Under the pieces are notes generated by a model. The model was not told the origin of the DNA, did no database searches, and saw nothing but the letters and a program-made list of their open reading frames with translations. The translations under genes and the position numbers were made by a program. From Ruminococcus sp. (GTDB lineage: Bacteria > Bacillota > Clostridia > Oscillospirales > Ruminococcaceae): a DNA stretch of 64,000 nt. Each line of letters starts with the position of its first letter. Positions within the stretch are counted from its first letter, which is position 1. This document shows positions 1 to 64,000 of the stretch, piece by piece. The stretch spans positions 41,739 through 105,738 of the forward strand of contig JAFXCR010000051.1 of the NCBI GenBank assembly GCA_017516465.1, given 5' to 3'.

Positions 1-55
1 GTCTGCCCTCGCCGTTTATGCTGACAAAATGTTCTGCAAGTCTGTATGTTCCCAT
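1..55 (-). CDS. queE: 7-carboxy-7-deazaguanine synthase QueE, N-terminal fragment
   Basis: Only the first 18 codons are in the window; the gene runs off the left edge. The translation starts MGTYRLAEHFVSINGEGR, and the F-x-SINGEG signature is the N-terminal motif of the radical-SAM enzyme QueE, which turns CPH4 into 7-carboxy-7-deazaguanine on the way to queuosine. The ATG lies 3 bp after the queD stop, with a GAGGTG ribosome site inside the end of queD. Its position directly after queD supports the call. The cluster-binding cysteines lie outside the window. Confidence 0.8.
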   Translation of the reverse strand, partial: MGTYRLAEHFVSINGEGR

Positions 56-58
56 ATC

Positions 59-478
59 TCACACCTCGTAAACTGCACAGTTATCGGGAGTTTCATAGAC
101 AGTTACAGATGATATTTCTAAGCCCTGTCCGCTGAGCAGACCGTAAAAATACTTTGCAAAATTCTCAGCTGTCGGTCTGAACGGAACCTCTATAAGCCGG
201 AAATTCTCCTCTGCAAGTGCAGTGAGCGTACTCTCTCTGAGACTTCTGCTTTCGTATATCAGAGCATGATCGAAGCTGTCTGCAAGCTCCTTTACTGCTT
301 TTTTCAGGTCGCCGAAATCTATCAGCATTCCTATTTTTTCGCCGGTCTGCTGTAATTCTTCGCCCTTTATCTCAACCTCTACCGTCCAGCGATGACCATG
401 GATATTCGCACACTTCCCGTTATATCCACTGAGAAAATGAGCACTGTCAAAAGCTGCCTTTACCCTTAATTTATACAT
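59..478 (-). CDS. queD: 6-carboxy-5,6,7,8-tetrahydropterin synthase QueD
   Basis: A 139-residue T-fold protein of normal QueD length. It should convert 7,8-dihydroneopterin triphosphate to 6-carboxytetrahydropterin, the first committed step to the preQ0/preQ1 precursors of queuosine. The zinc histidines are visible in FDSAHFL (about residue 14) and in the NIHGH motif, with the catalytic Cys just before it (KCANIHGH). DFGDLK, FDHALIY and PTAENFA are further family blocks. It is the first gene of a queD-queE operon behind a strong promoter and a candidate preQ1 riboswitch with terminator, which fits feedback control by the pathway product. The ATG follows an AAGAGGTG ribosome site. Confidence 0.95.
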   Translation of the reverse strand: MYKLRVKAAFDSAHFLSGYNGKCANIHGHRWTVEVEIKGEELQQTGEKIGMLIDFGDLKKAVKELADSFDHALIYESRSLRESTLTALAEENFRLIEVPFRPTAENFAKYFYGLLSGQGLEISSVTVYETPDNCAVYEV

Positions 479-491
479 GTATACACCTCTT

Positions 492-524
492 AAAAAAATG
501 CGTGTGTCCGCAGAAACACACGCA
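492..524 (-). terminator. Leader terminator before queD
   Basis: On the minus strand a perfect 9-bp stem (TGCGTGTGT / ACACACGCA, 8-nt loop) is followed by seven T residues, just upstream of the queD ribosome site. A terminator inside a 5' leader is the hallmark of attenuation, here probably controlled by the aptamer-like structure just upstream. Confidence 0.85.
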
Positions 525-531
525 TACTGAA

Positions 532-591
532 ATCACCTTGTGATCTGCCCGTAGTTTTGTTTATCGACAGGATGGTGCAAACGAACTGTCG
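532..591 (-). promoter_or_regulatory. Candidate preQ1 riboswitch aptamer
   Basis: Read on the minus strand, a stem CGACAG / CTGTCG (586-591 with 565-570) encloses a loop beginning TTCGTTTGCACC. An A-rich tail, ATAAACAAAACTACGGG, follows. The loop UUC...CACC and the A-rich tail resemble the preQ1 class I core. The tail ACGGG can pair with loop UUCGU (two G-U pairs) to form the H-type pseudoknot of these aptamers. A small hairpin ATCAC/GTGAT (532-544) comes next, then the terminator. The downstream genes are queD and queE, exactly the expected regulon. Class I or class III cannot be decided by eye. Confidence 0.7.
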
Positions 592-620
592 TATGATATC
601 CGGAATTCCGGAACATTAGC

Positions 621-649
621 ATTATAGCATATTTCAGGCAGCTTGTCAA
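621..649 (-). promoter_or_regulatory. Sigma-A promoter of queDE
   Basis: Consensus TTGACA (644-649) and TATAAT (621-626) are separated by exactly 17 bp. A perfect 14-bp palindrome TCCGGAATTCCGGA (599-612) lies at or just after the expected start of transcription. Confidence 0.9.
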
Positions 650-688
650 TGTTTTTTTCAGAGTAAATGATGTATCTTAATCTGATTA

Positions 689-3214
689 TCAGCTGAATAA
701 TGCTTCAAAGAATTCAGGAGTCTTTTCAGCGTCACTGTTAGAAATGGATATGATACACATAAGATTATCATCAATTTTTTTGACATAATCGTATGTATAC
801 TCTTCTCCGCCATAGCTGTATGTAAATTTAATTATATTTCTGACGTATTCTTCTCCGCCAAGTTTGACATTTTCAGGAGCTTCTAAAGTATATGTACCGC
901 CTGCATCGCTGCCCAGATTTTCATAAATTTCCTTTTGGTAATTATAATAATCTTCCTCGGTATAGTCCGAATCATCAGGAACACCAAGTTTGGTGTTTAA
1001 GAAGAAGATTGAAATAAATTCACCACCGCTCCAGAAAGCGTCATCCATAATTCTTGCTGTTTCAATTACTTTAGTTTTTTCGTCAGGAGCCATAGATACT
1101 GCCAGATCTTCACTTAACTTTATATCACTTGCACTGGCTTCTGAATAATCTCCCGGAACACTCATCTTTATACCAGCATACTCATTGACATATACACCGT
1201 CCTTAAAAAGACCTTTGGTATAATTGGTACCAGCCATAGGATCTATTTCATCATCTGAATCCTTTTCTGTATCAGCATCAGGAACAGCAGCCGGCTCTGT
1301 ACGGGCTGTGAAACCGTCGCCGTATGATAAGCCGTATCCACGCTCAAGGAAGCATTCTTCAGTACCTATCTGAGAAACTGAGCCATACCACGGTGAAGGA
1401 AGCTTTCCCTTGAAATCGGTGCATCCGCAGAGAACATCTGATATTCCCTTACCCTCTGAACCGGGCAGATAGCACATTACTACGCTGTCCCATTTTTCAT
1501 AGTCCTCAGGAAGAATAACCTGTCTGCCAGCCACAACGCACGCAACTGTTGGCTTTCCAAGAGCTTCTGCTTCTTTGATTGCCTTTGCATTTCCCATAAG
1601 TCCGAGTTCTCCGCAAAGTTCCATATCTTCTGTATCGCCGTTCCACTCTGCGTATGACTGTTCTCCGATACAGAGCAGAACAACATCAGCTTTATCTGCT
1701 TCGCCAGAATCGGTTATAACCTCGATTCCGTAATCATCAGCGTATCTCTCAAAAGCTTCCTGAATCGTGGTAACACCTTCAACGTCTTCTGTCGGAGCAG
1801 CGTTCCAGCTCACTGTCCAGCCGCCGCACTGTGCCTGACCGTTATCTGCCGCCGGACCTGTTATATAAACCTTAGTTCCCTCTTTTAACGGCAATGTCTG
1901 ATTTTCATTTTTAAGCAGAACAAGACTTTCTTCAACAAGCTGTTCAGCAACTGCTCTGTATTCCATAGAGCCTGTTTCATTCTGTTCTGTTTTCATATCC
2001 TCAAAGAGAGGATCATCAAATATTCCGGCTTCCTTCTTGACTCTGATAATTCTTGTAACAGCGTCGTTTATGCGTTCTTCGCTTATTTCTCCGCTGCCGA
2101 CAGCATCCATGATTATCTGTCTTGCTTCTTCAAAGTCTTCTGTTTCCATAAGCATATCAATTCCGGCATTGACGCTCTTTATTACCTTTTCCCTATAAGA
2201 AGAACCTGTAATATTTCCAATAGAACCCCAGTCACTTACAATAAAGCCTTCAAATCCCATTTCGTCTTTAAGCTTCATGATGTACTCTTTGTTTTCGTGC
2301 ATCTTTACGCCGTTAAGCGAGGAATGACTTATCATTATCGTCTGAACTCCGGCATCTATCAGTGACTGATACAGTTCAAGCTGTTCAGCTATTTCAGCGT
2401 CGGTAAGCTGAGCGTCACCACGGTCAATGAGCATATCGTCTTCACCGGTACCATATACAACATTTCCGTCACCAAAATAATGCTTTGCACAGGCAACCAG
2501 TCCGCCGTCAATAAGACCTTTTGTGTAGGCTGTACTGAGCTTTGTAATTGTTTCAAGGTCAGAGCCGTAGGATTCATAGGTTCTTCCCCAGCGAGGATCC
2601 TCTGACTGTGCAACACATGGCGAGAAGTTCCACAGCCAATGGCAGAGCTTCGCTTCATCAGCAGTGATAAGTCCTACCTGATACGCAAGTTCCTCGTTGT
2701 TTGCTGCACCCTGCCCGATATTGTGCGGAAAATATACCGCATTAAGACAGTAATTAACGCCATGAACATCATCCTGTCCGTAAACATATGGGATTCCTGT
2801 TTCAGAATCAATAGCTGCCTGCTGAAATTCATCTACAATGTCACGCCACGAAGCGGCATCAACGCACTCTGTCTGCGAAAGAATACTGCCATAATCGTTA
2901 GCCTTCATGTCATCCTTGTTGACATTGTAAACTGCCGGCTGAAGCATCTGATTAACTTTCTGTTCAAGCGACATTCCGGCGACTATCTCCTCCGGCGACA
3001 TTTCAGCGTATTCCTGATATTTATAATTCACTTCTGCTGAAGTACTTTCAGTTGTCGCAGGAACTTCTTCCGTTGTAGTTGCTTCGGTAATATCGGTAGT
3101 CACAACAATTTCGGATGATGAATCAGATTTATCACTTTTATCGGAATCAGATTTACATGATACCAGTGATAAAATCATCGTAAAACTAAGTAGTTGTGCA
3201 AGTAATTTTTTCAT
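689..3214 (-). CDS. GH3 beta-glucosidase / glucan glucohydrolase lipoprotein with C-terminal extension
   Basis: An 841-residue exported glycoside hydrolase. The N terminus is a lipoprotein signal with lipobox LVSC (Cys20), followed by a Ser/Asp/Thr-rich tether to about residue 65. The GH3 catalytic barrel spans roughly 70-410: GQDDVHG and AKHYFGDG are substrate-site blocks, and GFIVSDW carries the nucleophile Asp328. The second GH3 domain (about 440-640) contains the QCGGWTVSW block typical of broad-specificity beta-glucan glucohydrolases. Residues about 690-841 form an extra domain I do not recognise. The protein probably trims beta-glucan or cello-oligosaccharides at the cell surface. It is monocistronic with its own promoter. 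Exact substrate is inference. Confidence 0.9.
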   Translation of the reverse strand: MKKLLAQLLSFTMILSLVSCKSDSDKSDKSDSSSEIVVTTDITEATTTEEVPATTESTSAEVNYKYQEYAEMSPEEIVAGMSLEQKVNQMLQPAVYNVNKDDMKANDYGSILSQTECVDAASWRDIVDEFQQAAIDSETGIPYVYGQDDVHGVNYCLNAVYFPHNIGQGAANNEELAYQVGLITADEAKLCHWLWNFSPCVAQSEDPRWGRTYESYGSDLETITKLSTAYTKGLIDGGLVACAKHYFGDGNVVYGTGEDDMLIDRGDAQLTDAEIAEQLELYQSLIDAGVQTIMISHSSLNGVKMHENKEYIMKLKDEMGFEGFIVSDWGSIGNITGSSYREKVIKSVNAGIDMLMETEDFEEARQIIMDAVGSGEISEERINDAVTRIIRVKKEAGIFDDPLFEDMKTEQNETGSMEYRAVAEQLVEESLVLLKNENQTLPLKEGTKVYITGPAADNGQAQCGGWTVSWNAAPTEDVEGVTTIQEAFERYADDYGIEVITDSGEADKADVVLLCIGEQSYAEWNGDTEDMELCGELGLMGNAKAIKEAEALGKPTVACVVAGRQVILPEDYEKWDSVVMCYLPGSEGKGISDVLCGCTDFKGKLPSPWYGSVSQIGTEECFLERGYGLSYGDGFTARTEPAAVPDADTEKDSDDEIDPMAGTNYTKGLFKDGVYVNEYAGIKMSVPGDYSEASASDIKLSEDLAVSMAPDEKTKVIETARIMDDAFWSGGEFISIFFLNTKLGVPDDSDYTEEDYYNYQKEIYENLGSDAGGTYTLEAPENVKLGGEEYVRNIIKFTYSYGGEEYTYDYVKKIDDNLMCIISISNSDAEKTPEFFEALFS

Positions 3215-3268
3215 AATAACATCTCCATTTCAGAATAAAAACTTATCCTCTTTGCTTGCATCACATTT

Positions 3269-3297
3269 ATATTAACACAGAATAACCATATTGTCAA
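3269..3297 (-). promoter_or_regulatory. Promoter of the GH3 gene
   Basis: TTGACA (3292-3297) and TAATAT (3269-3274) with a 17-bp spacer, about 55 bp before the start codon. Confidence 0.8.
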
Positions 3298-3341
3298 TAA
3301 AATACAGTTAGATATTTTATCAGACTTTTTCAAAATCACTC

Positions 3342-3370
3342 TTTACCTTTTTCTGAAAATGTGATACAAT
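3342..3370 (+). promoter_or_regulatory. Promoter of the metallophosphoesterase gene
   Basis: TTTACC (3342-3347), 17-bp spacer, TACAAT (3365-3370). It lies outside the inverted-repeat-bracketed segment that starts at 3388, so the gene would be read from a flanking promoter. Confidence 0.6.
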
Positions 3371-3387
3371 ATATCAAGAAATAAATA

Positions 3388-3400
3388 TAAGGCAATACCG
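3388..3400 (+). repeat. 13-bp inverted-repeat arm, left of the phosphoesterase gene
   Basis: TAAGGCAATACCG here is the exact inverted complement of CGGTATTGCCTTA at 4205-4217. It is also nearly identical to the left end of the MITE-like element at 4130-4218. It directly abuts the GGAGGG ribosome site of the downstream gene. Confidence 0.75.
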
Positions 3401-3412
3401 GAGGGAACAAAA

Positions 3413-4078
3413 ATGATATATGTAACAGGCGATACTCACGGCGATTACAGCCGCTTTAAAGATCCTGCCATTAAAAAGCTCAGACGCGGCGATACTCTTA
3501 TTATCTGCGGAGATTTCGGCTTTTTCTGGGATGACTCACGAAAAGAAAAATCAATTATCAGAAAGCTCACTAAAAAAGGCTTTACCATAGCATTTCTGGA
3601 CGGCTGCCATGAAAATTTTGATATTCTTGAAAAATATCCCGTATCAGAATGGAACGGTGGCAAAGCACGAGTTATAGCTGACAATCTTATCCACCTCATG
3701 CGTGGACAGATATATACTATCGAGGATAAGAAAATCTTCACCTTCGGCGGAGGTCACAGTCAGGATTTCGACTTCCGTAGAAACAGCAAAAACTGGTGGA
3801 AGCGTGAAAAACCGTCTCATGACGAAATTATTGAAGCTATCGACAATCTGAAGCTAAATGAAAATTCCATGGACTACGTCATTACCCATGAACCACCTGT
3901 GTCTCTCAAGGACTGCCTTAACGTGGATGTCCTTCAGCGTCTTGAGGTTCATGCTCTTTTTGAAGATATCATAAAGACCTGCACCTATCAGAAGTGGTTC
4001 TTTGGAAAATGCCATATTGATAAGCATATTCCGATAAAATTCTTTGCTGTATTCAATAATGTTATTCCTCTGAAATAA
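3413..4078 (+). CDS. Calcineurin-like metallophosphoesterase
   Basis: A 221-residue soluble phosphoesterase with the metal-site blocks in order: GDTHGD (Asp7, His9), ICGDFG (Asp34), a GNHE-type motif altered to GCHEN (Cys65-His66-Glu67), GGGHSQD, and THEPP. It belongs to the two-metal phosphoesterase fold; the substrate (phosphoprotein, nucleotide or other) cannot be told from sequence. The Asn-to-Cys change in the GNHE motif touches a usual metal ligand and may alter metal choice. The gene stands alone on the plus strand with its own promoter and terminator, and it is bracketed by perfect 13-bp inverted repeats. Confidence 0.85.
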   Translation: MIYVTGDTHGDYSRFKDPAIKKLRRGDTLIICGDFGFFWDDSRKEKSIIRKLTKKGFTIAFLDGCHENFDILEKYPVSEWNGGKARVIADNLIHLMRGQIYTIEDKKIFTFGGGHSQDFDFRRNSKNWWKREKPSHDEIIEAIDNLKLNENSMDYVITHEPPVSLKDCLNVDVLQRLEVHALFEDIIKTCTYQKWFFGKCHIDKHIPIKFFAVFNNVIPLK

Positions 4079-4093
4079 AAATTCAGCAGATAT

Positions 4094-4132
4094 AAGCTCC
4101 TGACATATCAGTGTTTGTCAGGAGCTTTTTTA
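4094..4132 (+). terminator. Terminator of the metallophosphoesterase gene
   Basis: AAGCTCCTGACA and TGTCAGGAGCTT form a perfect 12-bp stem with a 10-nt loop, followed by a T tract that merges into the repeat element. Confidence 0.9.
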
Positions 4133-4218
4133 AGGCAACACCGCACAAAGCACGCCTGATGGCTTTGTGCGAAATCTGGTTGCATCTTTCGCACAAGCTT
4201 CGTACGGTATTGCCTTAA
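4130..4218. mobile_element. MITE-like 89-bp inverted-repeat element
   Basis: The ends TTAAGGCAACACCG and CGGTATTGCCTTAA are inverted repeats with one mismatch, starting at TTAA/TA as in elements that duplicate TA. Inside are two hairpins: GCACAAAGC/GCTTTGTGC (9-bp perfect arms) and GCGAAA/TTTCGC. It has no coding capacity. The structure fits a non-autonomous miniature element or a REP-type dispersed repeat. Copy number in the genome is unknown; a second end sits at 3388-3400. Confidence 0.75.
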
Positions 4219-4221
4219 GAT

Positions 4222-4256
4222 AAAAAAGTGTCCGTAAGTCAAAGACTCCGGACACA
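4222..4256 (-). terminator. Terminator of the MATE gene
   Basis: On the minus strand GTGTCCG pairs with CGGACAC and is followed by six T residues, about 50 bp after the MATE stop codon. Confidence 0.85.
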
Positions 4257-4306
4257 TTTGATTTGTACAAAGCCATCTATTGTGCTTTGCAGGTATTTTT
4301 TTACTT

Positions 4307-5710
4307 TTATTCAGTTCCGGAGCCGGAAACAATCTTCGTGTCTGATTCAAGCTTTTTCATAGCCTTGAACTCATACGACGCCAGAATTATTGCAACAATT
4401 GCTGACAGAACATCAGCGATAGGACCGGTATACAAAATTCCGTTTATACCGAATATCGTAGGAAGAATAAGGAGAATCGGTACAAAGAAGATAATCTGTC
4501 TCGTCAGCGACATAAAAACTCCCTTGATTGGTTTTCCGATAGAAGTAAAGAAGGTAGAAGTAATCGGCTGGAGACAGTTGATCCATGTGAAGAAAAGGAA
4601 GATACGGAAGAATTTGACGCCGAATTCAAAATAAGAATCACTACCTTTTCCGAAGAGCATAAGAATCTCTTTCGGAAAAATCTGGAACAGAATGAAAGAT
4701 ATTATGGATATTCCGCCGCCTGCTATAACAGCAAGACGGAAGGCTTCTCTGACGCGGCTGAAATTTCTTGCACCGTAGTTGAAGCTTTGTATAGGCTGAG
4801 CTCCCTGAGCAAGACCGATTACGATAGCAAATACTATCATATTTACCTTCATGATAATACCTGCAACGGCAATAGGATCATCAGCCCCGTAGGAAGACTG
4901 GCTGCCGTAATGCTTGAGTGAATTGTTGAGAACAACCTGAACAATTCCGATTGCTATCTGATTGAAGCATGAAGCCATTCCGATAGAGGAAACCCTTTTT
5001 ACATGACATCTTTGCGGAATGAAGTGTTTTTTCTCAAGCTTTATGGTTTTGAATCTGAAAGCGTAGACGATAACAATCACAGCAGAGACAAACTGACCGA
5101 TGACAGTTGCAGCAGCTGCACCAGCCATTCCCCAGTTGAATACAAGGACAAAAACAGCGTCAAGAACGATGTTTACCACTGCACCAACGATATTGAGCAG
5201 CATAGTTATCTGCGGACTTCCGTCAGCACGGATGAGATGTCCGCCGCCTGTTGAAATCAGAAGAAACGGGAATCCGATAGCTGTTACACGGACGTAATCC
5301 TGAGCGTATGGAAGAACCTTATCCGTTGATCCGAAAAGCCGGAGCATAGGCGTAAGAAATATAAGTGTAACTGCCATAAGCAGAATACCGGAGATTGTAA
5401 GCATAGTCAGTGAGTTTCCTGCGTAATGTGCAGCTCGCTTTTTGTCGCCCATTCCGGTTGAAAGATTGAAGCATGATGCTCCTCCGATTCCGAAAAGCAG
5501 AGCAAGTGACATACATAATGTTGTTAGCGGAAACGCAATATTTGTAGCAGCATTTCCGAGAGGACCGATTTTTTGTCCGATAAACAGCTGATCAATCATA
5601 TTGTAGAGTGCACCTACAAGCATACCGATAATACTTGGTATGCCAAATTTTATCATAAGCCTGCTAACAGGAGCCGCTGCCAGTGGATTTACTTCTTTTG
5701 TTTTTTCCAT
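4307..5710 (-). CDS. MATE family multidrug/organic cation exporter
   Basis: A 467-residue membrane protein with about 12 hydrophobic segments in two related halves, the normal MATE size. The start resembles the MepA branch: a proline-bearing first helix (FGIPSIIGMLV) followed by YNMIDQLFIG. MATE proteins export cationic drugs or metabolites in exchange for Na+ or H+. Second-half blocks such as GLAQGAQPIQSFNYGA (about residue 300) are well kept, so the gene looks intact. It is monocistronic, with its own promoter and terminator. Substrate unknown. Confidence 0.92.
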   Translation of the reverse strand: MEKTKEVNPLAAAPVSRLMIKFGIPSIIGMLVGALYNMIDQLFIGQKIGPLGNAATNIAFPLTTLCMSLALLFGIGGASCFNLSTGMGDKKRAAHYAGNSLTMLTISGILLMAVTLIFLTPMLRLFGSTDKVLPYAQDYVRVTAIGFPFLLISTGGGHLIRADGSPQITMLLNIVGAVVNIVLDAVFVLVFNWGMAGAAAATVIGQFVSAVIVIVYAFRFKTIKLEKKHFIPQRCHVKRVSSIGMASCFNQIAIGIVQVVLNNSLKHYGSQSSYGADDPIAVAGIIMKVNMIVFAIVIGLAQGAQPIQSFNYGARNFSRVREAFRLAVIAGGGISIISFILFQIFPKEILMLFGKGSDSYFEFGVKFFRIFLFFTWINCLQPITSTFFTSIGKPIKGVFMSLTRQIIFFVPILLILPTIFGINGILYTGPIADVLSAIVAIILASYEFKAMKKLESDTKIVSGSGTE

Positions 5711-5740
5711 TATAAACCTTCTTTACACATTAATATACTT

Positions 5741-5770
5741 ATTATAGCACTTAGAAATTTAATTTGTCAA
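5741..5770 (-). promoter_or_regulatory. Promoter of the MATE gene
   Basis: TTGACA (5765-5770), 18-bp spacer, TATAAT (5741-5746). Confidence 0.8.
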
Positions 5771-5808
5771 ATGAAAGTGTTTTTTTCTAATAAATACAAA
5801 AAATGATC

Positions 5809-5837
5809 TTGAAAAAGTTTGCGGAATATAGTATAAT
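5809..5837 (+). promoter_or_regulatory. Promoter of the rnf operon
   Basis: TTGAAA (5809-5814), 17-bp spacer, TATAAT (5832-5837). Transcription would begin near 5844, so the ATG at 5846 is too close to be translated. This supports the rnfC start at 5876. Confidence 0.85.
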
Positions 5838-5875
5838 TATATAATATGACACGCTTTATTATAAAGGAGAATGTT

Positions 5876-7153
5876 ATGAGTAAATTGAACGGATTAAAGC
5901 TTTATCATCGTAAAAATACGAATAACAGCATTACAGAAGAATTCATACTTCCTGCTAAGGTGAAAATCCCGATGTCCATGACAATGGGAACACCGTGTCA
6001 GCCACTTGTAAAGGTTGGAGACACTGTAAAAGTCGGGCAGAAAATCGGTGATTCTGAAGCTCCGTTCAGTGTACCTGTTCATTCCTCTGTTTCCGGAACG
6101 GTTACTGCTCTGAGTGATTACATAACTGCTTCGGGAACAGTATGCAAGGCAGTTGAAATTGAAACAGACGGAAAGCAGACTGTTTCTGAGGATGTTAAGC
6201 CTCCTGTTGTTACTGACAGGGAAAGCTTTGTAAAAGCAGTCAGGGAGAGTGGAGCCTGCGGTCTTGGCGGTGCCGGATTCCCCACACATATCAAACTGAA
6301 TCCTAAAACACCAGTTGAAATTCTTGTTGTAAATGCTGCGGAATGCGAGCCGTACATTACAGCAGACTACCGTGAAATGATCGAAAATGCGGAGGATATT
6401 ATCGGTGGAATAAAGCTTGTACAGTCTCAGCTCGGAATAAAAAATATCAAGCTTGCAATTGAGGCAAATAAGCCGGAAGCCATAAAGAACTTTAAAAAAA
6501 TTGCTGAAAACGATGATTCCATTGATATCGTAACTTTACCGTCAAGTTATCCGCAGGGTGCAGAAAAAGTTATAATCTACAATTCTACCGGAAGAATTGT
6601 CAGGGAAGGACAGATTCCTTCCGATATAGGTGTAATTGTCATGAACGTATCTACGGTTTCGTTCTTGTATCGCTATATGCAGGATGGAATGCCTCTCATA
6701 AAAAGAAGAATGACCATAGATGGAAATGCTGTTGCATATCCGAAAAATATCAGAGCTGTTATCGGAACTTCATTCCGTGAGATACTTGAATATTGCGGTA
6801 CAGATATGGACTCTGTAAAGAAAATAATAGCCGGAGGTCCCATGATGGGTATGAGTATCCCTGATGCAGATATGCCAGTAATAAAGACATCAAATGCTCT
6901 GCTTGCCTTTGACCGATACGATCAGAAGAAAACAAGTGCCTGTATCCGCTGTGGACGCTGTATAAAAGTCTGTCCCATCGGACTTATGCCTGCTGAAATT
7001 GAAAAATCATTCAAGATAAAAAATATTGATGAGCTGAAGGAATTGAAGGTAATGTTGTGCATGAACTGCGGAAGCTGTACCTATATATGTCCTGCAAACC
7101 GTAAGCTTGCAGAGACTAATCAGCTTGCAAAAACGCTCATTCCAAGAAATTAA
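5876..7153 (+). CDS. rnfC: Rnf complex subunit RnfC (NADH-binding)
   Basis: A 425-residue peripheral subunit that passes electrons between NAD+/NADH and the membrane Rnf complex, which couples ferredoxin:NAD+ oxidoreduction to ion pumping. An N-terminal barrel-sandwich domain (about 25-100) precedes the flavin/NADH-binding part with GACGLGGAGFPTHIK and VVNAAECEPY. Two [4Fe-4S] motifs lie near the C terminus: CIRCGRCIKVCP and CMNCGSCTYICP. The ATG at 5876 is chosen because AAGGAGA precedes it; the in-frame ATG at 5846 lies on the transcription start and lacks a ribosome site. First of six genes in the order C-D-G-E-A-B. Confidence 0.95.
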   Translation: MSKLNGLKLYHRKNTNNSITEEFILPAKVKIPMSMTMGTPCQPLVKVGDTVKVGQKIGDSEAPFSVPVHSSVSGTVTALSDYITASGTVCKAVEIETDGKQTVSEDVKPPVVTDRESFVKAVRESGACGLGGAGFPTHIKLNPKTPVEILVVNAAECEPYITADYREMIENAEDIIGGIKLVQSQLGIKNIKLAIEANKPEAIKNFKKIAENDDSIDIVTLPSSYPQGAEKVIIYNSTGRIVREGQIPSDIGVIVMNVSTVSFLYRYMQDGMPLIKRRMTIDGNAVAYPKNIRAVIGTSFREILEYCGTDMDSVKKIIAGGPMMGMSIPDADMPVIKTSNALLAFDRYDQKKTSACIRCGRCIKVCPIGLMPAEIEKSFKIKNIDELKELKVMLCMNCGSCTYICPANRKLAETNQLAKTLIPRN

Positions 7154-7165
7154 GGAGGATACACA

Positions 7166-8104
7166 ATGAAAAAGCTTATTGTTTCGCCGTCACCGCACGA
7201 CGAAAATTATATGAAAACCTCCGGTATTATGCTCAATGTAATTATAGCACTTATTCCGGCATTGTGTATCGGTTGTTATATTTTTGGCTGGAGGGTAATT
7301 ACTCTGACCGCTGTATGTATTTCAAGCTGCATGATATTCGAGTACCTCAGCAGACGCCTGATGAAACGAAGCAATACTATCACTGATTTGTCGGCGGTTG
7401 TTACCGGAGTGCTGCTTGCAATGAATCTTCCCGTCACTCTGCCGTACTGGATGGCTGTCATAGGATGTTTTGTTGCAATTGTTATAGTAAAACAGCTTTT
7501 CGGTGGTCTGGGACAGAATTTCGCCAATCCTGCGATAACAGCAAGAATTGTGCTTATGGTATCATTTCCGTCAGCAATGACTCACTGGATCAAGCCTGTC
7601 TCCTATGAATATGATGCTGTTTCCTCTGCAACTCCGCTTGCAATGGGAAAGGATGCAGAGCTTCCGTCATATATTGATCTTCTTCTCGGAAACGTTGGCG
7701 GATGTCTCGGTGAGACCTGCACTCTTGCACTTCTTGCAGGCGGACTTTATCTTGCTGCGAGAAAAATAATATCACTTGCCTCACCTGTTGCATTTATCGG
7801 AAGCCTTGCTGTGCTTATGGCAATTGCAGGAGAAGATCCACTTTATCATATTCTTGCCGGCGGTGTGTTCCTCGGAGCTTTTTTCATGGCAACTGATTAC
7901 GCAACAACACCGATCACCTTCAAAGGAAAAATAATATTTGGTCTTGGATGCGGAACTATTACTTTTGTAATCCGTCATTTTGGCTCGTATCCCGAAGGTG
8001 TATCCTTCGCCATTCTTCTCATGAATATACTCACTCCGTATATTGATCAGATGACACGCACAAAAGTTTTCGGAGCAAAGGGGGCTGAAAAGAGTGAAGG
8101 GTAA
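7166..8104 (+). CDS. rnfD: Rnf complex subunit RnfD (FMN-bearing membrane protein)
   Basis: A 312-residue integral membrane subunit with about 8-9 hydrophobic segments. SSATPLAMG carries Thr156, the expected site of covalent FMN attachment in the RnfD/NqrB family. VKQLFGGLGQNFANPA and ATDYATTPITFKG are further family blocks. It follows rnfC by 12 bp behind AAGGAGG and overlaps rnfG by 11 bp, so the two are probably translationally coupled. Confidence 0.95.
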   Translation: MKKLIVSPSPHDENYMKTSGIMLNVIIALIPALCIGCYIFGWRVITLTAVCISSCMIFEYLSRRLMKRSNTITDLSAVVTGVLLAMNLPVTLPYWMAVIGCFVAIVIVKQLFGGLGQNFANPAITARIVLMVSFPSAMTHWIKPVSYEYDAVSSATPLAMGKDAELPSYIDLLLGNVGGCLGETCTLALLAGGLYLAARKIISLASPVAFIGSLAVLMAIAGEDPLYHILAGGVFLGAFFMATDYATTPITFKGKIIFGLGCGTITFVIRHFGSYPEGVSFAILLMNILTPYIDQMTRTKVFGAKGAEKSEG

Positions 8105-8624
8105 TATAACGCCTACCATAGTTCTAACGATTATATGTACTGCGGCGGCACTTCTGCTTGTACTTGCCTACGAACTGACAAAGGACAGGATATCAGAGCA
8201 GAGAGAGCTTAAATTCAACGAAAGCGTGGAATCTCTTTTCGGCGAATGCAAAACAACTATCATTGATGATAATTTCGGTTATGATGAGATACAGAAAATC
8301 GCTGTCACATCTGACGGAAAAACATTCATTCAGGTTATCGCTGACGGTTACTCAAAGGACGGAATTAATATCCTTGTTGGAATTGATGAAAATGGTATTC
8401 TATCTGGAATTTCGTTTATATCGCTGGCAGAAACTCCCGGTCTTGGTACAAAAATAAGAGATGAATCTTCATTTATTGATAAAAATTTTATCGGAATCAC
8501 GGAAGCTCCGGACAATATTGATTCCATAAGCGGAGCCACATTCTCATCAAAGGGAATGAAGAATGCCGTTGAAATTGCAATGAACGCATACAACAATAAC
8601 AAGGAGGCGATTCTCGGTGGCTGA
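8094..8624 (+). CDS. rnfG: Rnf complex subunit RnfG (FMN-binding)
   Basis: A 176-residue protein with one N-terminal membrane helix and an extracytoplasmic FMN-binding domain. ISGATFSSKG holds Thr149, the residue that carries covalent FMN in RnfG/NqrC. TPGLGTKI is the other typical block. The start is GTG at 8094 inside the end of rnfD, after a G-rich ribosome site. It overlaps rnfE by 8 bp. Confidence 0.95.
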   Translation: MKGNITPTIVLTIICTAAALLLVLAYELTKDRISEQRELKFNESVESLFGECKTTIIDDNFGYDEIQKIAVTSDGKTFIQVIADGYSKDGINILVGIDENGILSGISFISLAETPGLGTKIRDESSFIDKNFIGITEAPDNIDSISGATFSSKGMKNAVEIAMNAYNNNKEAILGG

Positions 8625-9294
8625 AAAGAAATCTCTTTTAAGTGAAATAACAAAAGGTCTTATTAAAGAAAATCCCACTCTTGTCATGCTTCTTGGAATG
8701 TGTCCGACACTTGCTGTAACAACTCAGGCAAAGAACGGAATCGGCATGGGACTGGCAACAACTTTTGTACTTTTAGGCTCGAATATTGTAATCTCAGCCC
8801 TGAGAAGGATCATTCCCGATAAAGTGAGAATACCTGCATTTATCGTAATTATCGCAAGCTTTGTAACGTTTGTAGGATTCATTCTTGAAGGATTTGTTCC
8901 TGATCTTTACGATAGCCTCGGAATATATCTGACGCTTATCACCGTGAACTGCATTATTTTCGGACGTGCAGAAATGTTCGCCAGCAAGAACGGCATTGCT
9001 GCGTCAGCATGTGACGCAATCGGTATGGGACTGGGTTTCACACTTGCACTGTTTCTGATGGGATCAGTCCGTGAAATTATCGGAGCTGGTCAGTGGATGG
9101 GAATGAATATCCCTGTGCTACACGAAAATCCGATGCTGCTGTTTATTATGCCTGCCGGAGGATTTTTCACTCTTGGTGTGATAATTGCCGCTGTAAATAA
9201 GATAGCGGATAAGAAGCCTCCGCAGGAACTTGGATGTCATGGATGTCCTAATGCAAGTGCTTGTGCTCAGGCTGGAAAAGGAGGCTGTGAATAA
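8617..9294 (+). CDS. rnfE: Rnf complex subunit RnfE with cysteine-rich C-terminal tail
   Basis: A 225-residue membrane subunit with six helices, related to RnfA and facing the opposite way in the membrane. Each half of the RnfA/RnfE pair carries a conserved cysteine; here it is in LGMCPTLAVT (about residue 29) and ITVNCIIFGRAE (about 109). The start is GTG with AAGGAGG upstream, inside the end of rnfG. The last 20 residues contain five cysteines (CHGCPNASACAQAGKGGC), which is not part of the core fold and could bind metal or a cluster. Confidence 0.93.
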   Translation: MAEKKSLLSEITKGLIKENPTLVMLLGMCPTLAVTTQAKNGIGMGLATTFVLLGSNIVISALRRIIPDKVRIPAFIVIIASFVTFVGFILEGFVPDLYDSLGIYLTLITVNCIIFGRAEMFASKNGIAASACDAIGMGLGFTLALFLMGSVREIIGAGQWMGMNIPVLHENPMLLFIMPAGGFFTLGVIIAAVNKIADKKPPQELGCHGCPNASACAQAGKGGCE

Positions 9295-9872
9295 TGAAGG
9301 ATTTATTTGTAATTCTCCTTGCAGCGATGCTTACTGATAACTTTGTTCTGTCAAAGTTTATGGGAATCTGTCCTTTTCTGGGAGTTTCAAAGAAGCTTGA
9401 CAGTGCAACAGGAATGGGTATTGCCGTAACATTTGTAATGATATGTGCAACAGCAGTTACATATCCGATTCATCACGGAATACTTGTCCCTAACGGACTC
9501 GAATACTTCGATACAGTTGTATTCATCCTTGTAATTGCTCTGTTTGTTCAGCTTGTTGAGACGATGCTGAAAAAGTGTATACCGTCTTTGTACAGCTCAC
9601 TTGGCGTATATCTTCCGCTGATTACAACGAACTGTGCAGTTCTTGGTGTTACAGTACTGAATATTGATAACAATTACAGCTTTATACAGGCTATTGTTAA
9701 TTCTGTCGGTGCCGGACTCGGATTCATGCTTGCATTGGTAATATTCTCCGGAGTCCGTAAAAAGATGGAGTATGCTGATATTCCCAAAGCCTTCAAGGGG
9801 GTTCCGGCAACTCTGATTGCCGCTTCTATTGTATCGGTAAGCTTCATGGGTTTTTCCGGATTGTTCAGCTAA
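9294..9872 (+). CDS. rnfA: Rnf complex subunit RnfA
   Basis: A 192-residue six-helix subunit paired with RnfE; together they hold an intramembrane [2Fe-2S] cluster. The conserved blocks are FMGICPFLGVSKKL (Cys about residue 26) and ITTNCAVLGV (Cys about 108). The start ATG overlaps the rnfE stop (TAATG). Length is normal. Confidence 0.95.
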   Translation: MKDLFVILLAAMLTDNFVLSKFMGICPFLGVSKKLDSATGMGIAVTFVMICATAVTYPIHHGILVPNGLEYFDTVVFILVIALFVQLVETMLKKCIPSLYSSLGVYLPLITTNCAVLGVTVLNIDNNYSFIQAIVNSVGAGLGFMLALVIFSGVRKKMEYADIPKAFKGVPATLIAASIVSVSFMGFSGLFS

Positions 9873-9884
9873 GGAGGAAAGTGT

Positions 9885-10676
9885 ATGACTTATATAATTC
9901 CTGCACTTATTGTGGGAATCTGCGGGGCAATGGCAGGAATCCTGCTGACAGCCGCCGCAAAGATTTTCTATGTTGAAACCGACGAACGGATAGAGAAAAT
10001 CGGTGAGTCTCTTCCGCAGGCAAACTGCGGTGCCTGTGGCTATGCCGGATGTGCAGATTATGCTGCCGCTATTGTGAATAACGGAGTTCCTGCGAATCTC
10101 TGCCGACCGGGTGGAAGCGATACTGCTGCAAGTATTGCCGCAATTCTTGGAACATCTGCTAAGTATGTTGTTCCCATGACGGCTGTTGTTCACTGTAATG
10201 GTGACTGTAATGCAACACAAACCGCTTTCAGCTTTGATGGAGTTCAGTCGTGTGCGGCGGTCAAACGTTTTTACGGTGGAAATGGTTTGTGCAGGTATGG
10301 GTGCATGGGTCTTGGCGACTGTGCAAATGTCTGCGATAGCAACGCAATAAAACTAAAAAATGGTATTGCAAAGGTGATTCCATCTCTTTGCAAAGCTTGT
10401 GGTCTGTGTGTATCGGTATGTCCGAATCAGCTTATTTCAATCAGACCTCTTGCTAAGCATATTGATTTTCTGTGTTCTTCCGCTGCAAATGGCAAGGAAA
10501 CCAAGCTCAACTGCAAAAACGGATGTTTAGGCTGCAAATTGTGCGAAAGGAAATGTCCAGAGGGAGCTGTAAAGGTCGAAAATTTCCATGCTGTCATTGA
10601 TTATGATAAATGTATCGCCTGCGGAACTTGTATTGATGCTTGTCCTGTAAAGGTAATTCACAGCTGTAAAAAGTAA
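9885..10676 (+). CDS. rnfB: Rnf complex subunit RnfB (ferredoxin-type)
   Basis: A 263-residue subunit that takes electrons from reduced ferredoxin. It has an N-terminal membrane helix, then the RnfB cluster motif ANCGACGYAGCADY with CRPGG downstream (about 46-80). Further Cys-rich blocks follow: CKACGLCVSVCP, CLGCKLCERKCP and CIACGTCIDACP, so several [4Fe-4S] clusters. Last gene of the operon; AAGGAGG precedes the ATG, and a terminator follows within 40 bp. Confidence 0.95.
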   Translation: MTYIIPALIVGICGAMAGILLTAAAKIFYVETDERIEKIGESLPQANCGACGYAGCADYAAAIVNNGVPANLCRPGGSDTAASIAAILGTSAKYVVPMTAVVHCNGDCNATQTAFSFDGVQSCAAVKRFYGGNGLCRYGCMGLGDCANVCDSNAIKLKNGIAKVIPSLCKACGLCVSVCPNQLISIRPLAKHIDFLCSSAANGKETKLNCKNGCLGCKLCERKCPEGAVKVENFHAVIDYDKCIACGTCIDACPVKVIHSCKK

Positions 10677-10680
10677 TAAA

Positions 10681-10713
10681 ACAACGGACGGCATTTCATT
10701 CCCGTCCGTTGTC
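10681..10713. terminator. Shared terminator between rnfB and mntP
   Basis: ACAACGGACGG and CCGTCCGTTGT form an 11-bp stem between two convergent genes, with T-rich sequence on both sides. It can act in both directions. Confidence 0.85.
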
Positions 10714-11280
10714 TTATATTACTCCAATACCTTCAAGAAGCATCTTAATTCCTATAAGTAAGAGGATTGCTCCTCCGGCTATTTCCGCCTTCTTTTCAAA
10801 GCAGCTTCCGGTTTTATTTCCTATAACTACTCCTGCAAATGATATTGCAAAGGTTATTACTGCTATCATGATTACCGAGAGTATAATATTCACCTTTTCC
10901 GCCGCAAAGACGATTCCAACGGCGAGTGCGTCGATACTCGTAGCCACTGAAAGCACTATGAGTTCTCCGAGTGCAAGCTTGTATTCCGTTTCTGTATCAT
11001 TTTCTTCATCGTGAAACGCTTCCCATATCATCTTTCCGCCTATTATTCCAAGAAGTATGAATGCTACCCAATGGCTGACAGAGTCGATATATCCAGAAAA
11101 ACGGCTTCCCAGAAAATAGCCGGCAAGAGGCATTAATCCCTGAAAAACTCCGAAAAACAACGCAATGATAAGACCGCTTCTGACATTAAGCTTCTTCATG
11201 CTGAGTCCCTTGCAGACTGCAACAGAAAATGCATCCATTGCAAGTCCGACCGAAAGCAATAGCAATCCAATAATTCCCAT
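10714..11280 (-). CDS. mntP: Manganese efflux pump MntP-like
   Basis: A 188-residue membrane protein with six hydrophobic segments in two repeats. GLAMDAFSVAVCKG in the first half and VATSIDALAVGIVF in the second carry the aspartates of the MntP/YebN metal site. MntP exports Mn2+. I looked for the yybP-ykoY manganese riboswitch that often precedes such genes and did not see it in the 90 bp upstream. The ATG follows GCGAGGTG. Confidence 0.92.
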   Translation of the reverse strand: MGIIGLLLLSVGLAMDAFSVAVCKGLSMKKLNVRSGLIIALFFGVFQGLMPLAGYFLGSRFSGYIDSVSHWVAFILLGIIGGKMIWEAFHDEENDTETEYKLALGELIVLSVATSIDALAVGIVFAAEKVNIILSVIMIAVITFAISFAGVVIGNKTGSCFEKKAEIAGGAILLLIGIKMLLEGIGVI

Positions 11281-11368
11281 ATCTTTGCACCTCGCTGAAT
11301 TTATATTTCTTTTAAACTATATTCGGACAGGTGTTGAAATATTACATTCCCCCTGATGCCAAATCATA

Positions 11369-11887
11369 TTAATAAAACTTGACAGTTACTTCATTAAACT
11401 TATCGCTATCTTTTGAGTATGGATATTTCAATATAACCGTATCTTCATCAAGCCACTCATATTCTCCCTTTCCCTCAGAAAACGGATAATAACCTGTCTG
11501 CATATCTTTCAGAGAAGTCATATAATAAATATTCAGAAAACATCTTTTATAAATTGAAAATCCAGAATGAATTGGTCTGCGAAATTCCTTTACCATAACC
11601 GTATTTTCAGCATTTGGCGACTCAATCTTTGTTATATGTACATCAGAAATACCTCCGATTCTGAATGGAGCTATGCAGAATATACATCCATATATACATA
11701 ACGGGACAATTAATAATTTCTTTTTCGTCTTGCAGATTAAAACAATCCAAACAAGCAGCGAGCATAAATATATAATCCAGAATATGTCATATGTGCCTAT
11801 AAACAGTGCTATACCAAATACTCTCAAAATTACAGCTGCATTTAATAAAAAGAATACAGCAGAAAATATAATTTGTATGATTTTCAT
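11369..11887 (-). CDS. Hypothetical membrane protein, 172 residues
   Basis: I do not recognise the family. The first ~85 residues hold three hydrophobic helices (near 1-27, 33-55, 60-80). A hydrophilic C-terminal domain of about 90 residues is rich in Tyr and charged residues (SGFSIYKRCFLNIYYM, EYEWLDEDTVILKYPYS). It is likely a membrane-anchored domain on one face. The start at 11887 is picked for the GGAGGGGGAG ribosome site; an earlier in-frame start would run through the yebC terminator. AT-rich, and separated from yebC by a terminator. Confidence 0.65.
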   Translation of the reverse strand: MKIIQIIFSAVFFLLNAAVILRVFGIALFIGTYDIFWIIYLCSLLVWIVLICKTKKKLLIVPLCIYGCIFCIAPFRIGGISDVHITKIESPNAENTVMVKEFRRPIHSGFSIYKRCFLNIYYMTSLKDMQTGYYPFSEGKGEYEWLDEDTVILKYPYSKDSDKFNEVTVKFY

Positions 11888-11899
11888 TATCTCCCCCTC

Positions 11900-11926
11900 C
11901 AAAAAGGACAGCCCGAAAGCTGTCCA
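11900..11926 (-). terminator. Terminator of yebC
   Basis: On the minus strand GGACAGC...GCTGTCC (7-bp stem with a TTTCGG loop) is followed by TTTTT, 8 bp after the yebC stop. Confidence 0.8.
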
Positions 11927-11933
11927 TTTGTCA

Positions 11934-12665
11934 TTATTCTTCAGGCATCTCCCAGTTGTGATATACGTTCTGAACGTCGTCGTTATCTTCAAGATGCTCA
12001 AGGAGAAGATTCATCTTCTTGATGTGCTCCTCGTCTGTAAGAGCTGTATAATTTGAAGGAACCTGCTCTGCCTCAGCAGAAATAACTGTATATCCCTTCG
12101 CAGTAAGAGCTTCGCTTACGGCGTGAACATTCTCGGGTGCACACTCGATCTCAACGGTTTCCTCGCTGATATCGAAATCATCACCGCCGCACTCAAATAC
12201 ATCTTCCATTACAGTGTCCTCATCAAGACCTGTATTCTCTAAAACAACGATTCCCTTTGTGCTGAACATGAATGAAACGCATCCGATAGTTCCGAGATTT
12301 CCTCCGAATTTATCGAAATAGTGACGAACTTCACCAGCAGTTCTGTTTCTGTTATCTGTAAGACACTCAACGATTACAGCAACACCGTTGGGACCATATC
12401 CCTCATATACGATATTTTCGTAGTTGTTCTTATCCTCACCGCCGGCAGCCTTCTTGATAACACGCTCGATGTTATCGTTAGGTACGTTGTTAGCCTTTGC
12501 CTTTGCAATAAGGTCACGAAGCTTGCTGTTATTGTTGGGATCAGGACCGCCCTCACGAACTACAACAGTGATCTCACGGCCGATCTTTGTGAAGATCTTT
12601 CCCTTAGCAGCATCCGTTGCTTCCTTTTTACGCTTTATATTATTCCATTTTGAATGACCTGACAT
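11934..12665 (-). CDS. YebC/PmpR family protein (TACO1-like)
   Basis: A 243-residue protein with the family N terminus SGHSKWNNIKRKKEATDAAKG and blocks YEGYGPNGVA and NRNRTAGEVRHYFDKFGG. Members act as DNA-binding regulators (PmpR) or as translation factors that relieve stalling at proline stretches; which role applies here cannot be told. The neighbours are translation and ribosome genes (mrnC, obgE, L27, L21), which favours a translational role. Normal length. Confidence 0.93.
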   Translation of the reverse strand: MSGHSKWNNIKRKKEATDAAKGKIFTKIGREITVVVREGGPDPNNNSKLRDLIAKAKANNVPNDNIERVIKKAAGGEDKNNYENIVYEGYGPNGVAVIVECLTDNRNRTAGEVRHYFDKFGGNLGTIGCVSFMFSTKGIVVLENTGLDEDTVMEDVFECGGDDFDISEETVEIECAPENVHAVSEALTAKGYTVISAEAEQVPSNYTALTDEEHIKKMNLLLEHLEDNDDVQNVYHNWEMPEE

Positions 12666-12690
12666 AATTTTTTTACACTCCTATCCCGAT

Positions 12691-13143
12691 TTATCTGAGA
12701 ACTTCCGCACTTTCTGCCGAAGTATTATAATCTTTATTACATGAAGCATTGTATGCGTTGATTATCATATCAAACAGCTCACGGATACGATCATTTTGTC
12801 CGGTAAGAAAGAGATATCCGAAAAGGCACTCTACCGCCGTAGCTCTGCGGTACTGCACAGCATCGGCGTGTTTTGGAACAGTATTTCCCGTAGCATTTCT
12901 TCCTCTTTTCAGAATAGCAAGCTCATGTTCAGTTAATTTCTCACAAACCGTATCATAAGCCACCGACTGAAATTCCGCACATACAAGACGAACCTTAGCT
13001 GAATGAAGCTTCGCAACAGGCATATTCGCCTGACGCAGAAGGTATTCCCTTGCAAGCGTATCATATACGCTATCTCCAAGAAATGCAAGACTCAGCGGAC
13101 TGTACGCATTCGCTTCACGTTCTGATAAAAATTCCTTATTCAT
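12691..13143 (-). CDS. mrnC: Mini-ribonuclease III (MrnC)
   Basis: A 150-residue RNase III catalytic domain without the double-stranded RNA-binding domain, as in Mini-III, which matures 23S rRNA ends. SLAFLGDSVYDTLAREYLL contains the RNase III signature with the metal-binding Asp, and TAVECLFGYLFL holds the second acidic residue. The ATG at 13143 overlaps the end of obgE, implying coupling. In many Firmicutes mrnC follows cysS; here it sits behind obgE. Confidence 0.9.
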   Translation of the reverse strand: MNKEFLSEREANAYSPLSLAFLGDSVYDTLAREYLLRQANMPVAKLHSAKVRLVCAEFQSVAYDTVCEKLTEHELAILKRGRNATGNTVPKHADAVQYRRATAVECLFGYLFLTGQNDRIRELFDMIINAYNASCNKDYNTSAESAEVLR

Positions 13144-13144
13144 A

Positions 13145-14488
<1,344 letters not shown>

Positions 14489-14498
14489 CTAAAAATGA

Positions 14499-14777
14499 TT
14501 ACTGCTCGTAAACAGAAACCTTCTTACGATCGCGGCCTAAACGCTCAAATCTAACCTTACCGCTTACTGTTGCGAATAATGTATCATCTGAACCAATGCC
14601 TACGCCCTCGCCGGGATGGATATGTGTACCTCTCTGACGAACAAGGATGTTTCCTGCCTTAACGAACTGTCCATCTGCTCTCTTAACGCCAAGTCTCTTG
14701 GACTCAGAGTCACGACCGTTCTTTGTAGAACCAACACCCTTCTTATGAGCGAAGAACTGCATACTGATCTTAAACAT
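14499..14777 (-). CDS. rpmA: 50S ribosomal protein L27 with cleavable N terminus
   Basis: A 92-residue L27. The N terminus [14 protein letters not shown] carries the Firmicutes extension, cut after MQFF by the protease Prp so that mature L27 begins [15 protein letters not shown] near the peptidyl-transferase centre. The cognate protease gene lies 2 bp upstream. RRGTHIHPG-type and GKVRFER blocks are present. Confidence 0.97.
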
Positions 14778-14779
14778 AC

Positions 14780-15091
14780 TTACACCTCCGAAATAGTGAT
14801 TTTAATTGTTTTCGGGAATTCTTCAAGTACTGCTTCAAAATGCTGTTTCAAACGGTACAGTATTCTTGACGCTGTATCATTCTGAATATTTGTGACACAT
14901 TTTATCACATTATCTCCGATTTTTACATCAGGAGAACAGCCGAATTCATCAAGCAGATTAACTGCAAGCTGAACTGCTGAAGAAACTGATGCACAGGCAA
15001 CATCTTTGCCCCGTGAGGCAAGACCTGCATGACCATTCAGTCTGAAGCCGCTGAGTTTCCCATTTTTTTCGTAAAATTCTGCACGGATCAT
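14780..15091 (-). CDS. prp: Ribosomal-processing cysteine protease Prp
   Basis: A 103-residue protease that removes the N-terminal extension of L27. The catalytic pair is visible: NGHAG (His21) and [14 protein letters not shown] (Cys33). The start is either this ATG or a TTG two codons earlier; the ATG is preferred. It overlaps the rplU stop closely, in the conserved order rplU-prp-rpmA. Confidence 0.93.
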
Positions 15092-15093
15092 GA

Positions 15094-15414
15094 TCAAGCC
15101 TTGATAGCTTCGATCTTCACCTGAGTGTAAGGCTGTCTGTGTCCCTGCTTTCTCTTTTCGCCCTTCTTAGGCTTATAAGTGAAAACAGTGATCTTCTTAC
15201 CTTTACCGTTCTTAAGAACCTTAGCTTCAACTGCTGCACCTTCAACATAAGGAGCACCGATCTTAAGTCCATCGTCTGCACCGAGTGCTACAACCTTATC
15301 GAATGTAACTGTCTCGTCAGCTTCAACTGCAAGCTTCTCGATGAAGATAACATCGCCCTCGTTTACCTGATACTGCTTTCCGCCGGTTTCAATAACTGCG
15401 TACATTTCTGGCAC
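15094..15414 (-). CDS. rplU: 50S ribosomal protein L21
   Basis: A 106-residue L21 with the standard start [14 protein letters not shown] (the annotated Met is three residues earlier) and the C-terminal [14 protein letters not shown]-type block (here [18 protein letters not shown]). First gene of the rplU-prp-rpmA unit, behind a near-consensus promoter and a structured leader. Confidence 0.97.
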
Positions 15415-15489
15415 CTGCCTTTTTCATAAACTCGCTGCGTCGGGCGTGTTAAGGAACAACTTTAAAGCCCGATTACAAGCGGCAATAAT
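15415..15489 (-). promoter_or_regulatory. Candidate L21 leader
   Basis: The roughly 70-nt 5' leader of rplU contains CGGGC and GCCCG segments that can pair (in TAATCGGGC and CGCCCGACG), then AGCGAGTTTATGAAAAAGGCAGGTG. Ribosomal-protein leaders of this type mediate autoregulation in Firmicutes. Assignment to the described L21 leader family is by position and general form only. Confidence 0.5.
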
Positions 15490-15518
15490 ATTTTACCACA
15501 AAGGATGTCCTTTGTCAA
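15490..15518 (-). promoter_or_regulatory. Promoter of rplU with a palindrome in the spacer
   Basis: TTGACA (15513-15518), 17-bp spacer, TAAAAT (15490-15495). The spacer and part of the -35 box hold an inverted repeat with perfect 7-bp arms, CAAAGGA/TCCTTTG (15499-15514). Confidence 0.85.
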
Positions 15519-15565
15519 GGGTTTTTTCTCATATTTTTTCAAGAAATCTGATGTTTGTTTCGTAC

Positions 15566-16822
15566 TTACCACACCTTGTAGTCGGGTTCTCCGATTCTGT
15601 ACGAAGTTCCAGGAACATAGAGATCTGACATCTGGAACTGTTTTCCCTGATCAGTCAGTTGTTTCTGTACCTTCATCATTTCTCTGAATGCCACACTGTT
15701 TACAACAATTTTCTTTACATCCTCCTGAGCCGGACGTGTTCCGAGAAATTCAAGTATAGCCTGCTGAAGATAGAAGTACGATCTGAGCTGTGTCTTCTTA
15801 AATTCTACCTGCTTCTGGTCATCTCCTTCGCCTTCAATGAAGAAAAGACTATCTCCCTCACGGTATCCGAGAGTAAGCTTTGCAAGAATCTCAGGAATAA
15901 ATATTCTTATTTCTGAAGCAAGTGATTTATTTCCTGTCATTTCTTCAAGTCTTTCTGCAAGAGCCATGTAGTCTTCCTTACTTTCAATTTTGACCATTGA
16001 ATTCAGACATTCCTCAGCAGCCTTCATTACAGTTTCCTTATCAAAGGGGCACTTATCTTCTTCACGCTGAACAAAGATAACGTACTGCTTTTCACAGGCA
16101 AATCCTTCTGTATCCTCCCATGAGTCAATATAAGGATTAAGAAGCTCGCCAAGCTGCGAACATACAGATCCATTTACACGGACTTCTATCATCTTTCTTG
16201 TTCTGGCTTCCTGACCTGTTTCCTCGTTTGCAGGAACGTAAAGCTTAGCAAGATAAATTCTTACCCAGTAATACTTCTTTGATCCAAGATACTTCGGAAG
16301 TTCATTCATAAGATACTTTGCAAGAAGAACAGGCTGCTTAGGCTGCTCGCCGGCTCTGATTCTTACAACAGACTGACAGTACATATCGAAATCATAGTGC
16401 TGTCCGAGGAAATCAACTGAAATCGGTGCAGGATTCTTCTTATTGATAGCCATATCAATGGGGTGCCAGAGACCAGCATAGAAAATATCTGCTGCCATTT
16501 TTGCAGCTTCCTGTTCAGTACCGCCCTGTGCGTCAACAGGATCAAGCAGTGGCTCATCAAATTCATCATTTTTGATAATGAAAATGAACTGAATAAGCTT
16601 TACTGCACCTCTGTCCTCTTTGTTTCCTACCTGAACATCAATTGTGTAACCCTTGGGCATGATTATGCAGTTATCGTAAAGGGTTCCATTGAGTTTTTCA
16701 TTGAGATTTGTAAGAACCTCCATTACAAGAGCGTCATTTTCTTTTTTAAGCTGTTCCTGAGGATTTACCTCCTGAACCTGTTCATCCTTCTTTTTCTTCT
16801 TAAAAAGTGCCACTTTAACCAT
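15566..16822 (-). CDS. Conserved hypothetical protein, 418 residues
   Basis: I do not recognise the family. No signal peptide or membrane helix is apparent. The N terminus is lysine-rich (ALFKKKKKDEQVQE) and predicted helical. The body has mixed alpha/beta character with several aromatic stretches (YWVRIYLAKLYVP, KYYW) and acidic loops. Two similar-looking halves could exist, but I see no clear repeat. It sits directly downstream of prmA in the same direction and is probably co-transcribed with it. A cytoplasmic role is likely; function unknown. Confidence 0.6.
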   Translation of the reverse strand: MVKVALFKKKKKDEQVQEVNPQEQLKKENDALVMEVLTNLNEKLNGTLYDNCIIMPKGYTIDVQVGNKEDRGAVKLIQFIFIIKNDEFDEPLLDPVDAQGGTEQEAAKMAADIFYAGLWHPIDMAINKKNPAPISVDFLGQHYDFDMYCQSVVRIRAGEQPKQPVLLAKYLMNELPKYLGSKKYYWVRIYLAKLYVPANEETGQEARTRKMIEVRVNGSVCSQLGELLNPYIDSWEDTEGFACEKQYVIFVQREEDKCPFDKETVMKAAEECLNSMVKIESKEDYMALAERLEEMTGNKSLASEIRIFIPEILAKLTLGYREGDSLFFIEGEGDDQKQVEFKKTQLRSYFYLQQAILEFLGTRPAQEDVKKIVVNSVAFREMMKVQKQLTDQGKQFQMSDLYVPGTSYRIGEPDYKVW

Positions 16823-16868
16823 TCTCCTTATATTTAAATTTTATTTATGATCCCTTATCTGCCGGGAA

Positions 16869-17840
16869 TTAGAGGGGTGCCGCAAGCTTTACTGCTGCCC
16901 ATCCTTCTTTTACATTAATTTCAGGATCACTGAAGCCGACTCCCTCAAGAGCACCGATAACCTCGTGCATTCTTTCTTCAATAATGCCCGAAACAATGAG
17001 TATTCCGCCGTTTTTTATGTAACGCACGAAGTGATCCTTCATAGCTATGAGAACATCTGCCACGATATTTGCTGCGATAACATCATACTTTGCGTCGATT
17101 CTGTCCGCAAGCTTTTCGTCAGTCAGGATATTCCCGTAGAATGTCTCGTATTTTTCAGGATTTATACGATTTTTAACTGCATTTTCCAGAGCTGTTTCTG
17201 CTGCATTCTGCTCGATATCAACTGCAACAGCACTTTCTGCACCAAGAAGCATTGCTCCGATTGACAGAATTCCGCTTCCACATCCCATATCAAGTATTCT
17301 ATCTCCGTTTTTCAGGTTTTTTTCAAGCAGTTCCAGACACAATCTTGTAGTATGATGCTGACCTGTACCAAAGCTTGATGCCGGATCTATCTCCAGAACA
17401 ATTCTGCTGCCATCGTTTTCGTATTCCTCCCACGACGGCTTGATTACAAGCTTTTCACCTATTTTTACAGGCTTGAAATACTGCTTCCAGTTATTTGCCC
17501 AGTCTTCCTCACGGATGCTGGAAAGCTCAGCTTCAAGGCGTCCGTAGATACCGTCAGTATCAGATTCTTTAAGCTCAGTAAGCATCGCTCTGATTGAAAG
17601 AAGCATATCAGCTCCCTGAGAATTTGAGGGCAGATAAACTGTTATCCTCGTTTCACAGTCTGAAAGTCCCATCAGATCTTCGTCGATATAATCCCACTTG
17701 CCATCCTTGTTTTCCAGAAATTCATTGAAATCTCCGGCATCCTGAATAACAAATCCTTTGATACCAATATCCATAAGCTTTGCGCAAAGAAGTTCAATCC
17801 CCTCCGAAGCCGTATAGATATTTACTTCTGTCCATTCCAT
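16869..17840 (-). CDS. prmA: Ribosomal protein L11 methyltransferase PrmA
   Basis: A 323-residue SAM-dependent methyltransferase expected to trimethylate L11. An N-terminal substrate-recognition domain (about 1-130) is followed by the Rossmann domain with FGTGQHHTTRLCLELLE, the SAM loop ILDMGCGSGILSIGA, and AANIVADVL, which stands for the NxL-type active site. PrmA is near 310-320 residues in Firmicutes, so the length is normal. Start chosen at MEWTEVNIY, preceded by AAGGAGAA. Confidence 0.93.
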   Translation of the reverse strand: MEWTEVNIYTASEGIELLCAKLMDIGIKGFVIQDAGDFNEFLENKDGKWDYIDEDLMGLSDCETRITVYLPSNSQGADMLLSIRAMLTELKESDTDGIYGRLEAELSSIREEDWANNWKQYFKPVKIGEKLVIKPSWEEYENDGSRIVLEIDPASSFGTGQHHTTRLCLELLEKNLKNGDRILDMGCGSGILSIGAMLLGAESAVAVDIEQNAAETALENAVKNRINPEKYETFYGNILTDEKLADRIDAKYDVIAANIVADVLIAMKDHFVRYIKNGGILIVSGIIEERMHEVIGALEGVGFSDPEINVKEGWAAVKLAAPL

Positions 17841-17851
17841 AAAAGTTCTCC

Positions 17852-19384
17852 TTAATCGCAGACAAGCACAAGGTACACCAGAACATCTCCGCTATTCACC
17901 TTACCGTCTCCGTTTATATCGGCTGCTTCTTCCTCACAGCCTGTAAATATTGAAACGCCATCCGGCATAACCTCAAGACTACTGAGATATTCGCTCAGCA
18001 TTCCGAGATCAATCATATCTGTATTTCCATCACCGTTTATGTCTCCTCTTTTTCTGGAAACTTCTTCCTTTACCGGAGACATTCCGGAAAGATCTATCCA
18101 ACCGGCAAAACCATCTGAACCGGAAATATGACCTGCTTTTCCAACACATTCTGCCGCATTGACAACCTCATTCGTTCTGACGAAAGCTATCGGCTTCCCC
18201 GACATATCAGCTGATGCGTAAATTCCTATGTCATTCAGCATCGGATTGTAATATTCGCCTGCCGGCATATCTGTTGTAACATCCGGCTTCTGAGTTATTG
18301 TAGTTGTTGTGTTCAACTTCGTTGTAGTTTTTACAGTCGTTGTGGTTGTATTGATCGGTTTTGTTGTAGTTTTTACAGTTGTTGTAGTTGTAGTAGTCTT
18401 ACTTGTTGTAGTTTTCGCAGTTGTGGTTGTGGTAGTCGTACTTGTTGTAGTTTTCGCAGTTGTTGTAGTCGTAGCAGTCTTACTTGTTGTAGTTTTCGCA
18501 GTTGTTGTAGTCGTAGTAGTCTTACTTGTTGTAGTTTTCGCAGTTGTGGTTGTTGTAGTAGTCTGACTTGTTGTAGTTTTCGCAGTTGTTGTAGTCGTAG
18601 TAGTCGTACTTGTTGCGTTTTTCTCAGTCGTTGTTGTAGTCATAGTGGTTTCGGATGTCGTTGTGGTCGTAGTATCTGTTGTTTCAGAAGTTGTGATATC
18701 TGTTGTAGTTGTATCTGTTGAAGGCGGAGTAAATGGTGCCGGAGGATTCTTACACGTCAATGCCCAGTACTCATTTCCTCCGTAGATCTGGTATTCGTCA
18801 TAAAGCAGACGAGTATCTGATGCAGGATCTATCATGTATATGTCGTTTCCGACAACACCTTCTATATATACCCAGTGCCAGTTGGCATTCAGTATAATAT
18901 GATATCCCTGATTCATCATTTCCTTTATCTCTGCCGCAATTCCTTCTTTTGTAAAGCTTTTCAGATAAGAATCCTTTATAAAATTGATCTGAGGAATTAT
19001 CTTGTTAATCGTTCCCCAGCTTGCAATAGAGCCTCCATAATTGAAGCCATTCCTTGCATTGTATGCTTCTGCGAGTACACCCGGATTGAATTCTTCAACG
19101 CTGGTTATGCCAAGATTTTTAAGAGCCGCTTCATCAAGTGAATCTGATGCTCTTGCCATCATCGAAAGTGCTGTTATCAGACACCCAGATTTTGCTACCG
19201 TAGTACCATTCATGCTGATACTTCCCCATCGGGGATCCATCTGCCGCCATGAATGATAATCCTCAGCCGCTAATGTCCTGTTGTTTTTTATGGGATCAAG
19301 CTGAACAATCACTGAAAAGAACAGTAATGCAGTCAACAGACTGATAATCCTTTTCAGGATCACATTTTTTCCTGTAATATACAT
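17852..19384 (-). CDS. Secreted C39-like cysteine protease with Thr-rich linker, SH3-like region and dockerin
   Basis: A 510-residue exported protein. A signal helix (about 8-28) is followed by a papain-fold C39-like domain (about 45-212): WRQMDPRWG opens it, and SGCLITALSM carries the likely nucleophile Cys68. NANWHWVYIEG carries His170, and YMIDPASD the third residue. A threonine-rich linker (about 222-375) is built of roughly 14-residue units of the form AKTTTSKTTTTTTT. A short SH3-like stretch (about 383-440) leads to a C-terminal dockerin-type pair of Ca-binding repeats, GDINGDGNTDMIDLG and ADINGDGKVNSGD. It is probably cellulosome- or scaffoldin-attached. It lies between tgpA and prmA in one direction. 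Confidence 0.85.
   Translation of the reverse strand: MYITGKNVILKRIISLLTALLFFSVIVQLDPIKNNRTLAAEDYHSWRQMDPRWGSISMNGTTVAKSGCLITALSMMARASDSLDEAALKNLGITSVEEFNPGVLAEAYNARNGFNYGGSIASWGTINKIIPQINFIKDSYLKSFTKEGIAAEIKEMMNQGYHIILNANWHWVYIEGVVGNDIYMIDPASDTRLLYDEYQIYGGNEYWALTCKNPPAPFTPPSTDTTTTDITTSETTDTTTTTTSETTMTTTTTEKNATSTTTTTTTTAKTTTSQTTTTTTTAKTTTSKTTTTTTTAKTTTSKTATTTTTAKTTTSTTTTTTTAKTTTSKTTTTTTTVKTTTKPINTTTTTVKTTTKLNTTTTITQKPDVTTDMPAGEYYNPMLNDIGIYASADMSGKPIAFVRTNEVVNAAECVGKAGHISGSDGFAGWIDLSGMSPVKEEVSRKRGDINGDGNTDMIDLGMLSEYLSSLEVMPDGVSIFTGCEEEAADINGDGKVNSGDVLVYLVLVCD
18290..18720. repeat. Tandem repeat encoding the Thr-rich linker
   Basis: About six to seven imperfect 42-bp units (GTTGTAGTTTTCGCAGTTGT-type on the plus strand) encode AKTTTSKT(T)n. 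The unit length is a multiple of three, so copy-number change alters linker length without breaking the frame. The low complexity makes this stretch prone to assembly error. Confidence 0.85.
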
Positions 19385-19407
19385 AATTGCCTCCGTAAAT
19401 CAGAGCC

Positions 19408-21672
19408 TCAGGCAGTCTTTAACCGCCTTTGCTTCTTCATTTCACGATATGCCCCATACGCTGAAATATAATCCGACATTGCTGTTTCAGCATCATTCTC
19501 GCTGAGCGACGCATCTCCATAGACAGCAGCATCAAACAAATCCGCTGTTACCGAAATATCCACACCGGATATTTCCATTATCCCCTTTGCCGCTTCATGT
19601 GATGTATTCATCCCTGATATATGGTATATTCTGCAAAGTCTGTACATAACAGATTTTACTGTATCATCGGGAGCTTTCCTTCTGCTTCGGAATATGAAAA
19701 ATCTGTGCGAAAGCGATGGATATATTTTAATAAATATCAGAATAAGGATAAGCAGTCCGAAAAGTATAATTCCGGAAATCATAAGCATTTCAAAAAGATC
19801 GGGCTTTTCTTTCTCATTCGTTCTGGCAGAAATAGTCGGCTCAAACGTCATCCAGCCATAGCCTTCAATGTAAAGCTCCGGATAGCCATGGGCATCCTTT
19901 GGAGTCACAAGCATATTTGTATTATACTCCTTATTTTCATGCTTCTGAGAAACAAGATAGCCTTCGCAGTATCGTGCCGGAATACCCGACGCTCTTGCAA
20001 GCATGACCATTGATGTTGCATACTCAAAACATACTCCACGCCTTGTATTGAAAAGAAAATTCTCGACATTTTCTCCTTTTGATTTAACATATTCCAGATC
20101 ATAGATAAAATCGTTCATGAAAAAATACTGCTCAATCGCTTTAGCCTTTTCGTAATCAGAATCAAATCCCTTAGTTATCTCCTGTGCCAGATCATATACT
20201 CTGCTTTTATCACCGTAATCGAGGAGTCCCTCGATGTAATCGGAATAATCATTGTACTCCTTGCGGAGAAGCTTTGCATATTCTTCAATTATCTCATTTT
20301 CATCATCGTAATATTCAGATTCTCTTTCAAGAACTCTGCTTGCTCTCCAAAGAAGATTAGAATAATCTGACTGAGAAATGATATCGACAACTTCCTTGTT
20401 GTTTACGTTTTCAAAAAATGTATCCCTGTAATAACTGTATGTAAATTCGGCTGTTTCGTAAGAATCCTCCCGTCCTCGGATGCGTATGACTCCTGTTTTC
20501 AAAATTTCCATGTATTGTGCTGCACATGACCACACAAGGCTCTTTGCAGACTGCGGAACAGGAGCAACATCTCCCAGACGTGCAGCATTATATATAGACG
20601 CTTTTCCAATATCCGGAATAGCTATATCTTCCGGAGAATATCCGGAAAGTCCGAATTCTTCTGCAAAACCGCTGTCAAGCTCTGCCGCTGTAAGAATCGC
20701 ACGTGTAAGTACTCCGACTTCTCCGAGTTCTATACGGGATTTTTTATATTCGGCAACTTCCTTTGAATCAGCATTGCCAATACTCCATGTATCATAATTA
20801 TAATCGTAAAATGAAAATGTTCCTGTTTTAAAGTGGAGTTCCTCATCAGCCGAAACATAGAACAGATGTGTATCGCTGTCAACACCTCTGTACTGACCTC
20901 CTGAAGATGATTCCTGAAAATCTCCGAGCATCGCAAGAAGACGATCGGTAAATCGTTCCGCAGAAATAAGAGATTCTATAAATGTACGGTCGGCTTCTAT
21001 CGCCGGCTTAGGGAAAACTGCTGCAACTGCCGCAAACAGCAGTGCGTAAATTCCAGCAGAACGCCATGTTTCACTCTTTACAGCAATTACTACCGTATCA
21101 CTGTCATTCAGCTCCCTGAAACGCACAAGTAGCATTATGTACCCCACTGACATCAAAATTATCAGTATTATGGGCATCTGCTCTGCTTCCTTACCATAAA
21201 TAGTAAACGGAATGATAAATATGAGAAAATTCATAAATATCCTGTATCGCACATGGGTATAGTAATAAATAACTGAGCACATAAAATATATGAACAGTAA
21301 AAATATCGCAAGTGTATACCAGCCATTGAAATCCACAATTGACTGCGGTGTCATAAACCATACCCCGAAGGAAATAGGATAATTATCCGCCCCCATCTGC
21401 ATACACATTGATGAAGTAAACGAAAGTAACAGCGATGTTACTATATAGGCTATCGTGCCAAACAGTTTGTGTTTTTCCATGTAATCCATCAGCCGGAAAA
21501 GCAGTATACACATTACAAGTGATGCCAATGTATAAACTGCTGTCAGCATATTTCTGCAATAATGATACATGATTGCCGTCATTGCAATTACAGTATATAT
21601 AAGCACCGGATCACATAGATATCTGGTGATCAGAGCCTTTAACCCTGTCGAATTATTTTCAGTTTCACGCAT
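19408..21672 (-). CDS. TgpA-like membrane transglutaminase-domain protein
   Basis: A 754-residue membrane protein. About six N-terminal helices (15-215) match the DUF3488/TgpA membrane part. A large extracytoplasmic segment contains the transglutaminase-like domain: RRGVCFEYATSMVMLARASG has the nucleophile Cys near residue 547, PKDAHGYPELYIEG the His near 594, and FEPT the closing motif. One more helix (about 635-655) precedes a cytoplasmic tail of about 100 residues. It forms the MoxR-DUF58-TgpA trio often found together. The trio probably modifies or folds cell-envelope proteins; substrate unknown. Confidence 0.88.
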   Translation of the reverse strand: MRETENNSTGLKALITRYLCDPVLIYTVIAMTAIMYHYCRNMLTAVYTLASLVMCILLFRLMDYMEKHKLFGTIAYIVTSLLLSFTSSMCMQMGADNYPISFGVWFMTPQSIVDFNGWYTLAIFLLFIYFMCSVIYYYTHVRYRIFMNFLIFIIPFTIYGKEAEQMPIILIILMSVGYIMLLVRFRELNDSDTVVIAVKSETWRSAGIYALLFAAVAAVFPKPAIEADRTFIESLISAERFTDRLLAMLGDFQESSSGGQYRGVDSDTHLFYVSADEELHFKTGTFSFYDYNYDTWSIGNADSKEVAEYKKSRIELGEVGVLTRAILTAAELDSGFAEEFGLSGYSPEDIAIPDIGKASIYNAARLGDVAPVPQSAKSLVWSCAAQYMEILKTGVIRIRGREDSYETAEFTYSYYRDTFFENVNNKEVVDIISQSDYSNLLWRASRVLERESEYYDDENEIIEEYAKLLRKEYNDYSDYIEGLLDYGDKSRVYDLAQEITKGFDSDYEKAKAIEQYFFMNDFIYDLEYVKSKGENVENFLFNTRRGVCFEYATSMVMLARASGIPARYCEGYLVSQKHENKEYNTNMLVTPKDAHGYPELYIEGYGWMTFEPTISARTNEKEKPDLFEMLMISGIILFGLLILILIFIKIYPSLSHRFFIFRSRRKAPDDTVKSVMYRLCRIYHISGMNTSHEAAKGIMEISGVDISVTADLFDAAVYGDASLSENDAETAMSDYISAYGAYREMKKQRRLKTA

Positions 21673-21676
21673 ATAT

Positions 21677-22831
21677 TTATACCAATTTGAATACGTTATC
21701 AGTCTTGTCGAGATACCACAGCTCAGAAGATCCCCTTAACGCAGGAATTTCAGGAACAATTATACTTTTTTCTGAAATTCCGCTGACAATCTGAGAAACG
21801 CTGTCGGGAGCCGTAGTAGCTACAACACAGGAGCATACATTCCCCTGAGTATCCACCTTTATCCTCCTGCCAGCAACCATCTTTACAGAGAGAAGCCTCA
21901 GGAGAAGAATATCGGGATAATCCACATTATTAACGCACTCTGTTACGGAGCTTTCTGCGGAATTGTAGACAAAATCACATGATATTCCATTTTTCACAAG
22001 AGCCTTTACCAGACCAATTGCTGCACAGATAATTTTTTCTTCCCTGAGTACAGCTTTTTCCGGATCTTCATCCGGTCTTCTGTAAAGATCAAGCACTACA
22101 AGAGGTCTCACCATTGATACAGCCTCGTCAAGACGAACCATGAGTCTGCGTTTCTTTGATGAAAGCTTCCAGTTAATTCTTTTTAGCGGATCTCCCTGAA
22201 TATATTCACGATGTTCATATCCAGGGGCAGAAGTTGAAGAAAACATAAGCTCTGTATCATTTTCATCATCGTCATCGCTTGTCAGGACGGAATCTGCAAT
22301 CTGCCGGAAAAGCTGTGATCTTGTCTTTACATCGGGAATTTCCGGAATTACTCCTACTGATACAGGTTCAGGAAGATCTGTCCTGACCTTAAATCTGATG
22401 AATCCCAAAAAACCGCATGAGTACAGACTTCCTACGGAAATTTCACCGTTTCCGCCCGTAATAGCTTTAATTTTATAACTAAATACGCTTTTTCCTTCCG
22501 TAAGAAGTGAAAGTCTGTATTTTTTATTCTGCCTTTCAAATACTTCGGACGCAGCTGTACAGATTTCTGCAACTGCAATCGGAAGCTTTCCGCTTTTTTC
22601 AACAGTTACCGTAACTTCAAGCTCGCTTCCTTTTTTCACATACACATCCCCCGATATACTGACCGATATTCTTTTTCTTGCACTAAGTGCAAGCAAAAAG
22701 GAGATTATCGGCGGAATTATGAGAAATGTTATGAGAACGATCCCCATTTCTCCTTCTATATAAAAGGTGAATATATATAACAGAAAAGCGATAGCTGCAA
22801 TACTGACGAATGTTCTTATTTTTTCTATCAT
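21677..22831 (-). CDS. DUF58 domain protein
   Basis: A 384-residue protein with two N-terminal hydrophobic helices and a C-terminal von Willebrand A-like DUF58 domain. The signature EYIQGDPLKRINWKLSSKKR is clear at about residues 210-230. It follows the MoxR gene with a 4-bp overlap and precedes the transglutaminase gene by 4 bp, so all three are translationally linked. MoxR ATPases act as chaperones with such VWA-like partners. Confidence 0.9.
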   Translation of the reverse strand: MIEKIRTFVSIAAIAFLLYIFTFYIEGEMGIVLITFLIIPPIISFLLALSARKRISVSISGDVYVKKGSELEVTVTVEKSGKLPIAVAEICTAASEVFERQNKKYRLSLLTEGKSVFSYKIKAITGGNGEISVGSLYSCGFLGFIRFKVRTDLPEPVSVGVIPEIPDVKTRSQLFRQIADSVLTSDDDDENDTELMFSSTSAPGYEHREYIQGDPLKRINWKLSSKKRRLMVRLDEAVSMVRPLVVLDLYRRPDEDPEKAVLREEKIICAAIGLVKALVKNGISCDFVYNSAESSVTECVNNVDYPDILLLRLLSVKMVAGRRIKVDTQGNVCSCVVATTAPDSVSQIVSGISEKSIIVPEIPALRGSSELWYLDKTDNVFKLV

Positions 22832-23769
22832 TTTTCACTCATTGACGGAACTGCTGTCTCTGAAAGAAGATTTTCAATAAACGCTTCATTCGTTCCGAAA
22901 GCCGTTTTTCCCTGCGGCGAAAGAATTATTCTGTGAGCGAGAACCGTTACCGCCATATTTTTCACATCGTCGGGAGTTGCATATTCCCTGCCGTAAATAT
23001 AGGCAAGTGCCTTCGACGCTTTATACAGAGCAATGCTTCCTCTCGGACTGATTCCAAGAATAGTATTTCTGTTGTTTCTTGTTGAATTTACAAGCCGTAC
23101 TATATACTGTCTCACCTGTTCAGTTACACGGATAGAACGAACATCATTCATCATTCTAAGGACATCGTCAATCGTCATAACTGGTGCTTCTATATTATTT
23201 ATAGGATTATGTTTTTCTGTACGCTCAAGAATTTTAATTTCTTCTTCCTCCGAAGGATATCCCATTGACAGCTTCATGAAGAATCTATCCATCTGTGCTT
23301 CGGGTAGGTGGAATGTTCCGTATGTTTCAACGGGATTCTGAGTTGCCATTACAAGAAAAGGTCTTGGCAGCTTATGAGTCAGACCGTCAAGACTTATCTG
23401 ACGTTCTTCCATCGCTTCAAGAAGAGACGACTGAACCTTAGGTGAAGCACGGTTGATTTCGTCAGCAAGAAGAAAGTTACACATTACAGCACCATCACGG
23501 TAAATAAATTCACCGCTTGTCTGATCCATCATCGTAAAGCCGGCGATATCAGAAGGCATTACATCAGGAGTAAGCTGTATTCTGTTAAATTTTCCGCCGA
23601 TAGAGCAAGAAAGAGCTGTGATAAGCTGCGTCTTTCCGACACCGGGGACATCTTCAAGAAGAACGTGACCTTCACAGAGCATTGCAGCAATCAGCCTGAT
23701 TATTGTGTCATTTTTTCCGACAATCACCTTGCCTATTGATTCCGCAAGCCTTGTTACATCCTGATTCAT
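22828..23769 (-). CDS. MoxR family AAA+ ATPase
   Basis: A 313-residue AAA+ protein with Walker A (EDVPGVGKTQL), Walker B (LLADEINRA), sensor region (MATQNPVE) and SPRGSIAL sensor 2 block. The ATG at 23769 is preferred over a GTG three codons upstream, because that GTG is part of the GAGGTG ribosome site. First gene of the MoxR-DUF58-transglutaminase operon. Confidence 0.93.
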   Translation of the reverse strand: MNQDVTRLAESIGKVIVGKNDTIIRLIAAMLCEGHVLLEDVPGVGKTQLITALSCSIGGKFNRIQLTPDVMPSDIAGFTMMDQTSGEFIYRDGAVMCNFLLADEINRASPKVQSSLLEAMEERQISLDGLTHKLPRPFLVMATQNPVETYGTFHLPEAQMDRFFMKLSMGYPSEEEEIKILERTEKHNPINNIEAPVMTIDDVLRMMNDVRSIRVTEQVRQYIVRLVNSTRNNRNTILGISPRGSIALYKASKALAYIYGREYATPDDVKNMAVTVLAHRIILSPQGKTAFGTNEAFIENLLSETAVPSMSEK

Positions 23770-23824
23770 CTGATACACCTCGTTGATTCACATAATTATC
23801 GAATGGAGCACACCATTCATTAAT

Positions 23825-23853
23825 ATTATAACATATTTCCGCCCTTACTGCAA
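23825..23853 (-). promoter_or_regulatory. Promoter of the MoxR operon
   Basis: TATAAT (23825-23830) preceded at 17 bp by a weak TTGCAG -35 match. The leader to the ATG is about 50 nt and shows no obvious fold. Confidence 0.6.
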
Positions 23854-23863
23854 GCAATTTGCA

Positions 23864-23917
23864 CAAAAAAAGCACCCCCAAAGCTTCGTTATTTTGCACA
23901 AAGTTTCAGGGGGTACA
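23864..23917 (-). terminator. Terminator after the 259-residue membrane protein gene
   Basis: On the minus strand ACCCCCTGAAACTTTG and the facing CTTTGGGGGT arm form a long stem, ending in GC and seven T residues. It separates this gene from the MoxR operon. Confidence 0.8.
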
Positions 23918-23948
23918 TTTATTGATTATAAACAACTAAAAAATTCGA

Positions 23949-24728
23949 TCAGTATAATTCCTGTGATTTTTTCTTCTTTATTGTCTTTACAACGGCAAGA
24001 ATCAGAAGAATAAACGAAATAGCAAATATTCCAGCTGCCACAAAGAAAATCATCTTCTCTGTATCGCCTGTCTTTGCTCCGTCCTTGTCAACATCGAGAA
24101 GAAACTCGCCTATATCAGATGAAGTAAGATCACCCGATTCAAGGAACTGATCTCTGTACTTCTCATATTTTGAATTTGAGCTCTGATTTCTGAGGAATCC
24201 GCTAACCTTTACCGATTCAGTAGGTATCTGGTCAAGTATATTTTCGATCTTCTTAGCGTCAAGCTGCGGATCATAGCTGCTTTCTTCAAAAAGATTCCAG
24301 AGGTTTGTATAACTCTGCATCCAGTCTTCGAAGCGTTCAGCTGCCTTATCGAATTTCTTGACCATATTCTCATCGGACACCGCCGCAACATACCATGTCA
24401 TTCCATCGAAAATGTTATCCGTATCAGAATCCACAGCCTTCGCAAAAGATTCATAATCGGTATTGCTTACAAGATAGTAGTATGTACTCTTTTTTCCTAC
24501 CGGAATTCCATAGACTGTATTCTTTTCTTCAAGCTCAGCAAAAGGACCTGAAATCATATAAGCTTCACCTTCTGCAATAGCACGAGTACTGAAATCTTCT
24601 GTTGTGGCTTCGTTAATATCAAAACGCTTATCATCGAAAACAAGTTTTGCATCCGCAAATGCAACAAATGTGAAAAATCCGCTCACAACCAGCACAAGCA
24701 CAAGAACTATCCACTTATTTTTATTCAT
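23949..24728 (-). CDS. Hypothetical membrane-anchored protein with sortase-signal-like tail
   Basis: A 259-residue protein I cannot place in a named family. It has an N-terminal signal/anchor helix (about 5-27), an extracytoplasmic domain of about 190 residues rich in Asp, Tyr and Phe, and a C-terminal helix (about 224-247). The sequence GAKTGDTEK stands just before that helix and KTIKKKKS just after it, in the arrangement of a cell-wall sorting signal, though the usual Leu-Pro or Asn-Pro is absent. Start at MNKNKWIV is chosen for the GGAGGTATAT ribosome site. Confidence 0.65.
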   Translation of the reverse strand: MNKNKWIVLVLVLVVSGFFTFVAFADAKLVFDDKRFDINEATTEDFSTRAIAEGEAYMISGPFAELEEKNTVYGIPVGKKSTYYYLVSNTDYESFAKAVDSDTDNIFDGMTWYVAAVSDENMVKKFDKAAERFEDWMQSYTNLWNLFEESSYDPQLDAKKIENILDQIPTESVKVSGFLRNQSSNSKYEKYRDQFLESGDLTSSDIGEFLLDVDKDGAKTGDTEKMIFFVAAGIFAISFILLILAVVKTIKKKKSQELY

Positions 24729-24746
24729 ATATACCTCCAAAAATAA

Positions 24747-24775
24747 ATGCGGCACAGCGTGATGCCATGCCGCAT
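24747..24775 (-). terminator. Terminator of tsf
   Basis: ATGCGGCA and TGCCGCAT form a perfect 8-bp stem just after the tsf stop, with a T-rich run ATTTATTTTT downstream on the minus strand. Confidence 0.7.
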
Positions 24776-24781
24776 GAATGA

Positions 24782-25699
24782 TTACTTGATCATCTTTGCT
24801 ACTTCATCAGCAAGGTTGTCTTCCTTCTTTTCAATGCCCTCGCCTCTCTCGTAACGGATAACATCCACTACTGCGATTGTTCCGCCAAGCTTCTTAGCTT
24901 CAGCGTCAACATAGCCCTGAACAGAAAGCTTGTCATCCTTAACGAACGCCTGCTCGAGGAGGCAGTTCTCAGAATAGTACTTTCCAACCTTACCGTCAAC
25001 GATCTTAGCTCTTACCTGCTCAGGTTTGTTAGCCATCTTAGGATCTTCAGCCATCTGAGCCATCATGATCTCTTTTTCCTTCTCAATAACATCAGCAGGA
25101 ACATCTTCACGCTTGATGTAAGGAGCATTAAGAGCAGCAGACTGCATAGCAACGTCCTTACCGATAGCTGTTACTGCATCGCCGGAAAGCTCAGTATCAA
25201 GCTTAACCATAACACCGATGCTGCCACCATTGTGGATATAGGAAGCAAGAACACCCTCCATTCTTACGAAACGACGGATAACAATGTTTTCTCTGATCTT
25301 CATACCAGCAAGCTCTGTAAGAACATCTCCTACTGTAACTGTACCACCGCTGATAACCTCAGCCTTGAGAGCCTCAACGTCAGCAGGGTTCTTTTCGATA
25401 ATTGTATTTGCAACATCATTTACGAAGTTCTTGATGTCGTCTGTATTTGCAGCAAAGTCTGTTTCTGTGTTTACTTCGAGGAGCACACCTACGTTGCCGT
25501 TTACAACAGCTGTAACGATACCCTCTGCAGCAGCTCTGCCGCTCTTCTTAGCCTGTGTAGCAAGTCCTTTTTCTCTGAGGAACTCAATAGCCTTGTCCAT
25601 ATCACCGTCGTTAGCTTCAAGAGCCTTCTTGCAGTCCATCATACCAACACCGGTAGCCTTCATAAGTTCCTTGATTTCAGCAACAGAAATCTTTCCCAT
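24782..25699 (-). CDS. tsf: Elongation factor Ts
   Basis: A 305-residue nucleotide-exchange factor for EF-Tu. The N-terminal UBA-like domain ends in TGVGMMDCKKALEANDGDMDKA; TDFAANTD and VLASYIHNGGSIGVMV are core-domain blocks. Start at MGKISVAEIK is chosen for the CAGGAGG ribosome site; upstream codons run through the rpsB-tsf terminator. It follows rpsB. Confidence 0.97.
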   Translation of the reverse strand: MGKISVAEIKELMKATGVGMMDCKKALEANDGDMDKAIEFLREKGLATQAKKSGRAAAEGIVTAVVNGNVGVLLEVNTETDFAANTDDIKNFVNDVANTIIEKNPADVEALKAEVISGGTVTVGDVLTELAGMKIRENIVIRRFVRMEGVLASYIHNGGSIGVMVKLDTELSGDAVTAIGKDVAMQSAALNAPYIKREDVPADVIEKEKEIMMAQMAEDPKMANKPEQVRAKIVDGKVGKYYSENCLLEQAFVKDDKLSVQGYVDAEAKKLGGTIAVVDVIRYERGEGIEKKEDNLADEVAKMIK

Positions 25700-25734
25700 T
25701 GTAATTACCTCCTGTAATATATTTGTATTATCTG

Positions 25735-25766
25735 CAAAAACCCGAACGTTCACATTCGGGTTTTTG
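25735..25766 (-). terminator. Attenuator between rpsB and tsf
   Basis: AACCCGAA and TTCGGGTT form a stem with a short loop, followed by TTTTT on the minus strand, in the rpsB-tsf intergenic gap. Partial termination here would set the S2:EF-Ts ratio. Confidence 0.8.
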
Positions 25767-25780
25767 ATTTTATTTCCAGA

Positions 25781-26527
25781 TTATTCAGCGTCCTCAGCAG
25801 GAGCTTCCTCAACTGTCTCAGCTTCTACTGCCTCAACAGCATCATCACCCTGTCTGCCTTCGATGATAGCGTTAGCAATTGTACCAGCGATAAGCTTTAC
25901 TGCTCTGATAGCATCATCGTTGCCGGGGATAACGTAATCAACCTCGTCAGGATCACAGTTTGTATCTACGATAGCAACGATCGGGATATTGAGCTTCTTA
26001 GCCTCAGCTACTGCAATCTTTTCCTTTCTGGGGTCAACGATAAAGAGAGCAGCTGGAATTTTCTTCATGCTCTTAATACCGCCAAGGAACTTTTCAAGCT
26101 TTTCAATTTCAAGGTTCAGCTTAACAACTTCCTTCTTAGGGAGAAGAGCAAATGTTCCGTCTTCTTCCATAGCGTGAAGCTGCTCAAGTCTCTTAATTCT
26201 TGTCTGGATGGTCTTGAAGTTTGTGAGCATACCGCCAAGCCATCTTGCGTTTACATAGTGTGCACCAGCTCTTGTAGCTTCTTCCTTAACAGAATCGCCA
26301 GCCTGCTTCTTTGTACCTACGAAGAGAACTTCGCCGCCCTCTGCTGCGAGGTCACGAACGAACATATAAGCTTCTTCAAGCTTCTTTACTGTCTTCTGAA
26401 GGTCAATAATGTAGATTCCGTTTCTTTCTGTAAAGATGTACGGAGCCATTTTAGGGTTCCATCTTCTTGTCTGGTGACCGAAATGTACGCCAGCTTCAAG
26501 AAGCTGCTTCATTGATACTACTCCCAT
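25781..26527 (-). CDS. rpsB: 30S ribosomal protein S2
   Basis: A 248-residue S2 with the usual [20 protein letters not shown] start and [15 protein letters not shown]-type block. The C terminus has an extra acidic tail rich in Glu and Ala (about 228-248). Start at MGVVSMKQ, preceded by AAGGAGG; the upstream in-frame codons belong to the leader. Confidence 0.97.
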
Positions 26528-26637
26528 GGTGTAGTCCTCCTTAAATTGGTTAATATTAATCCTCCGCAGTGCTTGTTCTACGGACAACATCAGTGATGCA
26601 CCAATCCATAAAAGCATCTGCGTGCGAATTGCGTTAA
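26528..26637 (-). promoter_or_regulatory. 5' leader of rpsB
   Basis: About 105 nt separate the start of transcription from the rpsB ATG. They contain self-complementary pieces (GTGCATCAC, CCGTAGAACAAGCACTGCGG) and could be an autoregulatory S2 leader. I cannot match it to a described family. Confidence 0.35.
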
Positions 26638-26638
26638 T

Positions 26639-26667
26639 ATTATATCATATTTTTCTATAATTTTCAA
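26639..26667 (-). promoter_or_regulatory. Promoter of rpsB-tsf
   Basis: TTGAAA (26662-26667), 17-bp spacer, TATAAT (26639-26644). Confidence 0.85.
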
Positions 26668-26732
26668 GTCCCGATCGCCCGTCTATTTCAACAAACTTTC
26701 AAAACCTTTTTCCTTTTCTTTTGAATAATGTG

Positions 26733-26981
26733 TCAATTCCTGCTGCACGAAAGCTTCACAAGTATAACATCTGCTCCAACTACCCTGATATCATGACACG
26801 GAATATGTAAATCATCCTCTCTGCCAAGAATTCCGAACAGCCGTTGTCTGCCGTAAATTATCAGTGACTTTACCTCCGAAGTCCTAAGATCCATCTGTGC
26901 ATCATCTATGTACCCTAATCTTTCGCCGTTTGTTATATCTATAACTTCTTTTCGTCTCATATCGTCAAGACTGCATATCAT
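26733..26981 (-). CDS. YlmC/YmxH family PRC-barrel sporulation protein
   Basis: An 82-residue PRC-barrel protein. MRRKEVIDITNGERLGYIDDAQMD and LIIYGR(Q)RLFGILGREDD are the YlmC/YmxH pattern; members are linked to sporulation but biochemically undefined. Start at MICSLDDM. Its ribosome site GGAGGTG lies inside the 3' arm of a stable hairpin (26989-27015), so translation may be held off until the hairpin opens. Confidence 0.85.
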   Translation of the reverse strand: MICSLDDMRRKEVIDITNGERLGYIDDAQMDLRTSEVKSLIIYGRQRLFGILGREDDLHIPCHDIRVVGADVILVKLSCSRN

Positions 26982-26983
26982 AA

Positions 26984-27015
26984 AAACACCTCCGCACACT
27001 AATTGTATGCGGAGG
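26984..27015 (-). terminator. Hairpin with T tract that also covers the ymxH ribosome site
   Basis: CCTCCGCA (27008-27015) and TGCGGAGG (26989-26996) form a perfect 8-bp stem followed by TGTTTTT. It looks like a terminator for the upstream small gene, yet the GGAGG of the next gene is the 3' arm and the ATG follows within 8 bases. Confidence 0.65.
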
Positions 27016-27031
27016 GACATTCCTGTAATTA

Positions 27032-27220
27032 TCATTCTTCAGACTTTTCCTGATCTTCCTGAGCATCACCTTCATCTTCATTGTTTCTGCCCTTGGTAAG
27101 AACAGTCATTGCAATAGCAGCCGCAACAGCAACTGCTGCAACAATAATCAGAGTTTTTACCGGAAATGTATCACCGGTTGCCGGAGTATTTCCGATTGCT
27201 GCCATTAATTCATAAACCAT
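27032..27220 (-). CDS. 62-residue membrane protein resembling a bare sorting signal
   Basis: A very small protein: 12 N-terminal residues, then TPATGDTFPVK, a hydrophobic helix of Ala/Val (about 24-40), a basic spot (TKGR) and an acidic 20-residue tail. TPATGD followed by a helix and a basic residue is close to the LPxTG/NPxTG sortase motif. However, there is almost nothing N-terminal to anchor, and the acidic tail is longer than usual. GGAGGAAAAC precedes the ATG. Function unknown. Confidence 0.65.
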   Translation of the reverse strand: MVYELMAAIGNTPATGDTFPVKTLIIVAAVAVAAAIAMTVLTKGRNNEDEGDAQEDQEKSEE

Positions 27221-27301
27221 TTTGTTTTCCTCCGTTTTTTTACCGTGACAAGACTTATCAAAATATCAGTATTTAAGAATATCAATACCTATTATATTAA
27301 C

Positions 27302-27540
27302 CTACCAGTCCTCACCTTTCGCTTTGTAGACTACTGTTTTTTCCTCTCTGCCATTATACCCAAAGGTAACCATCTTTGCTTCTTCAAATTCAATGGCAAT
27401 ATCCAGTTTCATAATTATCGATCTATGAAAACCGAGTCATACTCTCATCAAGCTTAATAGCAATATCATGCTCAAGAAAAACACTCTCAATAGCAACATA
27501 TTTGATATTATTCTCATCCATTGCATACTCTCCAGTAATT
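27302..27540 (-). pseudogene. Remnant of a third paralog of the adjacent lipoproteins
   Basis: The 318-bp gap holds decayed coding sequence. From 27412 to 27302 the minus strand reads MKLDIAIEFEEAKMVTFGYN and then TVVYKAKGEDW plus stop. This parallels IIIPFEEAKYVTI...MYKVEGDDWKLDTIG and IIFEDVRLVTF...MYKISGENWKLDTIG in the two upstream lipoproteins. A second piece in another frame (about 27426-27540, TGEYAMDENN) resembles their TGKVDENRM segment. The signal peptide and N-terminal half are missing, and the last residues (KLDTIGLA) are cut by the stop. Confidence 0.65.
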
Positions 27541-28237
27541 AATATTCAAACACTGCAAGTCCGATTGTATCAAGTTTCCAGTTTTCACCGCTGATCTTAT
27601 ACATAAGAAATTCAACATGATCGCCATTCATTGAAAACGTTACAAGTCTGACATCCTCAAATATGATTGAGTGTACGATATCAATCTGCTCTCCTGCACA
27701 GATTTTTCCATACCTGTCAAGAACTTCTGAAAGCTGATTCATACGATTTTCATCGACTTTTCCCGTCAAATACTCTTCATAGCTTATACCGATATCATCC
27801 ATCGTTTTATATACATCATAGTATGCGGAATATAGCTCTTCAATTCTGCTCCGAAATTCCGGTGTACATTCCCTTTCGGAAACATATTTTATCTTTTCCG
27901 CATCCGTTTCCGGAACAGCACTGATATACTGTGCCACCGACGAAGCAACGTTTTCGCTTATAGTTTCAGCACCGCCAATATTCTTCATAGACTCAATCAC
28001 GTCATCCGGAAGCGATACCTCAAGCATCTTATCAGAAGCACCGCCCATAAAGAATGTCCTGAAAATATCTTCAAACTCATCATCAAAATTTTCTTTCTGA
28101 GAATTATTCTTTGCCGAAGTTGTTACAGCTGAAGTATTCTCAGATTCAGATGTACTGCTGCTTTCTTTATTTCCGCAGGCAATAAATATTCCGGAACAGC
28201 ACATAGCTGCTGTAAAAAATGCAAGCATTTTTTTCAC
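27539..28237 (-). CDS. Lipoprotein of a local paralogous family, 232 residues
   Basis: A secreted lipoprotein with lipobox FIAC (Cys about 21) and a Ser/Thr/Glu-rich tether to about residue 50. The rest is an alpha/beta domain (about 55-232) without a family name known to me. The C-terminal MYKISGENWKLDTIGLAVFEY segment is shared with the next lipoprotein upstream and with the remnant downstream, so the three arose by local duplication. Function unknown; the fold could resemble small accessory domains of NTF2 type, but that is a guess. Confidence 0.7.
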   Translation of the reverse strand: MKKMLAFFTAAMCCSGIFIACGNKESSSTSESENTSAVTTSAKNNSQKENFDDEFEDIFRTFFMGGASDKMLEVSLPDDVIESMKNIGGAETISENVASSVAQYISAVPETDAEKIKYVSERECTPEFRSRIEELYSAYYDVYKTMDDIGISYEEYLTGKVDENRMNQLSEVLDRYGKICAGEQIDIVHSIIFEDVRLVTFSMNGDHVEFLMYKISGENWKLDTIGLAVFEY

Positions 28238-28260
28238 GTTTTGTTCTCCTTTTTACCAGA

Positions 28261-29226
28261 TCAGAAACCGAACATTGCAAGTCCGATTGTATCGAGCTTC
28301 CAGTCGTCGCCTTCTACCTTATACATAACAAATTTCTGATCAAAACCTTCAGCATTTATGGTAACATATTTTGCTTCCTCAAAAGGAATTATAATATCAA
28401 CATCAAGATTCTCAATATCATCAAGCTGAGAAAGCTTTGTAGCAGGCTCGAGAAGAAGCATAGCTTTCTCAGTGTCTATGTTGCCTGACTGCATATCGTT
28501 ATAGTTAATACCATTATCAGCCATACAGATAAACAGCTCTGAATATACAGAATAAAGCTTTTCAAGCTTCTCTACTGTCTCAGCGTCACAGTCAGAAACG
28601 CTTTCGATTTCAAGCTGATCAAGATCAATATCTTCCATTGAAGTATATGAGCCGTCAATTGATTCAACCATAAAGTCATAAGCATCAATTTTAATAAGAG
28701 CGTCTATAAGCTTATCCGGGAATGTCAGATTCATGAGACCTTCTGTATCCTTATCAATTGCAAGCTCGCAGAATTGAGTTAATACATCCTTATATATATC
28801 AGTGTTCTCATTGGAAACTTTATCATCCTTTTTCTTGTCATCATCCTCGTCTTTGTCGGATTTATTATCATTGTCATCATCATCAATGATCACATCATCA
28901 TCTTTGTCAGATTTCTTGTCATCATCTTCGTCATCCTTATCGGATTTCTTGTCGTCATCTTCGTCATCCTTATCGGATTTCTTGTCATCATCTTCGTCAT
29001 CCTTATCGGATTTCTTGTCGTCATCTTCGTCATCCTTATCAGATTTCTTGTCATCATCTTCGTCATCTTTATCAGACTTTTTGTCATCATCATCCTTGTC
29101 ATCATCAGATTCAGAAGATGATTTCTTTCCAGACTTCTTGCTGTCACTGTCGTTGTTATCTCCACAAGCTGTAAATGTACAGAAGCAAGTCGTTATCGCC
29201 ATAAGAAATGCAAGTAATTTTTTCAT
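28261..29226 (-). CDS. Lipoprotein with Asp/Lys/Ser repeat tether, 321 residues
   Basis: Paralog of the 232-residue lipoprotein. The signal peptide has lipobox FTAC (Cys about 21). A low-complexity tether (about 25-130) follows, made of about six copies of an 11-residue unit DDDKKSDKDDE, then a domain (about 140-321) ending MYKVEGDDWKLDTIGLAMF as in the paralog. The highly charged spacer would project the domain from the membrane and could bind cations. Start at MKKLLAFLMA chosen for GGAGGAAAT; an upstream start would begin before the promoter -10. Confidence 0.72.
   Translation of the reverse strand: MKKLLAFLMAITTCFCTFTACGDNNDSDSKKSGKKSSSESDDDKDDDDKKSDKDDEDDDKKSDKDDEDDDKKSDKDDEDDDKKSDKDDEDDDKKSDKDDEDDDKKSDKDDDVIIDDDDNDNKSDKDEDDDKKKDDKVSNENTDIYKDVLTQFCELAIDKDTEGLMNLTFPDKLIDALIKIDAYDFMVESIDGSYTSMEDIDLDQLEIESVSDCDAETVEKLEKLYSVYSELFICMADNGINYNDMQSGNIDTEKAMLLLEPATKLSQLDDIENLDVDIIIPFEEAKYVTINAEGFDQKFVMYKVEGDDWKLDTIGLAMFGF
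28908..29105. repeat. 33-bp tandem repeat encoding the D/K/S tether
   Basis: About six near-identical 33-bp units (GTCATCATCTTCGTCATCCT plus TATCGGATTTCTT on the plus strand) encode DDDKKSDKDDE. Copies differ only at a few silent positions, which points to recent expansion or homogenisation. Confidence 0.85.
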
Positions 29227-29290
29227 TTTATTTCCTCCAATAAAAATATCATGCGGATCAAATATTATTATAATTAATCCGTACATAAAT

Positions 29291-29319
29291 ATTATAACAC
29301 TACATTCATTCAATGTCAA
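29291..29319 (-). promoter_or_regulatory. Promoter of the lipoprotein pair
   Basis: TTGACA (29314-29319), 17-bp spacer, TATAAT (29291-29296). Confidence 0.9.
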
Positions 29320-29396
29320 CACAACGACAAGAAATTTCTTTTTAAATAAAAAAACACCGGATATAAAACATATATCCGGTATCAATTCAATATGCG

Positions 29397-30845
29397 TCAG
29401 AAACGGAAATCTCTCTTTCCGTTTTTTATATCCTTAAGATTCTGAATTGCTCTTTCAAGAACCTTCGGGTTTGTCACCTTATTAATCTCGCGTGAAATAA
29501 GTTCTTCTCCTGCTTTCTTTGTTTCTTGAGAAGCGTAGTCTTCAAGGAATTCCTGAAGTGTCATGAGTGCGTTAGGATGGCAGCAATTCTGAATCTGTCC
29601 CACCTTACAAAGTGCCATGAATCTGTCACCTGTTCTTCCTTCACGATAGCAGGCAGTACAGAATGACGGAATGTGTCCTGTATCAATAAGCCATCTTACA
29701 ACCTCGTCAAGTGTACGCTGGTCTGATACATCAAACTGTTCTGTGTCATGAGGACGCTCCTCAGAAGAATATCCGGCATATCCACCCACTGATGTTCTTG
29801 AACCGCCTGAAATCTGAGAAACACCAAGTCCGAGAACTCTGTCACGGCACTCCTCGTTCTCACGAGTTGAAATAATCATTCCTGTATAAGGAACAGCAAT
29901 TCTGATACAAGCAATGATCTTTGCAAAAATATCATCGTCGATACTATTGTCAAATACACCAGGATCAATATCAGCAGCTCTCTTTATACGAGGAACACTG
30001 ATCGTATGCGGACCTACACCGTGAACAGCTTCAAGATGCTCTGCGTGCATAAGAAGACCTGCGAACTCATATTTATACTTATCAAGTCCGAAAAGAACGC
30101 CAAGTCCTACATCGTCAATGCCGCCTTCCATAGCCCTGTCCATAGCTTCTGTATGATATGCGTAATTGTGCTTTGGTCCAGCCGGATGAAGCTTCTCGTA
30201 GCTCTCCTTGTGGTAAGTCTCCTGAAACAGGATATAAGTTCCGATTCCTGCTTCATGAAGCTTTTTATAGTTTTCAACCGTTGTTGCGGCAATATTGACA
30301 TTCACACGTCTGATTTCGCCGTTTTTGTGCTTGATAGAATAAATGGTTTTTATACATTCAAGAATATATTCAATCGGGTTATTTACCGGATCCTCACCAG
30401 ACTCGATTGCAAGACGCTTATGTCCCATGTCCTGAAGTGCAATTACCTCATTGCGAACTTCTTCCTGAGTAAGCTTTTTTCTCGGAATTTCCTTGTTCTG
30501 GATATGATATGGACAGTAAACACACTGATTTACGCAGTAATTTGAGAGATAAAGCGGAGCAAACATTACTATTCTGTTTCCGTAGAACGCTTCTTTGATT
30601 TCACTCGCAAGAGAATACATTTTCTCGTTCAGTTCCGGAATATCACATGCAAGAAGAACGCTTGCTTCACGGTGAGTTAGTCCAGAACATTCAACTCCTT
30701 TTCCTGTCTTTTTAGGAGCAGCCTTATCAAGAATTTCCTCGATAAGCTCACGATTATTTTTGTTTGCTTCAGCATAGGCAAGAGTTTCAAGAATTTCCTC
30801 GTTATTGATAAATTCCTCTGCCTTCAATGACTTTACATCATACAT
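29397..30845 (-). CDS. hydG: [FeFe]-hydrogenase H-cluster maturase HydG
   Basis: A 482-residue radical-SAM tyrosine lyase that makes the CO and CN ligands of the hydrogenase H-cluster. The CX3CX2C motif is CVNQCVYC (Cys104, 108, 111). The second, C-terminal cluster motif CTAC plus a Cys 22 residues on (in IQNCC) separates HydG from its relative ThiH, which lacks it. Length is normal. hydE, hydF and the hydrogenase are not in the window. It is co-transcribed after the TM1266-type regulator, 10 bp upstream. Confidence 0.95.
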   Translation of the reverse strand: MYDVKSLKAEEFINNEEILETLAYAEANKNNRELIEEILDKAAPKKTGKGVECSGLTHREASVLLACDIPELNEKMYSLASEIKEAFYGNRIVMFAPLYLSNYCVNQCVYCPYHIQNKEIPRKKLTQEEVRNEVIALQDMGHKRLAIESGEDPVNNPIEYILECIKTIYSIKHKNGEIRRVNVNIAATTVENYKKLHEAGIGTYILFQETYHKESYEKLHPAGPKHNYAYHTEAMDRAMEGGIDDVGLGVLFGLDKYKYEFAGLLMHAEHLEAVHGVGPHTISVPRIKRAADIDPGVFDNSIDDDIFAKIIACIRIAVPYTGMIISTRENEECRDRVLGLGVSQISGGSRTSVGGYAGYSSEERPHDTEQFDVSDQRTLDEVVRWLIDTGHIPSFCTACYREGRTGDRFMALCKVGQIQNCCHPNALMTLQEFLEDYASQETKKAGEELISREINKVTNPKVLERAIQNLKDIKNGKRDFRF

Positions 30846-30855
30846 AATTCATACC

Positions 30856-31104
30856 TCATTTCTTTGAAATTGCGGCTTTTACAGAAACACCGTTTATTTG
30901 TCCGAGCCTTCCCGTAAGACTGCTTATTACATCTGGTTTAGCGTCAACTGCAACTGAAATCAGTGAAATCCCTTTGTCTTTGTAGGGAATTCCCATTCTG
31001 CCGATTACTATACCACTATAATCATGCAGAACTTTATTCACCTCGGAAGAAGCCTCTATCTCGTCAACTACAACAGCAACAACAGCAATTCTTTTTTCTT
31101 CCAT
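30856..31104 (-). CDS. TM1266-type iron-only hydrogenase system regulator
   Basis: An 82-residue ACT-like domain protein (EEKRIAVVAVVVDEIEAS, GIVIGRMGIPYKDKGISLISVAVDA). This small family is typically encoded beside [FeFe]-hydrogenase maturation genes, as here beside hydG; its ligand and mode of action are not established. ACT-like folds usually bind small molecules. Start at MEEKRIAV is chosen for TTTGGAGGTTCA; an earlier in-frame start would overlap the leader terminator. Confidence 0.85.
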   Translation of the reverse strand: MEEKRIAVVAVVVDEIEASSEVNKVLHDYSGIVIGRMGIPYKDKGISLISVAVDAKPDVISSLTGRLGQINGVSVKAAISKK

Positions 31105-31117
31105 TGAACCTCCAAAT

Positions 31118-31141
31118 AAAAAATCCGCCATTTCGGGCGGA
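31118..31141 (-). terminator. Leader terminator of the hydG operon
   Basis: TCCGCC...GGCGGA (5-nt loop region CGAAA/T) followed by TTTTTT, 14 bp before the regulator ATG. Its 5' arm GCCCGAAA (31131-31138) is perfectly complementary to TTTCGGGC at 31200-31207, so an alternative antiterminator pairing exists. Confidence 0.85.
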
Positions 31142-31173
31142 CAGAGTACACTTATAGACTAAAATGTTCTGTG

Positions 31174-31251
31174 ATCCGATAACAGAATACAATCCTGCTG
31201 CCCGAAAACAAATATATTATTTACCATCCGGCAACAGAATAAATCCTGCTG
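31174..31251 (-). promoter_or_regulatory. Tandem repeat leader element of the hydG operon
   Basis: Two copies of one element lie in the untranslated leader: 31226-31251 and 31174-31200, 52 bp apart and matching at 24 of 27 aligned positions. Minus-strand reading: CAGCAGGATT(G)TATTCTGTT, two variable bases, CGGAT. Each copy can fold as a hairpin (CAGCAG/CTGTTG in the first, 5 bp in the second) and is also an imperfect dyad in DNA. Followed by a terminator with an alternative pairing. I do not recognise it as a described riboswitch; it may be a tandem RNA sensor or a pair of operator sites. Confidence 0.7.
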
Positions 31252-31264
31252 TCTGATTAAAATA

Positions 31265-31293
31265 ATTATATTACATAAAATCACATTTGTCAA
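31265..31293 (-). promoter_or_regulatory. Promoter of the hydG operon
   Basis: TTGACA (31288-31293), 17-bp spacer, TATAAT (31265-31270). The -35 box directly follows the T tract of the upstream ABC-operon terminator. Confidence 0.9.
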
Positions 31294-31330
31294 CAAAAAA
31301 GTACCTTCGGAAATATCCAAAGGTACTTTA
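31294..31330 (-). terminator. Terminator of the sugar ABC operon
   Basis: AAAGTACCTT and AAGGTACTTT form a 10-bp stem with the loop TGGATATTTCCG, followed by TTTT G and the next promoter. Confidence 0.9.
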
Positions 31331-31339
31331 AATCATAAA

Positions 31340-32236
31340 TTATTCCTTTACACCACCGAGAGCAACGCCGCCAACGATCCACTTAGAAAGGAGAACGTAA
31401 GCAATTACGATCGGAATGATAGAAAGTGCGATACAAGTATAAACAATACCGAAGTCGGTAAACTTATCAGAAGCCTGAACAGCCTGTACCATCATCGGAA
31501 GTGTCTGTTTTTGCTTGTCACCGTCCATAAGGATCATAGAAGGTGTATAGAAGTTATTCCAGTTAGCAACGAAAGCGAAAATTGCCTGAACAGCAACAGC
31601 CGGCTTCATCATAGGAATAGCAATTGTAAGGAATGTTCTGAACTCGCCTGAGCCGTCGATACGAGCAGCTTCAACAATATCCAGAGGGAATGATGATTTC
31701 AGATACGACCTCATAAAGAATATTACCGCCGGAGCAGCAATAGCCGGAAGAATGAGTGGAACGTATGTATTATGTAACTTTAATCTGATCATGAATTCAA
31801 CGAAACCAGCTGAAGTTACCTGTGTAGGAACCATCATGATAAGAAGAATGAATGTATAAGAAATTTCCTTGAGTTTGAAATCATATACATGAATTCCGTA
31901 AGATGTAAGCGCTGAGAAGAATACAGTAAGAATTGTAGCACTACAAGTAATGATAGCACTGTTTCTGTAACCAATCAGGGGCTTGAAAGCATCCTTAACA
32001 TAATCAATAGTGATCATGTTCTTAAAGTTTTTAGTAAAATAATTACTCGGAATAAGTGTAAATCCACTGGAAATTTCATTATTACTTCTTGTAGCGTTAA
32101 TAAGAAGTGCATAAATAGGGAGCAGACAGATAATAGTAAGGATAATAAACCAGATAAAAAGAATTGTAGACTTTAATCTGATCTTGAACATATAGTTATC
32201 TTTACCCTGTCCGTAAACAGACTTCATATCACTCAT
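31340..32236 (-). CDS. Carbohydrate ABC transporter permease (MalG type)
   Basis: A 298-residue inner-membrane permease with six helices and the EAA loop EAARIDGSGEFRTFLTIAIP (about 190-210), which docks the ATPase. It belongs to the CUT1 sugar importers. It overlaps the upstream permease gene by 4 bp (ATGA). Last gene of the operon; no ATPase gene is present, so a shared MsmK/UgpC-type ATPase encoded elsewhere is likely. Confidence 0.92.
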   Translation of the reverse strand: MSDMKSVYGQGKDNYMFKIRLKSTILFIWFIILTIICLLPIYALLINATRSNNEISSGFTLIPSNYFTKNFKNMITIDYVKDAFKPLIGYRNSAIITCSATILTVFFSALTSYGIHVYDFKLKEISYTFILLIMMVPTQVTSAGFVEFMIRLKLHNTYVPLILPAIAAPAVIFFMRSYLKSSFPLDIVEAARIDGSGEFRTFLTIAIPMMKPAVAVQAIFAFVANWNNFYTPSMILMDGDKQKQTLPMMVQAVQASDKFTDFGIVYTCIALSIIPIVIAYVLLSKWIVGGVALGGVKE

Positions 32237-33375
32237 ATGCCCAGACCTCCAAACTGCTTATTTTTAATCTTTGCCTGCTGTGCAAGCTTTTTACGCTGTT
32301 TCTTCTTAGCAATTGCATCCTTGTCTCTGTTGAGGTAGAATGTAACGGAACCAAGACAAAGAGTAACAATAAATAGACATACAGAAGCTGCACCAGAGTA
32401 ACCATACATCTTATGTTCTGCATGGAATCTCTCGTAAATAAATACGGCAACTGTACGAACATTCGGGTTGATACTACTGATACCTGTTCCCTTGTGGAAG
32501 AGGAAAGGAATATCAAACATCTGAAGACCACCGATCATAGATGTTACAAGAGTGTAAACCATGATAGGGCTGAGAAGCGGGAGAGTAATCTTTCTGAATA
32601 CCTGTCCGCTGCTTGCACCGTCGATGCTTGCTGCTTCGAACAGTGAAGGGTTAATACCCATGATTCCGGACATGAGCATGATCATAGTATTACCAAACCA
32701 CATCCATGTCTGGATAAACATAATAACAAATCTTGGTTCCCAAGTACCTGAAACAAATCTTACAAAGTCCTTTGAATTATTGGACTCAATATCCTCAACA
32801 ACACCGAAGCTATGTAAAATCTGGTTAAAAGCACCATACTTTGTTTCAGAACAAAGTGAAAGGAACAATACAGCTACTGAAGCAGCTGTGATGATATTTG
32901 GCATATACATGACTATCTTAAAGAAGCCTTTTCCAGGAATTTTAAGCATTGCATCTGTAAACCAAACGGCAAGAGAAAGAGACAGAATAATCTGAGGAAT
33001 GAAGTTACCAAACCAAAGAATCAGTGTATTTCCAAAAGATTTTTTGAAAAATTCATGCTGAGACTGTATTGCCTGCTTATCCTGCTCTGCTTTAATTAAT
33101 GCCTTTTTTTCTTCACCAGACACACCTTCAAGCTTAGGAGATGTTCTGAGAAGAATCTCGTCATCAACTTCTGTTTCAAATAGAATAGCCTTATAGTTGT
33201 CTAAGCCAACAAATTTGTCACCTTCAGAATCATTTCCCTTAAAACTAAGTACAAAAGTATTAATCAAAGGATAGAACTGAAAAAAGAAATAAACAAGAAA
33301 AAACGGAAGAATAAATATATAGCCATACTTAGCATAGCTTATAGATTTAATTCTTCTCTGGGCTGCTGATGCCAT
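32233..33375 (-). CDS. Carbohydrate ABC transporter permease (MalF type)
   Basis: A 380-residue permease, partner of the MalG-type protein. Its EAA loop is EAASIDGASSGQVFRKITLP. Between the first and second helices is an unusually long charged periplasm-facing loop of about 80 residues (GDKFVGLDNYKAIL to QSQHEFFKKS), which makes it longer than the usual 290-310. Basic C-terminal tail KKQRKKLAQQAKIKNKQ. Confidence 0.9.
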   Translation of the reverse strand: MASAAQRRIKSISYAKYGYIFILPFFLVYFFFQFYPLINTFVLSFKGNDSEGDKFVGLDNYKAILFETEVDDEILLRTSPKLEGVSGEEKKALIKAEQDKQAIQSQHEFFKKSFGNTLILWFGNFIPQIILSLSLAVWFTDAMLKIPGKGFFKIVMYMPNIITAASVAVLFLSLCSETKYGAFNQILHSFGVVEDIESNNSKDFVRFVSGTWEPRFVIMFIQTWMWFGNTMIMLMSGIMGINPSLFEAASIDGASSGQVFRKITLPLLSPIMVYTLVTSMIGGLQMFDIPFLFHKGTGISSINPNVRTVAVFIYERFHAEHKMYGYSGAASVCLFIVTLCLGSVTFYLNRDKDAIAKKKQRKKLAQQAKIKNKQFGGLGI

Positions 33376-33488
33376 AGCTACACACCCTCTCGTGAAATAG
33401 TTTTGAAATTACGAATAGCTGCCTGCAGAATCAATCCACAGGCAACTATCCTTAAATTAGTCAATTACTGAATCAACTGTTATATCAA

Positions 33489-34975
33489 TTAAGCGAGTTC
33501 GGGGATTGCAGCTGTTACGTCTGTAATAACCTTGAGCTGTACATCGTCCCAAGAAGCACCGTTCTGGCAGTATTCCTTAGTTACAGCATCGAGGAATGTG
33601 CTCTTAACTGTTGCATCGTAAGGTGTGATAAGATCCTTAATATCGATAGCGAGAACGTTGTCGTTGAGAACCTTAAAGTAGTTCTGTCCGCCGAGGTTGT
33701 CTGTAACGAACTTGTTGGGGTTCTCATTATTGTCAACGATTTCCTTCATAGCAGACATGTTGTTTACATACTCAGGCTTGCTGATAGCAAATGACTTCAT
33801 AGCATCCTGCTTTACAGTAGACTGGAGAATGAAGCTCTGAGCTTCCTCAGCATTGTCTGTACCAGGATTTACAACAATCCATGTACCGCCCCAGAAGTAG
33901 CTGTCAGGACCCTGGCAAAGTGCCCACTTACCGTAGGACTCAGAAGAAGCCTGGCCGAAGAATGCCTGCTCACCGAAGCCCCATGTAGATACGAAGTAAC
34001 CCATGCATGAGCCATCCTTACCAGCAGGAATCCAACCATCAGACCACTGGCTGTTGTGTGTTACACCGCCGTTGTCCCAGAGTGTCTTAGCGTAATCAGC
34101 GAATACCTTGCAGGAATCGTCGATTTCGAGAAGTCCGTCAACAACCCAAGGTGTTGTTCTGTTAGCAGCGAATACCTGCCACATACCACCGAGAGAGTCA
34201 GCGAGAGCAACCTTACCGCCAGAAGCTTCAGCAACTGTTGTAGCAGCAGCTACGAAGTTGTCCCAACCTTCAATCTTAGCCTGCATCTCTTCAGGTGTCT
34301 TAACGCCGAGGTACTGCTCTGCAAGGTCAGATCTGTAAGCGAATCCGCCTGCAGCTGCCTGCCATGAAGAACCTACCATCTTACCAGCGTTCTTACCGGA
34401 AGTAGCTCTACCGATTTCCTGTGTGTAAGCGAACTGATCAGCAAAGTTAGCGTCTGTGAATCCGAGATCCTCAAGAGCAGCTGTCTTTGTATCATCGTTG
34501 ATATATCTGAGAGCCCAGTCAGCTTCACAGAAGAATACGTCGATGTCGTCACCTGACTTGAAGAGGTTGTCATACTTTTCAGGAGCATCGCCGCCGCCGC
34601 AGCCGAAGTTAACGAAATTAACCTTTTCCTTGTCGTAGCCCTCCTCAGCTGTCCAAGCATCGATAAGAGCAGGAACGTCATCAGGGTTCCAAGCAACAAC
34701 TGTGAATTTGTCGCCGCCTGTTGCGAGCTTTACAGCACCAACTTCTGTGGAGTTACCGCCAGTAGGAGCTGAAGGAGCATCTGTTGCAGCATCTGTTGCA
34801 GCGTCTGTTGCAGCATCTGTTGCAGCGTCTGTTGCTGCATCTGTTGCAGCGTCTGTACCTTTGTGTCATCAGCCTTTGAATCTGAGCTGGAGTCGTCCTT
34901 GCCGCATCCAACGAATGCAGTAGAAGCCATTGCAAGTGTAGCTACTAAAGCTAAAGTTTTCTTAAGTGTGTTCAT
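33489..34975 (-). pseudogene. Sugar ABC transporter solute-binding lipoprotein, frameshifted
   Basis: The reading frame is split. From 34975 a good lipoprotein signal (MNTLKKTLALVATLAMA, lipobox FVGC) runs into a linker, then shifts frame near 34858. In the other frame the sequence continues without a stop as a repeated ATDAATDA linker, then DKFTVVAWNPDDVPALIDAW and on to the C terminus at 33489 (DVTAAIPELA), a normal family-1 extracellular binding protein of about 495 residues in total. Restoring one G in AAGGTACAG (to AAGGGTACAG) joins the frames. A single-base sequencing error is as likely as a true mutation. Operon with two permeases; sugar unknown. Confidence 0.8.
34785..34857. repeat. 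12/24-bp repeat encoding an ATDA linker
   Basis: GCAACAGATGCTGCAACAGA-type units on the minus strand encode (ATDA)n in the correct frame, or LQQM/LQQT in the shifted frame. The frameshift lies at its upstream edge. Confidence 0.8.
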
Positions 34976-35262
34976 AAGAATTTTCCTCCTTAAATATGTA
35001 TATTATACTCAATTTGAAGTATAATATGTTTGGATATTTTTTCCGCACCGGATTTTTCAGACCGCATAAGTCCGGAAAATGTACTCTCCGTTTTCCGGAT
35101 CCTACTTTGCCAGTGCATTACACCGACACATTGTCAATGTAACTTCAAGCAATCACGGAAATACCACACAGACTTGCCATGTGCTTTCAACCCTGTTTCC
35201 GTCAGAGTGCGGTTATAAACCCAGACTTGTACAGAGTATACAAGCATAATTGCCTTTTGTAA
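34976..35262 (-). promoter_or_regulatory. Long structured leader of the sugar ABC operon
   Basis: About 285 nt of untranslated leader. It holds a perfect 9-bp stem TCCGGAAAA/TTTTCCGGA (35071-35099). A competing pairing is possible, since its 3' arm TTTTCCG also matches CGGAAAA about 35 nt on. A second perfect 9-bp inverted repeat TATTATACT/AGTATAATA (35001-35026) sits just before the ribosome site. No T tract follows either, so translation control or operator function is more likely than attenuation. Confidence 0.5.
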
Positions 35263-35267
35263 TATCA

Positions 35268-35296
35268 AATATACCCTATTTTTTTGTCAAAGTCAA
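35268..35296 (-). promoter_or_regulatory. Promoter of the sugar ABC operon
   Basis: TTGACT (35291-35296), 17-bp spacer, TATATT (35268-35273). The stretch 35300-35533 upstream is AT-rich with no gene seen; a weak hairpin ATGGTTTAACA...AACCAT near 35493-35525 may end the protease gene. Confidence 0.65.
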
Positions 35297-35533
35297 TGCT
35301 TTGTATCGTTCTTTAATATTTTTTGTGCGTAACGTATACTTTCAACATTATTTTTTCAGTAATATTAATACAATTAATAACTTCAAATTTCAAAAATTAC
35401 AAATCGGTAACACCTATTTTATTAATTATACAAAACATCCCCCTTTATTTTATTGCTATCGCACATACAATTAAAATAATCCGTAAAGAAATATGGTTTT
35501 TTTGTTCAATATTGTTAAACCATTATCATTTTA

Positions 35534-38500
35534 TTATTCTCCGACATTTATTCCTGACGAAATCTTCGTATAAAGCACCAGTATCAATGTTGCATCTGAG
35601 CCTGTAATTATTCCGTCCCTGTCGTAGTCTGCTACTTCAAGTGATTTTCCTGCAAGATTCCCTTCGTTTCCGGAAGATATCAGCGTGTAATGTCTCAGAA
35701 CAAGCGTAGCGTCAGATCCTGTAATTATTCCGTCACCATCTACATCGCCCATAAGAATTTCCTGAGCCGTAGGATCAATATAAACGCTCTTTGAGGCAAA
35801 AGAACTATCGGTTGCACTGTATCTTACAGCAAGCTTGTTTCCATCCGTACATTCAGCACTGATATCCCATTCAGCATTGATATACCTTATTACAGTATCG
35901 GTGTCAGTTGCCTGCATTCGCTTCTTCATCAATTCCTCATACTGCTTGATATCGCTATATCCCCATTTTGAGGCAAGCTTCTCAATTGAAGATAATTCCA
36001 CTGCCTTTGGAGATGCGATTTCATAACTGAAATCACTGATCGTACATTCGTCACCACTTATTGTATATTCTGGTATTTTTGTTGGAGCTTCTGGTGCTGA
36101 TGGAATTTCAAAAACTGCCGGACTGCTCTTGAATTTACCGTTTCCTGCTGCCACCCTGAGCGTAACAGTCTCTCCGGGAATTATAGCAAACGCCTTATTC
36201 ATTACCATGCCGGAATTTATCCATGTTCCGTCAAGCAAACGACCTTCAGCACTTATATAATCTCCGTTTGACGGCTTTTCTTTTACTGAATACTCCAAAA
36301 GCTCTGCCGTTTCATTCGGAATAAATCCAAGCGTCTCAAAGTAATAATTCAGCTCCAGATCCGGAATCTGATTTCTTTCCGGAAGTACATATTCTACATT
36401 TTCAAGCCCCACCGAAGCGTATACTGTCTGTCCGGCAAGATGTCCGATATACGAATTATCGGGAATCTCGGTGCCGTCAGCAGCATATACATAATCTGCA
36501 CCTGTATATTTCAGAGTTTCATTTGTCAGATTAATTTCAACAGGTAATTTTTTTACTACAAGCTTTACAGTATTATCAAGTGCGTTTTCCTTCGACAGCT
36601 CAAAAATAATCTCGGTTTCACCGTAGTTTACCTCTATATTATCTGTCTGTTCATATTTTTCTATCTTTTCACCATTCATAGTAATGTCGGCGTCTGTCAG
36701 AGGATATAAACACAGATTTGTATCTGTACCGGTAAGTTCAATTATATATTCGCTTTTACTTATTCTCTTTGCACTTTTTGTATCTGTTCTGTATCCTTCT
36801 TCTGTCATATAGCACAGATCGAAAAACTGTGCAGTTGCCGGCTCATATGTACGCTCCGTAAAATTGATTTTATCTGTTGTTGCAGATATTGTCATTTTCT
36901 CCGTAACTGAAATTGATCCGGTATACGGCTGATATTCACTTCCGTTGATAGATACCAATATCTCCCCGCCGCTGGGAGTACTGAGGGTTACAGCTTCATC
37001 AGACGAAACTTCTCCGGAAATATGGGAAAACTCCACAGATGCCGCATTGTTTCCGAATGCCTTCATTGATATGTTTCCGGATATTATTTTCAGATCGCTG
37101 ACCTCAAAAATTTTTGTATAGGAATCAAAAATCTGCTGTGCTTCGGCAAGAAGCTTTGTATCATTTTCCTCAAGACCGTCAAAGAGCTCTGCCTTAAGAC
37201 CTTCTAACAGAAATTCTTTTTCCTCATCGGTATATTCGTATATCTCACAGCCCGAATCGCCCCAATTGACTCCATCAGGACTGTAAAGACTTTCGTTCTT
37301 TCCTGTATTCACTTCAATTCTTTCCTTTGAAGTAAAAGTACTAAGATCTGTTATAGTACCATTATTCTTATTCTCAGCATACAAACTTGTCTCAACAGGG
37401 ATCACATACGGCGTATCGGGACAGAAGAGCTTTACAACTACGCTGAAATCACCCGATTCAACCCAGACGCTTTCATCAAAATCAATCGTCTCATATCCTG
37501 TAAAGCTGCTCACTCCCGACGCAACAGTTTTTTCTGTTCCAGAAGTCGGATCAGAAGGATCCTTCAGACCGCTGTATACCGTCACCTCATACTCAGTTCC
37601 TACCGTTGTAAAATATGTGGAAATCGCCCCTATCTCCTCACCGGAAGCAGATGTAAATATATTCGCCATGTACGAAGGAAGCGTCGGGGACGCATCAATA
37701 TGAGCTGACATTGTATTTGTATACACAAATGTATCATGCTGATGAATATTGTCATAATTTTCCTTATCTCCAAGATCGAAAATTGCGAAATCTACAAGCG
37801 ACTTATCGTAATACGAAATCCATAAGTAGCCCTCCTCTCCAAAATGGGATCCCCAACTGTTCTTAACAAGCCATCCGCCGTTGCCCGCCGGCGAATTTCT
37901 GAACTTACTTGCCGGAAAATTATCATCCCAGCCGCAGATAGTCACGGCATGATCAGCAAATCGCGGCGGTCTGCTTGAATTTGAAGTATTATAGCTGTAA
38001 TTGTAAGTCACCGACTGCTCACTGTAAAACGATACATCAACACCCTGACCGTTATAAACGAACTCCTTTATGGTGTTGTTTACATCATCAAAATTCGATC
38101 TGTCGCTGTTGTAATTAAACATATACACGTTTTCGAGATGATAGTCACTGTCTGCCTTAAGTTTTTCGAGCTTTTCAGTTACATCAAATACTGAATGATC
38201 GCCATATGGCATTTTTTCCTCATAAACCGGACCTATCCACTGTGCCCACAAATTTGATACAGCATAGATATTGCCGCCCTTATTGAGAATATCACTGATT
38301 TTTTCAGATTTGGGATCCACCTGATCTTCACCATAATATGTGAAATATGCAGTGTGCAATTCGGAAAGGTCAACCGTCGGATTACTGCTCAGGATTCCGC
38401 TTTCCGCACTCGACGCAGAGGAATGTGCCCAACAGGTTCCGTACGCTCCCTGATTTTTTACGCTCGTCATACCGGACGCTTCACGCAGATCAAACGATGA

Positions 38501-38767
38501 CGGCATGGCATGGCTTCCTCTATATACAGATATTACGTCTGAATCCACACGGGGAGCCATGGGTTCCACAGAAATCCCGCTTCCATCATGTATATGCACA
38601 AATTCCGGCAGTGCCATTGATAATGATGGTGTATTCATGCTTCTAACCAATGACTCGTCCCAGTCAGATGTCTTATCAACGGTGCCTGAAGCCGCTGTAA
38701 GACATAGCAATGATGTTACTGATACTGCCGATGTCACGGAAATCATTTTTTTTAAAATGGTATTCAT
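35534..38767 (-). CDS. Secreted C1A papain-family protease with lectin-like region and dockerin
   Basis: A 1077-residue exported protease. A signal peptide (about 1-26) precedes the papain domain (about 88-325): SVKNQGAYGTCWAHSSA has the nucleophile Cys112, FADHAVTICGWDD has His273, and WLVKNSWGSHFGEEGY has Asn303. A beta-rich lectin-like domain follows (about 340-460, SGEEIGAISTYFTTVG). Then come several domains, including a cadherin-like beta-sandwich stretch and an Ig-like region. The C terminus (about 1000-1077) is a dockerin-type pair: GDVDGDGIITGSDATLVL and ADYDRDGIITGSDATLIL. It is probably attached to a cohesin-bearing scaffold. Monocistronic, with its own promoter. Confidence 0.9.
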   Translation of the reverse strand: MNTILKKMISVTSAVSVTSLLCLTAASGTVDKTSDWDESLVRSMNTPSLSMALPEFVHIHDGSGISVEPMAPRVDSDVISVYRGSHAMPSSFDLREASGMTSVKNQGAYGTCWAHSSASSAESGILSSNPTVDLSELHTAYFTYYGEDQVDPKSEKISDILNKGGNIYAVSNLWAQWIGPVYEEKMPYGDHSVFDVTEKLEKLKADSDYHLENVYMFNYNSDRSNFDDVNNTIKEFVYNGQGVDVSFYSEQSVTYNYSYNTSNSSRPPRFADHAVTICGWDDNFPASKFRNSPAGNGGWLVKNSWGSHFGEEGYLWISYYDKSLVDFAIFDLGDKENYDNIHQHDTFVYTNTMSAHIDASPTLPSYMANIFTSASGEEIGAISTYFTTVGTEYEVTVYSGLKDPSDPTSGTEKTVASGVSSFTGYETIDFDESVWVESGDFSVVVKLFCPDTPYVIPVETSLYAENKNNGTITDLSTFTSKERIEVNTGKNESLYSPDGVNWGDSGCEIYEYTDEEKEFLLEGLKAELFDGLEENDTKLLAEAQQIFDSYTKIFEVSDLKIISGNISMKAFGNNAASVEFSHISGEVSSDEAVTLSTPSGGEILVSINGSEYQPYTGSISVTEKMTISATTDKINFTERTYEPATAQFFDLCYMTEEGYRTDTKSAKRISKSEYIIELTGTDTNLCLYPLTDADITMNGEKIEKYEQTDNIEVNYGETEIIFELSKENALDNTVKLVVKKLPVEINLTNETLKYTGADYVYAADGTEIPDNSYIGHLAGQTVYASVGLENVEYVLPERNQIPDLELNYYFETLGFIPNETAELLEYSVKEKPSNGDYISAEGRLLDGTWINSGMVMNKAFAIIPGETVTLRVAAGNGKFKSSPAVFEIPSAPEAPTKIPEYTISGDECTISDFSYEIASPKAVELSSIEKLASKWGYSDIKQYEELMKKRMQATDTDTVIRYINAEWDISAECTDGNKLAVRYSATDSSFASKSVYIDPTAQEILMGDVDGDGIITGSDATLVLRHYTLISSGNEGNLAGKSLEVADYDRDGIITGSDATLILVLYTKISSGINVGE

Positions 38768-38797
38768 TTTTATTCCTCCCGTACATTATATATATTA

Positions 38798-38826
38798 ATT
38801 ATAACATACGAATCTTTATTTGTAAA
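38798..38826 (-). promoter_or_regulatory. Promoter of the C1A protease gene
   Basis: TTTACA (38821-38826), 17-bp spacer, TATAAT (38798-38803). Confidence 0.8.
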
Positions 38827-38902
38827 CAAAAATTCTATGAACTTGTCACAGAAATCCCCTATAAAGAATATAATATAATAAGAATCTGAACGGAGGCACA
38901 CT

Positions 38903-39556
38903 ATGAGAAAGAGAAAACACAGAAAAAAACAGCTCCGGACTATTCTCGGAACCGCAATTTTTATTTTAATAATAGTTATGCTATTTATCTGCATTATAAA
39001 AACAGATAAGGCTCTGCGTCCTGCTGCCGCTGCACAAGCGGAATACTTCGCCCGTACAACTGCTGAAAAGGCTGTATCTGAATCCGTGAATGAATACCTG
39101 AACAAAAATCAATTTACATACAGCGATTTCGCCGCTGTTCTCTACGATGAAAACGGCAGTCCGGTATCAATTGAAGCTATCCCCTCGAATATCAATCGTG
39201 TTCAGTCAGAACTCATTATCCTTATACGAAAAAAATTCAGCCGGATGTCTGATTCAACTCACAGAATATCAGCAGGCGATCTTACCGGCTCGTATATGCT
39301 TGCCGGAAAAGGTCCTGATATCAAAATAAGAATCTGCCCTGCGGAAAAAATTTCCGTCCGTCTGAAAAGTACTTTCGACAACGCCGGAATCAATCAGACA
39401 ACACACCGGATATCCGCAGTTGTACGGACAGAAATAAAATCATCTCTCCCGATATATTCATTTTCTACTGAAATGGAATTTGAATTCCTGCTTGCTGAAA
39501 CGGTTATCATAGGCGATGTTCCAGACTTTGCCAGATATTCATGGACTGAAATATAA
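38903..39556 (+). CDS. yunB: Sporulation protein YunB
   Basis: A 217-residue protein with one N-terminal membrane helix (about 12-32) after a strongly basic start. The YunB pattern is complete: GSYMLAGKGPDIKIRICP, STFDNAGINQTTHRI and LAETVIIGDVPDFA. YunB is made in the mother cell of Bacillus and is needed for normal spores; its biochemical role is unknown. Its presence supports a spore-forming ancestry. GGAGGCACACT precedes the ATG. Convergent with glmS. Confidence 0.92.
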   Translation: MRKRKHRKKQLRTILGTAIFILIIVMLFICIIKTDKALRPAAAAQAEYFARTTAEKAVSESVNEYLNKNQFTYSDFAAVLYDENGSPVSIEAIPSNINRVQSELIILIRKKFSRMSDSTHRISAGDLTGSYMLAGKGPDIKIRICPAEKISVRLKSTFDNAGINQTTHRISAVVRTEIKSSLPIYSFSTEMEFEFLLAETVIIGDVPDFARYSWTEI

Positions 39557-39592
39557 AAGGCGGTCAGACTGAACTGACCGCCTTTAATTTAC
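39556..39592. terminator. Bidirectional terminator between yunB and glmS
   Basis: AAAGGCGGTCAG and CTGACCGCCTTT form a 12-bp stem with a short loop between convergent genes, with T-rich flanks on both strands. Confidence 0.9.
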
Positions 39593-41427
39593 TCTACTGT
39601 AACACTCTTTGCAAGATTTCTCGGCTTATCAACATCATATCCCTTGGCAACAGAAACATAATAGCCTAAAAGCTGAAGCGGAATAACCGACAGACTTCCT
39701 GCAAAATGAGGATCTGTATGCGGAATGTAAACCGTAAAGTCAGCAGTATCCTCCATGCTGTAATTGCCATATGTGGTAAGTCCCATAAGAGAAGCTCCAC
39801 GGCTCTTTACCTCTACCATATTGCTGACAGTCTTTTCATAGAGTTCCTGCTGTGTAAGAACACCGATTACAAGAATTCCATCCTCGATCAGGCTTATAGG
39901 TCCATGCTTAAGCTCTCCGGCAGCGTATGCCTCAGAATGGATATAGCTGATTTCCTTCATCTTGAGACTTCCTTCAAGACTGATTGCATAATCAATACCT
40001 CTGCCGATAAAGAAAGCGTCCTTTGAACCGGCAAGCTTGTTTGCAAACCACTGAATTCTTTCCTTATCCTCAAGAATCTTTTCAATTTTATCGGGAATAG
40101 TGTTAAGCTCATTTAACATTTCCGTACACTTTTCTCCGGATATTTCTCCTCTCGCAAGAGCAAACTGGATAGCAAGAAGATATCCGGCTATAAGCTGTGT
40201 GCTGTATGCCTTTGTAGTTGCAACAGAAATCTCAGGTCCGGCAAGTGTATAGAAAACATTATCTGCTTCACGGGCAATCGACGAACCAACTACATTTACA
40301 ATGCCAAGTGTTTTTATTCCCTTATCCTTTGCTTCTCTTAGAGCAGCAAGACTGTCGGCTGTTTCTCCCGACTGACTTATTATAATAACAAGACTATCCT
40401 TTGCAAGAGTCATCTTTCTGTACCGGAATTCAGATGCAAGCTCTACTCTTACAGGAAGTGAAGTAAGATCTTCAATTACATATTGTACTGCCATTCCAAC
40501 GTGATATGCCGAACCGCAGGCAACAATATATATCTGGCTGATCCTGTTCATTTCTTCATCAGTAAGACCAATTTTACTGAAATCAATTTTACCGTCCTTT
40601 ACAACGGAATTGATTGTATCTCTTACAACCTTTGGCTGCTCGTAGATTTCCTTAAGCATAAAATGCTCATAACCGCCCTTTTCAGCTGCTTCGGCATCCC
40701 ACTTGATTTCAACGATATCCTTCTGAATTTCCTCACGGTCAATATTGTAGAAAGTAACGTTACCCTTCTCAAGTCTGGCAATTTCCATATTGCCGATATA
40801 ATATACATTTCTTGTATATTTAAGTATTGCCGGAACATCAGACGCAACGTATGTTTCTCCGTTAGATACTCCGATAATCATGGGACTGTCCTTACGGGCT
40901 GTATAGATCTCACCGGAATAATCTCTGAACATAACGCAGAGAGCATACGAACCCCTGATACGTACCATTGCACGGCAGATTGCGTCAACAGGACCAAGAT
41001 TATACTTTTTATAGTAGTAGTCAATAAGCTTTACTGCCACCTCAGTATCTGTCTGTGATCTGAATTCGTAGCCTCTCTTGAGAAGCTTTTCCCTCAGCTC
41101 ATGATAATTTTCGATAATTCCGTTATGTACTGCAATAACGTTGGAATCGTCGCTGCTGTGGGGGTGTGCATTGAGAGTAGAAGGCTCGCCATGCGTAGCC
41201 CATCTTGTATGACCGATTCCGCAGCTTCCGCTTACAGCATTACCGTTATCAGTCATCTTTTTAAGTACAATAAGCTTTCCTTTTGCCTTGACTACTTCTG
41301 TTTCTCCGTTTTCATCCAGAACAGCAATTCCGGCGGAGTCATATCCTCTGTATTCAAGCTTTGAAAGTCCGTCAAGAAGTATAGGTGCTGCCTGTGAGAC
41401 TCCCGTAAAGCCAACTATTCCACACAT
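39589..41427 (-). CDS. glmS: Glutamine--fructose-6-phosphate aminotransferase (isomerizing)
   Basis: A 612-residue enzyme that makes glucosamine-6-phosphate for peptidoglycan. Start at MCGIVGFTG, so that Cys1 becomes the N-terminal glutaminase nucleophile after Met removal; GGAGGATTT precedes it. The glutaminase domain (1-240) has HTRWATHGEPS and HNGIIEN. Two SIS isomerase domains follow, with VACGSAYHVG, SQSGETADSLAAL and the C-terminal KPRNLAKSVTVE. The leader is only about 45 nt, too short for a glmS ribozyme. Confidence 0.97.
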   Translation of the reverse strand: MCGIVGFTGVSQAAPILLDGLSKLEYRGYDSAGIAVLDENGETEVVKAKGKLIVLKKMTDNGNAVSGSCGIGHTRWATHGEPSTLNAHPHSSDDSNVIAVHNGIIENYHELREKLLKRGYEFRSQTDTEVAVKLIDYYYKKYNLGPVDAICRAMVRIRGSYALCVMFRDYSGEIYTARKDSPMIIGVSNGETYVASDVPAILKYTRNVYYIGNMEIARLEKGNVTFYNIDREEIQKDIVEIKWDAEAAEKGGYEHFMLKEIYEQPKVVRDTINSVVKDGKIDFSKIGLTDEEMNRISQIYIVACGSAYHVGMAVQYVIEDLTSLPVRVELASEFRYRKMTLAKDSLVIIISQSGETADSLAALREAKDKGIKTLGIVNVVGSSIAREADNVFYTLAGPEISVATTKAYSTQLIAGYLLAIQFALARGEISGEKCTEMLNELNTIPDKIEKILEDKERIQWFANKLAGSKDAFFIGRGIDYAISLEGSLKMKEISYIHSEAYAAGELKHGPISLIEDGILVIGVLTQQELYEKTVSNMVEVKSRGASLMGLTTYGNYSMEDTADFTVYIPHTDPHFAGSLSVIPLQLLGYYVSVAKGYDVDKPRNLAKSVTVE

Positions 41428-41478
41428 AATAAATCCTCCATTTATATAAAGACTGTTTTTGTTTGAATATACATATTT

Positions 41479-41508
41479 ATTATACAACAAATATTATGAT
41501 TTTGTCAA
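41479..41508 (-). promoter_or_regulatory. Promoter of glmS
   Basis: TTGACA (41503-41508), 18-bp spacer, TATAAT (41479-41484). Confidence 0.85.
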
Positions 41509-41515
41509 CAAAAAC

Positions 41516-42079
41516 TTACCGTTTTTTTCTCAGCCTTGGAAGAAAGCTTCTGCAATATGATTTATAAAGAAATGTAAGATTGTAATCATACAGTACAAAA
41601 ATGACATCCGCAGCGACAAGCATGATATATCCGCCGTATTTTCCGAAATCGCCCATTTCCGTGAGCATCTGGTCAAGACCAAAAACATATACCGTTGTAT
41701 AGAAATATGCGATTATACAGATATTGAAAATAATAAACTTTACAAGCCTTCTCAGAAATTTCAATCTTATTCTGCCAAGATACATCCTGAGAACGGGATA
41801 ATGTCCGAAGAACAGAATAAACAGCAGCGCCGCTTCCTTATCGAATGTAATCAGCAATGACAGCAGGCTTACTGCTATGTAGGTAAGCAGTGCCCAGCTG
41901 CGGCTGACCTCAACAGCAATTATCATCATCAGTACACCGGCGATCATCGGGAATAATATATACAATGGTGCAATGATTCCGGCAAGAAACATTGTCAGAA
42001 GACACAACGCTGATACTATACCGCCCAGTGCCACACGATAGCTTACATCATTCATGGCTTCGTTACTTTTTTTTCTCAT
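41516..42079 (-). CDS. Hypothetical polytopic membrane protein, 187 residues
   Basis: A membrane protein with about five hydrophobic segments. The opening VALGGIVSALCLLTMFLAGIIAPLYILFP resembles substrate-binding (S) components of ECF transporters or related small membrane proteins, but no family could be fixed. The tail is basic (RSFLPRLRKKR). The start is uncertain: ATG at 42079 overlaps the end of the SDR gene, and a second ATG at 42055 is possible; neither has a strong ribosome site. It probably depends on coupling to the upstream gene. Confidence 0.65.
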   Translation of the reverse strand: MRKKSNEAMNDVSYRVALGGIVSALCLLTMFLAGIIAPLYILFPMIAGVLMMIIAVEVSRSWALLTYIAVSLLSLLITFDKEAALLFILFFGHYPVLRMYLGRIRLKFLRRLVKFIIFNICIIAYFYTTVYVFGLDQMLTEMGDFGKYGGYIMLVAADVIFVLYDYNLTFLYKSYCRSFLPRLRKKR

Positions 42080-42830
42080 CAGACGATTTCTTTGCGTGCT
42101 GAACATTATATACCACCGATGACAGAAGCTTATACGGTGCAAAACGCTGACTGAAAGCACACAACTTTGTTGTAAGTCCCGGAACAGCAAGAAGGCTTCC
42201 GGCAAACGCCTTTTTCAGTGCGTACTCCGCAACTTGATCAGCAGAAATTGGCTTTGCACTGAAATTTACTCCGGCACGGCTGTTGAAGCAGGTATTCACC
42301 GGTCCCGGACAAAGCACGGTGATACTTACATTTGATTTTTCACGACGGAGTTCCTCATGAACAGCCATTGAAAGCCTAAGTACATAATTCTTTGAAGCAT
42401 AATATCCCGACATAAGAGGTCCGTGCATAAATCCGGCCACAGACGCCACGTTCAGGATTATTCCACTATCACGTTTTATGAAGTCACGGAGAAAAAGCTT
42501 CATAAGTATATGAACAGCAGTTATATTGACCTCCATCATTTCAAGTTCCTTATCAAGATCGTTTTCCGCAAATTTTCCGAACACACCGAAGCCTGCATTG
42601 TTTACAAGCATATCAATATCACGATCCTTACAGAATTCATAAACTCTGTAAACATCTTTTCTTTCTGAGAAATCCGCAGTAATTATTTCGGTATTCCCAA
42701 GGCAATTTTTCATTTCTGTCAGTATTTTTTCATTACGTCCTGTGAGAATAAGCTCCCAGCCTCTTTCACTGAGCTTTTCAGCTATCTTTTTTCCTATACC
42801 GGAGGTAGCTCCTGTAACAAGTGCTTTCAT
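42063..42830 (-). CDS. Short-chain dehydrogenase/reductase (SDR)
   Basis: A 255-residue NAD(P)-dependent oxidoreductase of the classical SDR type. The cofactor loop is VTGATSGIGKKIAE, the stabilising motif LVNNAGFGVFG, and the catalytic YxxxK is GYYASKNYV with the Ser in NVASVAGF. The substrate cannot be deduced; it looks like the broad YqjQ/DltE group. It overlaps the DHHW gene by 4 bp and the membrane protein gene, so it belongs to the same unit. Confidence 0.9.
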   Translation of the reverse strand: MKALVTGATSGIGKKIAEKLSERGWELILTGRNEKILTEMKNCLGNTEIITADFSERKDVYRVYEFCKDRDIDMLVNNAGFGVFGKFAENDLDKELEMMEVNITAVHILMKLFLRDFIKRDSGIILNVASVAGFMHGPLMSGYYASKNYVLRLSMAVHEELRREKSNVSITVLCPGPVNTCFNSRAGVNFSAKPISADQVAEYALKKAFAGSLLAVPGLTTKLCAFSQRFAPYKLLSSVVYNVQHAKKSSDEKKK

Positions 42831-43978
42831 TCCGACTTCCTTTCTTCCAGCGGTGTTACCAGTACATCAAATAAATTTTCATCATCCATACTGTCTATTC
42901 CGAACAGAAAAAGTATCTGCTCATAGTTCGCGGGATCAACATATTTTTCAACAGAGCCTTCCATATATTCCGGAGCTATTACATCTATTTCGCTGTAATG
43001 CTGCGTGAGAAACGGTATGAAGCAATCGGCAAAGCTGTCCTTTATCACGAGAAGCTTTCTTTCATTGTTGACCGTTGTTCTCAGCTTCACAAGCGGACGC
43101 TTCTCTCCGAGATACATATCATACATATCTCCTGATTCAAGAAGCGATTTATCATAAAGCTCACCTGAAAAGCTCTTCAGATCGTTATCACAGCCGGTGC
43201 AACTGAGTATCTCTGCACCATCAGGATATCTGTATATATCAATTATATCAGGTTTTACATCGGAATAAAACGTCCTTTCATACAGATTTCCTCTGAAATC
43301 GTCGGCTACATGATCTATGGTGTACTTATCGTAAGCCGTAGGGCTGAATCCGAGTTTCTGGATGACTGTTCTATATACGCAGTATGCTCCGTAACTCGTC
43401 CATTTTGTATCATTTCGGTAGTAGATATAGTTTTCATTCAGCATTTTCAAAATATTATATGCGTCTATATCGCGTATATTCTCATCAAGTTCACTATACA
43501 GACTGTTTATCTGCATACTTTCCGTATTTTTACGGAGATATTCCGGAAAATAACTGTCATATACCCCCGATGATGTCGGAACTGCAGTAAAATAAACAGT
43601 ACCGTCATATTCTGAACAGAATCTGTTGATTATAGCGGCATTCTCACTCGTTGTGCCTCTGTCTGATATCTCAGCATTAAGAAGCATCTTTTCATCCACA
43701 TATACACCGTTTACGATATTTTCCGTAAAAGCCGATCTTATTCCGGAATCGACTGAAATCATGTGATTGCGTGCAGGGAAATCCGTTGAAATACGCTCAG
43801 AAATATATTTGCCGAATTTTCCGTTCATTATTCCAGAAAGAGAAAAAGCTTTTTCTTTATCAGTCTTGTCACCGTATATCGGTACACCGCTGCTTTTCCC
43901 AAAGAAAATAAAAAACATAACAGCCGATATATATATCAGCATGATTACTGCGGTTATTTTATTGACCGTATTTTTCAT
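42827..43978 (-). CDS. DHHW-family (AlgX/AlgJ-like) envelope protein
   Basis: A 383-residue protein with an N-terminal membrane helix (about 8-26) and an extracytoplasmic SGNH-like fold. The DHHW signature appears as YYRNDTKWTSYGAY, so the two histidines are replaced by Thr-Lys. KDSFADCFIPFL is the second active-site block. Such proteins work with an MBOAT protein, encoded just upstream here, to O-acetylate extracellular polysaccharide. The altered DxxW motif leaves its catalytic state open. Confidence 0.82.
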   Translation of the reverse strand: MKNTVNKITAVIMLIYISAVMFFIFFGKSSGVPIYGDKTDKEKAFSLSGIMNGKFGKYISERISTDFPARNHMISVDSGIRSAFTENIVNGVYVDEKMLLNAEISDRGTTSENAAIINRFCSEYDGTVYFTAVPTSSGVYDSYFPEYLRKNTESMQINSLYSELDENIRDIDAYNILKMLNENYIYYRNDTKWTSYGAYCVYRTVIQKLGFSPTAYDKYTIDHVADDFRGNLYERTFYSDVKPDIIDIYRYPDGAEILSCTGCDNDLKSFSGELYDKSLLESGDMYDMYLGEKRPLVKLRTTVNNERKLLVIKDSFADCFIPFLTQHYSEIDVIAPEYMEGSVEKYVDPANYEQILFLFGIDSMDDENLFDVLVTPLEERKSE

Positions 43979-44054
43979 AATTCCCTCCTTATCACAATTT
44001 CAGCAGACAATATATGCCGGAGACTTCCTGCAACTTCCGCATCACCGGATATTC

Positions 44055-45434
44055 CTACATTTTAAGCAGAAGAATCTCCGAGCTTCCACGGTACGAAATA
44101 AGAACTGTACAGAGAATCATCATTGAAATTACGATTACCGGCGAAAGTGCCGTAATGATATTCTGTACTTTCTTCATTCGTGAACGAACAATAATATTTC
44201 TGAAAAAGCTTGCGGCTGTATATATACTTACAATAAGAATAAGAACATAGGATTTCAGAAGATACAGCGACTGTGAATCAGCAAGAACCCTGTTTCCGCC
44301 AATCATGGCGAAAAGGTATTTTATCGAATAGGCAGAGCTTTCGCCTGCCATGAATACTGTACAGATTACAGCTATAATAAAAGTGTATAATCTTCCTGTC
44401 GCCTGAAGATGCTTATCCTTGATAAAATATGTTTCTGCCGTTATGGCTATTCCCCATATTATTCCGCATATCGTACCGCCTGCGTCAAATGTATACCAGA
44501 AGCCAATCAATCCTCCAACTGCAATAAGTACGATATCCTTATACAGCCTGATATCTGATATTGAATAAAGAGGTTTTGCAATATACTGTCTGAACCACTG
44601 TGACGCTTGTATATGCCAGCGGGCAGTAAAGCACCTCACATTCTGGCTGAATATCGGATAATTGAAGTTCTTTGGTATCCTGAAGCCAAAACAGCGTGAT
44701 ATTCCCGCACTCATATCGGAGAATCCGGATAGAGTGAAGTAAAAACTCAGCAGATACGAAACAGCTCCGAGCCACGCTGTAAGTACCGGCATTTCCCCGA
44801 TATCAACGCTTACAGATGCACTATAAAGAGCATAAAGACTATCGGCTGCTATGACTTTTTTGGCAAATCCCTTTACAAAAAATGTAATTCCTGTCCCTAT
44901 ATCGGCAAGTCCGGTGTGCTGACTGTGTAACATTCTCCGGAAACCTGAATATCTCAGCGGAGTTCCAATAATAAGACGTGGGAAAAATATAATATATAAA
45001 GCAAAGGTCACAAAATTCCTGTTATGCTTTGTCTTTCCAGTATATACATCGGCAAGAATTCCCGCTGCTGAAAGTGTAAAAAACGATATCCCCACTGGAA
45101 AAAATTCTTCCGGAATTGACAGCAATTCCCTGTATGCAATGAAAAAATCACTGCGGAATACAAATACAGCAGATATATCAAGCACCAATGCAAGTATCAT
45201 GATGCTTCTGGCCATCCCTTTATTTTTTCTGTATTTTCCAACCAGATGACAGGCAGCAAAATTCATTGCTGTGTATACTGTCATGAAGATGAGAAAACCC
45301 ACACCATTCATAGCACAGAAAATCATACTCAGCACAAGAAGCGTGACATCCCTGTACTTTGCAGGAGTAACATAATATGCAAGCAGAGAAAATGGAAAAA
45401 ATACATATATGAACAGCAGACTGCTATATATCAT
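44055..45434 (-). CDS. MBOAT family O-acyltransferase
   Basis: A 459-residue membrane enzyme with about 11 hydrophobic segments (AlgI/DltB class). The block FTARWHIQASQWFRQYIAKPLY (about 268-288) contains the conserved His of the family; a fitting SGFSDMSAGISRCFGF stretch precedes it. It likely moves acetyl groups across the membrane for O-acetylation of a cell-wall or secreted polymer together with the DHHW protein. The start overlaps the end of the toprim gene by 11 bp. Confidence 0.9.
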   Translation of the reverse strand: MIYSSLLFIYVFFPFSLLAYYVTPAKYRDVTLLVLSMIFCAMNGVGFLIFMTVYTAMNFAACHLVGKYRKNKGMARSIMILALVLDISAVFVFRSDFFIAYRELLSIPEEFFPVGISFFTLSAAGILADVYTGKTKHNRNFVTFALYIIFFPRLIIGTPLRYSGFRRMLHSQHTGLADIGTGITFFVKGFAKKVIAADSLYALYSASVSVDIGEMPVLTAWLGAVSYLLSFYFTLSGFSDMSAGISRCFGFRIPKNFNYPIFSQNVRCFTARWHIQASQWFRQYIAKPLYSISDIRLYKDIVLIAVGGLIGFWYTFDAGGTICGIIWGIAITAETYFIKDKHLQATGRLYTFIIAVICTVFMAGESSAYSIKYLFAMIGGNRVLADSQSLYLLKSYVLILIVSIYTAASFFRNIIVRSRMKKVQNIITALSPVIVISMMILCTVLISYRGSSEILLLKM

Positions 45435-46023
45435 TGAATTCCTCCTTTATCTCTGTAATCCGCTGTCTTAGTTCATCAGCGGTCATCATTGTATTGAGTA
45501 CCTCAACAAGAGATGAGGCTGACATTACCGAAGGCAGTCCGAGACTTTTCTGGAGACGCTCACGCAGAAAACTGCTGTTATCCGAACCGCTTAGTCCATA
45601 CTCAAACAAAGTCAGCTTTGATATATCACCCTTTCCCGAACTTTCAGAAGCAGTTATTCCTGCCTTCTCAAAGGCTTCGAGAAGAATTTCTGCATCCATG
45701 CCTTCAACACCAAGCTTGCCCTCAGCAGAAGGTTTTTCCTTCCTTTTTTCCTTACCAAGAATATCGGGTATATACACATTGCGAATATCTCCACCTTTTA
45801 CTGATCCTTTTATATATCCGCGTATCTTTCTTCCTGCACTGTCGGAATCAGTAAGAATTACTATTCCTGTCGTTGAAGCATAATAACGTACAAGCTCCAG
45901 CTTTTCCTTATCCTTGAAAATCCTGAATCCGTTTGTAACTATTATTATTCCGTCTATTATTGACGACAACTTGATCTTATCGTATTTTCCTTCGACAATC
46001 ACAGCCTGATTAATTTTTATCAT
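45424..46023 (-). CDS. Toprim/DUF4093 protein, ribonuclease M5-like
   Basis: A 199-residue protein with a toprim domain (AVIVEGKYDK, ILTDSDSAGRKIRGYI, GVEGMDAEILLEA) followed by DUF4093-like sequence. This is the layout of RnmV, which matures 5S rRNA. Length is near the usual 180-190. The Glu and DxD metal ligands are present. rnmV commonly sits by ksgA, which is not the case here, so a related toprim protein remains possible. Confidence 0.82.
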   Translation of the reverse strand: MIKINQAVIVEGKYDKIKLSSIIDGIIIVTNGFRIFKDKEKLELVRYYASTTGIVILTDSDSAGRKIRGYIKGSVKGGDIRNVYIPDILGKEKRKEKPSAEGKLGVEGMDAEILLEAFEKAGITASESSGKGDISKLTLFEYGLSGSDNSSFLRERLQKSLGLPSVMSASSLVEVLNTMMTADELRQRITEIKEEFNDI

Positions 46024-46033
46024 ATTACCACCG

Positions 46034-47095
46034 TTAGTTTTTCAGTGCAAGCATTTTTGTAACTGCCTGCTCAAGAACAATCTTTTCATCTCCGCCGGTC
46101 GAATTGAGCGTCATTGCCGTATCACGGAGTATTGCAAGACAACTTCTCAGACGTGCAAGACTTATCCTTGAAGGTGAACGGTACATCTTTTCAATAACAA
46201 ACGCTCTATTGAAATATCCGAAATCCTGAACTACCTCCGAAGCAGTATGTCCGGACTGCTTCGCCATCAGAACACGGTACATATCAAGAAACGAATTGGT
46301 GATGCTTGCAAGAACTGAGCCTCTGTTTTCCTTCGACTGCATCAGTTCATCAAGAGCTTCAAACGCCTGTTTTCCGTCAAACGCCGCAACAGAATCGGCA
46401 AGCCTGAATACAGTTACTCCCGTTTGACGATGCACCATGGAATCAATCATTTCATAGGTAATCTCTCTCCCCTGAGCATACGAACACAGCTTATCCGTTT
46501 CATTTTCAGCGACAAGCGGATCACACAGACATCGTTCTGCAATCTCACGGGCATTGTCAAGGGATATCGCTCCGCCCCGTGATGATACAGCAGCCGAAAT
46601 ATCCTTTGCAAGCTCCTGCGGAGTTTTCAGAGAAAAGCAGACAGCGGCACCATTCTTCGCTATAACATCAGCAATCTTCTTGTTCTTGTCTGCAATCACA
46701 CGGCTTTTCGTCTTATAATCAAACTTTGTCTTTATCTCAAAACCGGTAACATTCATTATTAATATTGTCATCGGCGGAATGCTTTTGAGAACTTCCACAA
46801 GCTGCTTCGTTGTTTCCTCTCGCTGCTCCTCGCAATTATAATCGTTTATAAGTACACAATTATATTCCGCTATCATCGGAATCATTTCCATAAGATCACG
46901 CAATTCCGAAATATCAAGCTTTTTTCCGCTAAGACGGCTGAGTGCAAAATCCTCATTATCCCCCAAAGCCGTTTTTATAATCTGAGATGTCAGCTTTTCA
47001 ACGCCGCTGATATCCTCTCCGTAAATATAATACAGATTACACAGCTCGCCCTTTCTGAGCTGCGTTTTTATTGTTTTCGCATCAGTATATGCCAT
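46034..47095 (-). CDS. holA: DNA polymerase III subunit delta (HolA)
   Basis: A 353-residue clamp-loader subunit. It has the family opening LYYIYGEDISGVEKL with ATPase-like fold but no functional Walker A, and the C-terminal LLMSKENRGSVLASI-type block. Its place next to comEC is conserved across Firmicutes and supports the call. The ATG at 47095 overlaps the comEC stop, with AGGAGGCTGTG as ribosome site. Confidence 0.9.
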   Translation of the reverse strand: MAYTDAKTIKTQLRKGELCNLYYIYGEDISGVEKLTSQIIKTALGDNEDFALSRLSGKKLDISELRDLMEMIPMIAEYNCVLINDYNCEEQREETTKQLVEVLKSIPPMTILIMNVTGFEIKTKFDYKTKSRVIADKNKKIADVIAKNGAAVCFSLKTPQELAKDISAAVSSRGGAISLDNAREIAERCLCDPLVAENETDKLCSYAQGREITYEMIDSMVHRQTGVTVFRLADSVAAFDGKQAFEALDELMQSKENRGSVLASITNSFLDMYRVLMAKQSGHTASEVVQDFGYFNRAFVIEKMYRSPSRISLARLRSCLAILRDTAMTLNSTGGDEKIVLEQAVTKMLALKN

Positions 47096-49092
47096 CACAG
47101 CCTCCTGAATTCATAACCGCCATCTCCGGACAGCGTAATCTCAAAATTATTCAAGCCGGAATTTTCTTCCTTATCTATCAGTATACCCTGCGTCAACACG
47201 TCTCCGTTTACAACAAATGCTCCTCTGTTTCCAGAAGGCTCAATTGTGATTTCAGTTCCGCAGAATTTAACGGATAATGCGTTACTCCGACAGAGTATTT
47301 CCATACCGTCGCCTGAGAAGCATATTTCTTCACCGGCAGAAATCAAATTTTCTCCGGCAGCATATAAATCATCGTAGTTATACCACTTGCCTGCATTTAA
47401 TGGTGCAAGCTCAGAAATATATGCGGCATACTGAGAAGGCTCGTTTTCAAAAAGAAAGATGATATCTGCATAAGATAACCCGTTTTCTGAAAAATATTTC
47501 CTGACGTATACCGGACTGTTATAGTATCCGCTGAGATCAAAAATCTTTGTTACTCCCTTATATGATACAACTGCTGCCGTATTCTTTCCTTTGCCGAGAA
47601 ACGCTATTCTGAATGAATCATACGTCTTTTTCCCTGTAACGGCAGTGAATATCATAGCGGAACAGAATGCTGCTGCCATTGCCAAAGCAGTAAATGCTCT
47701 GTTGTTATACAACACATGAATCACAACAACAGCCGCAGCAAGAGCAAAAATAATCTCTGCTGTGTTTTCTCCGCAACAGCAGAAATATACAATTCTGCTC
47801 TCTGATATGAAATTCATAATATCAATTACAGGATGAAGAAGGTATTCTGCTATTTCGAGTACAGGCAGTATTCCGCCTGTCATCACATAAAATACTCCGA
47901 TAATAAGTGCAGCCGAGCAAAGCGGCAGTAAAATCAGATTTGTTACCGGAGATATGAGAGAGGTTTCCCCGAAATATTTTACTGTCAAAGGAAAGATACA
48001 GAGACTTGTACACACCATTATCAGGAAGCTTCTGACTATACTGCTTCCTGTGAAATTTCTTGTCATATACGGTCCGAATACACCTACTCCGAATGCCGCT
48101 GTTACAGACATAAGAAATCCACTGCTGTATACTGCAAAGGGATTTGCAATACATATAGCAAGAACAGCTCCTGCAAGTGAGTTCAATGTATCACTCTGAC
48201 GTCTGAAGAGTTTCGCAGAATAGACGAAATCTGCCATTATCAATGCTCTTACCGCAGATACAGGCCATTCCGCCATGGTAATGAAAAGAACCAGCAGAAA
48301 ATTCATCAGGATAAAGGGAATTAATCGTCCCAGCCGGAGTCTGCTGAAAATCGTCATAAGCATTACGGCTATTATCGAAATATGAAGTCCTGATACAGCC
48401 ATTACATGACCAATGCCACTCATGCTCAGCGATGTTCTCATGTCCGGATCAAATCCTCTTTTTTCACCGAATATCATCGCTCCGAGAAAATTACCAGTTT
48501 TTCCGCCCATACTGCTCCGGAATCGTGACATTATATCCTCACGATAATCCATAAGAGCATTTTTCAGCTTATTTGAATGTGTTTTCTCCACACTGACGCT
48601 CTCAGGATAATCAGCACTCAGAAAAATATTCTCTGACATGAAGATATCCTTGTTCCTGAACACATAATCATTTTTATGCATCGAGAACTTACATCCCTTA
48701 AGATTCAGTATATCACCGTATCCGGCATTAAGTGTACTGCCGAAATATGTGATTCTTACATCTTCAATGCCGTCAAGCTCTCCCTCTATGGTATACATTG
48801 CAAAATCGCCGGCATAGCTTTCAATACCCACGATTCTTCCGCTGAAATCGGCTGTTCTTCCCGAATATGAAGCTATTCTGTCATAGCCGTAATGTCTGTA
48901 TACCTTTGAAACAGTAAAGGCTGCGGTGAAGAATACAAGCAGCATTACCAGATCCTTTCCTCTGATTCCGCCGGCAAGTATAAGGATCACAAGAAAAAGA
49001 AAAATAACAGCAGATATTATCCCTGTAAAAAATGAAGCGAAAAACAATCCTGCCAGATAAGCCGCAGCAGCACCAATCATTTTTCGCTTCAT
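47095..49092 (-). CDS. comEC: ComEC/Rec2-type competence protein with degenerate C-terminal domain
   Basis: A 665-residue membrane protein. The N-terminal DUF4131 part (about 1-170) is followed by the ComEC channel core with SGIGHVMAVSGLHISI (about 230) and WPVSAVRALIM. ComEC takes single-stranded DNA across the membrane. The last ~150 residues hold a beta-lactamase-like fold remnant (SFRIAFLGKGKNTAAVV) but lack the HxHxDH metal motif that C-terminal ComEC domains usually have. It is shorter than the typical 750-800. Uptake may work without the nuclease-like domain, or the gene may serve another role. Confidence 0.88.
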   Translation of the reverse strand: MKRKMIGAAAAYLAGLFFASFFTGIISAVIFLFLVILILAGGIRGKDLVMLLVFFTAAFTVSKVYRHYGYDRIASYSGRTADFSGRIVGIESYAGDFAMYTIEGELDGIEDVRITYFGSTLNAGYGDILNLKGCKFSMHKNDYVFRNKDIFMSENIFLSADYPESVSVEKTHSNKLKNALMDYREDIMSRFRSSMGGKTGNFLGAMIFGEKRGFDPDMRTSLSMSGIGHVMAVSGLHISIIAVMLMTIFSRLRLGRLIPFILMNFLLVLFITMAEWPVSAVRALIMADFVYSAKLFRRQSDTLNSLAGAVLAICIANPFAVYSSGFLMSVTAAFGVGVFGPYMTRNFTGSSIVRSFLIMVCTSLCIFPLTVKYFGETSLISPVTNLILLPLCSAALIIGVFYVMTGGILPVLEIAEYLLHPVIDIMNFISESRIVYFCCCGENTAEIIFALAAAVVVIHVLYNNRAFTALAMAAAFCSAMIFTAVTGKKTYDSFRIAFLGKGKNTAAVVSYKGVTKIFDLSGYYNSPVYVRKYFSENGLSYADIIFLFENEPSQYAAYISELAPLNAGKWYNYDDLYAAGENLISAGEEICFSGDGMEILCRSNALSVKFCGTEITIEPSGNRGAFVVNGDVLTQGILIDKEENSGLNNFEITLSGDGGYEFRRL

Positions 49093-49105
49093 GATAATTC
49101 ACACC

Positions 49106-49642
49106 TTATTTGAAGAATAAAGGCAGCTTTTCAAGGAAGGTTATATCCTCCCTGTCAGCCGCATCGCCCTCTGCAAGAACAGCTGCTTTTCCGGCTATTT
49201 CACCACCTGCCGCTTCTGTAAGCTTTACAAGAGCCGCAATGGATTCTCCGGTGCTTATTACGTCATCGGCAAGAAGCACACGTTTTCCCCTGAGCATAAT
49301 AGCCTTCTCCTGTGAGAGATAAAGCGTCTGCTCAGCGGCAGTAGTTATTGATTTTACAGTAACCGAAACAGGCTCTGTCATATAAAGCTTGACCGACTTT
49401 CTTGCCACAACATAAGGCTTTCCGGACTGCCTTGACATCTCATAAGCAAGCGGAATACCCTTTGACTCAGCAGTAAGGATAACGTCAAAATCCGGACATT
49501 TCTTCAGCAGTTCTTCTGAAGCAGCAACAGTAAGCTCTGTGTCAGAGAACATGATAAATGCCGCAATATCAAGCTTTTCGTTGAGAGGGCATAGAGGAAG
49601 TTCCCTCTCAAGCCCTGCTATTGTCATTTTATAGGAGTTCAT
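49106..49642 (-). CDS. Adenine/xanthine phosphoribosyltransferase-like protein
   Basis: A 178-residue type I phosphoribosyltransferase. The PRPP loop is VLLADDVISTGESI (about 129-142). DVILTAESKGIPLAYEMSRQ and PYVVARKSVKLYM resemble the adenine PRTase branch. It salvages a purine base with PRPP; which base is uncertain. Start at MNSYKMTI, chosen for the GGAGGCGG ribosome site, inside the end of the HIT gene. Confidence 0.85.
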   Translation of the reverse strand: MNSYKMTIAGLERELPLCPLNEKLDIAAFIMFSDTELTVAASEELLKKCPDFDVILTAESKGIPLAYEMSRQSGKPYVVARKSVKLYMTEPVSVTVKSITTAAEQTLYLSQEKAIMLRGKRVLLADDVISTGESIAALVKLTEAAGGEIAGKAAVLAEGDAADREDITFLEKLPLFFK

Positions 49643-49656
49643 AATCCGCCTCCTCA

Positions 49657-50010
49657 TTATTCAGTCTTTCCGAGTGATTCAGGTCCCCATCCCATTTTTA
49701 CTCCGGCGAGCAGATGGAAATGAAGATGCTTTACAGTCTGACCGGCATCATCGCCGCAGTTGGTGATAATACGGTAGCTTCCGATCCCCTCAGCCTTTGC
49801 AATCTTTGCAGCAGCTTCAAATACCTTTGCAACTAAAGAAGAATTCTCCTCAGTGATCTGATCTGCTCCGCTTATATGTGCCTTAGGTATAATGAGATAA
49901 TGTACAGGTGCTATCGGAGCAATATCCTTGAAACAGAATACATACTCATCCTCATACACCTTTGTGCTTGGTATATCTCCATCAACAATTTTACAGAATA
50001 AACAATCCAT
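49657..50010 (-). CDS. HIT family nucleotide hydrolase (HinT-like)
   Basis: A 117-residue histidine-triad protein: CLFCKIVDGDIPSTKVYED at the start and HLHFHLLAG as the HxHxHxx motif near residue 98. Such proteins hydrolyse nucleoside phosphoramidates or aminoacyl-AMP. It lies 12 bp after alaS, as in several Firmicutes, where scavenging aminoacyl-AMP would fit. Confidence 0.93.
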   Translation of the reverse strand: MDCLFCKIVDGDIPSTKVYEDEYVFCFKDIAPIAPVHYLIIPKAHISGADQITEENSSLVAKVFEAAAKIAKAEGIGSYRIITNCGDDAGQTVKHLHFHLLAGVKMGWGPESLGKTE

Positions 50011-50022
50011 TTTTCATTCTCC

Positions 50023-52653
50023 TCAGCCTATAAATTCCTTAACGATAGACTCAAATGACATAAGAGCCTCATCGACCATATATGTTTTTCCGACACCAGC
50101 CATTGCACTGTCAGGACGTCCGCCGCCCTTACCGCCTGTGATGGCAGCAATTCTCTGAACGATCTTTCCGGCGTGAGCACCCTTTTCAACAGCTCCGGCA
50201 TTGCATACGCAGTAGAATGTACCCTTATCGCCGTCAACTCCGGCAAAAAGAGCTATAACTGGTTCTGCCTTATCCTTTGCACCATCGCCGAGCTTTCTGA
50301 GTGCGTCAGGAGTAACACCGGTCATCATAGCAGAAACTACCTTTACTCCGTTGATATCCTCTGCACCGTCGAATATTGCAGCTACCTTTGCATTGGCAAT
50401 CTGCTGTGTAAGGCTTTCTATCTTCTTGTCTTTTTCCTTCATTTCGGTTGCTGCAGAAGCACACTTTTCAGGAAGCTCCGCAGGATTTGAAACCTTGAGT
50501 GCCTTTGCAGCACGAAGAACCGTGTTCTTGTATTCACCAAGAAGTGCAAGTACTCCGGAACCTGTAACAGCTTCAATTCGGCGTACACCGGCAGCTACCG
50601 AGCTTTCGGAAACAATCTTGAAAAGACCGATCTGTGATGTATTTGATACATGAGTACCTCCGCAGAATTCAATTGAATTATTTGCAGTAACAACTCTTAC
50701 AGTATCACCGTATTTTTCACCGAAAAGTGCCATAGCTCCGAGCTTTCTTGCATCATCAATAGACATTTCGTTCATTGTAACCTCAATTGCACTGAGGATA
50801 TCAGCATTTACAAGTTCCTCGACCTTTGCGATTTCTTCCTCAGTCATAGCACTGAAATGATTAAAATCAAAACGACAAGCCTTTTCATTTACAAGCTGTC
50901 CTGCCTGATGAACGTGATCACCAAGTACCTGACGGAGTGCATACTGAAGAAGATGGGCAGTTGTATGGTTTCTCATAATGGAGAGACGGCGTTCCTTTTC
51001 AACCTGTGCAAGAACCTTATCACCCTTGGAGATGCTTCCCTGTTCAATAGTAGCCATATGGAGGAAGTGTCCCTCAGACTTGATAGTATCATCAACAGCA
51101 GCGATGCTTCCGCCATTGATAATTACACCTGTATCACCTGTCTGTCCACCCGATTCTGCGTAGAAAGGAGTAATGTCAAGAACTATAACAACATTGTCAC
51201 CTTCAACAGCATTTTCGATCTCAATACCATTCTTGTATATTGCAAGAACCTCAGCGTCCTTTACCTCGAATGCTGTATATCCTGTGAATACTGTATCAGG
51301 AGCGTCAATTTTTATGCTGTTGTCTGCCCATGATGATCCAGCCTTTGCAAGGTGATCCGCCTTTGCAAGATTACGCTGCTCAAGAGCAAGTTCCTTGAAG
51401 CGGTCAACATCGACATCAAGTCCCTTTTCCTCGCAGATCTCAATTGTAAGATCGATCGGGAATCCGTATGTGTCAGAAAGTCTGAATGCGTCATCGCCGG
51501 AAAGAGTATTCTTCTTTTCAGCAGCAAGCTTGTCCATATACTGGTTGAGAAGCTCTGTACCCTTGTCAATTGTCTTGGCAAAAGCCTCCTCCTCAACACC
51601 GATGATCTTTTTGATGTAGTCTCTCTTTTCTGCAAGTTCAGGATATGCACCGGCATTTTCGTCGATTACAGTATCAGCAACTTCGCAGAGAAAAGGCTTT
51701 GTGATGCCTAAAAGTCTGCCGTGACGTGCAGCTCGTCTGAGAAGACGTCTGAGAACATAGCCCCTGCCTTCGTTGGAGGGCATGATTCCGTCACCGACCA
51801 TGAATGTTGTACTTCTGATATGGTCTGTGATAACACGGAGAGAAACGTCAGTTTTAGCGTCATTCTTATATTCTACGCCAGCAAATCCGCAGATATGCTT
51901 CATGATTTTCTGAACAGTATCTACCTCGAAGATATTGTCAACGCCCTGCATTACGCAGGCAAGACGTTCAAGTCCCATACCGGTATCAATGTTCTTGCTT
52001 TCCATTTCAGCGTAATTTCCGTTGCCGTCGCTGTCAAACTGGCTGAATACGAGATTCCATATCTCGATAACACGATCGCAGTCGCTTGCCTGTTCAAAAT
52101 TCTCGAAAGGACCGTAAGCTTCTCCACGGTCAAAATGAATCTCTGAGCAGGGACCGCAAGGACCTGAGCCGTGCTCCCAGAAGTTATCCTTCTTGCCGAG
52201 ACGGATAATTCTGTCCTTTGGAATACCGATGTTCTCCATCCAGATCTTTTCAGCTTCGTCATCGCTTTCAAAGATGGTAATCCAGAGTCTTTCAGCCGGA
52301 ATTTCAAGTGTCTTTGTAAGGAATTCCCATGCCCACGCAATAGCCTCAGGCTTGAAATAATCGCCGAATGAGAAGTTGCCAAGCATTTCAAAATAAGTAC
52401 CGTGACGAGCCGTTTTACCTACACTTTCAATATCGGGTGTTCTGATACATTTCTGGCAGGTTGTTACTCTCTTGTTAGGCGGAACAGCCTGTCCGAGGAA
52501 ATATTTTTTCAGAGGTGCCATACCTGAATTGATGAGCAGAAGGCTCTTATCGCCCTGAGGAACAAGTGAAGCACTTGCCATTCTCGTATGGTTCTTGCTC
52601 TCGAAAAATGAGAGATATTTTTCACGAAGATCATTTAATCCGGTCCACTGCAT
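50023..52653 (-). CDS. alaS: Alanyl-tRNA synthetase
   Basis: An 876-residue class II synthetase of full length. Motif 1 region SFLNINSGMAPLKKYF-type (here LLINSGMAPLKKYFLG), RHGTYFEMLGNFSFGDYFK and a class II motif 3 (TGMGLERLA) are in the catalytic domain. The editing domain holds the zinc ligands HTTAHLL and CGGTHVSNT. A C-Ala domain with GGGRPDSAMAGV ends the protein. It is controlled by a T-box leader immediately upstream. Confidence 0.97.
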   Translation of the reverse strand: MQWTGLNDLREKYLSFFESKNHTRMASASLVPQGDKSLLLINSGMAPLKKYFLGQAVPPNKRVTTCQKCIRTPDIESVGKTARHGTYFEMLGNFSFGDYFKPEAIAWAWEFLTKTLEIPAERLWITIFESDDEAEKIWMENIGIPKDRIIRLGKKDNFWEHGSGPCGPCSEIHFDRGEAYGPFENFEQASDCDRVIEIWNLVFSQFDSDGNGNYAEMESKNIDTGMGLERLACVMQGVDNIFEVDTVQKIMKHICGFAGVEYKNDAKTDVSLRVITDHIRSTTFMVGDGIMPSNEGRGYVLRRLLRRAARHGRLLGITKPFLCEVADTVIDENAGAYPELAEKRDYIKKIIGVEEEAFAKTIDKGTELLNQYMDKLAAEKKNTLSGDDAFRLSDTYGFPIDLTIEICEEKGLDVDVDRFKELALEQRNLAKADHLAKAGSSWADNSIKIDAPDTVFTGYTAFEVKDAEVLAIYKNGIEIENAVEGDNVVIVLDITPFYAESGGQTGDTGVIINGGSIAAVDDTIKSEGHFLHMATIEQGSISKGDKVLAQVEKERRLSIMRNHTTAHLLQYALRQVLGDHVHQAGQLVNEKACRFDFNHFSAMTEEEIAKVEELVNADILSAIEVTMNEMSIDDARKLGAMALFGEKYGDTVRVVTANNSIEFCGGTHVSNTSQIGLFKIVSESSVAAGVRRIEAVTGSGVLALLGEYKNTVLRAAKALKVSNPAELPEKCASAATEMKEKDKKIESLTQQIANAKVAAIFDGAEDINGVKVVSAMMTGVTPDALRKLGDGAKDKAEPVIALFAGVDGDKGTFYCVCNAGAVEKGAHAGKIVQRIAAITGGKGGGRPDSAMAGVGKTYMVDEALMSFESIVKEFIG

Positions 52654-52677
52654 ATTGATTACTCCTTAAATTTAATT

Positions 52678-52886
52678 AAAAAAGCCCCGCCGCTATGGGA
52701 CGAAGGCTCTCGTGGTACCACCCAAGTTCAAAGGAAGAATCCTTTCTCTTTTTCCTTAACGCAGAAAAAACGCTGCGGTTTTCCACAGAAGCTCAGGGGC
52801 AGCACCCATCCTTAGTGTAAAAGCTCGCACCAGCCGCTTTCTCTCTGAAACACCTTGCAGACAGTCAATCCCGTCTATGCTATACT
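52678..52886 (-). promoter_or_regulatory. T-box leader of alaS
   Basis: The minus strand has the T-box signature GGGTGGTACCACG (52709-52731 region), followed by a terminator GAGCCTTCGTCCC...GGCGGGGCTTTTTT ending at 52678. Upstream are the stem I parts, including AGAGAAAGCGGCTGGTGCGAGC and a GGGTGCTGCCCC segment that may hold the alanine specifier codon (GCT or GCC). The leader opens the gene when uncharged tRNA-Ala binds. Confidence 0.92.
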
Positions 52887-52892
52887 TCTTTT

Positions 52893-52920
52893 ATTATAGC
52901 ATATTTTCCGGAAATGTCAA
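52893..52920 (-). promoter_or_regulatory. Promoter of alaS
   Basis: TTGACA (52915-52920), 16-bp spacer with the palindrome TTTCCGGAAA, TATAAT (52893-52898). Confidence 0.85.
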
Positions 52921-52980
52921 TGGTTTTCCAGCATTTTTAACCTTTTTTCTTTCATTTCAACTGCATTGACATAACAGACC

Positions 52981-53007
52981 CCTGAGAAGACGCTGCTTCT
53001 TCTCAGG
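52981..53007. other. Perfect 10-bp hairpin after the cupin gene
   Basis: CCTGAGAAGA and TCTTCTCAGG flank a 7-nt loop, 7 bp after the inferred cupin stop. It lacks a T tract on either strand, so it is a poor intrinsic terminator; it may protect the mRNA 3' end. Confidence 0.6.
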
Positions 53008-53013
53008 TATATT

Positions 53014-53378
53014 TTACTTTTCTTCGTTATAGGCATATCCGAAATGAATTGGCGGAGCTGTCACTGAAATATATACAAATTCAGTATCACCATTGTTAAG
53101 AAGTCCATGAACATCCTTATCGGCAAAACGAACAACATCGCCTGCCCCAATTCCTTTTCAGTGTCATTTGCAAGGAGAAGCTTTCCGCAGCCCTTGGTTG
53201 CATACCATATCTGCTCTGACGCATCATGTGTGTGTCTTGGCTGACACGCTCCTATTTCCAAATGAACTTCTGTGATAGTTACCCGTCTGCTTTCGGAATT
53301 ATCAGGGTTAAGCAACTGTCTTGATACAACACCCGGATTGGCAAGACCTTTGATATCTTCTGATTTTATAAATTCCAT
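53014..53378 (-). pseudogene. Cupin-domain protein, frameshifted
   Basis: The N-terminal 85 residues are a normal small cupin with the metal motif RHTHDASEQIWYATKGCGK. Near 53145-53148 the frame shifts within a GGGG run (minus strand). Read in the other frame the domain continues as GDVVRFADKDVHGLL and ends APPIHFGYAYNEEK, stop at 53014. Adding one G joins the two into a typical ~120-residue cupin. Without it, the frame ends at 53061 with an unrelated hydrophobic tail. Sequencing error or recent mutation; metal-binding sugar- or auxin-binding-like cupins are the likely class. Confidence 0.75.
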
Positions 53379-53395
53379 TTATATTCCTCCTAAAA

Positions 53396-53440
53396 ACGCA
53401 AGCCGTTCCTGACACGATATCAGAAACGGCTTAATTTTTC
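53396..53440 (-). terminator. Terminator of the acidic zinc-ribbon protein gene
   Basis: AAGCCGTTTCTGA and TCAGGAACGGCTT pair with one mismatch around a GATATCG-type loop, followed by GCGTTTTT on the minus strand. Confidence 0.85.
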
Positions 53441-53483
53441 TTCATTATTTACCGATTATTCGCTAAACGGATTTTTGACGAAA

Positions 53484-53981
53484 TTACTCAGCGTCACTGC
53501 TTTCCTCATTAAGCTCCTCAATCTCCTCAATGCTGAGATCGTCATAATCGAATTCAAGAAGCTCGTTGCAGTTGGGGCAGTTTATAGAACCCTCCTCAAG
53601 CATTCCCTCGTCAAGAAGGATAGTATCGCCGCAGGAAGGACAAGTAATTTCATAAAGCTCGTCGTCATCTTCATCATCAAAGTCGTCGAAATCGTCGTCC
53701 TCGTCACTCCAGTCATCCTCATCGCAGTTATCGCAGTCACCAGAGCATTCAAATTCATCGTCATCATAGAAGTCGTCCTCAACAGAACCGAGATCCTGAT
53801 CAAGGATATCACAGAGTTCTGTAAGCTCGTCCACCTGTGACTGAAGATCGTCTACATAAAGTACGAGTTCTGACATAACCTCTACCATCTGTGTGATAGC
53901 CTTGCCTTCTTTTGTTGAAGTATCAAGCTCAAGACCTGCAAGAAGTCCCTGAAGATATGACATTTTTTCATTGAGATTCAT
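53484..53981 (-). CDS. CD1247 N-terminal-domain acidic zinc-ribbon protein
   Basis: A 165-residue protein. The helical N-terminal part (KMSYLQGLLAGLEL, EVMSELVLYVDDLQSQVDEL) matches the CD1247 N-terminal domain found widely in Clostridia. A strongly acidic middle (about 75-110, mostly Asp/Glu/Phe with CDNC) leads to a zinc ribbon CPSC...CPNC (about 113-135). Function is not known; zinc binding is inferred from the cysteine pairs. Upstream neighbour is efp in the same direction. Confidence 0.82.
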   Translation of the reverse strand: MNLNEKMSYLQGLLAGLELDTSTKEGKAITQMVEVMSELVLYVDDLQSQVDELTELCDILDQDLGSVEDDFYDDDEFECSGDCDNCDEDDWSDEDDDFDDFDDEDDDELYEITCPSCGDTILLDEGMLEEGSINCPNCNELLEFDYDDLSIEEIEELNEESSDAE

Positions 53982-54015
53982 AATTATTCCTCCTGCAAAT
54001 TAATTAATGAGGTGA

Positions 54016-54573
54016 TCAGGCTCTTGACATATACTCGCCTGTTCTTGTGTCGATCTGGATTTTTTCTCCTTCGTCGATAAAGAGTGGAACCTTTACTTCT
54101 GCACCTGTCTCAACGATAGCCGGCTTTGTAGCATTTGTAGCTGTATCGCCCTTGAAACCGGGATCTGTCTGAGTTACAACAAGCTCTACGAAGTTAGGCG
54201 GCTCAACACCGAATACAGTTCCCTTGTAGGAGAGGATCTTACAGATCATTTCTTCCTTAACGAACTTGAAGTTATCTCCGAGGATAGATGCACTGATCGG
54301 AACCTGCTCATAGCTTTCCATATCCATGAAGTAGTAAAGATCGCCGTCATTGTAGCTGTACTGCATATCCTTTCTTTCAACGAAAGCTGTGGGGAATTTT
54401 GCAGTAGGGTTAAAGGAAGTTTCAACAACTGAACCTGTAATAACGTTCTTGTACTTTGTTCTTACAAAAGCTGCTCCCTTTCCGGGCTTAACGTGCTGGA
54501 ATTCAACAACCTGAACTACCTGACCGTCAAGCTCAAAAGTAACACCATTTCTAAAATCTCCTGCTGAAATCAT
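54016..54573 (-). CDS. efp: Elongation factor P
   Basis: A 185-residue EF-P with three beta-barrel domains. The loop [16 protein letters not shown] carries the conserved Lys at position 32, in the place where EF-P is modified. EF-P rescues ribosomes stalled at polyproline. It follows an M24 peptidase gene in the conserved order aroQ-pepP-efp. Confidence 0.97.
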
Positions 54574-54618
54574 GAGAAATACCTCCGTATAATTTAAACT
54601 ATAATAATATATGATTAT

Positions 54619-54647
54619 ATTTTACCACATTTCTTTATCTTTGGCAA
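54619..54647 (-). promoter_or_regulatory. Promoter of efp
   Basis: TTGCCA (54642-54647), 17-bp spacer, TAAAAT (54619-54624). Confidence 0.75.
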
Positions 54648-54661
54648 TACCTAAAATGACA

Positions 54662-55726
54662 TTATTGCAAAGATATTAATTTTTTTGCACATTTTGTCAG
54701 ATTTTCGCATCCGTTTTCGGTTAAAATGACAAAATCTTCAATTCTGACACCAAATTTTCCGGCCAGATATATTCCCGGCTCAATCGTCACGACTGCACCT
54801 TCGCTGAGAGGAGACTCGTTTACCTGTGATGCATTCGGTGCTTCGTGAATATCCATACCGACTCCGTGACCGAGTGAATGTCCGAAGCATTCGCCGTATC
54901 CGGCTTTTTCTATTATATCACGGGAAATCCTGTCAAGCTCACGGCCTGTAATTCCTGCCCTTGCGGCTTCAAGTGCGGCAAGCTGGGCTTCAAGGACGAT
55001 ATTGTATACTTTCTCCATTTCCTTCGATGGCTTTCCCACACAAACTGTTCTCGTCATATCGCTGTGATATCCGTTCCATACTGCTCCGAAATCAAGAAGA
55101 ACAAATTCGCCCTCCTCAACCTTTTTATCGGAAGGAACTCCATGCGGCATGGATGTATTAGCTCCGGCAAGAGCTATTGTATCAAACGAAAGCTCCTCTG
55201 CACCATGAAGGAATATAAGACGATTAAGTTCCAGTGCAATTTCTCTTTCTGTAACTCCGGCTCTGATGAACGGAAGAAGCTCATCAAATGCAGTTTCAGC
55301 GATTTCCTGAGCCTTTCTGATATAACTGAGTTCCTCGTCATCCTTAGTCATTCTGAGTTTTTTTATTGCGTTGCTGAGGGCGTCAGAGTCATCAAATTCA
55401 ACTTCCCGGAACGTATGCCTAAAGCTGTTGAATTTTCTGATTGTCATTGCTTCGGACTCAACAGATATTCTTGAGATTCCATGTTTTTTTATCAGTGCAC
55501 TCATTTGCGGCTGAAGCCTTTTAAGTTCAATAACTTCCGCATCCGTGACTGTATTCCTTGCCTTTTCGATGTACCGGAAATCAATGAGCAGATATGATTT
55601 CTCAGGAAATGCCAGAATATAGCCGTCAGACGACTTCATACCGGTAAAATACCGCCTGTTCACATCAGAAGTGATAAGAACACATTCGGCATCAATTTCC
55701 TGAAAGAGTCGTTCAAATCTTGTCAA
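54662..55726 (-). CDS. Xaa-Pro aminopeptidase, M24 family
   Basis: A 354-residue creatinase-fold dipeptidase/aminopeptidase. An N-terminal domain (about 1-125) is followed by the pita-bread domain with all metal ligands: DFGAVWNGYHSDMTRT (two Asp), GHSLGHGVGMDIHEAP (His), EPGIYL (Glu) and RIEDFVIL (Glu). The start is TTG at 55726, preceded by GAGGTGTG; the ATG further upstream would lie within aroQ. Confidence 0.93.
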   Translation of the reverse strand: MTRFERLFQEIDAECVLITSDVNRRYFTGMKSSDGYILAFPEKSYLLIDFRYIEKARNTVTDAEVIELKRLQPQMSALIKKHGISRISVESEAMTIRKFNSFRHTFREVEFDDSDALSNAIKKLRMTKDDEELSYIRKAQEIAETAFDELLPFIRAGVTEREIALELNRLIFLHGAEELSFDTIALAGANTSMPHGVPSDKKVEEGEFVLLDFGAVWNGYHSDMTRTVCVGKPSKEMEKVYNIVLEAQLAALEAARAGITGRELDRISRDIIEKAGYGECFGHSLGHGVGMDIHEAPNASQVNESPLSEGAVVTIEPGIYLAGKFGVRIEDFVILTENGCENLTKCAKKLISLQ

Positions 55727-55736
55727 AATACACACC

Positions 55737-56168
55737 TCACAGTTCAGCGAGTGCCTGTACAGCAAGGAAATAGCTTCCGAATCCAAAGCCGCATATACTT
55801 CCCTTGCAGACCGGTGCAATTACCGACTTTGAACGGAATTCATCCCTTGCAAAAACATTACTGATATGTACTTCTATACAAGGAATCTTTATAGCCGATA
55901 TAGCGTCCCTGATCGCATAGCTGTAATGTGTATAAGCACCGGCATTGATGATAACTCCGTCAAAACTCTTTCTTGCAGCGTGTAGCTTATCAATTATAGC
56001 TCCCTCATGATTTGATTGAAATATCTCACATTCAAGTCCCTGATCACGAGCACGGTCGATGATACTGCTGTTAAGATTCTCAATAGAATCACTGCCATAT
56101 ATTCCCGGTTCACGTTCACCAAGAAGATTGATATTTGGTCCATGGATAACAAGAATTTTCTTTATCAT
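55737..56168 (-). CDS. aroQ: 3-dehydroquinate dehydratase, type II
   Basis: A 143-residue shikimate-pathway enzyme, slightly short of but near the usual 145-150. HGPNINLLGEREPGIYG has the catalytic Tyr, SNHEGAIIDKLH and INAGAYTHYSYAIRDA follow, and EVHISNVFARDEFR carries the active His/Arg. It overlaps yqeG by 4 bp. Confidence 0.96.
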   Translation of the reverse strand: MIKKILVIHGPNINLLGEREPGIYGSDSIENLNSSIIDRARDQGLECEIFQSNHEGAIIDKLHAARKSFDGVIINAGAYTHYSYAIRDAISAIKIPCIEVHISNVFARDEFRSKSVIAPVCKGSICGFGFGSYFLAVQALAEL

Positions 56169-56671
56169 GATTTTTTCTCCTGTTCATTGTAATATTTTCT
56201 CGGTAAAAAGGGCTTTTCGCACTTTCTTTTCACCTTAAAAAATGTAGTTGTTTCATGCTCAATAGGATCAACGTAGAGCATTTTTACACCGAAAAGTCCA
56301 GCTCCGAGAACGTCTGTGAATATCTGATCTCCGACAGCAGCGATATACTTTTTGGATATCCCCATTTTTTCCGCTGCCTCCTTGAATCCCTTTGTCAGAG
56401 GTTTTTTTCCTTCGCTTACAAAATCAAGTCCGAGCATATCAGCAAATGGCTTTACTCTCGGCGAATGATTATTTGATACTATCATCAGCATAATATTATT
56501 TTTCTTCATGATATCCAGCCATTCAAGAACGCCATCCCCCGGAACAGGATTATCATGTGTTGTCAGTGTATTGTCAAGATCGAGGATAAGACCTCGGATT
56601 CCAAGTTTTTTCAGGATATCCGGTGTTATTTCAGTAATACGCCGGAATGCCGCTGTAATTCCAAACCGCAT
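56165..56671 (-). CDS. YqeG family HAD phosphatase
   Basis: A 168-residue HAD-IIIA phosphatase. The nucleophile motif is LILDLDNTLT, the second VSNNHS and the third GDQIFTDVLGA. YqeG members dephosphorylate phosphatidylglycerol phosphate in related organisms. Start at MRFGITAAF, preceded by AGGAGGAATT; upstream residues would run through the rpsU terminator. Confidence 0.93.
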   Translation of the reverse strand: MRFGITAAFRRITEITPDILKKLGIRGLILDLDNTLTTHDNPVPGDGVLEWLDIMKKNNIMLMIVSNNHSPRVKPFADMLGLDFVSEGKKPLTKGFKEAAEKMGISKKYIAAVGDQIFTDVLGAGLFGVKMLYVDPIEHETTTFFKVKRKCEKPFLPRKYYNEQEKKS

Positions 56672-56705
56672 AATTCCTCCATAATCTACAATTTTTTCAT
56701 ATAAA

Positions 56706-56737
56706 TGAAAAAGCGAACCCTTAGGGCCCGCTTTTAT
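56706..56737 (-). terminator. Terminator of rpsU
   Basis: AAAAGCGGGCCC and GGGTTCGCTTTT form the stem (with a G-T pair), followed by TTTTC, 22 bp after the rpsU stop. Confidence 0.85.
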
Positions 56738-56758
56738 CAGCACGATCAGTCTGCAAGA

Positions 56759-56932
56759 TTAATACTTGCGCTTACGAGCTGCTTCAGACTTCTTCTTGCG
56801 CTTTACAGAAGGCTTTTCGTAGTGTTCTCTCTTACGAACCTCAGCGATAACGCCATCCTTTGCACATGATCTCTTAAATCTCTTAAGAGCTGTATCCAAA
56901 GACTCGTTTTTACCAACGCGAACTTCTGCCAC
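56759..56932 (-). CDS. rpsU: 30S ribosomal protein S21
   Basis: A 57-residue ribosomal protein with a GTG start. The translation reads [20 protein letters not shown], then [20 protein letters not shown] and a basic tail [16 protein letters not shown], a clear S21. AGGGAGGGAAAG precedes the GTG. It is easily missed because of its size and non-ATG start. The leader from the promoter is about 120 nt and holds the paired parts GCATCC/GGATGA and TCGGGAGA/TCCGGG. Confidence 0.95.
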
Positions 56933-57060
56933 TTAACTTTCCCTCCCTTATTCAGAGGTTGCCCGGAATCTCTCCCGAACTCTATACTAATCATCCCATA
57001 GGATGCCAGTCAGCATATACCCTGAAAGACAGCAGATAATACTTAAAATAATATAATGTT

Positions 57061-57089
57061 ATTTTATCACACTTTACCTTTATTGTCAA
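57061..57089 (-). promoter_or_regulatory. Promoter of rpsU
   Basis: TTGACA (57084-57089), 17-bp spacer, TAAAAT (57061-57066). Confidence 0.88.
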
Positions 57090-57116
57090 GTTTTTTTTTC
57101 ACTCTTTGAAATTTCG

Positions 57117-59522
57117 TTATTTTGCAACAATATTAACAAGTTTATTTGGTACATATATCTGCTTAACAATATTCTTGCCCTCAACAGACTCCTTTACCTT
57201 CTCATCAGCCATTGCTGATGCAATAACGGAATCTTTATCAGAATCAGGAACGATATTAAGCTTTGCCCTGAGCTTTCCGTTTACCTGAACAACAATCTCG
57301 ATTGTCTCATCCTTGCAGAGAGCCTCGTCATAAGCAACCCAGTTCTGCTCACTGAGAATCTGTCCGAATGTGTTGTTGTAGAGTTCCTCTGTAATGTGAG
57401 GTGCAAAGGGATTGAGCATAATACAGAAATCACGGAGCTCAGCCTTATTGATAGAGCCGGCTGCGTAGATATCGTTGATAAGAGTCATCATTGCAGCTAT
57501 GGCTGTATTGAACTTCATTGCCTCGATATCTTCCGTAACCTTCTTTATAGTCTTATGGAATGCAGAACAAAGAGCATCACTGTAACTATCGCCTCCTGTG
57601 AGCATATCCTGTAATCCCCAGATTCTGTCAACAAAACGCTTACAACCCTTGATGCTTGATTCGCTCCACGGAGCTGCCTTTTCATAATCGCCCATGAAAA
57701 GTACATAAAGTCTGAGAACATCTGCACCGTACTCAGCAACAACATCGTTAGGATCAATTACATTTCCTCTTGACTTTGACATCTTCTCTCCGTCCGGTCC
57801 GAGAATGAGTCCCTGAGCAGTTCTTTTTGCATAAGGCTCTGCTGTATTCACCATTCCCAGATCATAAAGGAATTTATGCCAGAAACGGCTGTAAATCATA
57901 TGTCTCGTAACGTGCTCCATACCGCCGTTGTACCAGTCAACAGGCATCCAGTACTCAAGTGCTTCCTTAGAAGCAAACTGCTGGTCGTTGCAGGGATCGC
58001 AATAGCGGAGGAAGTACCATGAAGAACCAGCCCACTGCGGCATTGTATCTGTCTCACGCTTTGCGTCCTTTCCACACTTAGGACACTTGCAGTTTACATA
58101 GCTATCAATTTTTGCAAGAGGACTTTCGCCGTCTGTGCCGGGTTCAAAGTTCTCAACAGCCGGCAGTCTGAGAGGAAGCTCCTCGTAAGGTACGGGAACC
58201 ATTCCACAGTCAGGACAATGAACGATTGGGATAGGCTCGCCCCAGTAACGCTGACGGTTGAATGCCCAGTCCTTCATCTTGTACTGAACACCCTTTTCGC
58301 CGCAGCCGAGTCCGCCGAGTATTTCAAGTGCCTTTTCGATAGCATCCTTCTTGTTTGTGATGCCGTTGAGTTCGCCTGAATTTACAAGCTCTCCCTCTCC
58401 TGTGTAGGCTTCCTTGGAGATATCGCCGCCCTTGATTACTTCGATAATATCAATACCGAACTTCTTTGCAAAGTCATAGTCTCTTGTATCATGTGCCGGA
58501 ACAGCCATGATAGCACCTGTACCGTAGCCCATCATTACATAGTCTGCGATATAGATCGGAATTTCCTTTCCTGTAACAGGATTAACAGCTGTAAGTCCTT
58601 CAATCTTGACACCTGTCTTGTCCTTTACAAGCTGAGTTCTTTCAAATTCGCTCTTTTTAGCACATTCTGTTTTGTATGCTTCGAGGTCTGCATAGTTTGA
58701 AATACTGTCCTTATACTTCTCAATCACAGGATGCTCAGGAGCAATTACCATGAATGTTACGCCGTAAAGTGTATCCGGACGTGTTGTATAGATACGGAGC
58801 TTCTCATCCTGCTCCTTGATGCTGAAGTTTACAAATGCACCTGTTGACTTGCCTATCCAATTCTGCTGCTGAAGCTTTACATTCGGCAGATAGTCAACAT
58901 CTTCAAGTCCCTGAAGGAGTTTGTCTGCGTATTCTGTGATGCGGAGATACCAAACTTCCTTTGTTTTCTGAACGATATCGCTGTGGCATACATCACACTT
59001 ACCGCCCTGTGAATCCTCGTTTGAGAGAACAACCTTACAGCTTGGACAGTAGTTTACAGATGTCTTGTCACGGAATACAAGACCATTCTCGAACATCTTA
59101 AGAAAAATCCACTGTGTCCACTTATAATAGCCTTCCTCGGTAGTATCTACAACCCTTGACCAGTCAAAAGAGAATCCGACAGTCTTGAGCTGATTTGTGA
59201 ACTTTTCGATATTTCTGTCTGTTACGACACGAGGATGAATATTCTCCTTGATAGCCGTATTCTCAGTGGGAAGTCCGTATGCGTCAAATCCGATGGGGAA
59301 AAGTACGTTATAGCCTTCAAGACGTCTTTTTCTGGAAACTACTTCCAGTCCGGAATAAGCTTTGATATGACCAACGTGCATACCATGTCCTGAAGGATAT
59401 GGGAATTCTACAAGAGCATAAAATTTCTTCTTGCTGCTGTCGTTGACCGCCTTGAAGCTGTCGTGTTCATCCCAGTATTTCTGCCATTTCTGTTCAACTG
59501 ATTTATAATCGTATCTGCTCAT
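57117..59522 (-). CDS. leuS: Leucyl-tRNA synthetase
   Basis: An 801-residue class I synthetase. GHGMHVGHIKAYSG carries the HIGH-type motif (HVGH) near residue 47, GEKMSKSRGN the KMSKS near 590, with an intact editing domain between (TTRPDTLYGVTFM, AVPAHDTRDYDFA). Zinc-type CPSC...CDVC and CPDC...CPKC pairs are present. No T-box was seen upstream; the 60 bp to the next gene are too short. Confidence 0.97.
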   Translation of the reverse strand: MSRYDYKSVEQKWQKYWDEHDSFKAVNDSSKKKFYALVEFPYPSGHGMHVGHIKAYSGLEVVSRKRRLEGYNVLFPIGFDAYGLPTENTAIKENIHPRVVTDRNIEKFTNQLKTVGFSFDWSRVVDTTEEGYYKWTQWIFLKMFENGLVFRDKTSVNYCPSCKVVLSNEDSQGGKCDVCHSDIVQKTKEVWYLRITEYADKLLQGLEDVDYLPNVKLQQQNWIGKSTGAFVNFSIKEQDEKLRIYTTRPDTLYGVTFMVIAPEHPVIEKYKDSISNYADLEAYKTECAKKSEFERTQLVKDKTGVKIEGLTAVNPVTGKEIPIYIADYVMMGYGTGAIMAVPAHDTRDYDFAKKFGIDIIEVIKGGDISKEAYTGEGELVNSGELNGITNKKDAIEKALEILGGLGCGEKGVQYKMKDWAFNRQRYWGEPIPIVHCPDCGMVPVPYEELPLRLPAVENFEPGTDGESPLAKIDSYVNCKCPKCGKDAKRETDTMPQWAGSSWYFLRYCDPCNDQQFASKEALEYWMPVDWYNGGMEHVTRHMIYSRFWHKFLYDLGMVNTAEPYAKRTAQGLILGPDGEKMSKSRGNVIDPNDVVAEYGADVLRLYVLFMGDYEKAAPWSESSIKGCKRFVDRIWGLQDMLTGGDSYSDALCSAFHKTIKKVTEDIEAMKFNTAIAAMMTLINDIYAAGSINKAELRDFCIMLNPFAPHITEELYNNTFGQILSEQNWVAYDEALCKDETIEIVVQVNGKLRAKLNIVPDSDKDSVIASAMADEKVKESVEGKNIVKQIYVPNKLVNIVAK

Positions 59523-59583
59523 TTTTTATCATTCCTTTTTTAAAAAATTACAAATCTATTCAGTATTGAGAAATTCATTGTTC

Positions 59584-59928
59584 TCATTTAAAATTTATAT
59601 TCCACGAATAGTTTTCCCTGACGTCGCTGTTTGTTGTCAGCAATACAGCACACACAATATCAATTCCACCCTCAAGGAGATAAATCCAGTTTGAACTGAT
59701 ATTACCGAGATTTGCAGGGAGGTGCATCAGCACAACAAGCACAAATATACCTGCTGTGATATAATTTACATTCTTTATCCAGACAAATAACAAACAAGCC
59801 ATCGCAAGTGCAAGCATCAGGCTGCTCAGTGAAAAGCTGCCGATTATCATGTTAAGCACTGCCTTTACAACGACATAGACCGCCATTGCAAGAGATATGG
59901 AAAATCCCTTCTGATTCCTAATATTCAT
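59584..59928 (-). CDS. Hypothetical membrane protein, 114 residues
   Basis: A small protein with about four hydrophobic segments (near 12-32, 35-50, 55-72, 82-100) and short loops. I do not recognise the family. It lies between rsfS and leuS in the same direction, with GAGGAATGATATAAT before the ATG. Probably co-transcribed; function unknown. Confidence 0.7.
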   Translation of the reverse strand: MNIRNQKGFSISLAMAVYVVVKAVLNMIIGSFSLSSLMLALAMACLLFVWIKNVNYITAGIFVLVVLMHLPANLGNISSNWIYLLEGGIDIVCAVLLTTNSDVRENYSWNINFK

Positions 59929-59934
59929 ATTATA

Positions 59935-60294
59935 TCATTCCTCAACGAGAAGACCACTGATATCAATCTGCTCGCCGTCTGCCCAGAGACTTTCAAGCTT
60001 GTAGAAGTTTCTTGCTTCCTTATAGAAAACGTGAATGATGATATCCGCATAGTCAAGAACTATCCATGTATTTCCTGTATCAGTCTCACGTCTCAGCGGC
60101 TCGATTCCCTTCTGGGTAAGCTGGAATTCAACCTCATCTGCAAGCGTTCTTGTGTGTGTGTTACTGGTTCCGTTGACGATTACAAAATAATCTGCAAGAA
60201 TAGTCAGGTAAGTAACCTTTATTGCCTGTATATCCTCGCCTCTTTTGCTGTCAAGAGTCTTAATAATAAGCTCAAGTTTTTCCTGCTGTGTCAT
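59935..60294 (-). CDS. rsfS: Ribosomal silencing factor RsfS
   Basis: A 119-residue protein that binds L14 and blocks subunit joining during starvation. DYFVIVNGTSNTHTRTLADE and GNTWIVLDYADIIIHVFYKE are the DUF143/RsfS pattern. The ATG at 60294 follows GAAAGGTG; an in-frame TTG 15 bases earlier is unlikely. Gene order nadD-yqeK, LCP, rsfS is common in Clostridia. Confidence 0.95.
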   Translation of the reverse strand: MTQQEKLELIIKTLDSKRGEDIQAIKVTYLTILADYFVIVNGTSNTHTRTLADEVEFQLTQKGIEPLRRETDTGNTWIVLDYADIIIHVFYKEARNFYKLESLWADGEQIDISGLLVEE

Positions 60295-60313
60295 ATTTTC
60301 ACCTTTCAATTAT

Positions 60314-61843
60314 TTATTGTACCTTATTCGGATCTCTCGCAGGTGCTTCACTGTCGATAAGATCATCAAATGTAGCTGTCTTGTCATCATAGTTACTGTA
60401 ATTATGATCCTTTATATACTCTAACATAGCCGTATCACCGTAGCCCGTAAGAGGATTCTGATATGGTCTGTAATATTTATTGAGAAGATCGAGTGTTTCC
60501 TGCTTATGAATAGAATATATCGAATATTCAACACCATCATAGCCGATATACGGTTCCTCGTTTGATGTCGATTCACCTGGAAGCATATCTACCTGAACGC
60601 TTTCAAGCGGGATTGTTCCGCAGAAATCGGCAAGACGTGTAAGGTCAACCACCATCATATCAGTAGCAATAAGCTCTCTGTCCATTACTTCATCGATATA
60701 TTCCTTAAGCTTAGCTGTACCCTCATTCTTGGAGATATCCATAAGCTTCTGCATAGCTGCCGCCATAAAACGTCGCTGATTCTGCATACGTCCGATATCA
60801 CCTTCGAGCCATCCGTAACGATATCGTATGAACCATTCAGACTGCTCACCATTGAGAATCACATCTCCTGCTTCGATTGTCTTGCCTGCCTCATAGTGAA
60901 TAGGCTCGTCAAGGCTGATCGGAATACCACCGACAAGATCTACCATTTCAGCAATATCCGTGATGTATGTCGTAATATATGCGTCAATCGGAATTCCGAA
61001 GTTCTGCTGAACGCAGTCTACTACACGCTGGATAGGAACATCCGCATATTGAGGATCACCGCTTGAATATACGCTGTTTATCTTCGTTGACGGTGAGCTT
61101 GTAAAATCAGGAACCGCCGTATCTCTCGGTATCTGAAGGATTCTCAGTGCTCCGCCCTTGAGGTCAAACTGACATAGCCAGATAACATCGGTATTAAGAC
61201 TGTCAACATCAAATCCAAGGAAAAGAACTGTATACTGTCCTTCTATCCATTGTTCCATGAAGTCAAGGCCATCATTGTAATCCTCCGGAAGCACATTTGT
61301 ATTAATGCTTACATCAATTTTTTCAACAGACTTGTCCAGCTCACCCTCGATATGAACAAGCGGCTGCTTACGCTTTACAAAGTACGTCATTATGGATACC
61401 CTTTCCCTGACGCCCTTTTTATCCCACCACATAATCGGCATTGTAAGCACCATTGCAATGATTATCGAAAGGCTGGCAATAATAGAGACTGCCTTGACTA
61501 TGATATCCCTTTTCTTTTTCTTCTTTGAACTGCTTTTTTCAGGATTATTTTCATTATCATAATCCTGAGGGATATATTCTGCATAACCGTCACTATAATT
61601 CATAGAAGAATCTCTCCGCGGCTCTGCTTCGTATCTTCCACGATTATCGACAGACTGAGGTATCTCATATCTTCCACGGTTATCTATTGACGGCGGAGCT
61701 TCATATCTTCCATGATAAGCCGGACCTGTACCAGCGGCTGGCTTTCCGGTATCCACTCTCTTAAGTGTTCTCAGAGGCTTTGGTCGTTTTTCCGGCTGCG
61801 AAGTCCCGTTTAAAACTTCTTCAATTTTTTCGTTGTCGTTCAT
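60314..61843 (-). CDS. LCP (LytR-CpsA-Psr) family cell-wall ligase
   Basis: A 509-residue membrane protein. The cytoplasmic N-terminal ~110 residues contain three RGRYE(A/I)xxS(I/V)DN-type repeats (about 46-78) and a KKKK stretch before one membrane helix (about 113-135). The extracytoplasmic LCP domain (about 190-430) has VLFLGFDVDSLNTDVI, IPRDTAV and GWLEGDIGRMQNQRRF with the conserved Asp/Arg set. LCP enzymes attach teichoic acids or capsule to peptidoglycan. It overlaps the nadD fusion gene by 4 bp. Confidence 0.93.
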   Translation of the reverse strand: MNDNEKIEEVLNGTSQPEKRPKPLRTLKRVDTGKPAAGTGPAYHGRYEAPPSIDNRGRYEIPQSVDNRGRYEAEPRRDSSMNYSDGYAEYIPQDYDNENNPEKSSSKKKKKRDIIVKAVSIIASLSIIIAMVLTMPIMWWDKKGVRERVSIMTYFVKRKQPLVHIEGELDKSVEKIDVSINTNVLPEDYNDGLDFMEQWIEGQYTVLFLGFDVDSLNTDVIWLCQFDLKGGALRILQIPRDTAVPDFTSSPSTKINSVYSSGDPQYADVPIQRVVDCVQQNFGIPIDAYITTYITDIAEMVDLVGGIPISLDEPIHYEAGKTIEAGDVILNGEQSEWFIRYRYGWLEGDIGRMQNQRRFMAAAMQKLMDISKNEGTAKLKEYIDEVMDRELIATDMMVVDLTRLADFCGTIPLESVQVDMLPGESTSNEEPYIGYDGVEYSIYSIHKQETLDLLNKYYRPYQNPLTGYGDTAMLEYIKDHNYSNYDDKTATFDDLIDSEAPARDPNKVQ

Positions 61844-63057
61844 TTAAGCCCTCTTTTCAGATTGCTGCTTCTTTCTTCTCTATGCAGTCTTGTATAAAAA
61901 TTGTATCCTTCTGCGGTGCAGAGCGGAACAAGTCCCCCTTTTTTCACCACAGATTTTATTGAATAGGAAAAAGCCTCCAGCATTGCTTCATTGAGGCTGA
62001 TATATGAAAGCTTTCTCATTCTGTCAACATCCTTGTAATCTCTGTCAGCAGAAATAAGATCACCCAGATAAACTATTTCTTCCAGTCTGGACATTCCGGC
62101 TCTGCCAACTGTATGAAAACGCACGGAATTAAGAATATCTATATCCTCTACTCCAAATTCATTCTTTATAAAACTGGCACCGGCTATTGCGTGCCATAAG
62201 GATCGTGTTTCCAGTTCCTCACGGCATACCGTAAAGCTGCACTTATCAACAAACGTTTTAAGTTCGTTATCCGGAAGCTCCTTGCATATATCATGAACAA
62301 GTCCGGCAAAATACGCTTTGTCCGGATCTTCGTTATATTTCAGGGCAAGCTTTCTGCATTCAGCCGCAACATTGAGCGAATGATTATATCTTTTTGCAGA
62401 AAGGTGTTCCTTAAGATATTTTTTCTTTTCATCGGGATCGTAATGCAATTTATTTTCACCTCTGAACGAATATAATCCCCTCATAGTAATATATTGTACT
62501 ACATTTTTATCGAGATAGCAAGAGAAATTCTCATTTTTTGCAATTTTTTTTCTTATTTCTGTTGAGGACGCCTCAACAGGCTCCTGACTGCTTATCAGAA
62601 TTCTGCCCGATTCTCCGAGTTTTCCGGCATATCTCCGAAGCTCGTCCAGATCTCCTCTGTTTCTTGAAACAACACACAAAATGGCTTCCGATAGTATTTC
62701 CTTATAGCAGAACCACTTATCAAATGAAAGAAGCATATCACTGCCGACAAGCAGAAAAAGCTCTGCATCCGGAAAAAACTCCCTGAAATGTCTTACCGTA
62801 TAGACGGAATAGCTTACACGGTCATTTTCAAGCTCATAGGAACTAACTTCAAGCTTGTCGCTTATCCTGCAGGCAAGCCGGAGCATCTCCACCCTGTCAG
62901 CATCCGGAGCATATTCATCACTTGAACGGTGCGGTGATTTCTTTGACGGCACCAGATATATCCTGTCAAGCCCGAATTCTTCTGCCGCTGTCAGAGCAAG
63001 GTGAATATGGCCGTTATGAACAGGATTGAAGCTTCCGCCGTAAATTCCGATTCGCAT
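61840..63057 (-). CDS. nadD: NadD-YqeK fusion: nicotinate-nucleotide adenylyltransferase plus HD hydrolase
   Basis: A 405-residue fusion. Residues about 1-200 are NadD: IGIYGGSFNPVHNGHIHLA with the HxGH motif, and EASSTEIRKKI near 170; this enzyme makes deamido-NAD. Residues about 215-405 are YqeK, an HD-domain hydrolase with YNHSLNVAAE, GLVHDICKE and ILNSVRFHTVGR. In many Firmicutes these are separate adjacent genes; joining them links NAD synthesis to the (diadenosine tetraphosphate) hydrolase. No internal stop or start with a ribosome site separates the halves. Confidence 0.95.
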   Translation of the reverse strand: MRIGIYGGSFNPVHNGHIHLALTAAEEFGLDRIYLVPSKKSPHRSSDEYAPDADRVEMLRLACRISDKLEVSSYELENDRVSYSVYTVRHFREFFPDAELFLLVGSDMLLSFDKWFCYKEILSEAILCVVSRNRGDLDELRRYAGKLGESGRILISSQEPVEASSTEIRKKIAKNENFSCYLDKNVVQYITMRGLYSFRGENKLHYDPDEKKKYLKEHLSAKRYNHSLNVAAECRKLALKYNEDPDKAYFAGLVHDICKELPDNELKTFVDKCSFTVCREELETRSLWHAIAGASFIKNEFGVEDIDILNSVRFHTVGRAGMSRLEEIVYLGDLISADRDYKDVDRMRKLSYISLNEAMLEAFSYSIKSVVKKGGLVPLCTAEGYNFYTRLHREERSSNLKRGLK

Positions 63058-63076
63058 ATTTTCTTACGCCCTCAGT

Positions 63077-63379
63077 TTATTTAGCCTTCGGGATATTCTC
63101 GATAACCGGCTCTTTGGGATTACGCTTGAAAAGCACGAATTTTGAACCGATCACCTGAACAACTTCCGAACCTGTTGCTGCTGAGATCTCATCGGCTGCT
63201 TCTCTTGCTGTATAGCCGGAATTTTCAAGAACTCTCAGCTTTATAAGCTCTCTTTTGCGGAGTGCATCCTTGATATCCTTGCACATAGCCTCGGAAACTC
63301 CGCCCTTTCCTATCTGAAATATAGTCTCATATGTTGAAGCTATACCACGAAGGTATGCTCTCTGTTTACTTGTAAGCAT
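63077..63379 (-). CDS. yhbY: CRM-domain ribosome assembly protein YhbY
   Basis: A 100-residue CRM-domain protein binding pre-50S rRNA. MLTSKQRAYLRG, FQIGKGGVSEAM and LIKLRVLENSG follow the family pattern; it ends with VVQVIGSKFVLFKRN. It overlaps rdgB by one base and precedes nadD, the conserved Firmicutes order. Confidence 0.93.
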   Translation of the reverse strand: MLTSKQRAYLRGIASTYETIFQIGKGGVSEAMCKDIKDALRKRELIKLRVLENSGYTAREAADEISAATGSEVVQVIGSKFVLFKRNPKEPVIENIPKAK

Positions 63380-63978
63380 TATTCATTCACCTTTCCTTCA
63401 AGCAGCTTGTACAGTGCATTCATTGCTGCTCCTCTGTGACTTACCGCATTCTTTTCCTCGGAAGTCATTTCAGCCATTGTCTTGTTTCCCACGACAAACA
63501 CCGGATCATATCCGAAACCGTTTGTTCCACGCTCCTCATGACCTATCATTCCTTCACAGGTACCGTGTACCTCATCCGACTTTCCTGTCTTATCAAGGAA
63601 TACGATAGAACACACAAAACGTGCTGTGCGCTTTTCATCGGGAACTCCCGCAAGCTCGTCAAGAAGCTTTGCGCATTCCTGACCTTTAGGGGCATATCTT
63701 GCGGAATATACTCCCGGCCCTCCGCCGAGAGCATCAACGCAAAGTCCGCTGTCATCGGCAAATACAGCCATATTCTCGCCGTATTTATCAGCGATCGCAT
63801 TGTATACCGCCTCTGCCTTGATTTCAGCGTTTTCTTCAAATGTTGCACCGTTTTCGTCCGGATCGCAGTCAATATCAATATCGGCAAGCGACAGAACCTC
63901 TATTCCGAGCGGCGAGAGAATTTCCCTCGCCTCACGGAGCTTATTGGCATTATTCGTAGCCATTACAAGCTTAGTCAT
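63379..63978 (-). CDS. rdgB: XTP/dITP diphosphatase (RdgB/HAM1)
   Basis: A 199-residue pyrophosphatase that clears XTP and dITP. ATNNANKLREA at the start, ADDSGLCVDALGG, GVYSARYAPKG and TNGFGYDPVFV with SHRGAAMNAL near the end are all family blocks; the catalytic Asp is in ADDSG. First gene in this part of the cluster; its promoter lies beyond the window. Confidence 0.97.
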   Translation of the reverse strand: MTKLVMATNNANKLREAREILSPLGIEVLSLADIDIDCDPDENGATFEENAEIKAEAVYNAIADKYGENMAVFADDSGLCVDALGGGPGVYSARYAPKGQECAKLLDELAGVPDEKRTARFVCSIVFLDKTGKSDEVHGTCEGMIGHEERGTNGFGYDPVFVVGNKTMAEMTSEEKNAVSHRGAAMNALYKLLEGKVNE

Positions 63979-64000
63979 TATTTTTATCCTTTCTGCCGAA

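Follow-up and report, generated by a model that had tools for sequence, protein, structure and literature searches.

A tandem-hairpin leader RNA, very probably a transcription attenuator, upstream of TM1266 and hydG in Ruminococcus

Described leaders and how this locus compares

Autogenous leaders bound by a protein include the ribosomal-protein leaders and those of PyrR and TRAP. The guanidine-II (mini-ykkC) riboswitch carries ACGR loops in its two hairpins, and ANTAR target RNAs likewise have two hairpins, with A1/G4 hexaloops that are recognized by an ANTAR regulator and lie upstream of a terminator. The BglG/LicT RAT element is a single hairpin overlapping the terminator. Expression of hydG is also known to be regulated at the DNA level: in Caldicellulosiruptor bescii it is controlled by Rex, a DNA-binding redox sensor and not an RNA leader (PMC6391272).

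We analyzed a leader in a 64,000-nucleotide stretch of Ruminococcus DNA (hereafter the window), where it precedes a gene of the TM1266 family and hydG. It resembles the autogenous leaders in having a conserved RNA and a terminator before the putative regulator's own operon, and possibly in the use of several unrelated folds by one protein; it differs in that its partner is only a candidate, in heading a hydrogenase-maturation operon and in having no Rfam match. Like guanidine-II it places two similar tandem hairpins (P1 and P2) before the regulated gene, but the P1 loop (GATTTATT in 43 of the 50 leaders of alignment A1, described below) has a near-invariant GAUUUAUU end and the P2 loop is variable, in contrast to the ACGR loops, and even permissive thresholds gave no match in Rfam. 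ANTAR targets, too, have tandem hairpins ahead of a terminator; the loops do not fit the A1/G4 hexaloop, and no ANTAR domain was matched in TM1266 or HydG. As in the RAT element, a hairpin with internal mismatches would compete with a terminator, but here there are two hairpins, and TM1266 matches no BglG-type family. The sole Rfam gathering match in the window is a T-box leader (RF00230, 93.6 bits; 52693-52886, minus strand) and not the leader studied here. Immediately after it comes a frame (50023-52653) whose sequence resembles alanyl-tRNA synthetase, an ordinary arrangement for a T-box.

Searching Rfam 15 gave no gathering match to the leader, only sub-threshold matches at E≤5 within window positions 30850-31400 and at E≤1 near the leaders of 10 homologous loci. 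Of the large list of candidate RNAs reportedly published as NAR gkx699, the comparison covered what Rfam includes. No such leader is reported in the literature consulted, which included the hydrogenase-related passages of PMC11109978, PMC8632094 and PMC2965389. We file the leader as a new RNA family of a known kind, the transcription attenuator. An initial annotation of this DNA had recognized no ANTAR hexaloop, T-box or other familiar leader here, and both Rfam and the loop comparison agree.

Layout, fold and terminator of the leader

Promoter, P1, P2, terminator, TM1266 and hydG follow one another in that order on the minus strand (Table 1). The initial annotation had already placed a consensus promoter, two repeat elements and a terminator here, all of them present and with the right coordinates; its gap of 14 bp between terminator and gene becomes 13 nt when counted from the end of the U-run to the TM1266 start at 31104. 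This ATG, behind a GGAGG, is the likely start codon, and a longer open reading frame, to 31131, would start within the terminator. The TM1266 protein scored 108.2 bits against TIGR03959 (cutoff, 60.8), also matched PF21699 and has a PDB homologue, 2nzc. It consists of one small domain, residues 14 to 88 of a 91-residue frame, and searches of family profiles and the PDB matched no nucleic-acid-binding domain in it.

Table 1. Features of the leader and operon, in window coordinates
Feature	Position	Strand	Basis and remarks
-35 element TTGACA	31288..31293	-	Sequence; sigma-70 type; similar promoters visible before many homologous leaders
-10 element TATAAT	31265..31270	-	Sequence; 17 bp from the -35 element
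Hairpin P1	31227..31256	-	Covariation; terminal segment GAUUUAUU; purine mismatch
Hairpin P2, with G·G mismatch	31174..31208	-	Covariation; mismatch in 50/50 leaders of A1
Putative antiterminator 5' strand CGGAUCACAGAAC (P2 3' end and next nt)	31166..31178	-	Pairing compared with permuted arms
Putative antiterminator 3' strand AAGUGUACUCUGUCCG, overlapping the terminator 5' arm	31138..31153	-	Coordinates from sequence; permutation test
Intrinsic terminator hairpin and U-run	about 31118..31142	-	Automatic terminator scan
TM1266-family gene (putative iron-only hydrogenase system regulator)	30856..31104	-	TIGR03959, PF21699, PDB 2nzc
hydG, [FeFe] hydrogenase H-cluster radical SAM maturase	29397..30845	-	TIGR03955, 912.5 bits

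Two other minus-strand frames of the window were noted. One (28261-29385) is lipoprotein-like, with a highly repetitive acidic KSDKDDEDDDK array; the other (35534-38767) reads like a papain-like cysteine protease ending in dockerin-like repeats (DVDGDGIITGSDATL), as would be expected of a cellulosome-type Ruminococcus.

For comparison we searched 125 genomes of the genus for TM1266, found it in 103 and retrieved the DNA upstream of each; a few loci at contig edges yielded hardly any such DNA or none. A motif search found candidate leaders in 66 of the upstream regions; four were too short, and 62 were kept. Alignment A1 holds 50 of these, 12 with a divergent P2 or poor trimming having been dropped before the count.

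Over 141 nt, the leader of the window folds with a predicted energy of -49.2 kcal/mol (z = -5.45; none of 200 shuffles as good). Its minimum-energy fold pairs P1 with P2 in one long hairpin, an option that the near-identity of the two copies in the window allows. That fold had no covariation support (74.7% of cells paired, against 75.0% after shuffling), unlike the two local hairpins. The two-hairpin structure pairs 92.0% of the 1,400 cells of A1, with two-sided change at 17 of 28 pairs and a covariation of 0.428 against 0.222 for shuffled alignments, none of 500 being as good. When the divergent leaders left out of A1 were included, 100 leaders in all, 91.4% of cells were paired, two-sided change was seen at 20 of 25 pairs, and covariation was 0.494 against 0.235 shuffled, in an alignment that was itself fitted to the covariance model. 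Compensatory change, proposed at the outset as a check on the hairpins, is therefore strong in both P1 and P2.

Within the stems, P1 has a purine mismatch that is G·G in 44 of the 50 leaders of A1 and, by our own reading, A·G in the window. The pair just outside it changes on both sides, from C-G to U-A, in 8 of the 50. G·U pairs exceed A·C by 64 to 22 when five mostly G·U columns are left out, and by 220 to 26 over all columns. Because the stems are compensatory and G·U is in excess over A·C, we take the leader to be an RNA of the transcribed strand.

The two elements agree at 26 of 30 aligned positions with one gap, so that the near-identity first noticed (then given as 24 of 27) stands with a revised figure. 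Among 55 leaders aligned and judged by eye, only the closest relatives of the window share this near-identity. In these relatives the P2 loop also resembles the P1 loop; in the other leaders a Y-G-R/Y-G-R mismatch is common to both hairpins, but the loop is not. A near-identical repeat is thus not the conserved signature, since it is confined to the closest relatives; as judged from the aligned sequences, the signature that extends more widely consists of paired hairpins carrying a G·G mismatch. That the two loops are alike we take as a hint that the same partner recognizes both hairpins.

An automatic scan found a terminator-like hairpin in 93 of 97 leaders, these being the 100 leaders minus three with an aberrant or low-scoring P2. 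With an intrinsic terminator thus lying between promoter and first gene, the leader is very probably a cis-acting RNA transcription attenuator of the TM1266-hydG operon.

Each hairpin strand was then compared with its own terminator arm and with permuted arms in 46 representative leaders (less than 80% alike), with six settings and 5,000 permutations. The 3' strand of P2 gave z scores of -1.7 to -3.0, with 7 to 226 of the 5,000 permutations as good. The best results, 13 and 7 permutations, came from the strand plus 6 or 12 following nucleotides against the arm plus 14 nt upstream; the other four settings gave 171 to 226, only the 3 to 5% level. No significance was reached in these 46 leaders by the 5' strand of P2 in any of the six settings (845 to 1,046 permutations as good; z = -0.8 to -0.95) or by the P1 strands (1,755 or more).

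Since the 3' strand of P2 pairs better with the terminator arm than with permuted arms, this strand is probably the one that would form an antiterminator with the terminator 5' arm, and folded P2 would be the "off" state. The predicted duplex in the window has an energy of -12.6 kcal/mol. The initial annotation had instead singled out an 8-nt complementarity between TTTCGGGC (31200-31207) and GCCCGAAA (31131-31138). It exists in the window, but it involves the P2 5' strand and so falls within the nonsignificant comparison; of what was expected to be conserved in homologous leaders, the two hairpins are, the near-identical repeat is not, and this pairing finds no support as the alternative helix.

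Occurrence of the leader and of a second RNA class

A covariance model (R1) matched 99 of the 125 Ruminococcus genomes at E≤0.05 and 97 at E<0.001, with one strong copy per genome. The two weak matches are those in G016, where inspection of the place showed an unrelated hairpin, and in G071. Two strains of Ruminococcus flavefaciens, ATCC 19208 and YAD2003, are among the carriers. This distribution, together with covariation in both hairpins and the lack of an Rfam match, bears out the original suggestion of an undescribed tandem-hairpin RNA leader.

The leader was present at E<0.001 in 97 of the 103 genomes with TM1266 and in none of the 22 without it. It lay upstream of TM1266 on the same strand in 96 of the 97, within 400 nt in 69 and at 868 to 1,034 nt in 27; the remaining one, in G037, is on a contig other than that of TM1266. 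Like an autogenous leader, then, it co-occurs with the regulator gene and stands before it, and TM1266 is, as the initial annotation had supposed, a plausible partner. Six of the 103 have no match at E<0.001, among them a divergent 23-bit match (G066) and a locus at a contig edge (G038). At two loci (L158 and L159) the sequence suggests an alpha/beta-hydrolase (lipase)-like gene between leader and TM1266, and the same insertion probably accounts for all 27 long gaps.

No leader was found in the seven genomes of the genus that have HydG and lack TM1266, two of which (G028 and G109) have the locus at a contig edge. The other five (L340 to L344) have an intact hydG with a promoter close to it, and no terminator-bearing leader was seen upstream; in L341 there is a hairpin upstream of hydG, but without a U-run.

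R1 matched 16 of 396 genomes of the family at E≤0.01; six of these belong to Ruminococcus and ten do not. Two further genera, g85 and g89, with two genomes each, clearly have the leader in front of TM1266. Three of these loci are long enough to show the next gene, which is hydG in each, and the g89 loci also have hydF (both genes named from sequence). A weaker leader precedes TM1266, hydE and hydG at one locus of g78. Four of the five remaining matches outside the genus were unrelated hairpins on inspection. All told, weak matches in eight genomes (G000, G016, G024, G037, G289, G373, G405, and G486) were inspected and look like unrelated hairpins; the match in G201 (L167) precedes TM1266 and genes that read as hydE and hydG; those in G030, G033, G061, G071 and G451, the last being the fifth outside the genus, were left out of inspection. 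R1 found nothing at E<1 in 28 TM1266 loci of other genera and, in another 40 upstream regions, nothing below E = 0.1.

In other genera of the order, the DNA before TM1266 holds a second RNA (class 2, the window's leader being class 1), of the form CCU-GA-CAYC-GA-stem-GA-GRUG-AA-AGG and also with a terminator; examples are L217, L221, L225, L228, L230 and L233. The two classes bear no resemblance to each other. Alignment A3, 32 cores chosen by eye from 68 upstream regions, had a covariation of 0.450 against 0.209 shuffled (0 of 500 shuffles as good), with two of five measures not exceptional. No Rfam match was found for class 2 in the 15 loci scanned. The class 2 model gave no match at E≤0.5 in 100 class 1 and related loci, and the two classes never occurred together in the loci examined. 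Three variant leaders (L234, L291, and L296) have two tandem CUGAC...GAAGG-like units before TM1266 and are perhaps a doubled class 2 element.

The class 2 model (R2) matched 59 of 295 genomes of the order at E≤0.1. Tightening the limit to E<0.005, a value chosen after the table was seen, left 48 genomes with 50 matches between them; 42 of these matches stand no more than 400 bp before TM1266. All 48 carriers have TM1266, compared with 141 of the 295 overall. Among 11 further genomes with a match at E values of 0.005 to 0.1, six have TM1266, about the background rate, and five (G338, G544, G606, G644, and G750) had no TM1266 match. Restricted to genomes of the order with HydG, class 2 occurs in 40 of 112 with TM1266 and in none of six without it, a difference that is not significant (P = 0.09).

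Eight of the 50 copies stand elsewhere than just before TM1266. Two of them are followed by hydE-hydG, a third by hydG, and a fourth by a small gene, hydG and hydF; a fifth (G770) heads an operon of ABC-permease, HydE and NifH-like genes. Of the other three, one lies where a contig ends, one where a contig begins, and the last is not assignable. At these loci hydG and the G770 HydE were identified by search, and the other hydE genes and hydF were named from sequence.

Four loci without a HydG match at E≤1e-90 (L329, L330, L336, and L345) have operons under a class 2 RNA. These encode TM1266 (in L336 only as a fused copy), a FecCD/BtuC-type permease, and NifH-like and weakly NifE-like proteins, and the ABC ATPase frame has a C-terminal TM1266-like stretch. 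HydE scored 513 bits in L336, and L330 encodes a protein that reads like HydE; none was seen in L329 or L345.

TM1266 as candidate partner and competing readings

The mechanism we propose is a switch in the 3' strand of P2. Were P2 open, this strand would pair with the terminator 5' arm, an antiterminator would form and the operon would be on; were P1 and P2 held folded, the terminator would form and the operon would be off. The holder would be the TM1266 protein; in this way it would keep down both its own synthesis and that of HydG (autogenous control), and a ligand on TM1266 might report the need for H-cluster assembly. This reading as a whole, an attenuator with a P2 3'-strand switch held by TM1266 in autogenous control, seems to us evenly balanced between right and wrong.

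That the TM1266 protein binds the leader, a suggestion drawn from co-occurrence and gene position, has at best an even chance. It is our best guess because leader and TM1266 are absent together, because the gene stands in the operon that the leader heads, and because a second, unrelated RNA also accompanies TM1266. In addition, a pair of simple hairpins with fixed loops seems to us better suited to recognition by a protein than to forming a pocket for a metabolite. Against TM1266, one protein would have to bind two unlike folds, and it has no matched nucleic-acid-binding domain. Moreover, 93 of the 141 genomes of the order with TM1266 have no class 2 match at E<0.005, and 6 of 103 within the genus have no class 1 match at E<0.001. 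The co-occurrence is itself partly trivial, since leader and TM1266 sit in one operon, and the Ruminococcus genomes without TM1266 may be one lineage. A broader proposal, which we advance tentatively, is that TM1266 may be an RNA-binding attenuation protein sensing the state of H-cluster or HydE-type assembly, with a regulon (TM1266, hydE, hydG, hydF, and the HydE/nitrogenase-like operon) reached through at least two unrelated leader folds, one of them the tandem hairpin of the window.

The strongest rival is a small-molecule or metal riboswitch, in which P1 and P2 would bind a ligand of H-cluster assembly, possibly Fe(II), tyrosine, SAM, or a product of HydG or HydE, and switch the same terminator, TM1266 being merely a regulated gene. 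Nucleotides are conserved in the loop and at the mismatches, the terminator platform is present, and tandem-hairpin riboswitches exist, guanidine-II among them (PMC7544219). Class 2 copies also head hydE-hydG, hydG and a nitrogenase-like operon at sites apart from the small TM1266 gene, as would be expected of a ligand sensor. Yet the leader goes missing together with TM1266 in the genus, the folds examined show no multihelix junction or pseudoknot, and the single strong class 1 copy per genome almost always lies upstream of TM1266. We regard a riboswitch as a real but lesser possibility.

It is improbable that a factor other than TM1266, such as an unrelated RNA-binding protein or an sRNA, binds the hairpins and acts on the same terminator: two fixed-loop hairpins would suit any protein target, and the six TM1266-positive genomes without a class 1 match would fit such a factor, but the leader follows TM1266 in the genus, as class 2 does in the order at E<0.005.

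Least probable by far is the initial annotation's other suggestion, two DNA operators, separated by about five helical turns, that a DNA-binding regulator would occupy; although each element is an imperfect palindrome lying shortly after the promoter, their centers are 48 to 52 nt apart in 80 of 100 leaders, and DNA-level control of hydG exists in the form of Rex in C. bescii (PMC6391272), the stems change in a compensatory way while the loops stay fixed, G·U exceeds A·C on the transcribed strand, the spacing ranges from 29 to 79 nt, and TM1266 has no matched DNA-binding domain.

NCBIfam and Pfam give TM1266 no name beyond "putative regulator". A compact RNA backed by covariation that heads the operon, with a candidate protein partner encoded within it, makes the question of how anaerobes adjust their supply of H-cluster maturases to demand testable in vitro, and the leader may offer an RNA-level means of influencing hydrogen production by rumen bacteria, R. 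flavefaciens among them.
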